A program made the position numbers and the translations under genes. Shown piece by piece: positions 1-64,000 of a stretch of 64,000 nt of DNA. A model generated the notes under the pieces. The model was not told the DNA's origin, searched no databases, and was given only the letters and a program-made list of their open reading frames with translations. Positions within the stretch are counted from its first letter, which is position 1; each line of letters starts with the position of its first letter. The DNA comes from Veillonella intestinalis (GTDB taxonomy: Bacteria; Bacillota; Negativicutes; Veillonellales; Veillonellaceae), in the NCBI RefSeq assembly GCF_943193155.1, contig NZ_CALPDB010000005.1, positions 1 through 64,000 on the forward strand, in the 5' to 3' direction.

Positions 1-58
1 GCATGTGTTAAGCACGCCGCCAGCGTTCGTCCTGAGCCAGGATCAAACTCTCCAAGAT
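1..58 (-). rRNA. rrs: 16S rRNA, 5' end (partial)
   Basis: The reverse strand reads AGAGTTTGATCCTGGCTCAG followed by GACGAACGCTGGCGGCGTGC, the universal 5' end of bacterial 16S rRNA. The mature 5' end is placed about seven bases before AGAGTTT, near position 58, by analogy with E. coli. The rest of the gene lies outside the window. It is transcribed away from the tRNA cluster at 545-784, which lies upstream on the same strand. Confidence 0.97.
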
Positions 59-263
59 ATCTTGGAGCTATTTGCTAGCTCGTTTTCGTTGTTGTTAGCT
101 TAACCGAAGTTATCTAACTTAGAATTTTTTTTGGTTGGTTTCAACGTTGTTGAAACCCGCACTCTGGCTATGTTCATTTCATTAGAAATGATTACCTTAC
201 ATTGTTCAGTTTTCAAAGATCTGTGTTTCAGGCAGTTAACTTTCATCGCCTGACGACTTAATT
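59..263 (-). other. 16S rRNA leader
   Basis: This AT-rich stretch lies between the probable rRNA promoter (264-292) and the 16S 5' end and contains no credible open reading frame. A 14-base palindrome (CCAAGATATCTTGG, 52-65) straddles the predicted mature 5' end. I interpret the stretch as the transcribed leader holding processing signals; this rests on position only. Confidence 0.6.
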
Positions 264-292
264 AGTTTAACAGTGAATTCTAATTATGTCAA
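264..292 (-). promoter_or_regulatory. Probable rRNA operon promoter
   Basis: On the minus strand there is a perfect -35 TTGACA (287-292), a 17-base spacer and a -10 TAAACT (264-269), pointing at the 16S gene about 200 bases downstream. The perfect -35 box and spacing fit a strong rRNA promoter. The stretch between it and the tRNA terminator (293-513) shows nothing else recognisable. Confidence 0.7.
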
Positions 293-513
293 CTACTTTT
301 TTACAACTTTTTTACTATTTTTATACTCACCAATATAAGTCCATAAAAACAAAGACTTAAAAGCTTGTAATAAAAGACTTTTTCTCATCTAGCACACTTG
401 TTTAGCATTGTCTAAAGATGATTATATCAACTTCATGAGAGGCACTCTAAAAGGATTTAGTACCTCAGAAAACAAAATATTACTAAATAACATCAGCTAA
501 TAAAAAAGTTAGA

Positions 514-541
514 AAAAGCACCGTCAAAAGACAGTGCTTTT
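514..541 (-). terminator. Terminator of the tRNA cluster
   Basis: Two 12-base arms (514-525 and 530-541) form a hairpin with an AAAA/TTTT loop and, on the minus strand, a run of T residues after the stem. It lies just downstream of tRNA-Lys and separates the tRNA cluster from the rRNA promoter. Confidence 0.85.
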
Positions 542-544
542 ACA

Positions 545-620
545 TGGTGACTCACCCGCGACTCGAACGCGGGACACCCTGATTAAAAGTCAGGTGCTCT
601 GCCAACTGAGCTAGTGAGTC
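545..620 (-). tRNA. tRNA-Lys (TTT)
   Basis: A complete 76-nt cloverleaf with encoded CCA. The acceptor pairs GACTCAC with GTGAGTC, the T-loop reads GTTCGAGTC, and the anticodon loop is CTTTTAA with anticodon TTT. It is the third gene of a His-Gln-Lys cluster. Confidence 0.97.
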
Positions 621-624
621 ATGT

Positions 625-699
625 TGGCAGGGGCGGCTGGGTTCGAACCAGCGCATAATGGAGTCAAAGTCCATTGCCTTACCACTTGGCGACGCCCCT
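625..699 (-). tRNA. tRNA-Gln (TTG)
   Basis: A 75-nt tRNA with encoded CCA. Acceptor AGGGGCG pairs with CGCCCCT, the T-loop is GTTCGAACC, and the anticodon stem TGGA/TCCA encloses CTTTGAC, giving anticodon TTG. Only four bases separate it from tRNA-Lys. Confidence 0.97.
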
Positions 700-707
700 A
701 TAAAAAG

Positions 708-784
708 TGGGGTGAGTAGTGGGGATCGAACCCACGCATAACGGAGCCACAATCCGCCGTGTTAACCGCTTCACCATACCCACC
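708..784 (-). tRNA. tRNA-His (GTG)
   Basis: A 77-nt tRNA including the extra 5' G(-1) paired with C73 that histidyl-tRNA synthetase recognises, and an encoded CCA. The anticodon loop is ATTGTGG with anticodon GTG. It is the first gene of the His-Gln-Lys cluster. Confidence 0.96.
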
Positions 785-806
785 ACTGTGGTTGTTTGGG
801 AGATTT

Positions 807-846
807 ATCCCCCGTAACGAATGATATTGTATCATTCCTCGGGGGA
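807..846 (-). terminator. Hairpin downstream of speE
   Basis: ATCCCCC and GGGGGAT (7 bp) enclose AATGAT/ATCATT (6 bp), making a two-step hairpin 12 bases after the speE stop codon and upstream of tRNA-His. There is no clear T-run on the minus strand, so it may be a weak terminator or a processing stem ahead of the tRNAs. Confidence 0.55.
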
Positions 847-858
847 TACTGTCAACAA

Positions 859-1698
859 CTATTTTTTAATTAAATAATCTTTTACAAAATTAGGCAATGC
901 AAAGGCTGCTTTTTGAATGCCTTCATTATAATATTTGGTAGTAAACTCTTGTTTGCGATTTGCTTCCCAAGTTAATGGATCATACTTTTTAGACCCCATG
1001 GTAAAGCAATGCATACCAGTTGGATAAATTGGAATATACGCTGTGTATAAACGTGGAATTGGGAAATGTTTAGCCACGTAGCCAAATACTTTTTCAACTA
1101 ATGGCTGATGCATCATTGGTGATTCTGTTTGTTGTACAAATAAACCATCTTCTTTAAGTGCTTTATAAGTATTAGCATAGAATTCTTCTGTAAACAAACC
1201 TTCCCCTGGCCCAATTGGATCAGAGCAGTCAACGATAATAACATCAAACTTGTTTTCACATTCAGCTACATACCCAATGCCATCACCAATAGTTACTGTC
1301 AATTTAGGGTCTTTGCGAATCATAGCATCTGCTATTGTTGGCAAATATTCCTTAGCTAGTTCAACTACTTTGCCGTCAATTTCAATCATAGTTACTGATT
1401 CAACACAGTCGTGACGTACACATTCCCGTGCTACGCCTCCGTCACCGCCACCGATAATCAATACATGTTTAGGATTAGGATGTAAGAATAGTGGAATGTG
1501 AGACATCATTTCGTGATATACAAACTCTTCACGTTCAGACGTTTGAAATACACCATCAAGAGCTAGCATATTGCCATATTCTAAACTATGTACTACTTCA
1601 ATTTTCTGAAACTCAGAAGCTCCGGAATACAAGACCTTATCGATTTTTGCACTCAATTTTAAATTATCAGACTGATTTTCTGTAAGCCACTCTGCCAT
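859..1698 (-). CDS. speE: Spermidine synthase
   Basis: A 279-residue spermidine/polyamine synthase. It moves the aminopropyl group of decarboxylated S-adenosylmethionine onto putrescine in the cytoplasm. The Rossmann methyltransferase-like fold shows the glycine-rich GGGDGGVARE near residue 84 and the catalytic-loop motif DCSDPIGPGEG near residue 155, both typical of SpeE. Length matches the short bacterial form. Start ATG is preceded by AGGAGG at good spacing. No speD or other polyamine gene lies nearby. A perfect palindrome (1733-1760) sits just upstream. Confidence 0.95.
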   Translation of the reverse strand: MAEWLTENQSDNLKLSAKIDKVLYSGASEFQKIEVVHSLEYGNMLALDGVFQTSEREEFVYHEMMSHIPLFLHPNPKHVLIIGGGDGGVARECVRHDCVESVTMIEIDGKVVELAKEYLPTIADAMIRKDPKLTVTIGDGIGYVAECENKFDVIIVDCSDPIGPGEGLFTEEFYANTYKALKEDGLFVQQTESPMMHQPLVEKVFGYVAKHFPIPRLYTAYIPIYPTGMHCFTMGSKKYDPLTWEANRKQEFTTKYYNEGIQKAAFALPNFVKDYLIKK

Positions 1699-1732
1699 AA
1701 TTAGCCTCCTAATCCTAATAGGTAAACAGTCG

Positions 1733-1760
1733 TAATAGGGCTACATATGTAGCCCTATTA
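1733..1760. promoter_or_regulatory. 28-bp perfect palindrome upstream of speE
   Basis: Fourteen bases starting TAATAGGGCTACAT are followed immediately by their exact reverse complement. It lies 34 bases upstream of the speE start codon. Without a T-run on either side it is not a convincing terminator, so an operator or RNA hairpin is possible. Confidence 0.55.
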
Positions 1761-1896
1761 ATTTACCAAAACATCTTTATACATGCTTAGCCATATGTAT
1801 CTATACTTATTTATCGTTCTATAAGCATAGCGACCATACTGACTTGCGAATATACCAAGCAACAACGCTTACTTCCCTATATATTTGCCGCAATAC

Positions 1897-2523
1897 TTAC
1901 TTGCGCACTACATAGGCAAAGCCACCGCCTAGCATAGTATCTTTTAACCATTTCTGTACAGAAAAAGTTCGTTCAATTTCTTCGTCATATACCATACAAC
2001 GAACATCGTCGTTATTTTCCATCAATTTTACAATCGGTACCCAATGCCAAGTAGACAATTCTTTTTCACGCCCTCTATGTCGATTTAAAAATGCTACTGG
2101 TGAATCACTAGCTAACCCTTGTTTAATAAATTTAACGACTTGCTGCAATGGTGGTCGACACACAGCAAACGGATAAATCCCCATCATCTTTACCGTATAA
2201 GGTAAATTTTGATCATTAACATATGAATTTAATCCTTCTTCAAGCCACTGTGTCTTATATAAACCACCGCCAAAACGTGGTCGCACATAATCAAAAACAG
2301 CTTCCATACGTTTCAAAGCAGCTTCACCATCTGCGCTTTCCGTCACATCTAACAAGCCATCACGGAACTGCACATAACTAATTAACTGTGTCGCTGTAGT
2401 AGGACCACAGCCGGCTAAACGCTGCCAATCATCATGATACCACTCTTGATTATAACCATAGGAAAAACGGCCATCTTTTTTTACCTGCAACCATTCTGGA
2501 TGTGTGATTGTCAAGCTCTCCAT
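1897..2523 (-). CDS. C39-like (papain-fold) family protein
   Basis: A 208-residue protein with no clear signal peptide. The segment AGCGPTTATQLISY near residue 37 resembles the catalytic-cysteine motif (GCGPT/S) of C39-like papain-fold proteins, and a histidine in TWHWVPI near residue 160 could be the partner. The substrate cannot be read from sequence. It lies between the cyclophilin gene and speE on the same strand, with 91 bases to the cyclophilin gene, so co-transcription is possible. GAGAGATAT precedes the ATG as a moderate ribosome site. It could instead be an inactive member of the fold. Confidence 0.6.
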   Translation of the reverse strand: MESLTITHPEWLQVKKDGRFSYGYNQEWYHDDWQRLAGCGPTTATQLISYVQFRDGLLDVTESADGEAALKRMEAVFDYVRPRFGGGLYKTQWLEEGLNSYVNDQNLPYTVKMMGIYPFAVCRPPLQQVVKFIKQGLASDSPVAFLNRHRGREKELSTWHWVPIVKLMENNDDVRCMVYDEEIERTFSVQKWLKDTMLGGGFAYVVRK

Positions 2524-2614
2524 ATATCTCTCAATCCTCTATTACTTAATATACAATGTTATAACAATATATTCATTTTCAGTAATAGATGCCTGCAAAG
2601 AAAGCCTACTAAGC

Positions 2615-3046
2615 TTAGTCTTCTACAACTTCCACTTTTGTCATGCGGTCACCTTGCTGAATCGCATCTACTATATCCATACCTTCGATAACTTTACCGA
2701 ACACAGTATGAACACCATCTAAATGAGGCTGTGGTTCATACACGATAAAGAACTGACTACCACCTGTATTAGGGCCACGATGAGCCATAGATAAGGCACC
2801 ACGTTCATGTTTATGAGGATTGCCAATCAATTCGTCCTTGATTGTGTAGCCAGGACCACCAGTACCAGTTCCATTAGGACAACCGCCTTGCGCTACAAAA
2901 CCTGGAATTACACGATGGAAAATTAAGCCATCATAAAAGCCTTCTTTAATTAATTTTTCAAAGTTAGCTACTGTACCTGGTGCTTCTTTGTCAAATAACT
3001 CAATCGTAATATCGCCTTTTTCCATATGAATAATTGCTTTTTTCAT
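2615..3046 (-). CDS. Peptidyl-prolyl cis-trans isomerase (cyclophilin)
   Basis: A 143-residue single-domain cyclophilin with no signal peptide, hence cytoplasmic. It speeds cis-trans isomerisation of prolyl bonds. The hallmark [13 protein letters not shown] near residue 43 contains the catalytic Arg and Phe, and GGSQFFI near residue 95 supplies the Gln and Phe of the active site. The start lies two bases after the tcdA stop, so the two genes are almost certainly co-transcribed. Confidence 0.95.
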
Positions 3047-3048
3047 AT

Positions 3049-3750
3049 CTATTCTACCTCCAATAATGTACGTAATACATAACTTGCTAACATCAATCCT
3101 GAAACAGAAGGCACAAAACCACAGGACCCAGGACTTCTAGAATCATCATCACGAGTTGGCGTCATAGGCTTTTCTGTCGAAAAAACAACAGTCTGTTTTT
3201 TAATACCACGCTTACGCAATTCACGACGCATTACTTTAGCGAGCGGACATGTATGTGTTTTACTGATATCAGCAATCGTCAATAATTCAGGATGCATTTT
3301 ATTCCCTGTTCCCATTGAGGAAATACACGGAATGCCTAATTCCTGACAAGTTTCAATAATAGCCAATTTGGCAGTTACCATGTCAATGGCATCAATTACG
3401 AAATCAACCTTCAAATCTTTAATAAAATTTGGATAGGCTTCCTTCGTATATACAATGTCATAGGTATCTACTTGCATATCTGGCCGAATAGCTAGTGCGC
3501 GCTCTTTGGCTACTTCAACTTTACGACGACCAATCGTAGCCTGTGTCGCAATTAATTGACGATTCAAATTACTTACTGTAACTTTATCACCATCAATCAA
3601 TACTAATCGTCCTACCCCCGTGCGTACCAGCGCTTCCATAGCAAAACCACCAACGCCACCGCAGCCAAAAAGGGCTACTGACTTTGTCCCCAAATTCTCT
3701 AATTTCTCTTTACCCACTAACCACTCTAAGCGGGTTAACATATGTTCCAT
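3049..3750 (-). CDS. tcdA: tRNA threonylcarbamoyladenosine dehydratase
   Basis: A 233-residue ThiF/E1-like ATP-dependent enzyme. TcdA proteins cyclise t6A37 in tRNAs that read ANN codons to ct6A. The nucleotide loop [19 protein letters not shown] lies near residue 29, followed by [13 protein letters not shown] near residue 53, both diagnostic of the family. The tail [15 protein letters not shown] is typical of TcdA and separates it from MoeB/ThiF, which carry zinc CxxC pairs. A GGAG site precedes the ATG. Confidence 0.9.
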
Positions 3751-3777
3751 TCAGAAAAACTCCAATTCAGTATGATA

Positions 3778-4149
3778 TTAACGATTTAATGGAATGATTT
3801 CTAACCAATACCCATCAGGATCAGCAATAAAGTAAATACCCATCTTAGGGTTTTCATAAACTACACAACCCATTTCTTTGTGTTTTTTATAAGCCCCTTC
3901 ATAATCATCAACTTTAAACGCTAAATGGAATTCATTATCACCTAAATTATATGGGCGATCCCAATCACGTAGCCAAGTCAATTCTAACTGATGATTACTT
4001 GCACCATCTTCTAAATATACAATTTTAAATGAACCATCTTCTGGCTCAATGCGACGACCTGGCGTTAAACCAAGTGCTTCTTTATAAAAATCTAAACTTT
4101 TGTCTAAATCACGCACATTAAAGTTGTTATGTACCATCATAAATTTCAT
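3778..4149 (-). CDS. VOC/glyoxalase-I family protein
   Basis: About 123 residues of the vicinal oxygen chelate fold, resembling lactoylglutathione lyase (GloA). Two beta-alpha-beta-beta-beta modules are visible, with likely metal ligands His5 of MMVHNNFNVRDLD, Glu in HQLELTW, His in NEFHLAFKV and Glu in GYWLEIIP, the standard GloA set. I chose the internal ATG at 4149 because AAAGGAG lies seven bases upstream; an earlier in-frame ATG overlaps that ribosome site. Methylglyoxal detoxification is likely but not proven. Confidence 0.8.
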   Translation of the reverse strand: MKFMMVHNNFNVRDLDKSLDFYKEALGLTPGRRIEPEDGSFKIVYLEDGASNHQLELTWLRDWDRPYNLGDNEFHLAFKVDDYEGAYKKHKEMGCVVYENPKMGIYFIADPDGYWLEIIPLNR

Positions 4150-4367
4150 ACAGCCATCTCCTTTCACTACTAAACCTCCAGTCCACTAAATTAACAAGCT
4201 GTGAACTGGCCTATCATTTAAGAGGATTCTTAAATTCCCTCTACTATCTACTTAATACTGCTATTTAATAGTATCACAAATCTCGATATATGGCTATATA
4301 GGGCATAAATTTTACCATCAACTTACTGCCAAGATGATTATTTCAATCACTATTAACCAGATTGCCC
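4150..4367. other. Intergenic spacer between sbcC and the VOC gene
   Basis: AT-rich non-coding spacer. A short AGAGG/CCTCT hairpin near 4222-4246 lacks a T-run. I see no confident promoter or terminator, although a promoter for the VOC-tcdA-cyclophilin genes would be expected here. Confidence 0.4.
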
Positions 4368-7300
4368 CTAAAGAACTATAAATTGCGCCTCACTGCCTCG
4401 CTCTGTAGTCCGTACTTCTAAATGAGCCGGAATCCGATTTTTTAATTCTGGCACATGAGAAATAATACCAACTAAGCGACCTGATTCTTGTACAGTTACT
4501 AAGGTTTGCATTGCTACTTCTAAAGTATCTGGGTCTAATGTACCAAACCCCTCATCAATGAAAATCGTATCTAAATGTATGCCACCTGCATAAGCTTGAA
4601 TAATATCAGCCAAACCCATAGCTAGCGCGAGGGATGCTAAAAAAGTCTCTCCACCAGACAAGGTATTCGCTGGTCTTGCATACCCTGTATATGTATCTAA
4701 TACGGCTAAATCCAGACCGCGATGACCACGGCGTACACTATCTAAATCAGCACGTTCCAATGTATAACGGCCTCGGCTCATGCGCCGCAAGCGTGCATTT
4801 GCAGCTACAACGACTTCTTCTAAAATAGCACCTAGCACATATCGTTCAAAGGTAACCCCTTTTAAGCCTGTATCGCCACCATTCGCCAAATCATATAAAT
4901 TAAAAATAAACGAACTTCGTTCTGTAATTACCTCATTTTGAGCCATTAAGGTTTCATATTCTTCAACCACGTTAGCTAAACGCTGTTCTTCCTTATTCTG
5001 TATAGCCGCTTCACGAACAGCTTCTTCATAAGCTTCCATAGCCATATTCGTATCTTGTTCAGTAACAATACGACTCGGTTCAGGCAGCATTTCCAATTGT
5101 TGTTTTGCTGATGCTAACAAGACTTCTGTTTGCCCCCAGGAATCTTCATAGGCTCGCACTTCATTAGTTAGCGCCGCAGCATCTCCGTCAAAAGCTTTAA
5201 TACGTTCTATTTCAACAGCCGTTAATTTAGACTTCTCCAAAGCGTTTTCATAAGTACGTTGCGCCTGAACACTTTGTGTGTCTAACTCCTCTTGCTGTTG
5301 TAGTAAATTTTTCAAAGTAGTTTCAATAGCACTAACCGCTTCAATATGCTTTGTATGAGATTCTTCATAAGCCTGTCGTTTACTTTCAAACTCTGTCAAC
5401 CATTTTTTCTGTGCTTCTAACTCAGTTAACCAAGTATCACGATCTATAGTAGCCAATTCATGTTGTAATACCGTAAGGGCTTCTTCTTTACGTCCTAAAT
5501 CAGCTGTCAACGCCTGATATGACTGAGTTAAAATTTGTAAATCCGCTTGCTTAGTTTGCAAAGTTTGTTCTGCCTCTTGCAGCGTTTGCTCTAATCGTTC
5601 TACTTCTTTTTCTTTATGTTGTATCTGTTGCCACTGACTATCTAATAACTGTTGCTGAACTTCTACTTCCGCCATAAATTCTGAACTAGCCTGAGAAACA
5701 ATACCTAGCCCCCCATGAGTAGCTAACCAATCGTCAATAGCCTTTTCAGCAGCCTCTAACAATTCAACTTCATTTTTATAGGTAATTTCAACTTGATTCC
5801 ATTCAGTCTTTGCTTTGGAAGTTTGCTGCAATGCTTCAGCATAAGCAGCTTCGGCTTCTTGCAAAGCCCCATCACGTAGCCCTTCAGGTATAACAGCTAG
5901 CTGAGGATGCTCTTTTGAACCGCATACAGGACAAGGGACCCCTACTTGCAAGGTAAGCCCTAAATTAGCCGCTTGATATTGATCCTGCAATTGCACCTGA
6001 TGTTCACGTTCCAAACGAGCATTTACTTCAACTTGTTCCGCTAATTCATAGGCTCGCCGTTTAACATCTACCGCCCTTTTAGCCGCTTCACAACGTTCAC
6101 GAGTTGCTAAGGCATTTTTGCCAATTTGTAAAGCTTGCCATAATTCCTCACGTTGTCTTACTACTTCATTTTGCACACTCAGCTGTCGACGCAAAGAGGT
6201 TAGACCTTCTTTCAAAACGACTATGTTCTCTTGTAACGCTGATACGTCCTGTTCCTTCTCGCCTACAGTCTTTGCCTTTACATCAACATCCTTAACTAGC
6301 ATAGCAATTTCAGTTTGTAAAACTGCTACACGGTCAAATTGAGCCTGAATTTGCTCTGCCTTATGAACATTCAATTCATACTCTACTTGTTTAGGTTTAG
6401 CCTGTTGTAAACTATCAGCCAAGACTTTCAACGTTTCTGCTTCTTCTTGTAAACTTTGCTGTTTGGCAAGAGCCTCTTCATAAGAAACTCTCGTAGCTTC
6501 TCCCTTAACCACTAATGCTTGCCACGCTGCTTCAAGCCGACTAACAGGCTCATAAGCAGACAATTGATTAAGCAACGTTTTTATTTCTGAAATTTGTGAT
6601 TTTTTTTGTTCTAATTCCTCTAACATAGTCTGATACTTATGTACTTGTTGTGCTAACCCTTGGCGCTGTTCACCTAATTTATACGCCTTAGCTAGCGCTA
6701 ACTGTTCTTGATGAAGCACTTCAACGTCTTTATCCTTCTTTTGGACTAACTCTTGTTGTGCCTGCCACCGAGTATGTAATTCACCAACTGTAACTACCTC
6801 TTCACGACTTAATAAATATCGCTGACGGTCAATAACATCTTTTGCTTCCGCACTCACTGTATCATATTCATCTTTTAACATATCTTGTAAACGACTGTAT
6901 AGTTCTGTACGGAATAAGCTATGCATCAAATCTTCTCGTTCTGAAGTAGGCGCTACTAATAATTTACGAAACTCGCCTTGCGGTAATAATACAACTTGCA
7001 AAAATTGTTCCGCCCTAAACCCCAAAATTTCATGCACTTTATCTTTTATTTCCTGCGAACGGGTACTAAATTCAACCCAGTCCCCATCCTGCCAAATCAA
7101 CAAACGTGCCTGAGCCCCTTGCTCACGAAACCCTTCGCCGCGCTTTTTCTTAACTTGTTGCTTAGGGCTTCGTTCCATTTTGTATTGTTTATCGCCCACA
7201 GCAAATGTAAATTCTACTGCTGTTGGTTCTGTAGGAGTAGCATAATCACTGCGCATAGATGTACCACTGCGCAAACCCCCACTGGACTCACCAAATAAGG

Positions 7301-7451
7301 CATACACCATAGCATCTAAAATAGTTGTTTTCCCAGAACCAGTAGGGCCTGTGATTAAAAATAAGCTCTGCCCTTTTAGTTCATCAAAATCCAAATGAAT
7401 TTTGCCCGCATAAGGACCAAAGGCTGTCATAGTCAGTGTCAGTGGTCTCAT
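4368..7451 (-). CDS. sbcC: SbcC exonuclease subunit (ATPase)
   Basis: A 1027-residue SMC-like ATPase partner of SbcD (the bacterial Rad50). The complex cuts DNA hairpins and processes ends. Walker A GPTGSGKTTILDA lies near residue 35, long coiled-coil arms flank a CPVCGSKEHP zinc hook near residue 500, and the ABC signature TLSGGETFLASLALAMG and a Walker B with FIDEGFGTLDPDT lie near the C terminus. Length is normal. The start overlaps the sbcD stop by four bases (ATGA), showing translational coupling. Confidence 0.96.
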   Translation of the reverse strand: MRPLTLTMTAFGPYAGKIHLDFDELKGQSLFLITGPTGSGKTTILDAMVYALFGESSGGLRSGTSMRSDYATPTEPTAVEFTFAVGDKQYKMERSPKQQVKKKRGEGFREQGAQARLLIWQDGDWVEFSTRSQEIKDKVHEILGFRAEQFLQVVLLPQGEFRKLLVAPTSEREDLMHSLFRTELYSRLQDMLKDEYDTVSAEAKDVIDRQRYLLSREEVVTVGELHTRWQAQQELVQKKDKDVEVLHQEQLALAKAYKLGEQRQGLAQQVHKYQTMLEELEQKKSQISEIKTLLNQLSAYEPVSRLEAAWQALVVKGEATRVSYEEALAKQQSLQEEAETLKVLADSLQQAKPKQVEYELNVHKAEQIQAQFDRVAVLQTEIAMLVKDVDVKAKTVGEKEQDVSALQENIVVLKEGLTSLRRQLSVQNEVVRQREELWQALQIGKNALATRERCEAAKRAVDVKRRAYELAEQVEVNARLEREHQVQLQDQYQAANLGLTLQVGVPCPVCGSKEHPQLAVIPEGLRDGALQEAEAAYAEALQQTSKAKTEWNQVEITYKNEVELLEAAEKAIDDWLATHGGLGIVSQASSEFMAEVEVQQQLLDSQWQQIQHKEKEVERLEQTLQEAEQTLQTKQADLQILTQSYQALTADLGRKEEALTVLQHELATIDRDTWLTELEAQKKWLTEFESKRQAYEESHTKHIEAVSAIETTLKNLLQQQEELDTQSVQAQRTYENALEKSKLTAVEIERIKAFDGDAAALTNEVRAYEDSWGQTEVLLASAKQQLEMLPEPSRIVTEQDTNMAMEAYEEAVREAAIQNKEEQRLANVVEEYETLMAQNEVITERSSFIFNLYDLANGGDTGLKGVTFERYVLGAILEEVVVAANARLRRMSRGRYTLERADLDSVRRGHRGLDLAVLDTYTGYARPANTLSGGETFLASLALAMGLADIIQAYAGGIHLDTIFIDEGFGTLDPDTLEVAMQTLVTVQESGRLVGIISHVPELKNRIPAHLEVRTTERGSEAQFIVL

Positions 7452-8635
7452 ACATCAGCCTCCTTCAATAATCGGTCCCAAAGTGCATCCATATATTTTT
7501 TTTCAGTCTCACTCAATGGGTTTTCACGAACAGCTGCAGCAAATTGTTCAAATAATTCCCGTTCTGATAAATGTTTATATGCTACAGTGTCTACATCCTT
7601 TTCCTCGGTAGCCATACGCCCAGTTAACTCCATAGACATAGCATATGGCAATATGTCACGAAGTCTTGCCATACCATCAATAACGGGCGCTGTATCTAAT
7701 AATTGTACCTGCACATAATCATTCACATGCTTTTTATGAAGTGCCTCATCATGCAAAATATCATTAAAATAACCTTTTATGCTTACCACATCATGAAGGA
7801 ATTCAATAGGAACTTGTTCTAATTTACAAGCACCTGTGCTATCCATATCTACAATAGTAAAAGATTTTTTATGATTGGCTTCGTCAAACGAATACTTCAA
7901 CAAAGAGCCACTATACCGAACATGGTCAGCACCGATACGCTGTGGTCGATGAATATGTCCTAATGCTGCGTAATTGAAAGGCGCAAATACATCCACCCCA
8001 ACACTAGCCGAACCACCTATAACTAAAGGCCGTTCGGACTCACTAGTTTCACTTCCCATAACCAATGCATGGGCGATTGCTACCGTTCTCACATTTCCTT
8101 TTACTAAACTACGTAAATAAGTCGCCCACGCATCATAAATAGGCCCATAAGCTATAGGTAATGCTTGCCACTGCTCGCGTTGTGATTCATCAGAATTTAT
8201 GGCTAATAAGTGAGTTAACACTGTACGCGGTTCAGCAAATGGCATAGGGCAAAAGGCAATCTCACCATATGTATCCTCAATATATAAAGGCTGTAAACTA
8301 CGCTCCAAACCGCCCCAAACATGTAACCCCGCTTGAGACCATACATCACGCCCTACTTCTAGGCGCTGTGCACTGTCATGATTACCACCAATAACTAACA
8401 CTGGTACCTTATAGTCCAACGTGAACTTAGTTATTACTGCATCCCACAATTCAACCGCTTCGACTGGTGGCACAGCCCGATCAAACACATCACCAGCTAA
8501 TACAATAACATCAATATTGGCCTCTTTTACCAGCTGATACAATTGATGTTCAATTACATACGCTTGATCTTCTGTTAAATGACGCGCATAAAAAATGCGC
8601 CCTAAATGCCAATCGGCCATATGAAGAATGCGCAT
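7448..8635 (-). CDS. sbcD: SbcD exonuclease subunit (Mre11-like nuclease)
   Basis: A 395-residue calcineurin-like phosphoesterase, the nuclease half of SbcCD. Metal-binding motifs are ADWHLGR at the N terminus, GDVFDRA, GGNHDS near residue 85 and GHIHRPQ near residue 225. I start it at ATG 8635, where the protein begins MRILHMADWHLG; reading further upstream runs through the end of nfo and adds a non-homologous segment. GAGGTG lies just upstream, overlapping the nfo stop. Confidence 0.95.
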   Translation of the reverse strand: MRILHMADWHLGRIFYARHLTEDQAYVIEHQLYQLVKEANIDVIVLAGDVFDRAVPPVEAVELWDAVITKFTLDYKVPVLVIGGNHDSAQRLEVGRDVWSQAGLHVWGGLERSLQPLYIEDTYGEIAFCPMPFAEPRTVLTHLLAINSDESQREQWQALPIAYGPIYDAWATYLRSLVKGNVRTVAIAHALVMGSETSESERPLVIGGSASVGVDVFAPFNYAALGHIHRPQRIGADHVRYSGSLLKYSFDEANHKKSFTIVDMDSTGACKLEQVPIEFLHDVVSIKGYFNDILHDEALHKKHVNDYVQVQLLDTAPVIDGMARLRDILPYAMSMELTGRMATEEKDVDTVAYKHLSERELFEQFAAAVRENPLSETEKKYMDALWDRLLKEADV

Positions 8636-8636
8636 C

Positions 8637-9473
8637 TTACACCTCGCGATAAACACTGCGAAGCAAAGCGATTTCCTTGGCATAACCATCTAATTCATTC
8701 GGTGTTTCCAAATAAAATGGCAAATCACGCAAGGCAGGATGATTAATTATTTCCGTAATAGCGGTTAAGCCAATATGCCCCTCCCCTATTTTTTCATGGC
8801 GATCTTTATGGGCACCACGAGGATTTTTTGAGTCATTTAAGTGAATAGCATGTAAACGATCCAAGCCAATAATATGGTCAAAGGAAGTCATAACACCGTC
8901 TAAATCACCAATAATATCGTAATCCCCTTCATGAATATGACAAGTGTCCATACAAACACCTATATATTCTTTTAATTTTACACCATCAATAATGCGTGCA
9001 ATTTCCTCAAAAGTACGACCTACTTCAGTGCCTTTGCCCGCCATAGTTTCTAATAACACAGTCGTCTGCATACCTTCAAACAAGACTTCATTGAGGGCTT
9101 CCACAATATGTTCAATACCCACATCCACCCCTTGTTTTACATGACTCCCAGGATGAAAGTTATATAATTGATTAGGTAAATATTCCAACCGCTCTAAATC
9201 TTCACGCATCATATTTTTAGCAAATTGACGTAACGAAGGATCGGCAGCACAAGCATTTAATGTATACGGTGCATGCCCCAAAACTTTACCAAAATTGTGC
9301 TCAGTCATAAACTCTCTCAGCGCTTTCATATCAGCTTCGTCAAAAGTGCGCGCTTTGCCACCTCGTGGATTGCGCGTGAAATACTGAAACGTATTTCCTC
9401 CTAAAGACAAGGCTTCTTGCCCCATATGTAAATAGCCTTTACTAATCGATAAATGACAACCAATTGTTAACAT
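8637..9473 (-). CDS. nfo: Deoxyribonuclease IV (AP endonuclease)
   Basis: A 278-residue TIM-barrel endonuclease IV, which cuts 5' to abasic sites in base excision repair. Three-zinc-centre motifs are visible: [11 protein letters not shown] near residue 65, FHPGSH near residue 106, [11 protein letters not shown] near residue 142, [13 protein letters not shown] near residue 173 and [16 protein letters not shown] near residue 210. It is the first gene of nfo-sbcD-sbcC; the sbcD start lies one base after its stop. The operon couples abasic-site repair with end processing. Confidence 0.96.
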
Positions 9474-9670
9474 CTTTTTCTCCTTTATACGATAACTATG
9501 TAGCCTTTACAACTAAAACCAATCAAGCGGTCTCCTCACTATGATTAAAACCGCAGTACTCTTAATTTCTACTACAGTATGTTCTAACTTTTAATATATT
9601 CCCAATAATATATCATTAACTAACAAAACTAACTCATACTCTCTCTATTATATAACAAATTGAATCAAAC

Positions 9671-9744
9671 AAAAAAAGAGCCTCACCAAAGGACTTGTAA
9701 AAGTTAATCAACATCTTACAAAGTCTTTTAGGACGGCTCTCTTT
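9671..9744 (-). terminator. Terminator downstream of the fur-family gene
   Basis: A long imperfect hairpin: AGAGCC pairs with GGCTCT at the base and TTGTAA with TTACAA towards the tip, followed on the minus strand by a run of seven T. It ends two bases from the stop codon of the Fur-family gene. The rest of 9474-9670 shows nothing recognisable apart from AT-rich sequence upstream of nfo. Confidence 0.8.
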
Positions 9745-9746
9745 AA

Positions 9747-10166
9747 TTAATGTGCTTCTCTACGTTGGCATTCAGGACAAATTCCTTCAAATGTAATTTG
9801 TTGACCTGTTACCTTATATTGACTAAGATGCTCAACCTTAGTAAGGGTATCATCCATGTCCATACCATCTAAATCATCAACGCGTTTGCATACAACACAA
9901 CGCATATGTGGGTGATTATGAGTATCCCAGTCATACCGGCTACAATCGTCACCCGTATCGAGAACTTTTACTAGACCGATTTTTTCAAAAATCTCCATCG
10001 TCTTGTAAACTGTTGCTAGACTCATAGTTGGATGGTCACGGCGCAAACTTTGATATATCATTTCTGCCGTAGGATGCTCATTTTGACCATAAAGCACTTG
10101 ATAAATCGCAATACGCTGTGGGGTTACTTTATAACCTTCAGAACGCAATTTTTGTGCAATATCCAT
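9747..10166 (-). CDS. Fur-family metalloregulator, PerR-like
   Basis: About 139 residues. A winged-helix DNA-binding half (GYKVTPQRIAIYQVL at the N terminus, SLATVYKTMEIFEKIGLV near residue 50) is followed by a dimer domain with metal ligands. Two CxxC pairs (RCVVCK and ICPECQ) form the structural zinc site, and HNHPHM plus an upstream EHPTAEMI supply regulatory-metal ligands. The pattern suits PerR or Fur; telling them apart needs experiment. The start is the ATG at 10166 with AGAGG upstream; an earlier GTG falls inside that site. A promoter with an overlapping inverted repeat (10262-10308) suggests autoregulation. Confidence 0.88.
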   Translation of the reverse strand: MDIAQKLRSEGYKVTPQRIAIYQVLYGQNEHPTAEMIYQSLRRDHPTMSLATVYKTMEIFEKIGLVKVLDTGDDCSRYDWDTHNHPHMRCVVCKRVDDLDGMDMDDTLTKVEHLSQYKVTGQQITFEGICPECQRREAH

Positions 10167-10261
10167 AGCAATCAATCCTCTCTCCACTCGGATTTAATCT
10201 AATACTGTGCTACTTAACACATATGTCTTCCTATAGTTCTATGACTATTTATCAACCAATA

Positions 10262-10308
10262 ATAATTATTAGTTAAATAATTATAGCAAATTCGGTATGG
10301 TTTTGCAA
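10262..10308 (-). promoter_or_regulatory. Promoter and operator-like dyad for the fur-family gene
   Basis: Minus strand: -35 TTGCAA (10303-10308), 17-base spacer and a perfect -10 TATAAT (10280-10285). Overlapping the -10 is a 9-5-9 inverted repeat, ATAATTATT / AATAATTAT (10262-10284), similar in composition and symmetry to Fur/PerR boxes. The -35 lies in the loop of the upstream terminator-like hairpin. Confidence 0.65.
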
Positions 10309-10327
10309 GTAAAGCCATACCGAATTT
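10288..10327 (-). terminator. Terminator-like hairpin downstream of the DEAD-box gene
   Basis: Thirteen-base perfect arms (10288-10300 and 10315-10327) with core TTCGGTATGG flank a 14-base loop, 18 bases after the helicase stop codon. The T-run is short (ATTTG), so termination may be incomplete. The -35 of the next promoter lies in the loop. Confidence 0.65.
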
Positions 10328-10344
10328 TATCTCAGCCTATATAA

Positions 10345-11916
10345 TTAATCTTTGAAATATGGCTTAAAAGCGCCATTCTTTTGGCCTTCTTGACCGCCAC
10401 GGCGACCTTGACCTTCTGAACTACGACGCTTAGGGCGACTGCCACTAGAGCGACGATCATCACGGCTATTACGGCTTCGTGAAGAACGCTCACCACTGCG
10501 ACGGTCACTGCTACGACGTTCACCACTACGTCCACCACGCTGACCTTCACGACGACGGCCATCTTTACCAAATGAACGTTTTTTACGTACACGAAGTGGT
10601 GCTTCTTCAGTAATATTTACTGGTGTTGTATCTGGTTCTTTCGTTAACAACTTAATAGCTGCTGCTACTAACGTTACCGAATCCAAATCATTCAACAATT
10701 CTTCAGCACTTGCACGATACTCTTTCAAGTTTTCTGTATCATCAGCCATATTAATTAAGCTTTGTACCGCTAATTTCTGTTGGCCTTCTAATACTTCTCC
10801 TAAGGATGGTGCTTTACGACGTGCAATTTTACGTTTAGTTAAACGTTCAATAGCATGTAGATGTTCCATTTCACGAGGAATTACAAAGGTATTAGCCATA
10901 CCCGCTTTGCCCGCACGACCAGTACGGCCTACACGGTGTACATAGCTTTCTGGGTCTTGTGGCAAATCATAGTTATACACGTGAGTTACACCACTAATAT
11001 CAAGACCACGTGCCGCTACATCAGTAGCCACTAAAATATCAATAGTACCTTCACGGAACTGGCGAATTACACTATCACGTTTTTGCTGTGATAAATCACC
11101 GTGAATCCCTTCTGCCATATAACCGCGTTTTTTAAGACCTTCAGTTACTTCATCAACACGGCGTTTTGTACGACCAAAAACGATGGCAAGGTCTGGAGCT
11201 TGCATATCTAACAAACGGCAAAGTAAATCAAACTTCTGACGATCTTGTACTTCGATGTAGTATTGTTCGATTAAGTCCATCGTCACTTGTGTAGGTTTCA
11301 TGCGAATCAAACGAGGCTCTTTTAAGTAATTTTCTGCTAATGTTTGAATCGCTGGCGGCATAGTAGCAGAGAACAACAAAGTCTGACGTTCTTCTGGTAC
11401 AGCCCCTAAAATTTTATTAATATCATCAATGAAGCCCATGTTTAACATTTCATCAGCTTCATCGAGCACGATCACTTTCACTTTATCAAAGCTAATGGAA
11501 CCGCGTTCCATGTGATCCATTAAACGACCTGGAGTTGCGACGATAATCTGTGGATTTTTACGTAAGCTACGGAACTGGCGCTGAATATCTTGGCCGCCAT
11601 AAATTGGCAACGCTTGGATTTGCGTATGTTGAGCCATTTTATTGAGTTCTTCTGCTACCTGAATAGCCAATTCGCGTGTTGGTGACAAGATTAATACTTG
11701 CACAGCTCGTAAATGTTCATCCACCTGTTCTAAGGCAGGGATACCAAAGGCTGCTGTTTTACCAGTACCAGTCTGAGCTTGACCAATCATGTCAAGACCT
11801 TCCATGGCTACTGGAATTGCTTCCTTCTGAATTGGCGTAGGTTCTTCAAACCCCATATCATTTAAAGCCCGTAAAATGGGCTCGCTAATTTGTAATTCTT
11901 CAAATTTTTCAAGCAT
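10345..11916 (-). CDS. DEAD-box RNA helicase (CshA/DeaD type)
   Basis: A 523-residue ATP-dependent RNA helicase for RNA turnover and ribosome assembly. Two RecA-like domains are complete: Q motif [13 protein letters not shown], Walker [13 protein letters not shown] near residue 46, DEAD box VLDEADEML near residue 150, SAT, and motif [12 protein letters not shown] near residue 330. The C-terminal tail after about residue 440 is low-complexity, rich in Arg, Ser and Gly, and probably binds RNA. GGAGG lies 13 bases before the ATG, a rather long spacing. It stands between terminators and is likely monocistronic. Confidence 0.94.
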
Positions 11917-12003
11917 GAACTATATGAGTCCTCCTTATTAAATTAACCTTAATTATTTTCTATTATTCGTCGGCGCATTCTAATATTATAACACATAAAA
12001 AAG

Positions 12004-12050
12004 AAGATAGCCAAATCAGAAGATTGAAAATTTTCTAATTTAGCTATCTT
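12004..12050 (-). terminator. Terminator downstream of tex
   Basis: An imperfect 18-bp hairpin with arms beginning AAGATAGC and ending GCTATCTT, followed on the minus strand by TTCTTTTTTATG. It lies between the tex stop codon and the helicase gene and closes the thyA-folA-tex unit. Confidence 0.8.
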
Positions 12051-12101
12051 ATTCAGATACCCTAATAAAATATCAACGAATTTTCTTATTAGTGTAGTAT
12101 A

Positions 12102-14549
12102 CTACTTTTTCTTACTATACACAATAGTAATATTATTGTTTACAAAAGGAGCTGGCTCGTTTCGTTTTTGTTGACGACGATTTTGTTGGTTCCTTTGCTT
12201 ATTATTCTGCTGATTGTTATGACGTTGACCCTTGCGCGGATTATGTCTTTCATTGTCATGACGTGAGCTCTGCCCTTCACGGCTATCCCCTTGTCGACGC
12301 GGACGATTCGCTTGACCTGATTGGTTTCCCTCTCTTTGAGTCGACATTTCCCCTTTATGGGTTTTCTCTTTATCACGCAAGGACTTCATAGATAAACCAA
12401 TACGATTTCGCTCTGGCTCAACAGAAATAATTTCTGCTTCAATAATATCACCTACAGCTAACACATCTGAAGGATGTTCATTACGACGACAGAATTCACT
12501 ACGATGCAATAAACCATTCACTTTAAGCCCAAAATCAACAAAGGCGCCAAAATCAACTACATTATGTACCGTTCCTTTAACAACCGTACCTACCTTTACA
12601 TCTTCCAAACTCATTACATGTTTGCGTGTCATCGGTGCCGGTAAATCTTCACGAGGATCACGGCCTGGCTTAGCTAGTGCTTCTAAAATATCGCGCACAG
12701 TCGGTACGCCAGCCTCTAAATTAGCAGCAATCGTTTCAGCATCCACAAGAGCTAATTTTTCGTGAAACTGTGCTAACGTTGCTTTATCATTTAATTCATC
12801 TAAAGTAAAACCTAAATCTTTAATAATCGTTTCCGCTAATTCATAGGATTCTGGATGAACCGGCGTATTATCCAATGGATTTTGACTATCTTTAATACGC
12901 AAGAAACCGGCACATTGTGTAAATGCCGCTGGGCCTAAACGTTTCACCTTCAATAATTCCTTACGATTTTGGAAGGTTCCATTATCCTTACGATAGGCCA
13001 CAATGTTATTGGCTACAGCACTACTAATCCCTGCCACATGTTGCAAAATTGCTGGTGATGCTGTATTCAATTCAACCCCAACATGGTTAACTACCGTTTC
13101 AACCACTTGATCTAAGGTGGCACTTAATTGTTTCTGATTGACATCGTGCTGATATTGCCCTACACCAATTGATTTAGGATCAATTTTAACAGATTCTGCC
13201 AACGGATCTTGCACCCGCCGTGCTATTGAAACAGCACCACGAATGGATACATCTAAATCTGGCAATTCTTCAATCGCTAATTTGGAAGCCGAGTATACAG
13301 AGGCACCCGCTTCATTAGTAATAATATAATGGCAATCTAATTGCTCCGCTTCAATTAATTGTGAAACAAATTGTTCCGTTTCATACGAAGCTGTCCCATT
13401 GCCAATAGAAAGCAACGTAACCTTCCATTTACGAATGCGATTGGCCATATCAAGCTTAGCCGCTTCCTTACCTTTTTCACCTGATGTTAGATGATAGATT
13501 CCTTGATCTAATACATTTCCTTGCGCATCAATAATTGCCATTTTACAGCCCATACGATAGCCTGGGTCAAGGCCCATAATCACATGGCCTGCCAATGGTG
13601 GCTGCAATAATAAATTGCGCAAATTAGTACCAAATACTTTGATTGCTTGCTCATCTGCATTTTCTGTCAAAGTCTTACGAATTTCACGTTCCATAGCAGG
13701 GAAAATAAGCCGTTTATAGGCATCAGCAACAGCCGCTTCCTTATAGGCTACTAAACTTGTAACCGCTGGCACTGGTAATTTACCAATCATATAGACAATA
13801 TATGTATCATCAGGTGCGACTAAGCTCACCTTCAACACGCCTAACTTTTCGCCACGATTAATAGCTAGAATACGGTGAGACGGCATTTGATGAATTGGTT
13901 CTTCATGATCTTCATACTGTAAAAATCCCTGACGAACTTCTTTGTTCTCATCCGTTTCTTCTACTAACACCGCTTTTACTTTGCCTTCTTGCCAAATGGC
14001 TTCACGTAAATATGCACGGAAATCAGCTCGATCGCTCACATCTTCAGCTACAATATCCATAGCCCCCTGCAAAGCCGCTTCCACAGTCGGTATTTCTTCT
14101 GAAAGAAACGGTTCAGCTAATGTTTCAGCACTAGCAACTGGATTATCAGCACTCTCGCTTAACATCAGCGTAGCCAATGGTTCTAACCCTTGCTCACGGG
14201 CAATAGAAGCACGAGTTCGCTTCTTAGGACGATATGGTAAATACAAGTCTTCTAATTCTTGTAATTTCATAGCCCCTTCAATCGCAGTTGCCAATTCAGG
14301 CGTCATCTTTTCTTGTTCAGTAATAGAGCGAATAATTTCTTCACGACGTTGCTCTAAATTACGCAAATATTTAATGCGTTCTTCGATCTCACGAAGTTGT
14401 TCATCTTTTAACTCGCCGGTCTTTTCTTTACGATAACGGGCAATAAAAGGCACTGTATTGCCTTCATCTAATAACTCGACTGCCACCTTAACTTGCCACC
14501 CTTTAACCCCTAACTCAGTAGCAATATATTGGGACATTTTTTCTAACAT
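12102..14549 (-). CDS. tex: Tex-family transcription accessory / RNA-binding protein
   Basis: An 815-residue Tex protein. In order: the N-terminal helical region beginning MSQYIATELG, YqgF/RNase-H-like domain near residues 325-450 with GLDPGYRMGCKMAIID, helix-hairpin-helix domain (HVAGISSAVANNIVAYRKDNG) near residue 510, and S1 domain near residue 655 (GTVVKGTVHNVVDFGAFVDFG). After residue about 735 comes a low-complexity tail rich in Asn, Gln, Arg and Lys, longer than in typical Tex. It follows folA by three bases with GGAAGGAG as its ribosome site. Confidence 0.94.
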   Translation of the reverse strand: MLEKMSQYIATELGVKGWQVKVAVELLDEGNTVPFIARYRKEKTGELKDEQLREIEERIKYLRNLEQRREEIIRSITEQEKMTPELATAIEGAMKLQELEDLYLPYRPKKRTRASIAREQGLEPLATLMLSESADNPVASAETLAEPFLSEEIPTVEAALQGAMDIVAEDVSDRADFRAYLREAIWQEGKVKAVLVEETDENKEVRQGFLQYEDHEEPIHQMPSHRILAINRGEKLGVLKVSLVAPDDTYIVYMIGKLPVPAVTSLVAYKEAAVADAYKRLIFPAMEREIRKTLTENADEQAIKVFGTNLRNLLLQPPLAGHVIMGLDPGYRMGCKMAIIDAQGNVLDQGIYHLTSGEKGKEAAKLDMANRIRKWKVTLLSIGNGTASYETEQFVSQLIEAEQLDCHYIITNEAGASVYSASKLAIEELPDLDVSIRGAVSIARRVQDPLAESVKIDPKSIGVGQYQHDVNQKQLSATLDQVVETVVNHVGVELNTASPAILQHVAGISSAVANNIVAYRKDNGTFQNRKELLKVKRLGPAAFTQCAGFLRIKDSQNPLDNTPVHPESYELAETIIKDLGFTLDELNDKATLAQFHEKLALVDAETIAANLEAGVPTVRDILEALAKPGRDPREDLPAPMTRKHVMSLEDVKVGTVVKGTVHNVVDFGAFVDFGLKVNGLLHRSEFCRRNEHPSDVLAVGDIIEAEIISVEPERNRIGLSMKSLRDKEKTHKGEMSTQREGNQSGQANRPRRQGDSREGQSSRHDNERHNPRKGQRHNNQQNNKQRNQQNRRQQKRNEPAPFVNNNITIVYSKKK

Positions 14550-14552
14550 GTA

Positions 14553-15044
14553 CTACTCCTTCCGACGATACGTAACAAAACTAAATGGCCAAGGATTTTT
14601 CTCATCCACTTCACCGGCTATAGATTCTACCACTTCAAACTGATTTAAATCAATAGTAGGAAAATGTGCATCCCCTTCAAACTCTTGATCAATCTCCGTT
14701 ACATACAGAGTTTCTGCATATGGCATAAATGACTCATACATCTGAGCGCCGCCAATACAATAGGCTACTTCTAATGCCTCCGCCGCCTTTACGGCTTCCT
14801 CTGGCGAATGAAATACGCGAACCCCTTCATACGGTGGATTATAATCAGCTTGTCGTGTCACAACCCAATGTTCTCTATTAGGTAACAAAAATGGTAACGA
14901 CTCTAAGGTTTTACGCCCCATAATAATCACATGACCAGTGGTTAATTTTTTAAAATACTGCAAATCCTTAGGCAAATGCCAAATCAGTTGATTATCTTTG
15001 CCAATTACGTTATTCTTTGCTTTCGCCACAACCATTGCTAACAT
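14553..15044 (-). CDS. folA: Dihydrofolate reductase
   Basis: A 163-residue DHFR that reduces dihydrofolate to tetrahydrofolate with NADPH. Diagnostic elements are the N-terminal VVAKAKNNVIGKDNQLIWHLPKD region (substrate loop with the Trp and the acidic Asp), GRKTLESLP with NADPH-binding residues, and CIGGAQMYE near residue 94. The start ATG overlaps the thyA stop (TAATG), so the pair is translationally coupled and regenerates the folate consumed by thymidylate synthase. Confidence 0.96.
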   Translation of the reverse strand: MLAMVVAKAKNNVIGKDNQLIWHLPKDLQYFKKLTTGHVIIMGRKTLESLPFLLPNREHWVVTRQADYNPPYEGVRVFHSPEEAVKAAEALEVAYCIGGAQMYESFMPYAETLYVTEIDQEFEGDAHFPTIDLNQFEVVESIAGEVDEKNPWPFSFVTYRRKE

Positions 15045-15835
15045 TATACGGCCACCTCCATTGGTAACTTGCCTAAATGTTCATAGCCTTCTAATTTCAC
15101 ATCTTCAGCAGTAAAATCATAAAATGTTTGGACTTCCTCATTAATCCACAAACTTGGAGCTGACTTAGCTTCACTGCGACGAGCCAACTGTGTTTGTAGC
15201 GCTTCTACATGATTTTCATAAATATGTGCATTATTGATAATATGTGTAAACTGTCCTAGTTTCAAACCACTCACATGAGCAATCATACACACAAGAGCGG
15301 CATACTGCGCCATATTAAAAGGAATACCTAAGCCCATATCGCCACTGCGTTGTACGAGCATACAGTTTAAGCGGTCCCCAGCCACGTCCCATAAGGTCTC
15401 ATAGGCACAAGGCTGCAAAGCCATATCCGGTAAATCTTCAATATTCCAAAGGGTTACAATCATACGACGACTTTGAGGGTCCGCTTTGAGCATCCGCAAT
15501 AAATTATCCACTTGCTTGTATTTAGCCAATTGGTAGCCATAAGCTTTGCCAATAGTCCCATCTTCACGCATCCACTCGTCCCATACATGAACGCCCATAG
15601 CCTGTAATTCTTTTACATCATTGCTTTGTTTTTGCCAAATCCATAAAAGCTCTTTCACCGCCGTTTTAAAGGCTACGAATTTTGTAGTTAGAATAGGAAA
15701 TTCTTTACTCAAATCAAATTGCATCACTTGATGAGGCAATTTATACGTTGGCACACCTGTACGATTATTGGCATAATACCCATCTTTTAAAATTCGTTCC
15801 ACAATGGCCAAATATTGATCATCAGCGTAACTCAT
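15044..15835 (-). CDS. thyA: Thymidylate synthase
   Basis: A 263-residue ThyA that methylates dUMP to dTMP using methylene-tetrahydrofolate. Catalytic Cys sits in LQPCAYE near residue 145, followed by [18 protein letters not shown] and [12 protein letters not shown], which bind dUMP and folate. The start at 15835 has GAGGAGG five bases upstream; an upstream in-frame codon would overlap that site. It leads the thyA-folA-tex operon. Tandem repeats lie directly upstream (15871-15960). Confidence 0.97.
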
Positions 15836-15870
15836 GAGAACCTCCTCAGTTAAAGTAACATACATTGATA

Positions 15871-15960
15871 TTAGAACAACAATAAGTATATTAAAACAAC
15901 AATTAGCATATTAAAACAATAATTAACACATTAAAACAATAATAAGCATATTCAAGATAA
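15871..15960. repeat. 20-bp tandem repeat upstream of thyA
   Basis: Four to five degenerate copies of a 20-base unit, roughly TTAAAACAAYAATWAGCATA, run from 15871 to about 15960. They fill most of the gap between the recQ stop and the thyA start. The units are AT-rich and have no palindromic core, so this is not a CRISPR. Confidence 0.85.
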
Positions 15961-16018
15961 AGTATATCAGAACAATATACGTCTACATTAAAACAAAAAC
16001 AAAATAAAAATTTAGTAA

Positions 16019-17872
16019 CTAACCTTCTTTTGAAAACGCATTAATTACCTTTAAAAAGGATAAACCAAAACGTTGTAATTTCGTTTCCCCAATCCCTTTA
16101 ATTTTATACAAATCAGCTAAGGTTTGCGGTTTCATAGAAGCCATATCTATTAGCACCGTATCAGGAAAAATCAAATACGGTGGTACTTTTAATTGGGCAC
16201 TTAATTCTTTACGATGTTGGCGTAAAGCTTCAAATAAGTTTGGTTTATTGGAGTTAACCTTATGCATTGCGCCCCGTCGACTGAAACGGCTATCACCATT
16301 AGAACTTACGCCCCGTGGCCCATCTGGTCGCACAGTGACTAACTGACGCCGCACTTCCGTAACCTTAGCACTGCCATCAAGCACCGCTTCACCAGCCGGC
16401 GTAATACTCAAAATTGGATATTTCCCAGTCGCACAAGCTAAATAACCAAGTGATGTAAATTGTCTAATAAGCCCCTTTATATCTCGGTCCTCCATATCCT
16501 GCAAAGCACCAAATACAGCGAGTCTATCCCAACCATACCGCACAATACGGTCTGTACGATTACCACCTACAATATCGGTAATCATTGCAGCACCATACCG
16601 TTCTTCTGTATCTAATACGGCTTTAAAAATATACCGCGCTTCTTTCGTTAAATCTCGTAATGCCCCCTTATGCTGACAAGTGCCACAATTATCACAACGG
16701 GACCATGCAACGGTTTCACCAAAATAAGTAAGCATGTATTTTCGCAAACAATCACTGGTAAAACAATAATTAATCATTTGTTGTAGCTTAGACATTTCAA
16801 TACGCCGTCTATCAGGCTCATGAACGGATTCATTAATTAAATATTTATGAATCATCACATCACGACCACTATATAACAATACGCATTTCGAGGCGCCACC
16901 ATCACGCCCTGCACGACCAGCCTCTTGATAATAACTTTCCATATTGCGAGGCATCTGATAATGCAATACATAGCGCACATTACTCTTATCAATCCCCATG
17001 CCAAAGGCACTGGTGGCCACCATAACTTTCACTTTATCATAGGCATATCGCTCTTGTTGTAATTTACGCACTTCGTCACTTAAACCAGCATGATAATAGC
17101 CTACTTCTACACCACGCTTAGCTAATTCACCATACACTGTTTCTACATCTTTACGAGTCGCACAGTAAATAATACCATTCTCCTCACTATGCTGTGCAAC
17201 AAATTGAAGTACATACGGCAACTTTCGTTCTGGTTGAACCACTTCAAAGGAAAGGTTTGGTCTATCAAAGCCCGTCACATGAACTGTTGCCTCTTGTAAA
17301 CCTAACAAGCGTTTCATATCGGCTTCAACTTCACGCGTAGCACTGGCTGTAAAGGCCCCAATAACAGGTCGTTTGGGCAATGTATCAATAAATGGTGCAA
17401 TCAACTGATAGGACGGCCTAAAATCATGGCCCCACTGCGATACGCAGTGCGCCTCGTCTATAATAATTTGTTCAATAGGTAATTCTTTCAAAAAATTCTG
17501 AAACCACTCTGAACTTAATCGCTCTGGTGCTAAATATAATAATTTAACCCGATTCGCACGCAAAGCTCTTAATATTTGAGTTGACTCATCTTGCTCTTGA
17601 GTACTATTTAGATAGGCCGCCGGAATTTTTTGCATACGTAATCCATCAACCTGATCCTGCATAAGAGAAATAAGGGGTGAAAAAACAACAGTCAAACCAC
17701 GTTTCAATAGAGCAGGTATTTGAAAACAAATTGATTTCCCTGCCCCCGTTGGCATAATCGCTAAAATATCTTTATTCGCAAGAAGTGAAGCTACTGGCAC
17801 CTCTTGGGCAGGACGGAACGTGGCATACCCAAAATAATGTTGTAGTGCCGCTTCAGCAGCAGGGTGAGCCAT
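16019..17872 (-). CDS. recQ: ATP-dependent DNA helicase RecQ
   Basis: A 617-residue RecQ, a 3'-5' helicase in recombination repair. Walker A MPTGAGKSICFQ lies near residue 48, DEAH box IIDEAHCVSQWGHDFRP near residue 140, motif VI QEAGRAGRDG near residue 320; zinc-binding cysteines of the RQC domain are in SDCLRKYML and CDNCGTCQ, and an HRDC domain closes the protein. All three domains are present at normal length. I start it at the ATG at 17872 (MAHPAAEAALQHYFG) because GAGAGG precedes it at good distance; a GTG lies 30 bases earlier. Confidence 0.95.
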   Translation of the reverse strand: MAHPAAEAALQHYFGYATFRPAQEVPVASLLANKDILAIMPTGAGKSICFQIPALLKRGLTVVFSPLISLMQDQVDGLRMQKIPAAYLNSTQEQDESTQILRALRANRVKLLYLAPERLSSEWFQNFLKELPIEQIIIDEAHCVSQWGHDFRPSYQLIAPFIDTLPKRPVIGAFTASATREVEADMKRLLGLQEATVHVTGFDRPNLSFEVVQPERKLPYVLQFVAQHSEENGIIYCATRKDVETVYGELAKRGVEVGYYHAGLSDEVRKLQQERYAYDKVKVMVATSAFGMGIDKSNVRYVLHYQMPRNMESYYQEAGRAGRDGGASKCVLLYSGRDVMIHKYLINESVHEPDRRRIEMSKLQQMINYCFTSDCLRKYMLTYFGETVAWSRCDNCGTCQHKGALRDLTKEARYIFKAVLDTEERYGAAMITDIVGGNRTDRIVRYGWDRLAVFGALQDMEDRDIKGLIRQFTSLGYLACATGKYPILSITPAGEAVLDGSAKVTEVRRQLVTVRPDGPRGVSSNGDSRFSRRGAMHKVNSNKPNLFEALRQHRKELSAQLKVPPYLIFPDTVLIDMASMKPQTLADLYKIKGIGETKLQRFGLSFLKVINAFSKEG

Positions 17873-18159
17873 ACGATTCACATCCTCTCTCAATACTTTC
17901 ACAATAATTATTTCATAACAGTTATTTTATGTATCATATTATTTTACCATTATTTCTAAAAAATTACACTACCACTCTATTTCCAAACACTGCACTATAG
18001 GAAATTAAACCTATAAAAAATTACACGAGTCCCCTAATATCTGTTACAATAGAAGATATAAATTCTATAGTATCTAACACACCTAAACAACACCTGCCTA
18101 ACTTGTTGTAGATTAGATACATTTACTTCCTATAACAGATTATATAAATGAGGTTATAT
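17873..18159. other. Divergent intergenic region recQ / rhodanese
   Basis: About 290 AT-rich bases between divergently transcribed genes. No terminator is expected. I see no promoter good enough to name on either strand and no hidden reading frame with a ribosome site. Confidence 0.4.
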
Positions 18160-18978
18160 ATGAAACATTTTATTACACCCGCTGAATTAGCAGCACAAAC
18201 AAATAATTACATTATTTTAGATATCCGTGGTCAGCAAGCCTATGAGCAAGCACATATCCCAAATGCCTTTGTCCTTGATGTAACTAGCGATTTATCAGGG
18301 CCAGTTGCAACGCATGGTGGTCGCCATCCCCTACCTAATTTTGATATATTGGCTAATAAATTAGCGTCTTTTAGCATCACCTCTGACAGTCAAGTTGTTG
18401 TCTACGACTCTTGGTTATTTTTAGCCGGTCGCCTTTGGTGGACATTAAAATACATGGGCTTAACCGATGTTAAAGTCTTAGCCGGCGGCATTGAACGCTG
18501 GGCTCGTGAAGGATTCCCGCTCACCCAAGATCCTACACCACTACCAGCTGAACCTAGTACATTTAACTACACCCTACAATCACATATGATAATGACCCGT
18601 GATGAAGTGTTACAAAGTAGCATAGAGCAAAGTCATATTATTGTAGATGCTCGTGCACCTGAACGATATACGGGCCGTGAAGTAGATACTATGGACGGTA
18701 TGACAGGCCATATACCTACTGCCATCAATCACTTCTGGGCTAATGGCTTTGACGCTAACGGTCCTTTAACACCTGAAGCTTTGAAAGAGCTTTTTAAAGA
18801 TATTACTACCACTGATAAACCTATCGTCACTTACTGTGGTTCTGGTATCACTGCTTGCTTAACTATGCTAGCAATGGGTGAAATTGGTATCGAATCAGCC
18901 TTATATGTAGGTAGTTCTAGTGATTGGGTCACCTACCCTGATTTCCCTATCCAAACAGGCGTTGAAAGGCTTAAATAA
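18160..18978 (+). CDS. Sulfurtransferase with tandem rhodanese domains
   Basis: About 272 residues with two rhodanese modules, like thiosulfate or 3-mercaptopyruvate sulfurtransferase. The N-terminal module (LDIRGQQAYEQAHIPNA) is catalytically silent, with Asp in VVYDSW where cysteine would be. The C-terminal module has the active-site loop CGSGITA near residue 228. This loop matches thiosulfate/mercaptopyruvate sulfurtransferases, but the substrate cannot be fixed. The start at 18160 has GAGG six bases upstream; an upstream ATG overlaps that site. It is one of few plus-strand genes here. Confidence 0.88.
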   Translation: MKHFITPAELAAQTNNYIILDIRGQQAYEQAHIPNAFVLDVTSDLSGPVATHGGRHPLPNFDILANKLASFSITSDSQVVVYDSWLFLAGRLWWTLKYMGLTDVKVLAGGIERWAREGFPLTQDPTPLPAEPSTFNYTLQSHMIMTRDEVLQSSIEQSHIIVDARAPERYTGREVDTMDGMTGHIPTAINHFWANGFDANGPLTPEALKELFKDITTTDKPIVTYCGSGITACLTMLAMGEIGIESALYVGSSSDWVTYPDFPIQTGVERLK

Positions 18979-19142
18979 AGTTAATTTTTAGCTATACTTA
19001 TAGATTTTATAGTTATTTATTTCTCATTTTTTGCACTTTGCCTAATATTTCTATAGAAATCTCTAATTCTGTGTAGTAGTATAGCTTGTTTTATGATAAA
19101 ATATAACAATATATCTATAATGAAAAGGGGGTGCATCTACGT

Positions 19143-20624
19143 ATGCACACACAGTTTCCGATTATCATAGCCTTTGCAATTTACTTAGGCCTTATGATGT
19201 ACATCGGCATCTATTATTATCGCAAATCACGAAATTTAAGTGATTACATTCTAGGGGGCCGTAAACTAGGGCCTTGGCTCACTTCAATGAGCGCCGAAGC
19301 ATCTGATATGAGTGGTTGGATGCTCATGGGTTTACCTGGTTTTGCTTACAGCACTGGCATTTCAGCTATTTGGATCGCCTTAGGTCTCGCTGGTGGCACC
19401 TGGCTCAATTGGGCCTTTGTATCAAAGCGACTTCGTAATCACACAGAGGTTGCCAACAACAGTTTAACAATTCCGGATTATTTAAAAAACCGATTCCGCG
19501 ACACGTCAAGAATTTTACCGATTGTATCTGCTATTTTTATTATTATCTTCTTCTTGATTTATACATCGTCCGGTTTCGTCGCTGGGGGTAAATTATTTAC
19601 TACAATTTTTGGTTTGGAATATACAACCTCACTCCTAATTACAGCCGGCGTAGTTATCTTTTACACCTTCTTAGGTGGCTTCTTAGCCGTAAGCTGGACT
19701 GATTTAATTCAAGGCACTATGATGTTTTTTGCTATTTTAATCATTCCAATTACAGCTACCATTATGTTAAATGGTCCTGTTAATACAGCTCACTTAATTG
19801 CTACTGAGTTTCCTCAAGGCTTATCAATTTGGGGACCTGAATCAGATACGTTTGCCTTAACAATAGGTATTATTTCTTCCTTAGCTTGGGGCCTTGGCTA
19901 CTTCGGCCAACCGCATATCTTAGTGCGTTTCATGGCAATATCTGATGCACGCGAGTTAAAAAAAGCTACTAACATCGCTATGGTCTGGGTTATTATTTCT
20001 CTAGTAGCGGCTGTTATTGTCGGCCTTGTAGGTAAGGTATATCTGACAACACCACTAGAAGGGGCTGATGTGGAAAAAGTATTTTTAGTAATGAATGAAC
20101 AGCTTTTCCCACCATTTGTAGCTGGTCTCATTTGGTCCGCTGTACTAGCTGCCATTATGAGTACAGCCTCTGGCCAATTACTAGTAACAGCCTCTTCAGT
20201 ATCACAAGACTTGTATAAAAATATTGTAGGGCATCAAACCAGTGACCGTGAACTCGTATTAATTAGTCGTATTACCGTTCTTATTATTTCTGCCATTGCC
20301 CTTTGGCTAGCATTAGATCCTAACAGCTATATCTTAACCATGGTAGCCTATGCTTGGGCTGGTTTTGGAGCTGCCTTTGGTCCAGCTATTCTACTCTCCC
20401 TCTTCTGGCGTCGTATGACTTTGAAAGGCTGTGTAGCTGGCGTTATTGTAGGCGGCTTAACCGTTCTAATTTGGAAACAATTTGCTTGGTTTGGCTTGTA
20501 TGAAATTGTTCCTGGTTTCATCTTATCAACCTTAGCTATTTATGTGGTAAGTCTATTAGATGCACCACCATCCAAAGAAATTACTGATGAATTTGATGCA
20601 GCTCAACAAATGCATATTTTGTAA
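19143..20624 (+). CDS. putP: Sodium/proline-type symporter (SSS family)
   Basis: About 493 residues with 12-13 hydrophobic segments of the sodium:solute symporter family. The N-terminal portion YILGGRKLGPWLTSMSAEASDMSGWMLMGLPG is the PutP signature, and AIMSTASGQLLVTASSVSQDLYK near residue 335 is the conserved sodium-site region. Proline is the best guess for the substrate. The start ATG follows AAAAGGGGGTG; the upstream GTG falls inside that site. A strong terminator follows at 20666-20690. Confidence 0.9.
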   Translation: MHTQFPIIIAFAIYLGLMMYIGIYYYRKSRNLSDYILGGRKLGPWLTSMSAEASDMSGWMLMGLPGFAYSTGISAIWIALGLAGGTWLNWAFVSKRLRNHTEVANNSLTIPDYLKNRFRDTSRILPIVSAIFIIIFFLIYTSSGFVAGGKLFTTIFGLEYTTSLLITAGVVIFYTFLGGFLAVSWTDLIQGTMMFFAILIIPITATIMLNGPVNTAHLIATEFPQGLSIWGPESDTFALTIGIISSLAWGLGYFGQPHILVRFMAISDARELKKATNIAMVWVIISLVAAVIVGLVGKVYLTTPLEGADVEKVFLVMNEQLFPPFVAGLIWSAVLAAIMSTASGQLLVTASSVSQDLYKNIVGHQTSDRELVLISRITVLIISAIALWLALDPNSYILTMVAYAWAGFGAAFGPAILLSLFWRRMTLKGCVAGVIVGGLTVLIWKQFAWFGLYEIVPGFILSTLAIYVVSLLDAPPSKEITDEFDAAQQMHIL

Positions 20625-20665
20625 GATATATTGATTAATTAAATATACTTATATATACCAATAAC

Positions 20666-20690
20666 AAAAGAGGCCCTAGGGCCTCTTTTT
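20666..20690 (+). terminator. Terminator of putP
   Basis: GAGGCCC and GGGCCTC arms separated by TA, followed by five T on the plus strand, 42 bases after the symporter stop codon. The preceding AAAA makes it potentially two-way. Confidence 0.9.
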
Positions 20691-20719
20691 ACTATTATCT
20701 ATTGTTAGAGGAATAATAA

Positions 20720-20756
20720 AAAGGCTGTAGCTCACTAATCGTGAACTATAGCCTTT
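20720..20756 (-). terminator. Terminator of the downstream adhesin gene
   Basis: Sixteen-base arms (20720-20735 and 20741-20756) pair with two G-U wobbles around a 5-base loop. On the minus strand the stem is followed by TTTTTATTATT. It lies about 130 bases after the stop codon of the adhesin gene at 20888. Confidence 0.85.
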
Positions 20757-20887
20757 GTTATACTTCCATATAGTATATACATTTACCTTCACATATATTA
20801 TAGTTAATCCGTTCATATAATATATGAATAAAATAATACTCTGCTATACGAATTCTTATTTATCAGTATTCAGTTACTAATACAAAA

Positions 20888-22486
20888 TTATCGAGCTGCT
20901 AATAATGCTTCTAATTTTGCTAAACGTTCATTTAAAGCAGCATTTTCAGCTTTAACAGTATCTACTTCATTAGCTTTTGCTTTTAATACTTCAATATCTT
21001 TACCTTGATCTTCTAAAGCAGATACTAATTCAGCTTTAGATAAACCTTGGTATGGAGAAGAATCGCCAAAGCGGAAGGATAAACCTGCATTGTACATGTT
21101 TTCAGAGTTACCTACAGCAGTAGCAAAACTGAACATTAAGTTTTCATTTGGGCGATAGAACGCACCAAGAGCAGCTGCCTGTTCATTTTTATATGCACCA
21201 AAACCTGCAGCAAATGTCAATTTGGAGTCATCATCAAAATCAAGTGGATGTAAACCTGCTAAAGCTGCGGCACCAGCACCAATTTTATTTACACGAGTAC
21301 CTAATTTGTCTACGCGATTATTTAAGCCAGAAATAGCCGTGTCATGATTGCTTACACGATCTGTCAAGTCATTAATAGCGTTGGTGTTATTAGTTACACG
21401 GCCATTAAGGTCTTGAATAGAATTTGTGTTGTCAGATACGCGATTATCTAAATCCTTAATTTGATCTGTATGTTCTTTAATTGTTTGGCCTTGATTTTCT
21501 ATATCAGTTTTAATATTGCTGATTTCTGTAGTATTATTATTGCCTGTATTCTCAATATTACCAATTTTTTCTTCTACTACAGTCACACGGCCATCTAATG
21601 CCGCTACTTTCCCATCAACTAAAGTCAAACGATTGTCTACAGATTTAAGCTGTGCTACGTTTACAGCATCAGTATCGGCACTACCAGCTGCTACATTAAC
21701 AATTTGACGAGTAGATAAACTATTACCTACTGATACTGCACCTAATTGTCCTTTTACTGTATTAGCAATTGCTTTTTTGTCCGTATCAATTGCTTTATCC
21801 GCAGCATATACTTCACTATTTGAATAATTAGCCTTCGCACTTGTTGTAATAATATCTGTAGCTTTATTATTTATTAATTTACTACGATTCGCTACTGAAT
21901 AACTGCCTAGAGCAATAGCATCTGTTACGCGGTTCGTTTTAGTTTCTAACCCAATAGCAACTGATCTTAAATTAGAACTTGCATTAGAACCTAAAGTTAT
22001 ACTCTGTAAACCAGCCTCTGAATCTTTACCAATACTAATGCCTTCCTTGCCATTATTAAGCTTCACACCATTACCTAAAGCTATACTATCCATTGCATTT
22101 GCCTTTACATTAGTGCCTATAGCAATAGTATTCATCCCATACGAAACATCAGAGCCTAAGCCCACACCATGGCTAATCGCATAAGAGCCTGCTGCTACAC
22201 GATTACCAATAGAAATATTTTCAGTATGCCGACTATTTCCTGTATCGCCAGCATCACTAGTCGATACTTTATTACCAATAGCTATACCACGATCTTCAGC
22301 AATTACATCATTACCAATCCCAATACTACTGTTTTCTGCCCGAGAATTGTTACCAATAGAAACTGTACCCTCTTGAGCTGTTGCAGTACTCCCTAACGTT
22401 ACAGCATCTGCCTGTGCCACTGTCATAACACTCACAGCTAATAAACTAGATAGAACTAAACTCTTTAACACTTTTTCCTTACTCAT
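20888..22486 (-). CDS. Trimeric autotransporter adhesin (YadA-like), copy 1
   Basis: A 532-residue outer-membrane adhesin. Signal peptide 1-26 (ending VAQA) is followed by a YadA-type head of repeated S-I-x-I-G / A-I-x-x-G turns to about residue 235, a neck with the VNVAQL motif near residue 278, and a stalk with four 14-residue coiled-coil repeats (pattern I-x-D-L-x-x-R-V). The YadA barrel (KLTFAAGFG to GLSFRFG) covers residues 400-474. Unusually, 58 further residues of leucine-zipper-like coiled coil follow the barrel. It is very similar in signal, stalk, barrel and tail to the gene at 22622; the heads differ. AGAAAGGA serves as ribosome site. Confidence 0.93.
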   Translation of the reverse strand: MSKEKVLKSLVLSSLLAVSVMTVAQADAVTLGSTATAQEGTVSIGNNSRAENSSIGIGNDVIAEDRGIAIGNKVSTSDAGDTGNSRHTENISIGNRVAAGSYAISHGVGLGSDVSYGMNTIAIGTNVKANAMDSIALGNGVKLNNGKEGISIGKDSEAGLQSITLGSNASSNLRSVAIGLETKTNRVTDAIALGSYSVANRSKLINNKATDIITTSAKANYSNSEVYAADKAIDTDKKAIANTVKGQLGAVSVGNSLSTRQIVNVAAGSADTDAVNVAQLKSVDNRLTLVDGKVAALDGRVTVVEEKIGNIENTGNNNTTEISNIKTDIENQGQTIKEHTDQIKDLDNRVSDNTNSIQDLNGRVTNNTNAINDLTDRVSNHDTAISGLNNRVDKLGTRVNKIGAGAAALAGLHPLDFDDDSKLTFAAGFGAYKNEQAAALGAFYRPNENLMFSFATAVGNSENMYNAGLSFRFGDSSPYQGLSKAELVSALEDQGKDIEVLKAKANEVDTVKAENAALNERLAKLEALLAAR

Positions 22487-22621
22487 TTTAAATCCTTTCT
22501 ACCTCTAAATATAAACTATACTCAAATACTTCTTTTTAACGAATAAATTATCTCACATTATAAAAGAATAACCTTATCAACTGTAGCTTTAAAATTATCT
22601 CTATTTAATTATTTACTTCTA

Positions 22622-24250
22622 TTATTTAGTAGCTAATAAAGCTTCTAATTTCGCTAAGCGTTCATTTAAAGCAGCATTTTCTGCTTTAACAATAGCTACT
22701 TCACTAGCCTGTGCTTTAATTTCTTTTCCCTGTTCTTCTACAACAGACACTAATTCAGCTTTAGATAGACCTTGGTATGGAGAAGACTCGCCAAAGCGGA
22801 AAGATAAACCTGCACTATGCATATTTTCAGAGTTCCCTACTACAGTAGCAAAGCTAAACATTAAATTTTCATTTGGACGATAGAATCCACCAAGAGCGGC
22901 TGCTTGTTGATTTTTATATGAGCCAAAACCTGCAGCAAATGTCAATTTGGAGTCATCATCAAAATCAAGTGGGTGTAAGCCTGCTAAAGCTGCAGCACCA
23001 GCACCAATTTTATTTACACGAGTACCTAATTTATCTACGCGATTATTTAAGCCAGAAATAGCAATATCATGATTGCTTACACGATCTGTCAAGTCATTAA
23101 TAGCATTAGTATTTTTAGTTACGCGGCCATCAAGATCACTAATCTGAGACGTATGTGTTTCAATAATCTTACCTTGGTCCTCTACGTCTTTTTTAATATT
23201 GTTGATTTCTGTAGTATTAGCATTACCTGCACTCTCAATATTATCAATTTTTTCTTCTACTACAGTCACACGGTCACCTAATGCGTCTACTTTCCCATCT
23301 ACTAAAGTCAAGCGATTATCTACAGATTTAAGCTGTGCCACATTTACAGCATCTGTATCAGCACTACCAGCACCAACATTTATTATTTGACGAGTAGCAT
23401 CAGCCTTACCTATTGATACTGCACCATATGACCCTTTTATTGTAGCGACTATTGCATCTTTATCAGTTCTACTTGCAGCATCATTAGCATAAACTTGCGT
23501 AATTTCTGGATTCGAACTTGTTATGACCTTAGTATTCCCCTTATTAAGTATTCCTTCTCGATCAGCTACTGATGTCCCACCCAAAGCGACTGAAGCCTTA
23601 ACAAGTGCCTGAGCATAAGTTCCCAAAGCAACCCCAAAGTTATCAGATTTAGCTTGATAGCCTAATGAAGCTCCCGCATTTTTGCCACTGTCAGACTCTG
23701 CGCCAACGGCAACACCATAGAACACAGATCTAGATTGTGCACCAATAGCAACGCCGGAAAAATCAGCATTAGCTTCAGTACCTAATGCTGCTGCTAATTT
23801 ACCACTAAATGTTCTTGCACCAATAGCAATACCTTGATCTCCACCCGTTTCATTTGCTCTTGCATTATTACCAATAGCTATCGCATCTGTACTACCAGCA
23901 ATAGTCTCGCTGCCTATAGCCACTGCCTGTTTCCCATAAACAACATCACGCCCAATACCGATACCATGACTAATGGCAGTAGCTCTTGCCTCAACTCGAT
24001 TACCAATTGAAATATTCTCATGATGTAGACTTACATTTTTACCATCATTCTTGGTTCCATTATAAACTTCATTACCAATAGCAATACCACTATGGCTTGC
24101 ATGAGCTTCATGACCTACGGCAATACTTTTAGCATCCTTAACAGTAGCTGTATCTCCTAATTTAACATCATCTGCCTGTGCTACTGTTATAACACTTACT
24201 GCCAATAGACTAGATAAAACTAAACTCTTTAACACTTTCCTCTTACTCAT
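22622..24250 (-). CDS. Trimeric autotransporter adhesin (YadA-like), copy 2
   Basis: A 542-residue paralogue of the preceding entry with the same order: signal peptide 1-26, head of about 15 short beta-roll repeats, neck with VNVAQL, three 14-residue stalk repeats (one fewer than copy 1), barrel, and a 55-residue coiled-coil tail ending LNERLAKLEALL. The head is more elaborate (AIGNNARAN, AIGARTFSG, AIGAQSRS units) and shares little detail with copy 1, so binding specificity probably differs. The 5' leader, from the ribosome site to about 55 bases upstream, is almost identical to that of copy 1, which points to tandem duplication. Each probably has its own promoter. Confidence 0.93.
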   Translation of the reverse strand: MSKRKVLKSLVLSSLLAVSVITVAQADDVKLGDTATVKDAKSIAVGHEAHASHSGIAIGNEVYNGTKNDGKNVSLHHENISIGNRVEARATAISHGIGIGRDVVYGKQAVAIGSETIAGSTDAIAIGNNARANETGGDQGIAIGARTFSGKLAAALGTEANADFSGVAIGAQSRSVFYGVAVGAESDSGKNAGASLGYQAKSDNFGVALGTYAQALVKASVALGGTSVADREGILNKGNTKVITSSNPEITQVYANDAASRTDKDAIVATIKGSYGAVSIGKADATRQIINVGAGSADTDAVNVAQLKSVDNRLTLVDGKVDALGDRVTVVEEKIDNIESAGNANTTEINNIKKDVEDQGKIIETHTSQISDLDGRVTKNTNAINDLTDRVSNHDIAISGLNNRVDKLGTRVNKIGAGAAALAGLHPLDFDDDSKLTFAAGFGSYKNQQAAALGGFYRPNENLMFSFATVVGNSENMHSAGLSFRFGESSPYQGLSKAELVSVVEEQGKEIKAQASEVAIVKAENAALNERLAKLEALLATK

Positions 24251-24482
24251 TTTAAATCCTTTCTACCTCTAAATATAAACTATACTCAAATACTTCTTTT
24301 TCAACAAAACAAATTATAGCACATTCATTTTATTTTTAGCAATATCTTTTTATATTTTTTTCATCTTATTTTAATTTATAATCCTAATATATTAAAGGTC
24401 ATAATATTTTAATAATGACACTTAATTCCATTATTTTAGCCATTTTAAATAAAAATGTATTTAATACAATATTAAATAAAAG
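24251..24482. other. AT-rich region upstream of adhesin copy 2
   Basis: Very AT-rich spacer. The first 55 bases duplicate the leader upstream of copy 1 (22487-22541). No reading frame or other structure is recognisable. The promoter of copy 2 should lie here but cannot be placed with confidence. Confidence 0.45.
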
Positions 24483-24524
24483 AAAAAATAGACTATCATT
24501 TTTAATACTGATAGTCTATTTTTT
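24483..24524. terminator. Terminator downstream of the WG-repeat gene
   Basis: Sixteen-base perfect arms (24483-24498 and 24509-24524), core AATAGACTATCA, flank a 10-base loop with A and T runs on both sides, so it can work in either direction. On the minus strand it terminates the WG-repeat gene. Confidence 0.88.
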
Positions 24525-24588
24525 CATTTAATTTTAAGTTTTAAAGCCAAATCTATATTCGATTTATTAATTTACAAATACATCATAC

Positions 24589-26148
24589 CTATCGCATCAA
24601 CATCACACTTTTTCCAGTAGGAATTACAAAATTAACATCTTTATAAATTGGTTCTACTATCCATTTACCAGTCGTATCCATAACCCCCCATTTACCATCT
24701 ACACGAACTGCAGAATAATAGGCAAAGAAATTAGATGCATCTTGTATTGCTATATCTTTCGCTTCAAAAACAACTTGCCCTTCACGATTAATAATTTTAT
24801 AACCTGTAAAGCCATCGCCAAGTTCAGAATCGCCTACTACCCAAGCGAAACCTTCTGCACCAAATCCACTATGCAAGGAAATTTTAGATAGTCGGAATAC
24901 TTCCTTACGAGTTGGTTCTATTTGATAAACTCGCTTACCATCTGCTGCCGTAGCCACTACAAAACCATCATTCATAAAATCAACATCTTCGTAGAGGAAT
25001 GGCAATATCTGAGTATTTGTTAAATAATTCATGACACCTCGTTTTTCAGTTGTTTTATCTTTAAAAGCAATGTAAGGATCATTTAAATTGATTTTTTCTA
25101 AAGCATAATCACCATAAGGAATCAAGAAATTTCCCTTACGATCAACGACAGCTAATTTTTTATCATTTTCAATAATCGTACCAAAAGGCATCATTGGATA
25201 TACATGGTCTAATTTGCTATCAATGACTACGTTCCCATCACGGTCAATATACCCCCGTTTGATTTTATCTCGTACAACTGTAACACCACTATAGAAGTGG
25301 TTATGACGACCGTAGTCCCAAAAATCATTATAGCCATAACCAACACCTAAGCCAACTCCATCAGGACCAACATTGATACCAATCCCTGCACCATGACTAT
25401 TACCAATACCGGCTAATGCTACCCCTGCAATAGCGCCTAGTAAACTAAAACCAGATGCTTTACGCTGAATTTCAGCTAAACCGTCATAATAAGGATACAC
25501 ATAGTCAGCATCAACAGTAAATAATTCATTGCCACTGCTATCAATAGCTACAGGGGCACCAGATTTACTTTTAACAAAGGCTCTATCTTCTCTAAAATTA
25601 GTAAGAACATTTTTAAATTGAGGTGCAATAACAACATCATCATTTATGTCTTTAAAGCCATATTTCTTTGTCTTCTTGTCTTTAAATGGGATATATCCAT
25701 CTGAAACATAATTAATATCTTCCTCAACAGCAGGCACATCTAGTTTAACACCAATATAGCCGTCATCTTCCGCTTTAGGATTATTAAATACTATAATATG
25801 TCCGTTTTCACGAGCCGTGACGCGCTTATATTTTGGTTCAACTAAAACTTGCCCCTTTGTATCAACAAGACCATAACCTTCTTTAGTTTCTACAATCGCC
25901 ATAACACGTTGTTTATCTTTTAATTGTGCAGGATCCTCTCCTTTTACAGCACTATTTTCAATGGCAACACCATTGTTAGGAATAGTAGCAAATACATTCC
26001 CATCTTGCACAAACATTACATCCTCACTTTGTAAGGCTGAATTAGGTAAATAATTAATAGACTCTGTAATTATGGCATCACTATGGCCAACGCAAAAAGA
26101 ACATACCGCAGCAACCAGTAAAGTCTTCGACCGCTTTGATAATTTCAT
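24589..26148 (-). CDS. Exported WG-repeat protein
   Basis: About 519 residues. A signal peptide (KLSKRSKTLLVAAVCSFCVG) is followed by repeated WG-type beta motifs: GYGLVDTKGQVLVEPKYKRV, KKYGFKDINDDVVIAPQFKN, KRGYIDRDGNVVIDSKLDHV, GKWGVMDTTGKWIVEPIYKD. About midway (residues 240-285) lies a glycine-rich, hydrophobic insert (LLGAIAGVALAGIGNSHGAG). WG-repeat proteins are common in gut and oral anaerobes but have no agreed function. The start at 26148 has GAGGAGG seven bases upstream; an upstream codon adds a non-signal extension. It lies between two terminators, with a repeat-filled 5' region. Confidence 0.8.
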   Translation of the reverse strand: MKLSKRSKTLLVAAVCSFCVGHSDAIITESINYLPNSALQSEDVMFVQDGNVFATIPNNGVAIENSAVKGEDPAQLKDKQRVMAIVETKEGYGLVDTKGQVLVEPKYKRVTARENGHIIVFNNPKAEDDGYIGVKLDVPAVEEDINYVSDGYIPFKDKKTKKYGFKDINDDVVIAPQFKNVLTNFREDRAFVKSKSGAPVAIDSSGNELFTVDADYVYPYYDGLAEIQRKASGFSLLGAIAGVALAGIGNSHGAGIGINVGPDGVGLGVGYGYNDFWDYGRHNHFYSGVTVVRDKIKRGYIDRDGNVVIDSKLDHVYPMMPFGTIIENDKKLAVVDRKGNFLIPYGDYALEKINLNDPYIAFKDKTTEKRGVMNYLTNTQILPFLYEDVDFMNDGFVVATAADGKRVYQIEPTRKEVFRLSKISLHSGFGAEGFAWVVGDSELGDGFTGYKIINREGQVVFEAKDIAIQDASNFFAYYSAVRVDGKWGVMDTTGKWIVEPIYKDVNFVIPTGKSVMLMR

Positions 26149-26189
26149 ACAATACCCTCCTCTAATTCTAGCAAAATAACTTTTAATAC

Positions 26190-26315
26190 TCACTTAATAC
26201 ATACTTAGGTGCTCCTGAATACATATCTAGCACACGCTTAATATATATTGAACACATACTTAATACGTATGTAACACACGCTAAATACATATCTAGCACC
26301 TTAACACATACTTAA
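26190..26315. repeat. Degenerate 21-22-bp tandem repeat upstream of the WG-repeat gene
   Basis: Five to six imperfect units built on CTTAATACATA and TATCTAGCACACG motifs recur every 21-22 bases, starting about 40 bases upstream of the start codon. No reading frame crosses them. Confidence 0.75.
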
Positions 26316-26448
26316 CTCTGCGCTAACGTTCACTGTATTCACTTAACTTTTATTAGTTACTCATATTATAATTGTTGATTTTTAAATTGGCAATTATCTT
26401 ATTTAACAGCTAATATTGCATCTAAAAATAATGAAATTAATATAAAAA

Positions 26449-26478
26449 ACCGCAAGGCATCTATTGATACCTTGCGGT
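26449..26478 (-). terminator. Terminator of the PFOR gene
   Basis: Arms ACCGCAAGG and CCTTGCGGT (26449-26457, 26470-26478) form a hairpin followed on the minus strand by TTTTTTATA. It lies about 95 bases after the PFOR stop codon. Confidence 0.88.
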
Positions 26479-26573
26479 TCTACTAGCCCGTACTTATGCC
26501 TCTTGACCATCATGGTCGATACCTTACTTCATTGTAAGATTAGCAATAACTACAGTCTACATGTTTATTTGAA

Positions 26574-29500
26574 TTATTGTACTTCGTCAAAACCTTTTTG
26601 AAGACGAACGTAGGATTTACGACGTTCAATAGCATCTTTTTCAGTTTTTTCGAATAATTCTTCTGCCATTTCTGGAGCAGCTTTCTTCAAGGAAGCATAA
26701 CGAACTTCGTTCATTAAGAAGTCGCGGAAGCTTTCGGTTGGTTCTTTGGAATCCAAGCTGAATGGGTTCTTACCAGCTTCTTTAAGAGCTGGGTTGTAAC
26801 GGTAAAGATCCCAGTAACCAGAAGCAACAGCACGACGTTGTTCTTCCTGAGCATTACCCATACCGCCTTTAATACCATGGTTGATACATGGAGCATAAGC
26901 GATAATTAAGGATGGACCTGGATATGCTTCAGCTTCAGTGATAGCTTTCATTAATTGGTTTTTATCAGCACCCATGGAAACTTGAGCTACATATACATAG
27001 CCATAAGTCATAGCCATCATGCCAAGGTCTTTCTTCTTAGTACGTTTACCAGAAGCAGCGAACTGAGCTACAGCAGCTGTATGAGTGGATTTAGAGGACT
27101 GACCACCAGTATTGGAGTAAACTTCAGTATCGAATACAAATACGTTGATGTCTTCGCCAGAAGCTAATACATGGTCAAGACCGCCGAAACCGATATCGTA
27201 AGCCCAGCCGTCACCACCGAAGATCCATTGAGAACGTTTTACTAAGTATTGTTTCTTAGCAAGCATTTCTTTAACTTCTTCAGTTTGTTCAGCAGCTTCT
27301 AATTCTTTTACTAATTCAGCTACGCGTTCACGAGAACCTTCACCTTGGTCTTTGCCTTCGATCCAGTTTTCGATAGCTGCTTTTAAGCTTGGAGCTGCTT
27401 TTTCAGCAACAACTTGTGCAGTTTCAGCTAATTGAGCACGAACTTTTTGTGCACCAACGAACATACCATAGCCATATTCAGCATTATCTTCGAACAAGGA
27501 GTTGCCCCATGCAGGACCTTGACCTTGTTGGTTAGTAGTGTATGGAGAAGCTGGCATGGAAGCACCCCAGATAGAGGAACAACCAGTAGCATTTGCAATC
27601 ACCATGCGATCACCAAATAATTGAGTGATTAAACGAGCGTATGGAGTTTCACCACAACCTGCGCAAGCGCCGGAGAACTCAAGAAGTGGAGTTTCGAACT
27701 GGCTACCTTTTACAGTGTCTTTCTTCATTGGGTTAGCTTTTACTGGTAATTTAACTGCATAGTCCCAAGTTTCAGCAAATTCCATTTCGCCATCGATAGG
27801 ACGCATTTCAATAGCTTTGCCTTTAGGAGAAGGACAGATATTAACACAGTTGGAGCAACCTAAGCAATCAAGTGGAGATACAGCAATACGGAATTGAAGA
27901 TCTTTAGCACCAAGAGCTGGGATTGCTTCGAAGTTATCAGGACCAGCCGCTACTTCTTCAGCTGTAGCTAATACAGGACGAATTGTAGCATGTGGACATA
28001 CGAACGCACATTGGTTACATTGGATACAGTTTTCTTTAATCCAGTGTGGAACGAATAAAGCAGCACCACGTTTTTCATAAGCAGCTGTACCAGCAGGTAA
28101 TGTACCATCTTCGAAACCAGCAAAGGAGCTTACTGGTAAATCATAACCAGCTTGAGCATTTACAGGTTTACAGATGTTTTCAACATAGCTTGGGCAAGAT
28201 GCACAACCTGGTTTTTCTTCTTTAGCTGCATTGTCAACAGCATCTTTCCAAGAAGCAGGTACATCAATCTTAACAAGCGCGCCAACACCTTTGTCGATAG
28301 CAGCATTGTTCATGTCAACAACGTTTTGACCTTTTTTACCGTATGTTTTTTCTACGGAGTCTTTAAGGTATTCAATAGCTTTATCAACAGGAATGATATT
28401 TGTCAATTTGAAGAATGCAGCCTGACAAATCATGTTGATACGACCACCTAAGCCGATTTCACGAGCGATTTCAGCAGCGTTGATGATGTAGAAGTTCAAT
28501 TCTTTTTCAGCAATTGTACGACGAAGGTTTGCTGGTAATTTTTCTTCTAATTCTTCAGGAGTCCAAGTACAGTTCAAGAGGAATGTACCACCTTTTTTGA
28601 TACCACGAAGAAGGTCATATTCATGAACATAGGACTGACGATGACAAGCAATGAACTCAGGTTCAGTTACAAGGTAAGGTTTGTTGATTGGAGTCTTACC
28701 AAAACGAAGATGAGACATTGTTACGCCACCAGATTTTTTGGAGTCATAATCGAAGTATGCTTGAGCATACATATCAGTGTAGTCACCGATGATTTTGATA
28801 GCGGATTTGTTAGCACCTACAGTACCGTCAGAACCGAAGCCCCAGAATTTGCAGCCAGTTAAACCTTCAGCTGTAATGGAAACGCCTTCAGCGCGTTTTA
28901 AGGACAAGTTGGTAACGTCGTCTTCAATACCTAATGTAAAGAAGCGTTTAGGAGCATCAGCTAACATGTTATCGAATACAGATACAATGTCTGCAGGGAT
29001 AACGTCTTTGGAGCTTAAACCATAACGACCGCCATATACTTTAGCGTTGATATCGTTTTGTACTAAAGCAGCCTGTACATCTAAGAATAAAGGTTCAGCC
29101 AAAGCACCTGGTTCTTTCGTACGGTCTAAGACAGCAATGCGTTCTACTGTTTTAGGTAAAGCTGCTACGAAACGATCAGTTGCGAATGGACGGAACAAGT
29201 GAATTTTCACTAAACCAACCTTACGGCCTTGTTTGTTTAAGTAATCAACAGTTTCTTCTACTACTTGGCAGCTAGAACCCATAGCTACGATAACATCAGT
29301 AGCGTCTGGAGCACCTACGTAGTTGAATAATTGGTAGTTACGACCAGTTAATTTGTTGATTTCAGCCATGTAGTGTTCTACTACATTAGGAACTTCAAGG
29401 TAGAATGGGTTAGATGCTTCACGATGCTGGAAGTAAATATCAGGGTTTTCTGCAGTACCACGAGTTACAGGCGCATCTGGATTTAAAGCACGTTTACGGA

Positions 29501-30104
29501 ATTCTTCAACTGCTTCCATATCTACTAATGGTTTTAATTCTTCATAGTCAAGAACTTCAATTTTTTGAATTTCATGAGAAGTACGGAAACCATCAAAGAA
29601 GTTGATGAATGGTACGCGTGTTTTAATAGCTGTTAAGTGAGCTACTGGAGCAAGGTCCATAACTTCTTGTACAGAAGCTTCGGAGAGCATTGCACAACCA
29701 GCGGCACGAGCGGCCATAACGTCTTGGTGGTCACCAAAAATGGCTAATGCGTGAGCGGCAAGAGCACGAGCTGCTACATGGAATACACCTGGTAATAATT
29801 CACCAGCTACTTTATACAAGTTTGGAAGCATTAACAATAAACCTTGAGAAGAGGTAAATGTAGTTGTTAAAGCACCTGCTTGTAAGGAACCGTGTACAGC
29901 AGCGGCAGCACCAGCTTCAGACTGCATTTCTACAACCTGTACTTTGTGGCCGAAGATATTTTTACGGCCAGTAGCAGCCCAGTCATCAACGTGTTCTGGC
30001 ATTGGAGAAGACGGTGTGATTGGATAAATAGCTGCTACTTCGGTAAAACCGTATGCAACGTGAGCTGCGGCCTGGTTGCCGTCCATAGTTTTCATTTTAC
30101 GCAT
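26574..30104 (-). CDS. nifJ: Pyruvate:ferredoxin (flavodoxin) oxidoreductase
   Basis: A 1176-residue single-chain PFOR, the central anaerobic route from pyruvate to acetyl-CoA, CO2 and reduced ferredoxin. Domains in order: the pyruvate-binding domain (MDGNQAAAHVAYGFTEVAAIYPITPSSPM), the transketolase-like domain near residues 260-400, the gamma/EKR domain, two 4Fe-4S motifs near residues 690-760 (CIQCNQCAFVCP and CLGCSNCVNICP), and the thiamine diphosphate domain with CAGCGETPY near residue 815 and FGGDGWAYDIGFGG near residue 965. Length is standard. AGGAGG precedes the ATG by ten bases. A LysR-box-like dyad lies 115 bases upstream, and a LysR gene is divergent. Confidence 0.97.
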   Translation of the reverse strand: MRKMKTMDGNQAAAHVAYGFTEVAAIYPITPSSPMPEHVDDWAATGRKNIFGHKVQVVEMQSEAGAAAAVHGSLQAGALTTTFTSSQGLLLMLPNLYKVAGELLPGVFHVAARALAAHALAIFGDHQDVMAARAAGCAMLSEASVQEVMDLAPVAHLTAIKTRVPFINFFDGFRTSHEIQKIEVLDYEELKPLVDMEAVEEFRKRALNPDAPVTRGTAENPDIYFQHREASNPFYLEVPNVVEHYMAEINKLTGRNYQLFNYVGAPDATDVIVAMGSSCQVVEETVDYLNKQGRKVGLVKIHLFRPFATDRFVAALPKTVERIAVLDRTKEPGALAEPLFLDVQAALVQNDINAKVYGGRYGLSSKDVIPADIVSVFDNMLADAPKRFFTLGIEDDVTNLSLKRAEGVSITAEGLTGCKFWGFGSDGTVGANKSAIKIIGDYTDMYAQAYFDYDSKKSGGVTMSHLRFGKTPINKPYLVTEPEFIACHRQSYVHEYDLLRGIKKGGTFLLNCTWTPEELEEKLPANLRRTIAEKELNFYIINAAEIAREIGLGGRINMICQAAFFKLTNIIPVDKAIEYLKDSVEKTYGKKGQNVVDMNNAAIDKGVGALVKIDVPASWKDAVDNAAKEEKPGCASCPSYVENICKPVNAQAGYDLPVSSFAGFEDGTLPAGTAAYEKRGAALFVPHWIKENCIQCNQCAFVCPHATIRPVLATAEEVAAGPDNFEAIPALGAKDLQFRIAVSPLDCLGCSNCVNICPSPKGKAIEMRPIDGEMEFAETWDYAVKLPVKANPMKKDTVKGSQFETPLLEFSGACAGCGETPYARLITQLFGDRMVIANATGCSSIWGASMPASPYTTNQQGQGPAWGNSLFEDNAEYGYGMFVGAQKVRAQLAETAQVVAEKAAPSLKAAIENWIEGKDQGEGSRERVAELVKELEAAEQTEEVKEMLAKKQYLVKRSQWIFGGDGWAYDIGFGGLDHVLASGEDINVFVFDTEVYSNTGGQSSKSTHTAAVAQFAASGKRTKKKDLGMMAMTYGYVYVAQVSMGADKNQLMKAITEAEAYPGPSLIIAYAPCINHGIKGGMGNAQEEQRRAVASGYWDLYRYNPALKEAGKNPFSLDSKEPTESFRDFLMNEVRYASLKKAAPEMAEELFEKTEKDAIERRKSYVRLQKGFDEVQ

Positions 30105-30707
30105 GTTAAAAAAGCCTCCTTAAGCATTAAGAATGAGTTTTACACTTGCTTACCCTTATTATCTCAGGAACAAATTCCCCCGCACCTAGCGCATATCTAT
30201 GTCTTAGCATGTGAATACCCTATAGTATAATGAATACACTATAGGATTTTATACTGCGTATAAATTTTTGACATACATATTGGCAAATCGCTTCTAAACT
30301 GCACTGCTTCTACTATCAAGCAACCAAGAATGTTAAAATTTAATGCATTCTTTGTCGTATTTTTCGTAAAAGCATTGCCTATCTTGCAAAAATGTAATAA
30401 TATAATACTATTAAAACTATTTTGCATTTGGAGGACCTATTTCATTCCTAAAATAACAAATCGATATAGCCTCATGTCTTAATTATACAATTATAGATTG
30501 CATATAGCAACTGAAACAGGCGTATCTGAATTGCTAATTATGAGATAATAACTTGACATTTTTTCATAGGTTCTCAATATTGCGAACGTTTTTCAATAAC
30601 GCTATTTTTCAACGATATTGGAGTCATTCTTTACATTACATGAGTTTAACGCATTCTTGAAAAGTAGCTTTGAGTCTTTCATATATTTTTACTAGTTGAG
30701 GTGTACT
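30105..30707. promoter_or_regulatory. Divergent control region PFOR / lysR
   Basis: A 600-base non-coding region between PFOR and a divergent LysR gene. It holds the dyad at 30219-30245, a weak minus-strand promoter candidate upstream of it (ATGTCA 30269-30274, TATAAA 30248-30253, 15-base spacer), and a plus-strand TTGACA (30553-30558) with AATATT 17 bases later that could serve lysR. Short frames inside it have no ribosome site. Confidence 0.5.
30219..30245. promoter_or_regulatory. LysR-type operator candidate upstream of PFOR
   Basis: CCTATAGT (30219-30226) and ACTATAGG (30238-30245) are exact inverse complements separated by 11 bases. This gives the T-N11-A dyad recognised by LysR-type regulators. 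A LysR-type gene is divergent to PFOR. Confidence 0.55.
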
Positions 30708-31637
30708 ATGGATTTTCATCATTTAAAATACTTCGTAGAAGTAGCCGATCAAAAAAGTTTTAGTAAAGCAGCACGCAACTTGCACATCTCGCAATCCGCT
30801 ATTAGTCGTACGATTAAAGCTCTTGAAGATGAGCTAGGTGTTGTTTTATTCATGCGTAATGCTAAATCAGTAGAATTAACTGATGGCGGTACCATCTTTT
30901 TAACTCATGCGAAACGCGTTGTTTTCATGTTTGAGCATTTAAAAACAGATTTTGAAAATGAGTTCCGATTAGAACAAGGCTCTATTCACATTGGATTACC
31001 ACCAATTACAGATGCCCCTATTTTTGCTCAACTATTAGGTGAATTTAAACGTTCTTATCCACAAATTAATTTAGAATTATACGAAGAAGGTTCTAAAAAA
31101 ATTGAACTTAGTGTACAAGAAGGTCTTATTGATATTGGTATTATTTGTACAAAACCAAATCCTAAAGAATTTGAGTCCTTCTATCTTACTAGCGACCCAC
31201 TCTGTGTTATTTTACCGCGCGATAACCCATTAGCTAAAGAAAAAGAAATTTCCTTAGACATGTTATCCGAAGAATCTTTTGTACTTCATAAAGATGATTT
31301 CAACCTTCATGATGAAGTAGTAAAATCTTGTAAACATGCCGGTTTCCAACCTCATATTGTATTTGAAACTAGCCAACGTGACTTAATGTTACAAACAGTA
31401 GGTGCTCACTTAGCCATTGCTTTGCTACCAAGCCGTCTCTGCCCTGCCAAAGGGGAAAATACAAAAGTTGGTACTAGCGTAGCCGTGCGCCCACTAGTTC
31501 GTCCTGAAATTACTCATACATTATATGTAATTTGGAAAAAAGGTCATTATCTCTCCCACGCGTCTCGCTTGTGGTTAGATTTTGTAACCGCTAAATTACC
31601 ATTACCAACTGGTTCTATTTCTGCAGAAGGGAAATAA
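30708..31637 (+). CDS. LysR-family transcriptional regulator
   Basis: About 309 residues. The N-terminal winged helix-turn-helix (MDFHHLKYFVEVADQKSFSK, then AARNLHISQSAISRTIKALEDELG) is the LysR signature, and the periplasmic-binding-like effector domain runs from about residue 90. It is related to CidR/CynR-type regulators; the effector is unknown. The start at 30708 has GAGGTG upstream; an earlier TTG overlaps it. Its divergence from PFOR and the dyad at 30219-30245 suggest that it controls PFOR. Confidence 0.9.
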   Translation: MDFHHLKYFVEVADQKSFSKAARNLHISQSAISRTIKALEDELGVVLFMRNAKSVELTDGGTIFLTHAKRVVFMFEHLKTDFENEFRLEQGSIHIGLPPITDAPIFAQLLGEFKRSYPQINLELYEEGSKKIELSVQEGLIDIGIICTKPNPKEFESFYLTSDPLCVILPRDNPLAKEKEISLDMLSEESFVLHKDDFNLHDEVVKSCKHAGFQPHIVFETSQRDLMLQTVGAHLAIALLPSRLCPAKGENTKVGTSVAVRPLVRPEITHTLYVIWKKGHYLSHASRLWLDFVTAKLPLPTGSISAEGK

Positions 31638-31642
31638 GCATC

Positions 31643-32116
31643 ATGAGTGAGGAACGTCCTCGCAAGTTCGAGCCTCAACCAGGCCCTAATAAGCCACCAA
31701 AAACGCTCACTAACTTATGGAAGCGCACTACAACTTGGTTATGGTTACTCATAGTTTGTATGGGCTGTTATATCGCTTATCAGCAAGCCCAAATTGATGA
31801 GCTAGCAACCAGAGTCTATGGTCAATACAATATGAGTGACATGGACAGTTTTGATTATCGTATTACTAACCTAGAACACATCAGCAATGCGCACGCCGCT
31901 CGTTTAAAAGTAGCGGAAAAAGATATTGTCCAACTCCAAAAAGAGACTAATCAGTTTCAATGGCGCCTCATACAATTAGAATGGCTTCATCCTGAAATAA
32001 AAGTACCACAAGCGGCACCAACCGTGCCCTCATTAAAAGACTTTGATAGTAATCCAGGCCAAGTTCCCTCCCCACTACAACCAGGGGAAAGTATTTTTAA
32101 TGACACAACACCTTAG
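31643..32116 (+). CDS. Small membrane-anchored coiled-coil protein, function unknown
   Basis: A 157-residue protein of no family I recognise. Residues 1-30 are basic and proline-rich, residues 32-47 (WLWLLIVCMGCYIAYQ) form one membrane segment, followed by a predicted coiled coil (about 48-110) and a Pro-rich tail. The arrangement suggests a bitopic inner-membrane protein with the bulk outside the cytoplasm. It starts five bases after the LysR stop, so they form one operon. It could be a cell-envelope or division accessory protein, but nothing here proves that. Confidence 0.75.
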   Translation: MSEERPRKFEPQPGPNKPPKTLTNLWKRTTTWLWLLIVCMGCYIAYQQAQIDELATRVYGQYNMSDMDSFDYRITNLEHISNAHAARLKVAEKDIVQLQKETNQFQWRLIQLEWLHPEIKVPQAAPTVPSLKDFDSNPGQVPSPLQPGESIFNDTTP

Positions 32117-32130
32117 TATATAAAAAATAA

Positions 32131-32178
32131 AAAAGGTCGTAAGCAAACGAATCATACATCGTTTACTTACGACCTTTT
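32131..32178. terminator. Bidirectional terminator between convergent genes
   Basis: Nearly perfect 20-base arms (32131-32150 and 32159-32178) surround an 8-base loop. An A-run on one side and a T-run on the other allow it to end both the plus-strand lysR operon and the minus-strand carrier gene at 32209. Confidence 0.9.
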
Positions 32179-32208
32179 ATTATATTACTAACTCTCTGCT
32201 AGTAAAAA

Positions 32209-33537
32209 TTATAAGTGGAACAAACCTAACATAGCACCACAAGCTAACGAAATCAAGGACATGATAAACAAACGTGGAGCACAGAATTTCAACATATCTT
32301 TAATTTCAATACCAGCTAAACCACAAGCTAAGAATGTAGTCGCTGCATGAGGCGTTACTAATACACCATAGTTTTTAGAAATCAACATAGCCATAGCCAT
32401 ATCTTGAGGATTTACACCAAATTTTTCACCTACACTAATAGCCAATGGAACAAGACCAAAGAAGTAGGAGTCAGTGCCAAGCAACATACCAATTGGTACC
32501 CCAAGAATACCAAAGATAGTTTGTAAATGACCACCCAAGAAATCTGGTACTAAGGTAATTAACATAGATGCCATGTTATCCATCATTTTAGTACCGCTTA
32601 ATACACCTAAGAATACGCCAGATGCTAATAAAATCATAGGCATTGTTAAGGCAGTATCAGCATGCATTTTAATAGCTTTAGATTGTGCTTTTGCACCAGG
32701 GAAGTTAACAATCAAAGCAATGGCAAGTCCGAACATGAACGCACCATAAAGCGGAATCTTAGTGAAGCAAAGTAAGCCAATAACAACTAAAGTTAACAAA
32801 CCATTGAACCATAACAATTTAGGACGTTTCATAGCTTCTAAATCTTCAGAAGTTACATTACCATCAGTTGGTACTAATGAAGAATCTAATAATGCAGCTT
32901 CACCAGTTGGGTTTAAACCAGCACCACGACGTTTTTCAACAATCCCCATATAAGCAGCAAACACAATTAAGATTACTAAGCCTACCCCTTGTAATGGAAT
33001 TAATGCTTGCCATAAAGCATTTACATCAGCGTTTAATACAACCCCTGTACGCGCTACTGGACCACCCCATGGTACCAAGTTCATGATACTCATAGCCGCA
33101 CCAATGATACATACTAAAGTTACAGGGCGAATGTGTAACTTTTTATAAATAGGAAGCATGGCAGGAATCGTAATTAACAAGGTAGATGCTAACGCGCCAT
33201 CCAAATGCCCTACTACTGCGATAAGTGCTGTAGCAATGGTAACTAACATAATATTATTGCCGGCTTTTTTAGCCAAGTAATTTACCAATGGATCAAATAG
33301 ACCAACATCACTCATCAAGGAGAAGTACACAATAGAGAATACGAATAATACCGCTGTAGACCAAGTTTTAGATACACCTGCTTGAATAAATGTAAAAATA
33401 TCTGATGGACCAAAACCAGCAATAACAGCCATGATAATAGGCACGATTACGAAAATCGGCACAGGATTTGTTTTAGATTGGATTAATGCCCATACGATGA
33501 TAACAATCATCAATAGGCCCAAAATACCTAAAAACAT
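32209..33537 (-). CDS. CitMHS-family citrate carrier
   Basis: A 442-residue polytopic membrane protein of the CitMHS family, which carries citrate together with a divalent metal and protons. About 11-12 hydrophobic segments are present. NPVPIFVIVPIIMAVIAGFGP at the N terminus and MSIMNLVPWGGPVARTG near residue 150 are family hallmarks, and GTDSYFFGLVPLA near residue 355 is the second conserved half. It lies between two terminators, downstream of the citrate lyase genes. Metal specificity cannot be read from sequence. AAGGAG precedes the ATG. Confidence 0.88.
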   Translation of the reverse strand: MFLGILGLLMIVIIVWALIQSKTNPVPIFVIVPIIMAVIAGFGPSDIFTFIQAGVSKTWSTAVLFVFSIVYFSLMSDVGLFDPLVNYLAKKAGNNIMLVTIATALIAVVGHLDGALASTLLITIPAMLPIYKKLHIRPVTLVCIIGAAMSIMNLVPWGGPVARTGVVLNADVNALWQALIPLQGVGLVILIVFAAYMGIVEKRRGAGLNPTGEAALLDSSLVPTDGNVTSEDLEAMKRPKLLWFNGLLTLVVIGLLCFTKIPLYGAFMFGLAIALIVNFPGAKAQSKAIKMHADTALTMPMILLASGVFLGVLSGTKMMDNMASMLITLVPDFLGGHLQTIFGILGVPIGMLLGTDSYFFGLVPLAISVGEKFGVNPQDMAMAMLISKNYGVLVTPHAATTFLACGLAGIEIKDMLKFCAPRLFIMSLISLACGAMLGLFHL

Positions 33538-33622
33538 AGGAAAAACTCCTTTCCAACATATAAACGTTACAGACTAAAAAACTCTTGCTCATTTAACAAG
33601 CTTGCCTGTTGCACTATATAAG

Positions 33623-33652
33623 AAAAAGGGATTGCCGTAACAATCCCTTTTT
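33623..33652 (-). terminator. Terminator of the citrate lyase operon
   Basis: AAAAAGGGATTG and CAATCCCTTTTT arms with a 6-base loop, followed by T residues on the minus strand, 78 bases after the citF stop codon. Confidence 0.85.
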
Positions 33653-33730
33653 CAAAAATACTATTAGCAATTTCAATCAAGCTTCGTAACGCTGATTCAA
33701 TAATTAATTTGTCTTTATTCCATCGACTAA

Positions 33731-35284
33731 TTAGTCTAATGGTTTGCGAACTACGTCGATAATAGAGCCGTCACGGTATTCAACGATAGCTACTACATCT
33801 TCGTCTTTATCGCTTACAGTAATACCTTCTGGTTTACCAACAAGATCAAAAGCTAATTTCTGTAACTCTTCAATTGTGTAAATTGGTAAGTTAGAATCTT
33901 TAAAGCGTTCAATCAAGTCAGTGCGACGAGGGTTAATAGCGATACCGCGTTCTGTTACAATTACGTCAACAGATTCACCTGGCGTAATAACAGTTTGAAC
34001 GCTATCTAAAATCATTGGCAAACGGCCACGTACTAATGGACAAGTAATAACTGTACATTTAGCACCAGCAGCTGTATCACTGTGACCACCAGAAGCCCCC
34101 ATAAGAACGCCATTGGAGTCAGTCATACAGTTAACATTAAAGTTTGTATCAATTTCAGTAGCACCAAGGAATACAACATCAAGGTAGTTAGTCATATTGT
34201 CAGTCCAAGGATCCGCATACATGGATGCACTCATTTCAATATGAGCAGGGTTTTTATGTAAAGAAGCAGCTGCTACTGTATCAAATGTTTGAGTATCATA
34301 AATAGCATTGATTAAACCGTCTTCTAACATACCTGCCAAAATACCAGTGGCACCACCAATACCAAAACCAGCTTTAACGCCTTGTTCTTTTAGTTTTTGG
34401 CCGATGAATTTAGCTACTGTTAAAGGTGCCCCACCAGCACCAAGCTGGAAGCTGAAACCTTCTTTAATGATGCCTGCTTGATCAAGGAATTCTGCAGCCA
34501 TTTCAGCAATTTTAATCTGTACAGGGTTTTTAGTAAAACCAACTGCACCAGAAGCAATCCCTTCTGGATCACCAATTGCTTCTACTTCAACGATGTAATC
34601 TACATCTGTTTGAGGTACAGAATAAGGATATACATAATCAACTAAGTTATCAGTAATGGCAACAGTTTTATCTGCATAATGAGAGTCAACCATAGCGTAA
34701 CCAAGAGCACCACAAGCAGATTTACCTTGCATGCCAGTAAAGTTACCACGGCGGTCACAAGTAGGTGCACCCATGAAGGCTACATCGATGTGAACTTCAC
34801 CTGCAATAATAGCACGGGCACGGCCACCATGAGAACGAATAACTACAGGACGTTTCAATACGCCTGGATTCTTCGTTAAGAATTTGCCTAGTGCATCACG
34901 AAGACCAGAAGTTTCAATAGCTGTTACTGTGCCATCTTTAATCATATCGATTAAGAATTCATGACAAGGGCTAAGAGAACTGGAAGCAACAGTAATATCT
35001 TTAATACCTTTTGCTTGAATGCGTTCCATAACCATTTTCATAACATAATCGCCATTACGGAAATGATGGTGGAAAGAAACAGTCATACCATCTTTTAAGC
35101 CAGTTTTTTCAATAGCTTCATCGATGGAAGATAATAATTTATCAGCGCCACCTTGATTATATTTAGCAACAGGACGGCCTACACGGCGTACTTTAGGCTC
35201 AATAGCGAACTCGCCTTGATATAATTCACGACCCGCAAGAGCTGGTAAATCCATTGGAATTTCGCGATTTGCTTTATTTAACAT
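33731..35284 (-). CDS. citF: Citrate lyase alpha subunit (citrate:acyl-carrier transferase)
   Basis: About 517 residues, the standard length for CitF. The alpha subunit moves citrate onto the acetylated carrier to give citryl thioester and acetate. The N-terminal part has FHHHFRNGD, and later blocks FMGAPTCDRRGNF near residue 185 and FQLGAGGAPLTVAKF near residue 285 are typical, as is the GASGGHSDTAAGAKCTVI stretch near residue 410. I start at 35284, with AAGGAG nine bases upstream. It overlaps the stop of the citD-citE fusion by 11 bases, so translation is coupled. Confidence 0.93.
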   Translation of the reverse strand: MLNKANREIPMDLPALAGRELYQGEFAIEPKVRRVGRPVAKYNQGGADKLLSSIDEAIEKTGLKDGMTVSFHHHFRNGDYVMKMVMERIQAKGIKDITVASSSLSPCHEFLIDMIKDGTVTAIETSGLRDALGKFLTKNPGVLKRPVVIRSHGGRARAIIAGEVHIDVAFMGAPTCDRRGNFTGMQGKSACGALGYAMVDSHYADKTVAITDNLVDYVYPYSVPQTDVDYIVEVEAIGDPEGIASGAVGFTKNPVQIKIAEMAAEFLDQAGIIKEGFSFQLGAGGAPLTVAKFIGQKLKEQGVKAGFGIGGATGILAGMLEDGLINAIYDTQTFDTVAAASLHKNPAHIEMSASMYADPWTDNMTNYLDVVFLGATEIDTNFNVNCMTDSNGVLMGASGGHSDTAAGAKCTVITCPLVRGRLPMILDSVQTVITPGESVDVIVTERGIAINPRRTDLIERFKDSNLPIYTIEELQKLAFDLVGKPEGITVSDKDEDVVAIVEYRDGSIIDVVRKPLD

Positions 35285-36518
35285 TAATTTCAGCTCCTTC
35301 ATCTACTTCTACTTTAATACCGGCTGCACGTGCTTTATCTACAATGCGTTGTGCACGAACTACGATAGGACCATCAATCATCTTACCGTCAACAGCAATA
35401 ACGCCTTTATTGTTTTTCAAAGCATCTGCATAGCTATTCAATACTTTAACAGAATGAGCAATTTCTTTTTCATCTGGAGTAAATACTTTGTGAGCCAATT
35501 TAATCTGACTTGGATGGATACAAGATTTACCATCGAAGCCAAGGGCCTTAATGTATTGTACTTCTTCTACGAAACCATCTAGATCTTTAACATCAGAGAA
35601 TACAGTATCTACGCAACGAATACCTGCTTCACGAGCTGCCAATAAGATAGATTGACGAGCAAATGCTAATTCAACAGCTGGTTTAGATTTACCAGTGCGA
35701 AGGTCAGCACGATAATCTTCAGCACCAAGTGCGATACCTACAACGCGAGGGCCATGGCAGATTTCACGTACATTATAAAGACCTTTAACGGATTCAATCG
35801 CTACAATAATATTAATTGTACCTTCTTCCCAACCATTAGCTTTTTCTACTTCTTCAATTTTACGAGCTACGATTTCAACTTCAGATACGTCTTCAGTTTT
35901 TGGAATACGAATCAAGTTTGGTTTAGCTGGTACAATTACATCTAAGTCATCATAGCCATATGGTGTCTGAGTTGGATGGTTAATACGAACTACTGTTTCA
36001 GAGCGGAAAGTCATGCTTTTCAAAGCTTCAGCTGTCATCAAACGAGCTGTATCTTTTTCTGTTACAGGAATGGAGTCTTCAATATCAAACATCAAGCTAT
36101 CCGCACCGTGGATATCTGCGCTATTAATCATTTTAGGCGTATTCCCAGGCACGAACATCATGCTACGAGAAATACGAGCTTTAGCAGCTTCTGATAATGG
36201 TAAATTTTTAACTTCTACGGGACGAGTTTCGTCATGAGTTACAGTAGCTTTCGGTTCAGAACCGCGTTCTAAAGCACCTAATACACGTGCTTTAATTGCA
36301 TAGTCCCAAGCGGCCTTATCATCGGCGATAACCTTTACCCCATCATAACCAGCTTCTTTTACTGTGTTCACGATTAATTCTTCAATGTGTTTACCATACT
36401 GGCGTTTTACTTTTGAAGTTAATTCAACTTCAATACCAGCTGCGATTGGCTCAACGGTTACAAGACAATCTTGTTTTTCGTCAAAACCAGCAGTCGCTGC
36501 TTTTACTAATTTGTTCAT
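35274..36518 (-). CDS. Fused citrate lyase acyl-carrier (CitD) and beta (CitE) subunits
   Basis: A 414-residue fusion. Residues 1-95 match the CitD acyl-carrier subunit, and residues about 115-414 match CitE, the lyase (HpcH/HpaI aldolase fold: MMFVPGNTPKMI, SLMFDIEDSI, VAIESVKG, GAEDYRADL with the magnesium-binding acidic residues). CitD normally carries a phosphoribosyl-dephospho-CoA on the serine of GTLESSD or similar. Here the aligned stretch is AGFDEKQD and the serine position is Lys15. The domain may thus be a structural remnant. The gene sits upstream of citF and downstream of a DASS carrier. AAAGGA precedes the ATG. Confidence 0.88.
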   Translation of the reverse strand: MNKLVKAATAGFDEKQDCLVTVEPIAAGIEVELTSKVKRQYGKHIEELIVNTVKEAGYDGVKVIADDKAAWDYAIKARVLGALERGSEPKATVTHDETRPVEVKNLPLSEAAKARISRSMMFVPGNTPKMINSADIHGADSLMFDIEDSIPVTEKDTARLMTAEALKSMTFRSETVVRINHPTQTPYGYDDLDVIVPAKPNLIRIPKTEDVSEVEIVARKIEEVEKANGWEEGTINIIVAIESVKGLYNVREICHGPRVVGIALGAEDYRADLRTGKSKPAVELAFARQSILLAAREAGIRCVDTVFSDVKDLDGFVEEVQYIKALGFDGKSCIHPSQIKLAHKVFTPDEKEIAHSVKVLNSYADALKNNKGVIAVDGKMIDGPIVVRAQRIVDKARAAGIKVEVDEGAEINVK

Positions 36519-36603
36519 AGCTTCGCATCCTTTCTTAACGAATCATAGCTAATAATAAACTAACACTAAACCAAAAAGAACTAAAATTTATAATTTACTG
36601 ATA

Positions 36604-36630
36604 CTCAAGTGGAGCAAAGCCCCACCTGAG
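36604..36630 (-). terminator. Hairpin between the DASS carrier and citD-citE genes
   Basis: CTCAAGTGG.GC and GC.CCACCTGAG arms with an AAA/TTT loop form a strong stem 14 bases after the carrier stop. There is no T-run, so it may be a partial terminator or an RNA-stabilising element inside the operon. Confidence 0.5.
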
Positions 36631-36643
36631 CTGGTAACATAAC

Positions 36644-38074
36644 TTATTTAATAAGGCCGATAGCAGACCAGTAACCATAACCAACGGTCATTGTTAAGAT
36701 GAAACATACGATAGCAACTAAGCCACCTACAATCCACCAAGTCTTAACATCATTAAACCCTTCACCAAAGATAATTGGTGCTGCCGCTCCGCCGTAGTGA
36801 GTTAAGGCCCCACCATAGGAGTTAGTCGCAGCTAATACAAGAGCAAGTCCCATTGGATCAACACCAGCTACTTTACCAACTGTCAAGAATACTGGTAACA
36901 TAGCTACTACATAAGCACTACCAGAAGCGAATAAATAACGAACCGCTACACTGATAAAGCCAATAACCACTAACGCAATAAATGCATTATCGCCGAAGTG
37001 AATATGTGTTTCCATGAATTTAGCTAACCATTCAAAGAATTTCACTTTACTTAACGCACTGGACATACCGATAATACCGCCGAACCAAATGAATGTGTTC
37101 CAAGCGCCATTACTTTTAAGTACATCATCCCATTTAATAACATTACATACAATGGATAAGCACATAGCCGCTACAGCTACGGCTGTCGCATTGATAGAAA
37201 GTTTAATACCAAAACCTTGATCCAAAATGGAAGGCATTGCCCAACCAAGTAAAGCTAAAACGAAAATAGCTACCAAGATTTTTTCACTTAATTTCATTGG
37301 CCCTAAATCTTCAAGACCTTGTTTAGCAATCGTATGATTGTCAATCTTAGTCAATGTAGGACGTTCAACAAGATAAGTAACAAATGGAACTACTAATAAC
37401 ATTACTAAGCCAGGAATTACCATAGCTAAGGCCCAAACACCCCAGTTGAGGTCAACTCCTAAAATTTTATTCATAAAGTCAGCTGCTAATAAGTTAGGTG
37501 CCATAGCCGTAGCAAACATGAAAGATGTTACTTTAGTAACCATATAAGTGTTAGCACTTAAGTAAGCACCTGCTTTTTTAGCAGTTTCACCTGGTTCAGA
37601 ACCAAGGGCACGAGCGGTAGCATTGATAATCGGATATACGATACCACCAGCACGAGCTGTATTCGAAGGGGTTACTGGAGAAATAATAAAATCTAAGATA
37701 GCGGTAACATAACCCAAACGCAATACAGTGGAACCAAACATACCAATCAAATGATACGCAATACGACGACCAAGACCGGTTTTAACAAATGCTACAGATA
37801 AAGCAAAGGCAGAAAATACTAACCACAATGTAGAGGATGCATATCCAGATAACACAGCGGATGTATTATTTAAGAAAATAGAAGATGCTGCAATAGATAC
37901 TAATAAAACTACAGGAGCACCCCATGGTTTAATAACTAAACCTACAATCGCTGTCAAATAAAAACCAAACAAGCGCCAAGCATTTACTTCAAGACCTTCC
38001 GGCGGTGGCATGAACCAAATAATTAACGGAATCAACGCCATAACTGCAATTTTAATTAATTTGCTGTTGTTCAT
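36644..38074 (-). CDS. DASS-family dicarboxylate/tricarboxylate carrier (CitT-like)
   Basis: A 476-residue polytopic carrier of the divalent anion:sodium symporter family, close to citrate/succinate and tartrate/succinate antiporters. The two pseudo-repeats carry the ligand motifs SPVTPSNTARAGGIVYPI near residue 135 and ATNSYGGALTHYGG near residue 405. About 12-13 membrane segments can be counted. With the lyase genes next to it, exchange of citrate for succinate or malate is plausible. AAGGAG precedes the ATG. A promoter (38177-38205) and a LysR-box-like dyad (38262-38276) lie upstream. Confidence 0.88.
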   Translation of the reverse strand: MNNSKLIKIAVMALIPLIIWFMPPPEGLEVNAWRLFGFYLTAIVGLVIKPWGAPVVLLVSIAASSIFLNNTSAVLSGYASSTLWLVFSAFALSVAFVKTGLGRRIAYHLIGMFGSTVLRLGYVTAILDFIISPVTPSNTARAGGIVYPIINATARALGSEPGETAKKAGAYLSANTYMVTKVTSFMFATAMAPNLLAADFMNKILGVDLNWGVWALAMVIPGLVMLLVVPFVTYLVERPTLTKIDNHTIAKQGLEDLGPMKLSEKILVAIFVLALLGWAMPSILDQGFGIKLSINATAVAVAAMCLSIVCNVIKWDDVLKSNGAWNTFIWFGGIIGMSSALSKVKFFEWLAKFMETHIHFGDNAFIALVVIGFISVAVRYLFASGSAYVVAMLPVFLTVGKVAGVDPMGLALVLAATNSYGGALTHYGGAAAPIIFGEGFNDVKTWWIVGGLVAIVCFILTMTVGYGYWSAIGLIK

Positions 38075-38176
38075 TCTGTAAAACTCCTTAAAATAAAAAC
38101 GTATAATACACTATAAACACAAACTTTAAGATTGTGGCAAATGACGTATCAAACGTTTTGCTCAACCTGTAAGCCC

Positions 38177-38205
38177 ATTATATCGGTCTATATCAAATCT
38201 GAAAA
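38177..38205 (-). promoter_or_regulatory. Promoter of the citrate operon (candidate)
   Basis: Minus strand: perfect -10 TATAAT (38177-38182), 17-base spacer and a partial -35 TTTTCA (38200-38205). The weak -35 suits a promoter that needs an activator, and a T-N11-A dyad lies about 57 bases upstream. Confidence 0.55.
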
Positions 38206-38261
38206 ATAAAAAGCTTATATGCGCTGTATAAATTTTTTATCGACATTTTTTCATTCATTAG

Positions 38262-38276
38262 ATTACTTTAGGTAAT
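38262..38276. promoter_or_regulatory. LysR-type operator candidate upstream of the citrate operon
   Basis: ATTAC-TTTAG-GTAAT is a perfect 5-5-5 inverted repeat with T-N11-A geometry. It lies between a LysR gene (38424-39317) and the candidate promoter of the DASS-citDE-citF operon. Confidence 0.5.
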
Positions 38277-38294
38277 ACCACCTAAAACAGCATG

Positions 38295-38331
38295 AAAAAA
38301 GAACCTTTTCATAAAATATGAAAAGATTCTC
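38295..38331 (-). terminator. Terminator of the LysR gene
   Basis: AGAACCTTTTCAT and ATGAAAAGATTCT arms (one G-U wobble) flank AAAAT, and the minus strand continues TTTTTTCATG. It closes the pyk-BI-1-lysR unit before the citrate operon. Confidence 0.82.
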
Positions 38332-38423
38332 TAAAATACATCATATAATTTGCAATATCAGCATAACTCAATAATTATATTTACAATCTAATTACTAATA
38401 ATTATAACTTGATTAATATCAAA

Positions 38424-39317
38424 CTAAAATTCAATAGCAACCGGTGTATAATTCTTATAATGTTCACACACATAATCAATAAATGTTTTAGCCGCAATAA
38501 GCTTTGTACTTACTTCACTATACTGCAATAAAGTACTACGCATAAATGGGGTTCCATCTTTATGATAAATAGGTGCTACATGAATACCTTCATCTTTGCA
38601 AGATCCAAGTCCTAAATATGGCAAAATAGCCCAACCTAGCCCTTCACGCACAAAGTGACGACAGGTCACCATCGAATCAAGTTCCATAGCCGGTTCTAGG
38701 TTAGTCGGTAAATTTTCACTTCGCCAACTCTCTACTATTGAAGATATAGATCCATCCGTACGGTATTGAATCCAAGGTAAGGAAGATAAATCATCAATTG
38801 TTATAGGATCCTTATAAACTAAACAATAAGGCTCTTCAAATAGCTTAATAGAATTCGGGGTCTCTTTAAAATTTCCCCGCGTAATTGCGACCATTACTTC
38901 ACCGCTATTAAACATTTTATTCACATGAGAACTATAACCTGATTTTACTTGAATATGAATATGAGGATATTCTTTAGTAAATAAACTAAGCAAATGTGGT
39001 AATTGGTAATCCGCAAAATTTATAGACGAAGCAATTTTCAAAGTCCCTTGAATCTCGCCACTCATTTCACCAATGGATTGCTTTAGACTCTCAGTCTCTT
39101 CTAACATACGCCGACAATAGGCATGAAATACTTCACCTTGTGGCGTTAAGGTAATCCCTTCATTGGTACGCAATAACAATGGACAACCTAAATCTTCTTC
39201 TAAATGACGCAAACGATAACTCAAAGCAGGTTGCGATAAAAATAACTTATCAGCTGCTTTTGTAATATTCCCCTCAGCCACCACGGTAACGAAGGTTTGC
39301 CACTCTTTTTCATCCAT
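38424..39317 (-). CDS. LysR-family transcriptional regulator (citrate locus)
   Basis: A 297-residue LysR protein. The DNA-binding region contains FVTVVAEGNITKAADKLFLSQPALSYRLRHLEEDLG, the canonical helix-turn-helix, and the effector domain begins near residue 90 (LKIASSINFADYQL). It lies next to the citrate operon on the same strand and a T-N11-A dyad stands between them, so control of citrate uptake and cleavage is likely but inferred. It follows the BI-1 gene by 12 bases with AGGAGG as ribosome site. Confidence 0.9.
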   Translation of the reverse strand: MDEKEWQTFVTVVAEGNITKAADKLFLSQPALSYRLRHLEEDLGCPLLLRTNEGITLTPQGEVFHAYCRRMLEETESLKQSIGEMSGEIQGTLKIASSINFADYQLPHLLSLFTKEYPHIHIQVKSGYSSHVNKMFNSGEVMVAITRGNFKETPNSIKLFEEPYCLVYKDPITIDDLSSLPWIQYRTDGSISSIVESWRSENLPTNLEPAMELDSMVTCRHFVREGLGWAILPYLGLGSCKDEGIHVAPIYHKDGTPFMRSTLLQYSEVSTKLIAAKTFIDYVCEHYKNYTPVAIEF

Positions 39318-39329
39318 AGATAAGCCTCC

Positions 39330-40028
39330 TTAGTCTCTGCGGAAAAAGCGTAAAATGGATAAGAAGATATTGATAAAATCTAAGTAAAGCATTAACGCAC
39401 CAATTAACTCGATACGTTCTAATACATCATCATCCTCAAGAGCAGCTACAGTCAGCAATCCTTTAATACGATTCACATCTACCGCTGTGAAAATTGTGAA
39501 AATAATAACGCCTAGCGCACCTAAGCCCAAATTAACTATGCCACTATTGAAGAAGAACATATTTAATAAGCTCACTACGATAAGCGCGATTACCGCGCCT
39601 ACTAAATACGTCGACCAAGAGGTTAAGTCCTTTTTGATGACACCGCCAATAATAGCAAAAGTGCCAAAGAAAGCAACCGCTCCTAGGAACGCATAAAAGA
39701 AAGCACTACTGCCATACACTACGCTTAATACAGCTAAGGTTAGCCCATTTAGAATGGAATAAATAAAAAACATCGCTTTAAGAGATGTTAAACTAGCACT
39801 CATCTGTCGAGCACTAAACAAAATAACAACCCCTAATTCAATAAATAATATAATATTATAATTAGATGCGGCCATATGGAGCCATTGTGGGTTAAATAGG
39901 GCGGCTAATAAAGTAACAAAGGTAGTTAAAATACCCCACCCCATCCACAACATAGAATTGCGCAACTTACGCGCTACCACTTGAGACACTACCGATTGCT
40001 CAGCGTTCACTGGCATAGAGTAATTCAT
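39330..40028 (-). CDS. Bax inhibitor-1/YccA family membrane protein
   Basis: About 232 residues with seven hydrophobic segments. Family features are the ARKLRNSMLWMGWGILTTF start of the first helix, the ILNGLTLAVLSVVYGSSAFFYAF and GAVAFFGTFAIIGG segments, and the C-terminal TAVDVNRIKG and LYLDFINIFLSILRFF with the conserved Asp residues of the pH-sensing calcium-leak site. The cellular role in bacteria is unsettled; YccA modulates the FtsH protease in E. coli. GAGGAGG lies five bases before ATG 40028, which decides the start. Confidence 0.9.
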   Translation of the reverse strand: MNYSMPVNAEQSVVSQVVARKLRNSMLWMGWGILTTFVTLLAALFNPQWLHMAASNYNIILFIELGVVILFSARQMSASLTSLKAMFFIYSILNGLTLAVLSVVYGSSAFFYAFLGAVAFFGTFAIIGGVIKKDLTSWSTYLVGAVIALIVVSLLNMFFFNSGIVNLGLGALGVIIFTIFTAVDVNRIKGLLTVAALEDDDVLERIELIGALMLYLDFINIFLSILRFFRRD

Positions 40029-40086
40029 AAAAACCTCCTCATATTCTGTCATGGATACATACCGCACAATGCCTCAAAGAGAATAA

Positions 40087-41835
40087 CTAACGGGCGTTAG
40101 CAATTCCTTCAAATACTTTACCGCGTGATCCATCAACAGTTACAACTTCACCATCTTTAATTACTTGTTCTGCATTAGTAACACCTAATACAACAGGAAT
40201 TCCAAAATTAATCCCTGCAATCGCAGCCGCAGAAGTAAAACCATCTTCAGCCGCAATAATAGCACTTGCTCGCTTAGCAAACGGCATTAAATCTGCTTCT
40301 AAAGTACGGACTACTAAAATGTCGCCATCACGGAAAGATGCCTGAGCTTTAGTTGCATCATAAGCAATACATACACGACCCGTAGCAGCTCCTTTACCAA
40401 CACCATTGCCAGCTAATACAGCTTTGCCAACTACATGTACTCGAATCATATTGGTTGTGCCTGCTGTACCTGATGGAACGCCAGCTGTAATTACTACTAA
40501 ATCACCAGACTCAATACGATTTTCCGCTAAGGATGCACTAATAGCACTATGCACCATTTCATCAGAATTGGCATGATCAATTCCTTTAACGGCCTCTACA
40601 CCCCAATATAACTGTACACGACGCACAGTTTCTTCATGTGGTGTTACAGCTAAAATTTTGGCCAACGGGCGATTACGAGAGATGCTCATCGCGGTTTTAC
40701 CGGTTTCAGTACAAGTAATAATCGCAGCTGCATCAAGATTTTTAGCTACCGTAACCGTAGCGGCACTAATAGCTTCTGTCGTTTGTACCGTATCAGCCAC
40801 AAATGGATGTTCCATGTTGCAATACAACGTAGAATGTTCCGTTACTTCTGCAATGCGAGCCATTGTCTGTACCGCTTCAACTGGATATTTACCACCAGCC
40901 GTTTCACCAGACAACATAACGGCATCAGTACCATCTAAAATAGCATTAGCCACATCACTTGCTTCAGCACGAGTAGGCCGTGGATTAGTCGTCATAGATT
41001 CCAACATTTGAGTTGCTGTAATAACAGGTTTCGATGCTTTATTACACTTGCTAATCATCATCTTTTGAAGCACTGGCACTTCTTCAGCCGGAATTTCTAC
41101 ACCTAAATCGCCACGGGCTACCATGAGGCCATCAGACATACGCAAAATATCATCTAAGTTATTGATACCTTCTTCATTTTCAATCTTAGAGATAATCTTA
41201 ATATCCTTGCCTTCTTCTTCTAAAATGCGACGAATCGCGACTACATCACTGCCTCGTTGCATAAAAGAAGCTGCCACATAGTCAACCCCTTGCTGGCAAC
41301 CAAAGCGTAAATCTGCCATATCACTGTCCGACACAGGTGGCAAGCTAAGCGGTACCCCTGGTACAGCTACACGCTTACGATCACTCATAGGGCCACTATT
41401 TTGAATCGTCGTATAAATTTCAGTGCCTTCAATTTTATCAACATTAAGTGTAACAAGACCATCAGATAATAAAATCTGGCAGCCTACCGTTACATCATTA
41501 ACTAACCCTTTATGATTAACGGAACAAATAGTAGCGTCCCCTTCTACATCACGCATAGTCAAAGTGAACGGTTTGCCTGCTTCTAGCATAACACGTCCTT
41601 CTTTGAAATGACCTAAACGAATTTCAGGACCTTTTGTATCAAGCATAAGCGCTACCGGAATCCCTGTCTTACGTGAAGCTTCCCGAACAGCATTCATGCG
41701 CTTCGTATGTTCTTCATAAGAGCCATGGGAAAAGTTAAAGCGTGCTACGTTCATGCCTGCTTCTAACATATGTTCCAACACACCAGGTGCGTCTGTGCTC
41801 GGTCCAATAGTACAAACAATCTTAGTTTTCTTCAT
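40087..41835 (-). CDS. pyk: Pyruvate kinase with C-terminal PEP-utilising domain
   Basis: About 582 residues. Pyruvate kinase makes pyruvate and ATP from phosphoenolpyruvate and ADP. Catalytic core: KTKIVCTIGPSTDAPG at the start, LDTKGPEIRLG near residue 70, IISKIENEEGINN near residue 215 with the catalytic Lys and metal-binding Glu, and MVARGDLGVEIP. After the C domain (to about residue 470) an extra PEP-utiliser mobile domain follows, as in Bacillus-type enzymes. The start at 41835 has GTGAGG upstream and begins MKKTKIV. Co-transcription with the BI-1 gene is likely (58-base gap). Confidence 0.95.
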   Translation of the reverse strand: MKKTKIVCTIGPSTDAPGVLEHMLEAGMNVARFNFSHGSYEEHTKRMNAVREASRKTGIPVALMLDTKGPEIRLGHFKEGRVMLEAGKPFTLTMRDVEGDATICSVNHKGLVNDVTVGCQILLSDGLVTLNVDKIEGTEIYTTIQNSGPMSDRKRVAVPGVPLSLPPVSDSDMADLRFGCQQGVDYVAASFMQRGSDVVAIRRILEEEGKDIKIISKIENEEGINNLDDILRMSDGLMVARGDLGVEIPAEEVPVLQKMMISKCNKASKPVITATQMLESMTTNPRPTRAEASDVANAILDGTDAVMLSGETAGGKYPVEAVQTMARIAEVTEHSTLYCNMEHPFVADTVQTTEAISAATVTVAKNLDAAAIITCTETGKTAMSISRNRPLAKILAVTPHEETVRRVQLYWGVEAVKGIDHANSDEMVHSAISASLAENRIESGDLVVITAGVPSGTAGTTNMIRVHVVGKAVLAGNGVGKGAATGRVCIAYDATKAQASFRDGDILVVRTLEADLMPFAKRASAIIAAEDGFTSAAAIAGINFGIPVVLGVTNAEQVIKDGEVVTVDGSRGKVFEGIANAR

Positions 41836-41912
41836 AGTAGAATACCTCACTTATAATGGATTGATATAAAGCCTATGTTTTCCCTTCATAGTACCCATTA
41901 TACACCAGTATT

Positions 41913-44900
41913 CTACATAATTTCTACACTGTCAGGGCCTAAAATTTTTTCGATAGCTTGGCATATTTTAGTCCCAGGCGTTATAAAATATTCCTTTGCT
42001 ACATCAATACGTTTACGTTGTCGATGTAGGTAAAAAGAGACCGGAACTGTCCCATCTGTTTCAAGCAATACTTTTTTAAGGCTATTACTTGCTTCCGCTG
42101 TATCAAAACCAGGACGAATATGGATAATTATCTGCTTAGCCTTTTCATAATTCACTTTTAACGGCTTCACCGAATCAGCAATAATTTGCACACCCTTTTC
42201 ATCAGCATCAATACGGCCCGTAATACGCACAGCCATATCAACCGCTAAATAGGCCTGACTTTGTTGAAATACAGTCGGAAAGGCTACAATAGAGGCCGAA
42301 CCTGAAAAATCTTCCAAACGCAAAATAGACATAATGTCATTACGACGCGTTACCTTGTCTGATTTATCTACAATGAGCCCCCCTACAGTGACCGTCTGAC
42401 CATCGTATTGTTCAGGATTAGAACTAAGTTTCCCCATTTCAAATAAGCCACTTAATTCCTCCACAAAAGCATTCAAAGGATGACCAGTAATATAAAAGCC
42501 AGTATATTCTTTTTCATCACGTAATTTTTCTTCGGACGGCAAATCAGGCAAATTAGGGACTTCAATAGTTTCCTCAACTGCTAAATCATCACCAAACAAA
42601 CTCATCGTTCCACGGGCTTCTTCTTTTTGCAAACGCTGGCCTAAACTTTGCGCTCCTTCATACATCGCCAGCAATTGATTGCGATTTTCTTTAAAACTGT
42701 CCATCGCACCACAGCGAATCAAACTTTCTAGTAGGCGCTTATTAATTACCTTAGAATCAACTCGTTTGCAAAAATCAAGAATTGACGTATATAAACCACC
42801 TTGCTGACGTTCAAAAAGTAGCTGCTGAATTGCATTGTCGCCTACACTTTTTACCCCACCAAGGCCAAAGCGAATCGCCCCATCTTGTACGGCAAACGCT
42901 TGCTCACCATAATTAATATCAGGACCTAATACTTTAACACCATGTTTCTTACAGTCATTAATATAATATGTCAATTTATCTACATTGGTCATGAAACTCG
43001 ACAAGGTAGCTGCCATAAACTCTGGATAATAATGAGCTTTTAAATATGCCGTCTGATACGCAATATAGGCATAGGCGGCACTATGGGATTTATTAAAACC
43101 ATAACCAGCAAAGTATACGAGCAAGTCAAACACTTCATTGGCAATAGCTGGATCAATCTGATTCTTAGTAGCCCCTTCAATAAAGGATTCACGCTGTGCC
43201 TTTAATACCGATTCCTTCTTCTTACCCATCGCACGACGCATTAAATCCGCTTGCCCCAAGGAGAAACCACCCATAGCCGAGGCAATCTGCATAACTTGTT
43301 CTTGATACAAAATAACCCCGAAAGTATCCTTTAAAATAGGCTCTAATAAAGGATGAAGATAGGTAATTTCCATCTCACCATGACGGCGTTTGATAAAATC
43401 TTCTACCATGCCACTGCCAAGAGGCCCTGGTCGATATAATGCTACAAGCGGAATCAAGTCTTCAAAATGCTCAGGTCGTAAATCCATAACCAGCTTAGTA
43501 ATCCCTTCAGATTCAAGCTGGAATACACCTGGTGTATCCCCTTTAGTCAACAAATCACAAGCCGCCGCATCATCAAGAGGAATTGCATCTAAATCTAAAT
43601 CAATGCCACGATTCGCTTTAATTAAAGCGAGGGCATCTCCCATTACCGTTAACGTTCGTAGCCCTAAAAAGTCCATCTTTAACAGGCCTAACTCTTCAAT
43701 ATTATCCTTATCATATTGAGTGACAAAACCACTGTCATTAGCATTTTGAATTGGCACATGGTCTTCTAAAGGAGCCGCCGAGATTACAACCCCGGCCGCA
43801 TGGGTAGACGCATTGCGCACAATGCCTTCCAATTTACGACCATAATCAAATAATTGCTTAACTTGAGGATCACTTTCATAGGCTGCCTTCAACTCTTTAC
43901 CTTTCAAGGCCTTATCCAACGTAATCCCCAATTCATTAGGAATCATCTTAGCTAACCGATTGACTTCTGGTAGCGGATGATCTAGTACACGGCCCACATC
44001 ACGAATAACGGCTCGTGCCGCTTCTGTACCAAACGTAATAATTTGTGCTACTCGTGCTTGCCCATATTTTTCAGTTACATATTCAATTGCCTTGCCACGT
44101 TTTTCATAGCAAAAGTCAATATCAATATCAGGCATACTAATGCGTTCTGGATTCAAAAAGCGTTCAAACAAAAGATTATATTTTAATGGATCAAGGCCCG
44201 TAATCCCCAGTAAATATGCCACCACAGAGCCAGCCGCACTGCCACGTCCAGGGCCCACTAAAATGTCATGTTCCCGCGCGTATCGCACATAGTCCCATAC
44301 GATTAGAAAATAATCGTCAAAGCCCATTTGAGCAATAACAGATAATTCATAGTCTAACCGTTCCTGCAATTCTGGTGTTACTGTGCCATAGAGCCGAGGA
44401 ATTTCTCGCTCACATAAATGACGTAAATAAGTAGTCGCATTTTCTCCTTCTGGCACATCAAAATGAGGTAAGTGGTGTTCATCAAAATTAAACGCGACCT
44501 GACACCGTTCAGCAATGGCGAGCGTATTTTCTATAGCCCCTGGAATATGACCAAATAAGGCTGCCATTTCATCGCCACTTTTCATATAAAATTCGTCATT
44601 AGGGAATTTTAAACGATTCGTTTCGGCTACTTTTGCCCCAGTAGCAATGCACACTTTAATATCTTGGGCATCAGCATCTTCTTTCAGTACATAATGAAAA
44701 TCATTAGAGCAAACAATGCCTACCTCATATTCCTTGGCCAACGCTACTAAAGCTTCTTGCGCCTTTACTTCCGCTGGCAAGCCATGATTTTGTATTTCTA
44801 AGAAAAAGTTATCTTTCCCATAAATATCAATATATGTTTCTAACGCACGACGAGCCCCTTCGGGATTATCCTGCAAAATGCACTGAGGGATTTCCCCTTG

Positions 44901-45323
44901 AATACAAGCACTCAGTGCAATTAGTCCCTTGCTATGACGGCGCAATAAATCATGATCTACCCGAGGTTTACGATAAAAACCTTCGGTAAATCCACGAGAT
45001 ACAATCTTCGTAAGATTTTGATAGCCTTCCATAGTTTCAGCTAGCAGAATTAAATGCTTTAAACGCTCCTGTTTAACACTATTAGCGTCTTTGTCAAAAC
45101 GACTCCCTACTGTAACATACACTTCACAACCAATAATCGGTTTAATGCCAGCTTTAACAGCTTCTTTATAAAAATAGATAGCCCCACACATGTTCCCATG
45201 GTCTGTAATAGCTAAAGCGGGCATATTCAATTCCTTAGCCCGTGCCACCATCTGTGGCAACCGACTAATCCCATCTTGCAAACTATATTCTGTATGTCCA
45301 TGCAAATGAACAAATGGTTTCAT
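41913..45323 (-). CDS. dnaE: DNA polymerase III alpha subunit (DnaE)
   Basis: An 1136-residue replicative polymerase of the C family. N-terminal PHP domain (HLHGHTEYSLQDGISRL), the palm with PDIDIDFCYEKRG near residue 400 and later YLHPLLEPIL with ILYQEQVMQIA near residue 680, helix-hairpin-helix domain, OB fold near residue 990 (TVGGLIVDKSDKVTRRND) and a C-terminal segment. The order and length fit DnaE1/DnaE3 rather than PolC, which has an inserted exonuclease. AAAGGAGGG precedes the ATG by five bases. Confidence 0.95.
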   Translation of the reverse strand: MKPFVHLHGHTEYSLQDGISRLPQMVARAKELNMPALAITDHGNMCGAIYFYKEAVKAGIKPIIGCEVYVTVGSRFDKDANSVKQERLKHLILLAETMEGYQNLTKIVSRGFTEGFYRKPRVDHDLLRRHSKGLIALSACIQGEIPQCILQDNPEGARRALETYIDIYGKDNFFLEIQNHGLPAEVKAQEALVALAKEYEVGIVCSNDFHYVLKEDADAQDIKVCIATGAKVAETNRLKFPNDEFYMKSGDEMAALFGHIPGAIENTLAIAERCQVAFNFDEHHLPHFDVPEGENATTYLRHLCEREIPRLYGTVTPELQERLDYELSVIAQMGFDDYFLIVWDYVRYAREHDILVGPGRGSAAGSVVAYLLGITGLDPLKYNLLFERFLNPERISMPDIDIDFCYEKRGKAIEYVTEKYGQARVAQIITFGTEAARAVIRDVGRVLDHPLPEVNRLAKMIPNELGITLDKALKGKELKAAYESDPQVKQLFDYGRKLEGIVRNASTHAAGVVISAAPLEDHVPIQNANDSGFVTQYDKDNIEELGLLKMDFLGLRTLTVMGDALALIKANRGIDLDLDAIPLDDAAACDLLTKGDTPGVFQLESEGITKLVMDLRPEHFEDLIPLVALYRPGPLGSGMVEDFIKRRHGEMEITYLHPLLEPILKDTFGVILYQEQVMQIASAMGGFSLGQADLMRRAMGKKKESVLKAQRESFIEGATKNQIDPAIANEVFDLLVYFAGYGFNKSHSAAYAYIAYQTAYLKAHYYPEFMAATLSSFMTNVDKLTYYINDCKKHGVKVLGPDINYGEQAFAVQDGAIRFGLGGVKSVGDNAIQQLLFERQQGGLYTSILDFCKRVDSKVINKRLLESLIRCGAMDSFKENRNQLLAMYEGAQSLGQRLQKEEARGTMSLFGDDLAVEETIEVPNLPDLPSEEKLRDEKEYTGFYITGHPLNAFVEELSGLFEMGKLSSNPEQYDGQTVTVGGLIVDKSDKVTRRNDIMSILRLEDFSGSASIVAFPTVFQQSQAYLAVDMAVRITGRIDADEKGVQIIADSVKPLKVNYEKAKQIIIHIRPGFDTAEASNSLKKVLLETDGTVPVSFYLHRQRKRIDVAKEYFITPGTKICQAIEKILGPDSVEIM

Positions 45324-45395
45324 AGGTGCCCTCCTTTATAGACTCACAAGGTTATCCTGTTTTCTATAGTTTTAACTTGATGTGTTTCTTTATAT

Positions 45396-45423
45396 AAAAA
45401 GGACCGACCACGAGGTCAGTCCT
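45396..45423 (-). terminator. Terminator of the YgjP-like gene
   Basis: AGGACCGACC and GGTCAGTCCT arms with a 4-base loop, followed on the minus strand by TTTTTATATA. It lies downstream of the gene at 45508 and upstream of dnaE. Confidence 0.87.
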
Positions 45424-45507
45424 GATTCTGTACCTTATTTAATTATATCACATCTAACAACTACATCTTATGCATTATATTAACGTTGTTGACTCATAAA
45501 TTACATA

Positions 45508-46290
45508 TTACGATTTACCACGAAAATACGCTGTTAACGCATGCCGTACTTCACGCCATTCAGGCATAAATTGTGCAACTACTTGCCAAAACTTAGGTGA
45601 GTGATTCGGCTGTATGAAATGAGCAAATTCATGAATCATCACATATTCTAAAAAATGCTGCGGCCCCATTAACAATTGTTGATTAATCATAATTCGTTGT
45701 GTCCGCAAAGAGCAAGAACCCCAACGAGTTTTCGCTTTACGAATTCTAAGACTTGGATAGGGTACATCATAGCCCGCCTCAATATAACGATTATAAATAC
45801 GATCACGCATGTCCTTGACGGTAGCCTCACACAATTGTAGCCAAAACTTCAGCATCAATTGTGCCCGCTGGTCTAAGGTACTCGCCGGTTTTACATACAT
45901 ATAAATAGTATACGGATCCGATTCACTCCAGGTCACATAAGAACTATGATTCGGTTCACAAGGCTCTACCAATAATTTAGCCTTATATCCCAGTATATAA
46001 AAAATATCGCCCGTTTCATAGCTCACTTCTACCGTTGGTTGCTGATATGTGGCAAAGCGCTGTCTAGCTCTATCAATAAAACCCTTATGCTCATCTACAA
46101 AGTGAGCAATCGTGGTTGCTGACGTGCGCCAAGGAGCTGAAACTTTGACAGCTCCATTAGGCATAACACGTAAATTTAAATTCTTAATAGCTTTCCAAGT
46201 TACTGTATAAGGAACCATTTCGCCGGCAATGCGTAATTCATAGGTCCTAGATTCCGACTTACGCGACGAATTTCGTGACCAGTTAGCCAT
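45508..46290 (-). CDS. YgjP-like metallopeptidase (DUF45)
   Basis: A 260-residue protein of the YgjP/SprT-like group. The zinc motif HEFAHFIQPNHSPKFW near residue 219 (HExxH plus a distal His) and the TRWGSCSLRTQRIMINQQLL block near residue 188 define the family. A cytoplasmic protease is the usual assumption; substrates are unknown. It follows typA by nine bases, so they share an operon, and it is closed by a terminator. Confidence 0.88.
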   Translation of the reverse strand: MANWSRNSSRKSESRTYELRIAGEMVPYTVTWKAIKNLNLRVMPNGAVKVSAPWRTSATTIAHFVDEHKGFIDRARQRFATYQQPTVEVSYETGDIFYILGYKAKLLVEPCEPNHSSYVTWSESDPYTIYMYVKPASTLDQRAQLMLKFWLQLCEATVKDMRDRIYNRYIEAGYDVPYPSLRIRKAKTRWGSCSLRTQRIMINQQLLMGPQHFLEYVMIHEFAHFIQPNHSPKFWQVVAQFMPEWREVRHALTAYFRGKS

Positions 46291-46301
46291 GACACTAGCT
46301 C

Positions 46302-48113
46302 TTAGCGTGCGTTTTTAGCTGCTTTAGCACGTGCAGCACGATCTAAGATAGCTTTACGCATGCGAATGCTCTTTGGTGTAACTTCTACTAATTCATCGTC
46401 ATTAATCCATTCTAAAGCTTGTTCTAAGCTGAAAATGCGAGGTGGTACTAAACGCACCGCTTCATCAGAGGAGCTAGAACGCATGTTAGTAACATGTTTT
46501 TTCTTACATGGGTTAACGTCCATATCTGACTCACGAGCATTTTCACCAATAACACGACCTGTATACACTGGTTCATTTGGGCCGATGAATAAAGTTCCAC
46601 GATCTTGAATGGAGTTCAATCCATATGGTGTTGTTTCGCCATCTTCAAAGGCTACTAAGGCACCACGTGTACGGCCAGGAATTTCACCCTTAAATGGTGC
46701 ATATCCATGGAATACATGGTTCATAATACCATTACCTTTAGTGCTTGTTAAGAATTGTGCGCGGAAACCAATAAGCCCACGAGCTGGAATAATGAATTCC
46801 ATACGTAAGTAACCAGCTAATTCGTTCATATTAATTAATTCAGCCTTACGAGCCCCTAAGTTTTCCATAACAGTACCCATGAATTCTTGTGGTACGTCAA
46901 TTGTTAAATATTCTAATGGTTCGCACAATTGATCATTAATGCGTTTGTAAATTACGCGAGGTTTCCCAACTTGCAATTCATACCCTTCACGGCGCATAGT
47001 TTCAATTAAAACTGCTAAATGAAGTTCACCACGGCCAGATACTTTAAAGGCATCTGGAGATTCTGTTTCTTCCACTTTCATGGACACATTGGTTTCTACT
47101 TCTTTGAACAAACGGTCACGCAAATGACGGCTTGTTACATAATCCCCTTCACGACCTGCAAATGGAGAGTTATTTACGGAGAATACCATGGATAATGTTG
47201 GTTCATCAATCGTAAGGGCTGGCAATGCTTCTGGATGTTCTGAATCGGCAACAGTTTCACCAATATTGATATCTTCAATACCTACGAAAGCCGTAATATC
47301 GCCCATAGCCATTTCGTCAGTTTCTACACGATTTAAACCATTGTAAGTGTATACTCGACCGATTTTAGCTTTGCGTGTGCTTTCGCCATTCATAATCACA
47401 ACTTGTTGGTTTGTTTTCATGCGACCACGCACAATACGACCAACGGCAATTTTACCTACATAATCATCATAGTCAAGCGTTGTTACCATGAACTGTAATG
47501 GGCCTTCAATATCACCTTGTGGTGCTGGAATTTCTTTAAGCAATACTTCAAATAAAGGTTGCATATCTTTGCCTTCATCTTCCATGCTTGCTTTAGCAAT
47601 ACCATCACGAGCTGATGCATATACTACAGGGAAATCTAATTGATCATCATCAGCTTCAAGTTCCATGAATAATTCTAACACTTCATCTTCTACTTCATGA
47701 ACACGTTGGTCTGGACGGTCAATTTTGTTAATAACTACGATTGGTTTTAATTTCTGTTCCAATGCCTTACGAAGTACATATTTAGTCTGTGGCATAGGAC
47801 CTTCAAAAGCATCAACCAATAATAATACGCCATCTACCATGTTAAGTACACGTTCTACTTCGCCGCCGAAGTCAGCATGGCCTGGGGTGTCAACGATGTT
47901 AATCTTTACACCATTATGCATAACAGCCGTATTTTTAGACAAAATGGTAATCCCACGTTCTCTTTCCAAATCATTAGAGTCCATTACGCGTTCGGCCACT
48001 TTTTCATTCTCTCTAAAAATATGGCTTTGTTTTAACAAGGCGTCTACCAAAGTTGTTTTACCATGGTCAACGTGTGCAATAATTGCAACATTACGAATAT
48101 CTTCGCGAATCAT
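46302..48113 (-). CDS. typA: Ribosome-associated GTPase TypA/BipA
   Basis: A 603-residue translational GTPase, similar to elongation factor G, that helps 50S assembly under stress. G1 [14 protein letters not shown] near residue 14, G2 RGITILS, G3 DTPGHADF near residue 76, G4 NKID near residue 130, then beta-barrel, EF-G domain III- and V-like folds, and the TypA-specific C-terminal domain ([22 protein letters not shown] near residue 500, [13 protein letters not shown]). Length is normal. GGAGG lies nine bases before the ATG. Confidence 0.96.
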
Positions 48114-48198
48114 GTATGTTTGCCTCCTGTTTCGCTACAAATCAAAAGTATATGTGTGAAATGAAGCGTGCAATCACGATTCATTACGCAGCAGTATA

Positions 48199-48258
48199 AA
48201 GCGTTATCCTGCCTATTTAACAGCTTACAGCCGAAAACAATTTACAGTGATAACGCTT
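48199..48258 (-). terminator. Hairpin downstream of the cupin gene
   Basis: Ten-base perfect arms, AAGCGTTATC and GATAACGCTT (48199-48208, 48249-48258), enclose a 40-base loop holding a short internal stem. On the minus strand TTATAC follows, a weak T-tract. Confidence 0.6.
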
Positions 48259-48281
48259 AATTATAACATAAAGAGTAGGTT

Positions 48282-48725
48282 TTAACAACTTTCTAAAAAC
48301 TCTTTTATAGCAGGATTCTCTTTCAAGACTTCTATTTCTTCGGCTGTAGGAATTTGAACCTTATCACGCTCTACATTTACTAAACATAAAAAGCCTATAT
48401 AGTCCCCTTTATTAGCACGGAATTGATGAATCGTATGGCTAGGAATTTCAAGGAAATCGCCCACTTTTACATCTACAATCGAATCCCCTAATAAACATTG
48501 CCCCTGCCCACGGAAAATCATAACCATGTGGGTATGTTCATGATGTTCCAATGTAGAATAACCACCTGGTTTCACTTCAAAATAACGAAATTGGCAAGGA
48601 ATATCAAAGGCTCCATTAAAAAGAACTTGCCGTGTTACATCTTTAAACGGACTGCCATCTTGTTTATAGACTAATGTATCTACACCTTCCCAAGTGTAGG
48701 TATCTGTGTCAAACTTCTTAATCAT
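48282..48725 (-). CDS. Cupin-domain protein
   Basis: About 147 residues, one cupin barrel. Metal-binding residues are seen in LEHHEHTHMVMIF near residue 67 (cupin motif 1) and PSHTIHQF near residue 105 (motif 2). No DNA-binding domain is fused. Small cupins can be enzymes or sensors, so the function is open. The start at 48725 follows GAGGAG by six bases; an upstream codon is not supported. Confidence 0.78.
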   Translation of the reverse strand: MIKKFDTDTYTWEGVDTLVYKQDGSPFKDVTRQVLFNGAFDIPCQFRYFEVKPGGYSTLEHHEHTHMVMIFRGQGQCLLGDSIVDVKVGDFLEIPSHTIHQFRANKGDYIGFLCLVNVERDKVQIPTAEEIEVLKENPAIKEFLESC

Positions 48726-48765
48726 GCGTAGCTCCTCAACCCTAACAATGATACAGTACATAAAA

Positions 48766-48793
48766 TGCGTCCGTTACTCATAGTACGGACGCA
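48766..48793 (-). terminator. Terminator of the CopZ-like gene
   Basis: TGCGTCCGT and ACGGACGCA arms around a 10-base loop, with TTTTATG on the minus strand, eight bases from the stop codon. Confidence 0.85.
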
Positions 48794-48801
48794 TCACAAA
48801 C

Positions 48802-49113
48802 TTACTTAAATAAACGTTTTAAAGTACCCATAAGCCCGCCATGTTCGTGACCATGAGTAGCTGCTGATACAGACGCCACATCAAAACCAGTAGCATCAAT
48901 TGCTTCTTTAATAGCATCAGCATTAACTTTATTGCTATCATAAGCAATTGTCACATCTTTAGACTTCAAATCCACTTCAGCAGACATAACACCAGGCAAA
49001 CCTAATACAGCTGTTTTTACTGTATTTTCGCAATTACTGCACATCATACCTGGCACATTAAATACTTGTTGATGAGTGTGGCCAGTGCTGCCACAACCGC
49101 AATCTTTACACAT
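48802..49113 (-). CDS. Heavy-metal-associated domain protein (CopZ-like chaperone)
   Basis: About 103 residues. A cysteine- and histidine-containing leader (MCKDCGCGSTGHTHQQ) precedes an HMA domain with the metal motif GMMCSNCENTV near residue 22. The domain is about 67 residues, followed by a His-rich tail (HGHEHGG) and a basic amphipathic end. CopZ-type chaperones pass Cu(I) to P-type ATPases; the extra Cys/His ends are unusual and may add binding sites. The ATG at 49113 is set by GGAGG seven bases upstream. Confidence 0.83.
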   Translation of the reverse strand: MCKDCGCGSTGHTHQQVFNVPGMMCSNCENTVKTAVLGLPGVMSAEVDLKSKDVTIAYDSNKVNADAIKEAIDATGFDVASVSAATHGHEHGGLMGTLKRLFK

Positions 49114-49142
49114 ATATAAACCTCCAATCACAAAAGTCATAA

Positions 49143-49177
49143 AGACCTCCCTAGGGCCTAACGGCATAGGGAGGCCT
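49143..49177 (-). terminator. Terminator between tatA and the CopZ-like gene
   Basis: Eight-base core CCTCCCTA/TAGGGAGG extended by AGG/CCT pairs forms a stem whose minus-strand 3' side is TCTTTATG. It stands downstream of tatA, with the CopZ-like start codon just beyond. Confidence 0.65.
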
Positions 49178-49189
49178 TGCATAGTTTAC

Positions 49190-49426
49190 TTATTCAGCAT
49201 CTTTATGCTTTTTATCATTAATAGCGCCCGCTTCTACATCAATAGTTTCCACTTTAGCTACATCAGATACTTTTTCTTCTTTTTTCTTATCTGAACTTAC
49301 TGCATCTTTAAATTCATTAATGCCCTTACCAATGGCTTTGCCTACTTCTGGTAGCTTACCTGGTCCGAACACAACCAGTGCAATGATAAGCACTAAGATT
49401 AATTCTTGTGTTCCGAAATTAAACAT
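49190..49426 (-). CDS. tatA: Sec-independent translocase TatA
   Basis: A 78-residue TatA/E protein, the pore subunit of the twin-arginine system. One membrane helix (ELILVLIIALVVFGPGKLP), the FGPGKLPE hinge and the amphipathic helix with KAIGKGINEFKDAV match the family; the charged C-terminal tail is usual. tatC is not beside it. I start at 49426 with GAGGTG upstream; an earlier GTG overlaps that site. Confidence 0.93.
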   Translation of the reverse strand: MFNFGTQELILVLIIALVVFGPGKLPEVGKAIGKGINEFKDAVSSDKKKEEKVSDVAKVETIDVEAGAINDKKHKDAE

Positions 49427-49533
49427 AATTTTCACCTCGTTTAGCTACAATAATAATCGTTTCTCTTTACAGTGTAACACGAAAAGAACCTAAATAGCTA
49501 TAGATGAGTCATAGCAAATTGTCAATTTAAACA

Positions 49534-50280
49534 TTAATTTTTAGCGGCTTTGTCAACGTACCAAACAACTTCCTCTTGCGACAATACAGCCCCCGGTAAT
49601 ACATGACCAATTCGATCTTGCCAAGGTTCATCCATATAATCAGCCCGCTGACGCAATACACGGCCTAAAGCCGCCGCTTTAGATTCACCAACAACGGTAA
49701 ACCATACATGTTTCGCTTTGGCTAAAAATGGGAACGACATGCTCACGCGTTGCCATACTTTGCCATCAGTTACAGGAATCACAGCACGACTTTCTTCTTC
49801 TAACGCGGTAGAACGAGCAAATAAAGAGGCCGTATGTCCATCATCACCAAGACCAAGTAGGGCTAAATCAACACCTTCTTTTTCACAAGCCCGCAACACC
49901 ATCATGACTTCTTTTTCATAAGCATCCGCTGCTTCCTCTACCGTACCACTATTAGTTGGCACTGGATAAAAATGGCTGCTACCACCAATATAAGCAAATA
50001 AACGCTCTTTAGCACGATAGAAATTATTATCTGGATCAGTATGTGGCACAAAGCGCTCATCAACCCAAAGAAAATAAATCCGTTCCCAATCAAGTTGCTT
50101 GCGATATTCATCAGTATTCAATAGTTCAAACAATGTATTGGGCGTAGTACCGCCAGAAATAGCGACTACACAAGAACCAGTATCGGCAATACATTGATTA
50201 GTCAACGCGACAAAGGCATTTGCTACTGCTTCAGCCACTTCTTGTGGCGTTTCAAAGGAATGAATTATATCTTGCGCCAT
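49534..50280 (-). CDS. pgl: 6-phosphogluconolactonase
   Basis: A 248-residue enzyme of the oxidative pentose phosphate path, hydrolysing 6-phosphogluconolactone. Family features are VVAISGGTTPNTLFELL near residue 42, VDERFVPHTDPDNNF near residue 75, and LLGLGDDGHTASLF near residue 143. It overlaps zwf by 16 bases. The pair makes NADPH and pentose precursors. AAGGGGG precedes the ATG. Confidence 0.95.
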   Translation of the reverse strand: MAQDIIHSFETPQEVAEAVANAFVALTNQCIADTGSCVVAISGGTTPNTLFELLNTDEYRKQLDWERIYFLWVDERFVPHTDPDNNFYRAKERLFAYIGGSSHFYPVPTNSGTVEEAADAYEKEVMMVLRACEKEGVDLALLGLGDDGHTASLFARSTALEEESRAVIPVTDGKVWQRVSMSFPFLAKAKHVWFTVVGESKAAALGRVLRQRADYMDEPWQDRIGHVLPGAVLSQEEVVWYVDKAAKN

Positions 50281-51797
50281 TGTAAGGATCCCCCTTCCAA
50301 AATCTCGTTGGTTTCTTTTGGCCCTTCACTAAAGGCAGGATAGAAACAAAGCGGCACATCATCAGCATTCGCCTCCCACGCACGCAATAAAGGCATAAAT
50401 AACTGCCAAGATGCTTCAACTGTATCATTGCGCACAAAGAGTGTCTGATCACCTAAAAGAGCATCTAAAATCAAGCGTTCATAAGCATCTGGAATATCTT
50501 CCCCTTGCATGAAATCACTATAGGAAAAGTCCATATCTAAAGTGTTTACACATAACTTAGAGCCAGGCGCCTTCACTTCAATAGATAAGCCCATACCTTC
50601 GTGAGGCTGCATCCGTAATAACAACACATTTTGATTAAAGTCTTTAGGACGAATTGGTCTAAAAATGGAATGTGGAATTGGCTTAAACGTAATCGCAATT
50701 TCACTAGACTTCTTAGGTAAACGCTTGCCCGTTCTCATATAAAACGGCACGCCACGCCAACGCCAATTATCAATGAATAGTTTCAAAGCTACATAGGTCT
50801 CTGTTTGCGAACGAGGATTTACTCCTTCTTCTTTGCGATAGCCTGCTGCTGGTCTATCAGAATCAACGGACTCTACATATTGACCACGCACGGCAATTTG
50901 ACCAAGTTCTTGTTCTTCTAATGGACGAATGGATGAAATTAATTTTGCTATTTCATCACGATATGCATCCGCTTCAAATACGGCCGGTGGTTCCATTGCA
51001 ATGAGCGATAACATTTGCACCATATGATTCTGGAACATATCACGCAAAGCACCGGCTTTGTCATAATAACCAGCTCGTTTTTCTACACCTAATTCTTCCG
51101 CTACCGTGATTTCCACTTTTTCAATATAAGTGTGATTCCATAGCGGTTCAAAAATAGAATTAGCAAAGCGGAGCATTAAAATATTCTGTACTGTTTCTTT
51201 ACCTAAATAATGGTCAATACGATATGTCTGGGATTCCTTAATATATCGTTTTAACGATTTATCTAGAGCTACGGCACTTTCTAAATCATGTCCAAATGGT
51301 TTTTCAATAATTACGCGTGCCCAAGCCTCATCTTCAGCTAATAAGCCTTGCTCTGCTAAGCCCTTTACAATCGGCTCAAACATAGTTGGCGGCATAGCTA
51401 AATAGAATAAAGCATTCCCTTCTGTACCATGGACATCACTCACACGAGTTAATTCCGATTGTAAACGCTTAAAAGTATCCGCTTCGGTATATTGCCCAGC
51501 TACATAGGAAAAACGCGACAAGAAGTCCTCTGTCACTGTATCACCATTAGCTAGCATAGATTCACGCACTTCTGCTTGAAACTCTTCATTACTCATTTCT
51601 GTGCGCGCTACACCAACTACTGCAAATTTCTCTGGTAATAATTTTCGTTCAAACAATGCATATATAGCGGGTAACAATTTTCGTTTCGTCAAATCACCAG
51701 AAGCCCCAAAAATTACGATAGCTCCTGGACCTGGTGCCGATTCAACACATAATTGTTCTCGGCAGTTATACGAAACTGTCATTGGTTTTGCACTCAT
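50265..51797 (-). CDS. zwf: Glucose-6-phosphate 1-dehydrogenase
   Basis: About 510 residues. It oxidises glucose-6-phosphate to 6-phosphogluconolactone. NADP-binding FGASGDLTKRKLLPA lies near residue 31, EKPFGHDLESA near residue 170, and the substrate motif RIDHYLGKETVQN near residue 195 with the catalytic His. Length is normal. The start ATG 51797 has GGAG ten bases upstream; a TTG nine bases earlier was set aside. It forms an operon with pgl through a 16-base overlap. Confidence 0.95.
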   Translation of the reverse strand: MSAKPMTVSYNCREQLCVESAPGPGAIVIFGASGDLTKRKLLPAIYALFERKLLPEKFAVVGVARTEMSNEEFQAEVRESMLANGDTVTEDFLSRFSYVAGQYTEADTFKRLQSELTRVSDVHGTEGNALFYLAMPPTMFEPIVKGLAEQGLLAEDEAWARVIIEKPFGHDLESAVALDKSLKRYIKESQTYRIDHYLGKETVQNILMLRFANSIFEPLWNHTYIEKVEITVAEELGVEKRAGYYDKAGALRDMFQNHMVQMLSLIAMEPPAVFEADAYRDEIAKLISSIRPLEEQELGQIAVRGQYVESVDSDRPAAGYRKEEGVNPRSQTETYVALKLFIDNWRWRGVPFYMRTGKRLPKKSSEIAITFKPIPHSIFRPIRPKDFNQNVLLLRMQPHEGMGLSIEVKAPGSKLCVNTLDMDFSYSDFMQGEDIPDAYERLILDALLGDQTLFVRNDTVEASWQLFMPLLRAWEANADDVPLCFYPAFSEGPKETNEILEGGSLQWRKI

Positions 51798-52018
51798 TGT
51801 TAGCAATCTCCTATACTATAGAATATCATTATATGCTTACTCTAGCACAAAATGAGAAGAACTTCAATATACGGGTATAAGAAAACGACTGCATAGAAGA
51901 TACTTCTTAAGCGCACAATATACAACAGTAGCCAATTCATAACAAATAAGTATACAATCACCTTTGACGACGTAATATTTATAACTATGCAAATTTCACA
52001 ATCATATATAAAAATAAA
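51798..52018. other. Spacer upstream of zwf
   Basis: AT-rich non-coding stretch. A 63-codon frame on the minus strand has no ribosome site and an amino-acid make-up typical of AT-rich noise. No confident promoter for zwf-pgl can be named. Confidence 0.4.
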
Positions 52019-52059
52019 AAATAACCGCCTCAAGTTTTTACAAACTTAAGACGGTTATT
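52019..52059 (-). terminator. Terminator of cstA
   Basis: Eighteen-base arms (52020-52037, 52042-52059), AATAACCGCCTCAAGTTT with AAACTTAAGACGGTTATT, pair with one wobble. On the minus strand the stem is followed by TTTTTATTTTTA. Confidence 0.9.
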
Positions 52060-52097
52060 CTTATAGTAATGTCATTCAAACCATAGTTATGTAGAGA

Positions 52098-53936
52098 CTA
52101 TTTCACTTCTACATTAGCAGTGCCATATTTTTTAAGGCTTTCTGCTTCGATTTCTTCTTGGGTACGATAGCTTTGAGGCATCTTAGCCAAGCGAATCCAG
52201 CTGCGAACAGCTTCTACCAACACGATAACAATCATAAGGAACATAACTAAGCTAAACGCCACAAGTGTCCATTTGCCAGCTGGAATATAGCTATAGAACA
52301 CGTTTTCAAAATCTGCGGCAATGGCAATAATAGCCATGAAGAAACAAGGTACCGCCGTTACCCAAGCGTAACGTTTATGGCCAAGGCGCATAATAACAGT
52401 CGTACCAACAGCTAAGGTCATAGTCCCTAATAACTGGTTAGATACACCAAATAATGGCCAGATAATACCGATGTTACCTTGTAATACGAGGTAACCCCAC
52501 ATGATACAGATAAGAGCTGCACAGCCATATACGCCAGGAGCCCAGTTAACGTTTTCAAGTGGTTTGTAGAAACGGCCTAATAATTCTTGTAATAAATAAC
52601 GACCTACACGAGTACCAGCATCGATTAATGTCATGATGAACAATGCTTCAAACATGATACAGAAGTGGTACCAGTAACCCATTAAATGATCCATATTAGG
52701 CAATTTAGAGAAAATATGAGCCATACCAACAGCTAATGATACAGCACCACCTGGACGGTGCATTAAATCTTCCCCTACCATAGCCGATAAGGCTGGCAAT
52801 TCATGAACCTGTAAGCCTAACGCTTTAAAGGATTCAGCCGTAGAGTTAATAGCAAAGTAATCATCTGGATGTAATGCTGTAGCCGCAATCAACGCCATCA
52901 TAGCGATGAAGGCTTCTGTAAGCATCGCACCATAACCGATAGGTAAAATTTCACGTTCATTAGTAATCATCTTAGGTGTTGTACCAGTCGCAATTACTGT
53001 ATGGAAACCGGATAAAGCACCACAAGCGATAGTAATAAAGATGAATGGGAATACAGACCCTTTCAATACAGGGCCACCACCATGAACAAATTGTGTCACA
53101 GCTGGCATCTGAATTACAGGCATTACGATGATAATACCAAGTGCTAATGCGCCAATAGTACCGATTTTTAAGTATGTGGACAAATAGTCACGAGGTGCCA
53201 ACAATAACCAAACTGGTAAAGCGGCTGCAAAGAAACCATATACAGCTAACATGATTTCAATAGTTTGCAAGTCATACGTAAACCAATGCGCATATGGAGA
53301 TGCTGCTACTTCTGGGCCATAGAAAATAGCCGCAAAGATAAGCGCTACCCCAATAACTGTCGCTTCTTGAATCTTACCAGGGCGTAACCAACGTAAGTAA
53401 ATCCCTACAAAAACAGCAATCGGAATTGTCATACTTACGGAGAAGAAACCCCAAGCGGAATTGTGAAGAGCATTAGCAACTACTACGGCCATCCCTGCTA
53501 AGGTAATGATAAGCAAGAATAAAGTAGCTAACATAGCGCCTACACTAGCTAAATTGGAAATTTCTTCTTTGGCAATATCGGCAATCGATTTGCCATCATA
53601 GCGAACAGAGGCAAATAAAATTACCATATCATGCACAGCACCAGCTACTACGGACCCAATTAAGATCCAAAGTAAACCTGGCAAATAACCAAATTGCGCT
53701 GCAATAACTGGACCTACTAATGGACCAGCACCGGCAATAGCTGCAAAATGGTGACCAAATGTTACCCACTTATTTGTAGGTACATAGTCATGGCCGTCAT
53801 TGTGAACGACCGCTGGTGTAGGACGGAATTGGTCCAACACCAATACCTTCGACGCAAGGAATGCCCCGTAGAAGCGATACGCTAAGACGAGGATACACGC
53901 CGAGGCGATTACTAGATACAAACCATTCATTTCCAC
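52098..53936 (-). CDS. cstA: CstA carbon-starvation family transporter
   Basis: A 612-residue polytopic membrane protein with about 16 hydrophobic segments. CstA proteins take up peptides or pyruvate; which one here cannot be told. The conserved region GHHFAAIAGAGPLVGPVIAAQFGYLPGLLWI near residue 60 and the SGFHTVIATGTTPKM motif near residue 305 are diagnostic. I start at GTG 53936, nine bases after GGAGGTG; an ATG lies six bases downstream of it. The ribosome site lies in the 3' arm of a terminator hairpin, so transcript end and translation may both be controlled by the leader. Confidence 0.9.
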   Translation of the reverse strand: MEMNGLYLVIASACILVLAYRFYGAFLASKVLVLDQFRPTPAVVHNDGHDYVPTNKWVTFGHHFAAIAGAGPLVGPVIAAQFGYLPGLLWILIGSVVAGAVHDMVILFASVRYDGKSIADIAKEEISNLASVGAMLATLFLLIITLAGMAVVVANALHNSAWGFFSVSMTIPIAVFVGIYLRWLRPGKIQEATVIGVALIFAAIFYGPEVAASPYAHWFTYDLQTIEIMLAVYGFFAAALPVWLLLAPRDYLSTYLKIGTIGALALGIIIVMPVIQMPAVTQFVHGGGPVLKGSVFPFIFITIACGALSGFHTVIATGTTPKMITNEREILPIGYGAMLTEAFIAMMALIAATALHPDDYFAINSTAESFKALGLQVHELPALSAMVGEDLMHRPGGAVSLAVGMAHIFSKLPNMDHLMGYWYHFCIMFEALFIMTLIDAGTRVGRYLLQELLGRFYKPLENVNWAPGVYGCAALICIMWGYLVLQGNIGIIWPLFGVSNQLLGTMTLAVGTTVIMRLGHKRYAWVTAVPCFFMAIIAIAADFENVFYSYIPAGKWTLVAFSLVMFLMIVIVLVEAVRSWIRLAKMPQSYRTQEEIEAESLKKYGTANVEVK

Positions 53937-54258
53937 AAAAAAACACCTCCAGTGTTTTATAACAACACTGAAGGTGATGGCTCACATTCAAAATAAATAA
54001 GAGCAGAATAATAATCGATGCGTCCTCACAAACAATGTTGCTATTAAGGGAGCGTATATTCTTCTAGACATCTGGTCTATATCGCCGCTCACTAACAACC
54101 AATGTTGGGGTCACAAGCTGACATTGTATAAACCGCTGTCTAACTGTGATTACATCCTCCCAATGGCGTAAGTCACAAATTCACTGGAAACTCTAACAAA
54201 CAACACCTAGAAATTTATCAATTCTTTCGCATACTTATGCCAAAATGCAATCTTTCAT
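53937..54258 (-). promoter_or_regulatory. Long structured 5' leader of cstA with terminal attenuator
   Basis: The leader is about 320 nt from a predicted start near 54258. It contains a stem with outer arms GAGCG/CGCTC and inner TAGAC/GTCTA, a CAATGT/ACATTG stem, and two related stretches CAACATTGGTTGT and CAACATTGTTTGT. It ends in a hairpin (CACCTTCAGTG / CACTGGAGGTG, 53944-53976) followed by seven T, and this hairpin contains the ribosome site GGAGG. An upstream segment TCCAGTGA (54181-54188) can pair with the terminator's 3' arm, CACTGGA. I do not recognise it as a known riboswitch or T-box. Confidence 0.6.
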
Positions 54259-54264
54259 GTACCT

Positions 54265-54292
54265 ATTTTACATCGATTCTTAACTGTGTCAA
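54265..54292 (-). promoter_or_regulatory. Promoter of cstA
   Basis: Minus strand: perfect -35 TTGACA (54287-54292), 16-base spacer and -10 TAAAAT (54265-54270). This predicts a start near 54258 and hence a 320-nt leader. Confidence 0.7.
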
Positions 54293-54355
54293 TTATCATT
54301 TATGAATAATAGATTAATTATAGGCTGATTTAGTATACAATCGTCAAAAAAACGT

Positions 54356-55345
54356 CTATTCGGATTCTCCTATAAAATCAGTAGGCATCGAGGGTTTTAG
54401 GCTCTTATGCTTTTGACGTATAGACGCAAAAATAGCACCTGAAATATTGTGCCACACACTAAAAATTGCCCCTGGTAATGTTGCTAATGGATTCATAGCA
54501 AAATGCAAGGTTGCTAGCGATACGGCTAAACCACTATTTTGCATCCCCACTTCAATGGCAATGGCCGTAGCTTTAGGATAGGTGGTTCGTAACAGTTTAG
54601 CCGCCACAAGTCCCAAGCACATGCCAATGATATTATGCAGGATAACCACCGCTAAAACCAATAAACCAGCAGTAAATATTTTAGTCACATTGACCGAAAT
54701 AATACCGGCAATAATCATTACAATAGCTACTGACGAAACTAAAGGCATGCAAGCCAAAAGAGCTTCTAATTTTTTGCCAAAGAAATGATGAATTGCAATG
54801 CCTATCAATACAGGCAACAATACGACTTTCACGACAGACAACACCATAGCTAAAAAGGACACTTCTACCCAAGTGCCACCTAGCGAAAAAATTAAAAATG
54901 GTGTAATCAAAGGCGCCAACAAAGTTGAGGCAATCGTCATCCCTACTGATAAGGCGACATCCCCTTTAGCAATATAGGTAATTACATTACTCGCCGTCCC
55001 CCCAGGACAACAGCCTACCAAAATAACACCTATGGCAATATCCGTAGGCAACTGTAACGCTTGGCAAAGAATATAAGCGGTAATAGGCATAATCGTATAC
55101 TGAAGCAATATGCCGCCTAACAAGATTTCTTTTGGATTGGCCCAAACAATTTTAAAATCTTGGGCTTTAATAGATAATCCCATACCAAACATGGCTACCC
55201 CTAAAAACACCGAGGTATAACTAACGGTCCAACTAAATAATTCGGGAGTCCAACAAGCCCAAATCGTAAAGGCAATAATAATAACACCAATATACTTAGT
55301 AATCATAGTAGTAATACGTTGTAAGCTAAGCACAAGTCCATTCAT
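54356..55345 (-). CDS. BASS-family transporter, probable ketopantoate/pantoate carrier (PanS-like)
   Basis: About 329 residues with nine or ten hydrophobic segments of the bile acid:sodium symporter family. GMGLSIKAQDFKIVWANPKEILLG near residue 50, the GCCPGGTASNVITYIAKGDVALSV block near residue 115 and EVGMQNSGLAVSLA near residue 265 are family signatures (sodium-binding sites). The start at 55345 has AAGGAGG five bases upstream. It lies 22 bases after panC, so it belongs to the pan operon. In Salmonella the BASS protein PanS imports ketopantoate; panB and panE are not here, so import of the pantoate half is plausible. Confidence 0.8.
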   Translation of the reverse strand: MNGLVLSLQRITTMITKYIGVIIIAFTIWACWTPELFSWTVSYTSVFLGVAMFGMGLSIKAQDFKIVWANPKEILLGGILLQYTIMPITAYILCQALQLPTDIAIGVILVGCCPGGTASNVITYIAKGDVALSVGMTIASTLLAPLITPFLIFSLGGTWVEVSFLAMVLSVVKVVLLPVLIGIAIHHFFGKKLEALLACMPLVSSVAIVMIIAGIISVNVTKIFTAGLLVLAVVILHNIIGMCLGLVAAKLLRTTYPKATAIAIEVGMQNSGLAVSLATLHFAMNPLATLPGAIFSVWHNISGAIFASIRQKHKSLKPSMPTDFIGESE

Positions 55346-55367
55346 AGCAGCCTCCTTACGCATTCGC

Positions 55368-56222
55368 CTAATTCTTCTCATCTAAAGGATTAAAACTAAA
55401 ATTATCAATAAGGCGCGTTTTACCAATATACACCGCCATAGCTACTAATACAGGTTGTTCAATAGTCTCAACATCTTCCATAGTCAAAGCATCAATTACT
55501 TTTACATATTCAATAGTAGCCATTGGCTCCTTAGCAATGATATCCTTCATGGCCTCTTCTAATTCAGCTGCTTTTAGGCCTACTTTAATATGATCCTGGC
55601 CATAAAAAATACTGCGAGATAGGCAAAGGGCTGCTTCTCGTTCAGCAGGGGATAAATACGTATTGCGTGAAGATTTCGCTAGTCCATCTGCTTCACGCAC
55701 AATCGGGCAACCCACAATCTCTAATGGCATATTTAAATCCTTTACCATTTTACGAATAATCGCCAATTGTTGCGCATCCTTTTCACCAAAATATGCTTTA
55801 TCAGGTGTGACAATATTAAATAGCTTAGTTACAACCGTGCAAACACCATGGAAATGAATGGGGCGACTTACACCGCACAAATGCTCATTCATATCTTTTA
55901 CAACAACCGACACTTTAGGATTATCATACATTTCAGTAGGCTCTGGACGGAACATAATATGGGCCCCCAAGCTTTCACACAAAGCGGCATCACGAGCCTC
56001 ATCACGTGGATAGGCCTCCAAATCTTCAGTAGGCCCGAATTGAGTGGGATTGACAAAGGTTGACACTACCACTTTATCATTTTCTGCCACAGCCCGTTGA
56101 ATTAAAGAAGCGTGACCCTCATGTAAAAAACCCATTGTTGGCACAAAACCTACTGTCTTTCCTTCTTGGCGCCAAGCGGTAACCATAGCTCGCACCTCAC
56201 TAATAGTTGTTATGATTTTCAT
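55368..56222 (-). CDS. panC: Pantothenate synthetase
   Basis: A 284-residue enzyme that joins pantoate and beta-alanine with ATP to form pantothenate. FVPTMGFLHEGHASLI near residue 26 (nucleotidyltransferase HIGH-type motif), FVNPTQFGPTEDLEAYPRD near residue 57, FGEKDAQQLAIIRKMV near residue 145 and KSSRNTYLS near residue 185 are diagnostic. Length is normal. It lies 58 bases after panD. AAAGGA is upstream of the ATG. Confidence 0.96.
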   Translation of the reverse strand: MKIITTISEVRAMVTAWRQEGKTVGFVPTMGFLHEGHASLIQRAVAENDKVVVSTFVNPTQFGPTEDLEAYPRDEARDAALCESLGAHIMFRPEPTEMYDNPKVSVVVKDMNEHLCGVSRPIHFHGVCTVVTKLFNIVTPDKAYFGEKDAQQLAIIRKMVKDLNMPLEIVGCPIVREADGLAKSSRNTYLSPAEREAALCLSRSIFYGQDHIKVGLKAAELEEAMKDIIAKEPMATIEYVKVIDALTMEDVETIEQPVLVAMAVYIGKTRLIDNFSFNPLDEKN

Positions 56223-56280
56223 AATATCTCGTCCTTTCGTGATTTACGTTTGCGAAGATAGCTCTGCTCTGACAGCACAA

Positions 56281-56673
56281 TTACTTCATATCGGCTAACA
56301 AACCATGTTTTTCATAGTTTGTCACTCTTACAATCGCATTCTTCTCATCCACAAACACAACGGACGGTTTATGATTTTCAATCTCTTCGTCAGCTAATTG
56401 ACCATAAGCCATGATAATAATCATGTCCCCAGTACAAGCACAACGAGCGGCGGCACCATTCAAACAAATTACACCACTATTGGCTTCACCACTAATGGTA
56501 TAAGTCTGAAAGCGTTCACCATTGTTAATATTTACAATATCCACTTTCTGATATTCGTAGATTCCTGCTGCTTTTAACAATTCTGAATCTACTGTAATAC
56601 TTCCTACATAATCAAGCTCTGCTTGTGTCACCGTAGCCCGGTGAATTTTACCAGCTAATACTTCACGTATCAT
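56281..56673 (-). CDS. panD: Aspartate 1-decarboxylase (pyruvoyl enzyme)
   Basis: About 130 residues. The enzyme makes beta-alanine from aspartate. It self-cleaves at Gly24-Ser25, here within [10 protein letters not shown], leaving a pyruvoyl group at the serine. Other core motifs are [15 protein letters not shown] near residue 47 and [22 protein letters not shown] near residue 66. The start at 56673 has AAAGGAG six bases upstream. First gene of the pan operon, behind an attenuated leader. Confidence 0.95.
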
Positions 56674-56717
56674 GTATATCTCCTTTACTGTCATGCCTTT
56701 TTAAAGGCCAAAGCAAT

Positions 56718-56755
56718 AAAAAAGGTGTTCGTGGAGCTATATCCATCGAACACCT
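56718..56755 (-). terminator. Attenuator terminator in the panD leader
   Basis: AGGTGTTCG and CGAACACCT arms (with further GGA/TCC pairs) form a hairpin, followed on the minus strand by TTTTTTATTG. It ends about 45 bases before the panD start, so it can stop transcription before the operon. Confidence 0.85.
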
Positions 56756-56892
56756 ACATAGGCAAACTAAGCCTCTCCGTCTTGTATTGGACATCCTAAA
56801 GATTGCCCCTACACGGCGAGACCTTCTCTCGTCTATATATACATGAAGCATTGTGTGTCAGATAGAGTATAGTTTCTACAGAATACTATCTC
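56756..56892 (-). promoter_or_regulatory. Structured leader upstream of panD (pan-RNA-motif candidate)
   Basis: About 135 nt of leader contain a hairpin with CGAGA/TCTCG arms (near 56820), further GC-rich stretches and the attenuator. A pan RNA motif has been described upstream of pan genes in Firmicutes; position fits, but I cannot verify the consensus. An extended -10 (TGTTATACT, 56900-56908) lies just upstream with no good -35. Confidence 0.5.
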
Positions 56893-56931
56893 CCTCTGCA
56901 GTATAACATAAATTCCATCTGACTCCTAGCA

Positions 56932-57465
56932 CTATACAATTTTCTTTTCAAAATAAATAGTTTTATGACTCAAACCAGGCAGTTGAGTTATTTTAGTAAT
57001 CGTAAACCCTAAGCTTATATACATATCTTTAAGCCAAGGATGCGTATCAGCAGTTCCTAACGTAACTATAGGCGCTTTTAACTGATCGCGCAATACATTA
57101 GTTTCCAACCACTGTAGCATTTTCTTAGCATATCCTTGTTGTTTAAAACGAGGAGAGGTCACAAAATGGCCAATATGAGGATATTCTCGAGGGCCTGGTT
57201 TTGGTCCCCAAGGCATCCGTAGCGTAATAGAGCTGGCTAATTGACCGTCTACAAATAACCCATAAGTAGGGTGCGTATTCACCCAATCAAGAGCGTCTGC
57301 TTCCGTCATATGACTGGCGGAAAAGTCAACACCATGTTCTAAATTACTAGCATACCCTTCATGAAGAACTTCATAATATGCAGGCCCATCTTGAGCAGTC
57401 AATTGACGATAGCTTAACTCACCAACTACACTAACCACTGTTTGTTTAGATTCAACTTGACTCAT
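56932..57465 (-). CDS. GNAT-family N-acetyltransferase
   Basis: About 177 residues. The acetyl-CoA-binding motif shows as [21 protein letters not shown] near residue 108, ending in the Q/RxxGxG/A type loop, and the final strand contains MYISLGFTI. The acceptor substrate is unknown. The start ATG overlaps the stop of the ABC ATPase gene (ATGA), so it is coupled to the amino-acid transporter operon, which suggests an amino-acid or amine substrate. Confidence 0.8.
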
Positions 57466-58220
57466 ATTACATAGTCCTCCCATTGTCCTAAATAGCGATT
57501 TAAGAACTGACGAGTTCTATCTTCACGAGGATTGCTAATAACTTCTTTAGCCGTTCCCTGTTCTACAATAACCCCTTGCTCCATGAAAATAACTTGATCT
57601 GCCACTTCTTTAGCAAAGCTAATTTCATGAGTCACTACAATCATAGTCACATGCATTTCACGGGCAATGGTTTTGATAGCCCCTAATACTTCACCTACTA
57701 ATTCAGGGTCTAAAGCACTGGTCGGCTCATCAAATAAGATTACCGCTGGATCCATTGCAATCGCCCGGGCAATGCCTACCCGCTGTTGTTGTCCACCAGA
57801 TAACTGCACTGGATAATAGTCTTCAAAGCCTTTCATGCCCACCGCTTCTAAACATTGTTCAGCCTTAGCACGGGCTTCTGATTTTTTCATATTTTTAACC
57901 GTCACAAGCCCTTCCATTACATTTTCAAGAGCTGTCATGTTAGAAAATAAATTATACATCTGGAATACCATAGAGGTATTACGACGAATATTTAATATTT
58001 CTTTCTTCGAAGCACTGTGTAAATCCACAGTCATATCATTTAGGGTCATCGTGCCCGCATCAGCTTTTTCTAAAAAATTAAGAGTTCGCAAAAACGTTGT
58101 CTTACCACTCCCCGAAGGCCCTAAAATAACTGTAACAGACCCTGTAGGTACAGTTAAGTCAATTCCTTTTAGTATCTCCCGATCCCCAAAAGATTTTCTT
58201 ACATTTTGTATCTCTATCAT
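57462..58220 (-). CDS. Amino-acid ABC transporter ATP-binding protein
   Basis: About 252 residues, ATPase of a polar amino-acid importer. Walker [16 protein letters not shown] near residue 33, Q-loop [17 protein letters not shown] near residue 85, signature [14 protein letters not shown] near residue 138, Walker [16 protein letters not shown] near residue 158, and the H-loop VTHEI. I begin at 58220 ([11 protein letters not shown]), with AGAGGA upstream; an earlier TTG is not supported. It belongs with the two permeases and the binding protein upstream. Confidence 0.95.
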
Positions 58221-58242
58221 AAAATCCTCTAATCTCAATTAA

Positions 58243-58965
58243 TTATACTGCATTGCCCCGTTTGTACTTACTCATCATATGTTCTAAACGTTCAAAGATA
58301 AATTCAAATACAATCCCTAGCCCCCAATAAATAAGTGCTACTACAATATAGGCCTCAAAATAGGCCGAATTATCTTCTACATAAAGCTTAGCCGCACCGA
58401 GTAATTCTACAACGGTAATAACAAAGACAATGCTGGTACTTTTCATGGTATTTAAGAACTGATTAGCAAATAATGGTAATGCAAATACAGCCGCTTGTGG
58501 TAATACTACACGGCGAAAGGCCTGTGTCCAGGTCATGCCAATCGCCAAAGCCGCTTCTACTTGCCCCTTAGGAACAGATTGGATAGCCGCCCGGAATATT
58601 TCACTCAAGTAGGCACCTGTATGTAAGGTCAAACCGACTACTGCTACTAATGTGGCTGGTACTTTTTCATAGGGTATATGCACGCCCGTCTGATCTTCTA
58701 ACGCAAGAAATAAAATCGGCAAGCCATAATACACTAAATATAGTAATACCATATTAGGCAAACTTCGACATACTACAACAAATATATCCGCTAATTGGCT
58801 AATAATAGGAATCCGATTAAGTTGGGCTACTGAACTAATTAACCCTAAAGCAATCCCTAAGCCAACACTGGCAAAAGTAAGCCACAAGGTCACTTTTACA
58901 TAACCAAATACATACCAGAAAGTACCACTTATATATTGAAAACTAATAATACTGGTTGATTCCAT
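58243..58965 (-). CDS. Amino-acid ABC transporter permease, second copy
   Basis: About 240 residues with five membrane segments and the permease EAA loop EAALAIGMTWTQAFRRVVLPQA near residue 140, which docks the ATPase. HisM/GlnP-type family. Start 58965 is preceded by AGGGG; the gene begins six bases from the end of the first permease gene, so they are coupled. Two non-identical permeases indicate a heterodimeric channel. Confidence 0.92.
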   Translation of the reverse strand: MESTSIISFQYISGTFWYVFGYVKVTLWLTFASVGLGIALGLISSVAQLNRIPIISQLADIFVVVCRSLPNMVLLYLVYYGLPILFLALEDQTGVHIPYEKVPATLVAVVGLTLHTGAYLSEIFRAAIQSVPKGQVEAALAIGMTWTQAFRRVVLPQAAVFALPLFANQFLNTMKSTSIVFVITVVELLGAAKLYVEDNSAYFEAYIVVALIYWGLGIVFEFIFERLEHMMSKYKRGNAV

Positions 58966-58970
58966 GTGCC

Positions 58971-59699
58971 TCACCCCTTACTTGCTGCGGCGCGCGCTGT
59001 TGTGTGGCGTGCTACTCGTTCACTAATGGTATAACGACGCTCTAAGAACCGCCCAATTAATGAAATAATTAAAACTAACAACCCATAAATAATAGCTACA
59101 TCTACAAATAATTCCAAACTGCGTTGTGAATTGGCCCCCATTAAATCGGCGCGGCGCATAATATCGACAACCCCTACATTAAAAATAAGAGAAGTCCCTT
59201 TCATCATGCCAATAACGCTATTAATGAGAGGCGGAATAGCCATAGTAAAGGCTTGCGGTAAAATGACACGGCGATAACTCTGAAAACTTGTCATGCCTAG
59301 GCTCATAGCCGCTTCTTTTTCACCTTGGGCTACCGCTTGTATACTACTGCGTAAAATTTCTGAGCTATATGCCCCTATATGTAACGTAAATACAACAATA
59401 ACAAATAATAAACCAGGTACATTGCGCGTACTAATTCCCATATGACTTAAAATTTCAGGTACACCAAAATAAATCAAAAATAGTTGCACTAAAAATGGCG
59501 TGCCTCGCATAAAGGAAACATAAACAGTAAGTGCCTGTTTTAAAACAGGCACTCGGTTTACTCGGGCAATTGCAATTAAACAGCCTAAAAGGATACCTAA
59601 AATAGTTGCCACAATGGTAATTGTTAAGGTTATATTGAGCGATGTTAATAGGATTGGAAAGGACTTAACCATATAGGCTACGTCAAAATACTGTCCCAT
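58971..59699 (-). CDS. Amino-acid ABC transporter permease, first copy
   Basis: A 242-residue inner-membrane permease with five or six hydrophobic segments. EAA loop EKEAAMSLGMTSFQSYRRVILPQA near residue 136; FMRGTPFLVQLFLIYFGVPE near residue 65 is the usual second conserved block. GGAGG precedes the ATG. It pairs with the next gene to form the channel. Confidence 0.92.
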   Translation of the reverse strand: MGQYFDVAYMVKSFPILLTSLNITLTITIVATILGILLGCLIAIARVNRVPVLKQALTVYVSFMRGTPFLVQLFLIYFGVPEILSHMGISTRNVPGLLFVIVVFTLHIGAYSSEILRSSIQAVAQGEKEAAMSLGMTSFQSYRRVILPQAFTMAIPPLINSVIGMMKGTSLIFNVGVVDIMRRADLMGANSQRSLELFVDVAIIYGLLVLIISLIGRFLERRYTISERVARHTTARAAASKG

Positions 59700-59719
59700 A
59701 ATTCTGCCTCCATTAACAA

Positions 59720-60565
59720 TTATTGCTTAGCAGGCTCTACTGTGTAATCGCCGCCTAAATACTGCTCCGATAATTTTTTGAGCGTACCATCTTCACGCAT
59801 AGCTTTAACTTGTGCATCAATTTTATCGGCTACTTTTTGCATTTCAGGGTCTTTACGAAGCAAGAAATACGTCGGCACATCAGTCAATGTTTCACCTACA
59901 GATTCAACTGGTAAATTACGATCTTTTTGAGCTGTCGTTACCATGTATTCATACTCACCGCCAGCATCAGCACGGCCTGTAGCTACTAAGTTTAATGTTT
60001 CTACAGTACCTTTATCTGTATAAATAACATTAATTGGTGTTGCAGCTGTTTCATTGTATTGTTTCAATAAATCAACAAACTCAGAATTTGTTGTGGCCGC
60101 TACAGTTTTGCCTTCTAAATCCTTTAAGGAATGAATATCGGTACGGCCCTTTTTAACAACTAATTTACGAACTGTGTAGTTGTTAATTTCTTTCGTATAA
60201 ATGTATTTTGCTGCCCGTTGTGGATTATTACGCATTTGATTTGCAATCATATCTACTTGACCTGCATCCATGGCAACAAAAGCAGCGTCTACAGCCATTG
60301 GTTTGAAATTAAACTTAATGCTAGGATCACGGCGTTCTACTTCTTTTAAAATTTCTACATCATAGCCAGTTAAAATGCCATCATCATTGGTATAAGAAAA
60401 TGGCTTAGACGTGCCACGGGTGGCAACATTTACGACTTTAGCATCTGGATTTGATGCACTTGCTTTATCAGCACTGTCATCACTGCCACAACCGGCTACG
60501 ACACCTAATGCAAGTACCAAAGTGCCTAGCAAGGCTGCCTGTTTCCAATATTTTTTAAAATTCAT
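59720..60565 (-). CDS. Amino-acid ABC transporter substrate-binding lipoprotein
   Basis: A 281-residue family-3 binding protein. The N terminus has a lipobox ending VVAGC at Cys26, so it is a lipoprotein, and then a solute-binding domain (DDGILTGYDVEILKEVERRDP near residue 62, FVAMDAGQVDMIANQM near residue 94). Binding-pocket Arg and Asp residues suit an amino acid, perhaps cystine or a polar one, but the ligand is open. GAGGG precedes the ATG. Upstream lies an AT-rich repeat. Confidence 0.9.
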   Translation of the reverse strand: MNFKKYWKQAALLGTLVLALGVVAGCGSDDSADKASASNPDAKVVNVATRGTSKPFSYTNDDGILTGYDVEILKEVERRDPSIKFNFKPMAVDAAFVAMDAGQVDMIANQMRNNPQRAAKYIYTKEINNYTVRKLVVKKGRTDIHSLKDLEGKTVAATTNSEFVDLLKQYNETAATPINVIYTDKGTVETLNLVATGRADAGGEYEYMVTTAQKDRNLPVESVGETLTDVPTYFLLRKDPEMQKVADKIDAQVKAMREDGTLKKLSEQYLGGDYTVEPAKQ

Positions 60566-60596
60566 GGGAGTCCCTCATCTCTTTTCACAACATACT

Positions 60597-60740
60597 AATT
60601 TTTCATTTATAACAAATAATTAATTCATAACAGTTAATTAATTCGTAACAAATATTTTATTTATAACAGATAACTGATTTATAACAGACTTACAACAGAT
60701 TTTCAACAGAGTTATAACAAATCTATAACTGATTTACAGC
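60597..60740. repeat. Degenerate AT-rich repeats upstream of the binding-protein gene
   Basis: A motif of roughly ten bases, TGTTATAAAT on the minus strand (seen as ATAACA and ATTTATAACAGA on the plus strand), recurs about nine times with irregular 12-18-base spacing between the MmgE/PrpD stop and the binding-protein start. It is not a CRISPR (no constant spacers or palindrome). Confidence 0.75.
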
Positions 60741-60743
60741 TAC

Positions 60744-62098
60744 TTATAATAACTCTAAAACATCTGCCATGGTACCATCAGGCCAATTTACAACACTCTT
60801 TAGAAAAGCCTTACTAAAGGCCAAATACGTAGCATTCTCTAATTTTGTGCCTAAAATATCTGGCGTAAAAGGCGCTACTGGTGAACCTAATGGTCTATCT
60901 TCTGTATAATTATATATAGTGCCATCTTGTAAACGAACCGTCACTTTGATAACACGTACATCCTTAGCCACAGCGGGTAAATCATAAACTCTCTTAAATA
61001 TACCCGCTTCACTTGCTTCTAAAAAAGCCGCAGGCACCGAAGGTTCTTTAAACAAATCATCATCAATCTGACCTAAGGCCAACATTTGCCAGCCCACAAA
61101 TTCCATAGAGAATCGCCCTTCCTGACCACTTTGTGGTACCCTATAGCGAAGGGCTGTATCAGCATTAGGCGGAAAATGAAACGTCACCTCTGCAATATCT
61201 GCCCAGCCATAACCATGCGGTAGCAACTGTTCCTGACGAATTTTTTCGCAAGCTGAAACGCCACAAATGGCGGCAGAACAATAGGGATGTAATTTCATCC
61301 ATAAGCCGGGCTCTTTAAGCTGACCTGGATTTAACCACTTCGCCTGTAAATCAGACGGCGTAAGTTCTACCTTGCCAAAAGTTGCCAGCCAGTAGCATTA
61401 TTAAAGACGTTCTGATTAGCTGTTAAGCTAGTATTTTGTAATAGCCAAAAAGCAAATACTGCATTACGCGCTGCAAAACCAGCATGAAGTGGCTTTGTAT
61501 CAGAACCAGCTTCAAAGCCCATGCCAGCTGATTGTGTACCAGCTAACGACAGTAATTGTGCAGTTTCAGAGTCCGAAAGACGAGCCAATTTAGCTAAAGC
61601 TGCTGCACCCCCTATAGGACCAATAGTGCCTGTAGAGTGCCAACCAGCCAACTTATGCTGAGGATTCAAATAGGCTCCTAACAAGCCTTCAACTTCCGCT
61701 CCTACCACATAGGCGGTCAGCACATCAAGCACCGTATCTGTCGGCTTAGCTACCGCTAATAATACAGAAAATAAGACTGTACTAAAATGACCGGCAATAT
61801 TAGCTTGTGCATCATCATAGTCTAAATAATGGGAACAAAATCCATTAAAAAAGGCTGTATATTCTGGCGCCGTTTCATATGGTTGACCTAGCAACTTCTG
61901 ATTACCTTCTGCCAATTGGCGTGTTGCCACTTCTTGTGCCATAGCCACTACCTTAGGCTCATTACGAGCCGCTAAGGTAGATGCTATATAATCGATAAAA
62001 GCTACTTTTGCTAAAGCTAGTAAATCAGGGCGTGCCGTTATATCGGTTTGTTGGATTAATTCCACCAGCGTAGCTGTATTTTCATCCATCCCTTTCAT
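60744..62098 (-). pseudogene. MmgE/PrpD-family gene, broken by one frameshift
   Basis: The first part (62098 to 61367, 243 residues) has the MmgE/PrpD N-terminal domain (FNGFCSHYLDYDDAQANIAGHFS, WHSTGTIGPIGGAAALAKLARL). The second (from about 61380 to 60744) continues in another frame with FGKVELTPSDL and the C-terminal domain (LWMKLHPYCSAAICG). Adding one T to the TTTT run (61377-61380 on the plus strand) restores a continuous protein of about 450 residues, the family length. MmgE/PrpD members dehydrate or isomerise small carboxylic acids; this substrate is unknown. Start ATG has GAGG. It could be a sequencing error. Confidence 0.85.
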
Positions 62099-62107
62099 AA
62101 AAGCCTC

Positions 62108-63199
62108 TTATTTAGCAAATTTTTCAGCACGGTCATTTGGTTCAGCCCAAATAGAATCATCTGGCCCCATTGGTACCAACCGAGGTAAGTCTTCAATTGG
62201 TGTATGGTCTACATAGTAGAAACGTTTACGCATGGAATCGAAGTCTGTATTATTGCCAAACGCTGGAATGGAATATAAATCTTTCGCATAATTCCAAAGA
62301 TTTGGATAATCTACCAAGCGTTTTTTATTTACAAAGTATTTCTGATAGAATACTAGGTCAAAACGCTGCAAGGTTACAAATAAGCGAATATCTGGGTCAG
62401 TAATGGTATCTCCCATTAAATAACGCATGCGACCAAGACGTTCTTCAAGCCAATCTAAACGATCAAAAATACGATTAAAGTAGAATTCATAATCTTTCTG
62501 ATTGTTTACCATAGCTGCCAAATTAACCGCTAAGTTAACATCAGCATAGATAACTTCATTAAGGGCATCAATATCCTCACGTAATTCTTCAGGGTAAATA
62601 TCAGACACTGATGGATTCGCAAATTTCTTAAATGCCATAGCAATATCTGTCGTCAACACATGATAGTCGTTGTTAACCACAGCGCCTGTTTTTACATCTA
62701 CAATAGCAGGCACAGTGGAGCGTTGGTCATAATTTGGGTCCCCTTTACGATAGGCCTCACCTAAGGAATGGATTTTAAGAACTGGATCTACATCCCCTTC
62801 ATCAAGGGTAAAGAACCAATCCCCAATAACGCCAGCTGGACGAAGTGGATCAACTACACCTTTAGAAATAACTTTATCTAACCCTAAATAATCAATAGCG
62901 ATAGATACACGATTGGCCCAAGGACAATGACGGGACCAAATTAAACGATAGCGACCTTCTTCAACGGGCAATTCCCCTTCACCATCACCAAAAGGTGTTG
63001 TAAATTGTGGCTCTTCAGGGTCTGCATATTTTTGGCGGCGGTTGAAGTTGGAGGCATCACGGCCTTCATACTCTTTTTGTTCGCCAATCGCCCGTGGATT
63101 ACTAGACTGAAATGGCGAAAAATCAATAGGACATGCATTCATTTTACGGGTAAAATGAATCTCTGCTCTAGCTTCTTCAATAGATTTGTCTTTAATCAT
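62108..63199 (-). CDS. Glutathione S-transferase family, glutathionyl-hydroquinone-reductase-like
   Basis: A 363-residue Xi-class GST relative (YqjG/ECM4 type). The thioredoxin-like domain has the catalytic cysteine in SRHCPWANRVSIA near residue 93, and RSTVPAIVD with the glutathione-side loop near residue 160. The helical C-terminal domain contains GDTITDPDIRLFVTLQRFD near residue 270. The family reduces glutathionyl-quinones. No glutathione synthesis genes are seen here. It begins the MmgE/PrpD and transporter operon, behind a strong promoter. GAGGAGAG precedes the ATG. Confidence 0.88.
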   Translation of the reverse strand: MIKDKSIEEARAEIHFTRKMNACPIDFSPFQSSNPRAIGEQKEYEGRDASNFNRRQKYADPEEPQFTTPFGDGEGELPVEEGRYRLIWSRHCPWANRVSIAIDYLGLDKVISKGVVDPLRPAGVIGDWFFTLDEGDVDPVLKIHSLGEAYRKGDPNYDQRSTVPAIVDVKTGAVVNNDYHVLTTDIAMAFKKFANPSVSDIYPEELREDIDALNEVIYADVNLAVNLAAMVNNQKDYEFYFNRIFDRLDWLEERLGRMRYLMGDTITDPDIRLFVTLQRFDLVFYQKYFVNKKRLVDYPNLWNYAKDLYSIPAFGNNTDFDSMRKRFYYVDHTPIEDLPRLVPMGPDDSIWAEPNDRAEKFAK

Positions 63200-63293
63200 G
63201 CTCTCTCCTCATTATACTTTTTAATTCCCTCTTTTTATATAGGAATATATTGTAAAAAATAAAAACATACAAAACTTATATGCATGTGCATTC

Positions 63294-63322
63294 ATTTTAC
63301 ACCGCAAGATAAATCCTGTCAA
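63294..63322 (-). promoter_or_regulatory. Strong promoter of the GST/transporter operon
   Basis: Minus strand: perfect -35 TTGACA (63317-63322), 17-base spacer and -10 TAAAAT (63294-63299). The leader to the GST start codon is about 88 bases and shows no clear structure. Confidence 0.78.
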
Positions 63323-63480
63323 TAAAGTATGAATATATTTTTTGATAAATTTCTAATAAATAGATATGATATATTTATAAAAAATACAAATCAAATAAAT
63401 AGACTCTTAACAATAATCCTATTTATTATTATTGTAGTTATCTATATAATGGTATATACTAATCATAAGGAGGAATTAAA

Positions 63481-63636
63481 ATGAAACAAAATAATAATAT
63501 GGCAAAGCACCTTGAACGACAGTCTAAATATATAACAACTCAAACGAATCCAGATTTGCGAAAAAAAATGGAGACCATTTCTTTAGAACTTATTAAACGT
63601 AATGACACAGTTTATAGAGCCTTAGAAAATAAATAA
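63481..63636 (+). CDS. Putative antitoxin of a Doc-family pair
   Basis: A 51-residue basic protein (MKQNNNMAKHLERQSKYITT, then about 30 residues with NPDLRKKMETISLELIKRND). It is too short for most gene-finders. AAGGAGG lies seven bases before the ATG, a strong ribosome site, and a TATAAT (63445-63450) lies upstream. It ends one base before the toxin start. It has no recognisable Phd/YefM motif, so the antitoxin role comes from the position and size. The only other option is a short leader peptide. Confidence 0.7.
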   Translation: MKQNNNMAKHLERQSKYITTQTNPDLRKKMETISLELIKRNDTVYRALENK

Positions 63637-63637
63637 T

Positions 63638-64000
63638 ATGGAATATCATGAAATACAAATTCTATTAGATAATATTTTAATGATTCATGAACAATTATCT
63701 AATATATACAAAATGGAAGCAGGCGTGAGAGATATAGATTTACTAGACTCTGCAGTAAATGCGCCTTTTCAAACATTCTGCAATAATGATTTATATCCCA
63801 CAATATATCTTAAAGCAGCAAAATTATGTCATGGTTTAGCGAAAAATCATCCATTTGTAGATGGAAATAAAAGAACTGCATTACAAGCAATGCTACTATA
63901 TTTAGCGCTAAATAACGTCGAATTACAATATACGAATCTAGAATTAGAAACATTAATATTAGATGTTGTTACAGATAAAATGAAAATAGAAGATATTACA
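63638..64000 (+). CDS. Doc-family (Fic-fold) toxin, C-terminally cut by window edge
   Basis: The first 121 residues are visible and the frame stays open to the last base. Residues 71-80 HPFVDGNKRT match the HxFxDxNKR motif of Doc toxins, which phosphorylate elongation factor Tu; AAKLCHGLAKN before it and the following helix fit the Fic fold. It starts one base after the antitoxin stop codon. Codon use is AT-rich like the antitoxin and unlike nearby genes. Whether the protein is full length beyond 64000 is not visible. Confidence 0.85.
   Translation, partial: MEYHEIQILLDNILMIHEQLSNIYKMEAGVRDIDLLDSAVNAPFQTFCNNDLYPTIYLKAAKLCHGLAKNHPFVDGNKRTALQAMLLYLALNNVELQYTNLELETLILDVVTDKMKIEDIT

Follow-up and report, generated by a model that had tools for sequence, protein, structure and literature searches.

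Sequence comparisons indicate that Veillonella and some related anaerobes possess a citrate-splitting enzyme whose carrier domain has a lysine exactly at the attachment site of the usual CoA-like group. Since lysine occupies this site and genes for making and attaching the group are missing from most of the examined genomes, the lysine-type enzyme, which is a variant of the known citrate lyase, probably runs on ordinary acetyl-CoA. The prosthetic group of citrate lyase is a textbook case of a cofactor dedicated to one enzyme, for which a separate biosynthesis and a separate ligase exist; CitG and CitX make and attach it, and CitC re-acetylates it.

The window, i.e. the whole stretch of 64,000 nucleotides from Veillonella intestinalis that was analysed, contains the locus on its minus strand, where transcription runs toward lower coordinates in the order LysR, DASS, CitD-CitE, citF and CitMHS:

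38424..39317, minus strand: LysR regulator, closest among NCBIfam models to that of CcpC, a citrate-related regulator (198.5 of 400, under the cut-off)
36644..38074, minus strand: anion symporter of the DASS family, encoded upstream of the fusion (TIGR00785, 434 bits, cut-off 198.6)
35274..36518, minus strand: citD-citE fusion, 414 aa, first base read at 36518 (PF06857, TIGR01608 and TIGR01588 matches)
36249..36518, minus strand: CitD domain, residues 1-90 (PF06857, TIGR01608, MdcC fold match)
36474..36476, minus strand: Lys15 codon, at the position of the prosthetic-group serine (profile alignment, column comparison)
36300..36302, minus strand: Tyr73 codon (column comparison of lysine-type with serine-type rows)
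35313..36167, minus strand: CitE domain, residues 118-402 (catalytic E147, D148, R178, E242, D268 and D382; roles according to PMC3832036)
33731..35302, minus strand: citF, alpha subunit, CoA/ACP transferase (PF04223, 606 bits; TIGR01584, 675 bits, exceeding the equivalog cut-off of 501.45)
32209..33537, minus strand: CitMHS-type citrate:proton symporter (TIGR00784, 279.2 bits, cut-off 259.7)

The citF and fusion genes share 29 bases, and AAAGGA, a ribosome-binding-like sequence, precedes the fusion start at 36518; a promoter and terminator scan returned no more signals than were obtained in shuffled sequences. Elsewhere in the window (545-783), three consecutive tRNA genes (Lys, Gln, His) are located on the minus strand.

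The fusion of CitD to CitE, which had been proposed in the initial annotation, is borne out on the minus strand by matches to PF06857 (residues 6-85, 71 bits, cut-off 25.1), TIGR01608 citD (69.1 bits, above the cut-off of 63.5) and TIGR01588 citE (residues 115-401, 339.7 bits, under the model's cut-off of 443.4), and the RipC_Ccl model reached 167.7 bits on the CitE domain, under its cut-off of 375. AlphaFold2 modelled the fusion with a pLDDT of 92.0 and a pTM of 0.89, and the CitD domain alone with values of 94.3 and 0.85, respectively. The annotation had further read the motif AGFDEKQD with Lys15 at the serine position; the motif is indeed A10-G-F-D-E-K15-Q-D17, and both a profile and a fold comparison pair this lysine with Ser25 of Pseudomonas MdcC. 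The profile of 48 CitD rows gave a weak E-value (0.66), but its register was exact; in the fold comparison, residues 1-87 of the CitD model fell on residues 11-97 of the MdcC chain (PDB 5vit_C), i.e. with the same ten-residue offset. MdcC was the top row of this comparison (Z 10.8, 85 residues, rmsd 2.1) by a narrow lead, with TetM next at Z 9.8 and EF-G-like domains at 9.8 and less; in a Foldseek search with the CitD model it took rank 26 (E 2.8e-3, TM 0.66). No solved CitD structure was found by sequence search. Residue 15 is the equivalent of the residue to which the prosthetic group is attached: the serine for phosphoribosyl-dephospho-CoA is missing from the CitD of the window, and Lys15 fills its column. 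According to PMC5534430, Ser25 of MdcC bears phosphoribosyl-dephospho-CoA and is located at the tip of a loop, where about 10 Å separate it from the ribose when CoA is modelled. A lysine at residue 15 would be well placed to reach a phosphate of free CoA, spanning the gap that the phosphoribosyl bridge spans in the canonical enzyme. MdcC is therefore like the window CitD in its fold, its loop and the alignment of Ser25 with residue 15, but it differs in that it retains the serine together with its own MdcB/MdcG maturation.

It is true, as had been annotated, that citC, citX and citG are missing from the locus, and this absence extends to the whole window genome (99.96% complete) except for a single CitC-family match. 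Family searches of the whole assembly, in which the E. coli control was positive, returned 0 matches for CitX and 0 for CitG, and a whole-genome search found no hidden second citD, citX or citG; the genome is thus free of the second intact citD with citX and citG that the annotation had named as a refutation. The one PF08218 (CitC family) match scored 35.3 bits in an ORF of 181 aa, and strong matches elsewhere in that search reached 211-238 bits in frames of 348-394 aa. This ORF was considered as a CitC and set aside as CoaD-like, for its short length and for what we take to be a CoaD motif.

Genome searches covered 60 genomes, 28 of which belong to the family of the window. All 28 contain both a CitD domain and CitF, and since the lysine motif was also present in each of them (27 were read directly), the lysine represents a conserved trait. 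The dN/dS of the CitD part was 0.02-0.15 in five window pairs, with dS saturated in several, and dN/dS was low in CitD, CitE and CitF alike; these codon comparisons indicate that CitD is under purifying selection. Given its presence in 28/28 family genomes and the low dN/dS, the lysine motif is not a chance occurrence. Although the annotation was right about the fusion itself, the fusion is not the key feature: the fused frame occurs in six of the 28 family genomes (G000, the window genome, and G001, G002, G003, G005 and G006), and the other 22 have a separate lysine-type CitD encoded directly upstream of citE. The lysine predates the fusion, which is the younger of the two.

CitX, CitG and a strong CitC match were found in only 2/28 family genomes (G002 and G003), and each of these also holds a separate serine-type operon with the CitD motif GTLESSD and with citC, citX and citG. 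In these sister species (loci L063 and L062, respectively), a lysine-type operon is accompanied by a complete serine-type operon of citC, citX, citD, citE, citF and citG, so that for experiments they offer the best naturally occurring pair in which the two types stand side by side. In G005, also a Veillonella genome, a second lysine-type citDEF was observed (L061, 3758-6463) that differs strongly from the first and has the motif GSENKGD; it belongs to the Acidaminococcaceae clade, has its own LysR and DASS genes and was probably acquired by transfer.

In a wider class sample of 300 genomes, PF06857 was detected in 125 and CitX in 78. The motif could be read at 69 of 77 loci, and the remaining eight, none of which came from a genome with CitX, did not match the small profile. 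Carriers read from CitX-positive genomes had serine in 48/48 cases, these rows being drawn from among the strongest matches, so that weaker carriers of the same genomes are unseen. The 21 rows from CitX-negative genomes comprised eight with lysine, six that were MdcC-like (GVTGSGD), four with serine, one GTMEPSD, one with threonine and one fragment. A search of the 300 genomes for the lysine pattern matched 39, which include the 28 family members, G049, G056 and four Pectinatus (G096, G207, G235, G269); the matches in G076, G100, G125, G144 and G287 may be due to chance, since a reversed control pattern also matched five genomes. Named genomes, among them Veillonella species, Pectinatus and Megasphaera, contributed 33 loci, of which 30 had lysine, two had serine (a Sporomusaceae bin and a Peptococcaceae bin) and one was cut off, a ratio that is biased because the scan patterns included the lysine motif. 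Finally, 27 of 374 genomes of a phylum sample contained a carrier, with lysine outside Pectinatus in G629, G343 and G499. CitX is absent from G629 and G499 and present in G343, where a further copy, of the serine type, belongs to an operon with the full citC/X/G set. The copy of G499 (L276, 4324-5598) starts with CitE and has a lysine-type CitD at its C-terminus (residues 321-401), a fusion in reverse order that is independent of the Veillonella fusion. As a side observation, ORFs of 847 and 731 aa in the serine-type operons of L221 and L240 match CitF, and their lengths would allow a CitE-CitF fusion.

A maximum-likelihood tree was built from 54 CitF rows, 22 of them of the lysine type, CitF being separate from the trait itself. 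Lysine versus non-lysine required five changes on this tree, at least four of them on supported branches, and a single clade of all 22 lysine rows was rejected (AU p = 1.6e-8); the tree does not distinguish gains from losses. The lysine rows comprise a group of Veillonella, Pectinatus and Megasphaera; a further Pectinatus copy, placed next to a Sporomusaceae copy of the serine type; a group of Acidaminococcaceae (GTANKGD, GTNSKSD, GTDKKGD and the GSENKGD extra copy of G005); G629/G343; and G499, which is located on a long branch at an unsure position. With at least four supported changes and the single lysine clade rejected, the replacement of serine by lysine appears to have happened repeatedly. 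Eighteen of the 22 lysine rows come from CitX-less genomes and four from genomes in which a serine-type copy is present as well, and none (0/22) from a genome with CitX yet without a serine-type copy. After correction for kinship, the association between lysine and CitX absence is not significant (p 0.25-0.5), since only two to three of four pairs are informative.

A strict rule that the absence of CitX means lysine had to be rejected, since serine occurs in CitX-less genomes, in the tree set in nine rows (G206, G210, G145, G247, G642, G302, G421, G634, G430). True exceptions are the f111 genomes G430 and G507, which have serine without CitX and CitG matches, and the pair G206 and G210, with no CitG match and only partial CitG-family matches, respectively. 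Other rows can be explained in part: the contig of G145 stops about 150 bases past citD and CitG is present in the genome, G247 is 63% complete, and G302, G421 and G634, together with the alanine-type G654, encode a CitE of 234-252 aa from which both the Asp that binds the metal and that of the lid are missing. The genome of the threonine-type G066 is 77% complete. Moreover, citDEF operons with such a CitE were observed at L278, L279, L282 and L283, in genomes without CitX or CitG matches. The occurrence of serine-type operons in genomes with neither CitX nor CitG means that such lineages have either dropped the group while keeping the serine or use an unrecognised maturation route. A further deviation is G170 (Sporomusaceae, GFVESND), which has serine although it is nested among lysine types.

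Columns of the three subunits were compared between 20 lysine rows and 21 serine rows, the latter from genomes with CitX or with citC at hand. CitD residue 15 was the sole column that is basic in all lysine clades (K in 20/20 versus S in 21/21), and a scan of all columns of CitE and CitF found no convergent basic column for CoA-phosphate binding. CitD column 73, a possible second marker, was aromatic in 20/20 lysine rows and Cys in 17/21 serine rows; at this residue, Tyr or Phe was always found in the lysine types read, and Tyr also in several CitX-less serine types. PMC3832036 names six CitE residues as catalytic or metal-binding, and all of them are present in the window and kept in 20/20 lysine rows. 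Where the serine types show no variation, the window retains 31/32 columns in CitE and 84/93 in CitF, and 27 and 62, respectively, are kept across all 20 lysine rows.

We consider it reasonably probable that the window locus encodes a working, ATP-independent citrate lyase without a covalent prosthetic group, which is run by CoA and in which Lys15 helps to hold the CoA; it is the use of CoA, citrate as the substrate and the role of Lys15 that we infer. CitF would move CoA from acetyl-CoA onto citrate, yielding citryl-CoA and acetate, and the CitE domain would cleave citryl-CoA into oxaloacetate and acetyl-CoA, by which acetyl-CoA is regenerated. If acetyl-CoA is used catalytically in this way, CitC, CitG and CitX are not needed, and a CoA-transferase CitF combined with a citryl-CoA lyase CitE is the simplest mechanism that requires none of the three genes. 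Isolated citrate lyase subunits can reportedly use CoA esters. The CitD domain would still serve in assembly. Its Lys15, located where the loop that once bore the group has its tip, probably contributes to holding the CoA, which would move back and forth between CitF and CitE. The absence of the attachment serine, as read in the annotation, stands, but the term scaffold understates the residue: with lysine fixed throughout the family and serine replaced several times independently, Lys15 is probably functional. More tentatively, several bacterial lineages might repeatedly have exchanged a covalent cofactor arm for an electrostatic one: the lysine would grip the phosphate of free CoA at the former place of the covalent phosphoribosyl bridge, turning the acyl carrier protein into a subunit for CoA docking and making the three enzymes of maturation dispensable.

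The canonical CitDEF of Klebsiella, E. coli and Acidaminococcus fermentans, together with CitC, CitX and CitG, shares with the window the CitD, CitE and CitF subunits, the gene order D-E-F, the CitE catalytic residues, citrate-type transporters and LysR regulators, but the window has Lys instead of the attachment serine and its genome lacks a CitX or CitG match and a plausible CitC. A. fermentans (G124), with Ser together with CitX and CitG, is a good control. In fold, the CitE domain comes closest to lyases whose substrates are free CoA esters (5ugr, Z 34.1), and malyl-CoA lyase, CLYBL and (S)-citramalyl-CoA lyase/RipC share with it both this fold and the catalytic residues. PMC3832036 describes relatives of CitE with free CoA esters as substrates. 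The window CitE probably has this use in common with malyl-CoA lyase, CLYBL and RipC, which, in contrast, act without CitD and CitF. A lysine-type or prosthetic-group-free CitDEF was not found described in the titles and abstracts listed by searches of openly licensed papers.

Speaking against the CoA-run citrate lyase are the serine rows in genomes without CitX (in f111 also without CitG), the non-significant pair test, the CitE score under its cut-off and the serine of G170. The low CitE score would also fit an operon that encodes a CoA-dependent lyase for another substrate, e.g. citramalate or another tricarboxylate, and Veillonella is known for fermenting lactate rather than citrate. In the same direction, the G108 operon is adjoined by a family-III CoA-transferase and an HMG-CoA-lyase-like gene, with ORFs similar by sequence in G155. 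We regard another substrate as unlikely, however, since a citrate-type transporter over its cut-off lies next to the window genes, CitF is over the equivalog cut-off and other lysine-type copies have fitting neighbours: PEP carboxykinase, pyruvate carboxylase and a CCS-family symporter (under its cut-off) in Megasphaera loci, and aconitase or isocitrate dehydrogenase at the G343 and G629 copies. These neighbours, with CitMHS in the window, point to citrate as the substrate, and the Acidaminococcaceae group is a separate clade that may differ in this respect. Two lysine-type loci of that group (L229, 1501-4817, and L230, 1402-4753) adjoin a family-III CoA-transferase, an HMG-CoA-lyase-like gene and an amidohydrolase (family scans: L229), which may mark a different substrate.

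Slightly less probable than another substrate is that Lys15 serves as the attachment point of another covalent group (CoA-derived, lipoyl-like or other), installed by an unrecognised enzyme, so that the carrier still swings. It is lysine specifically and no random residue that recurs at the exact attachment site, and the f111 serine-type genomes without CitX and CitG hint at an unrecognised maturation route. Nevertheless, the examined lysine-type loci have no maturation gene in common, their recurrent partners being transporters, LysR regulators and central-metabolism enzymes; CitG, which performs the known precursor step, is absent from the window genome, and the loop GF[DEN]EK[NQ]D presumably bears no resemblance to a lipoyl or biotinyl motif. 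A dead carrier in a decaying operon with Lys15 as drift, which loss of maturation genes can indeed start, is very improbable and close to refuted by conservation, given the lysine in 28/28 searched family genomes, the low dN/dS of all three subunits, the intact CitE catalytic residues in 20/20 lysine rows and the differential expression of the Veillonella dispar citrate lyase genes with growth phase reported in PMC10100942.

If the CoA-run citrate lyase is confirmed, the repeated loss of the prosthetic group through the same exchange of serine for lysine would represent a natural comparative experiment on the purpose of a covalent arm, a question that would be directly testable with small soluble proteins. 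Veillonella is a common human commensal, and its citD annotations would then be misleading, with genomes being scored as maturation-deficient though the enzyme may work.
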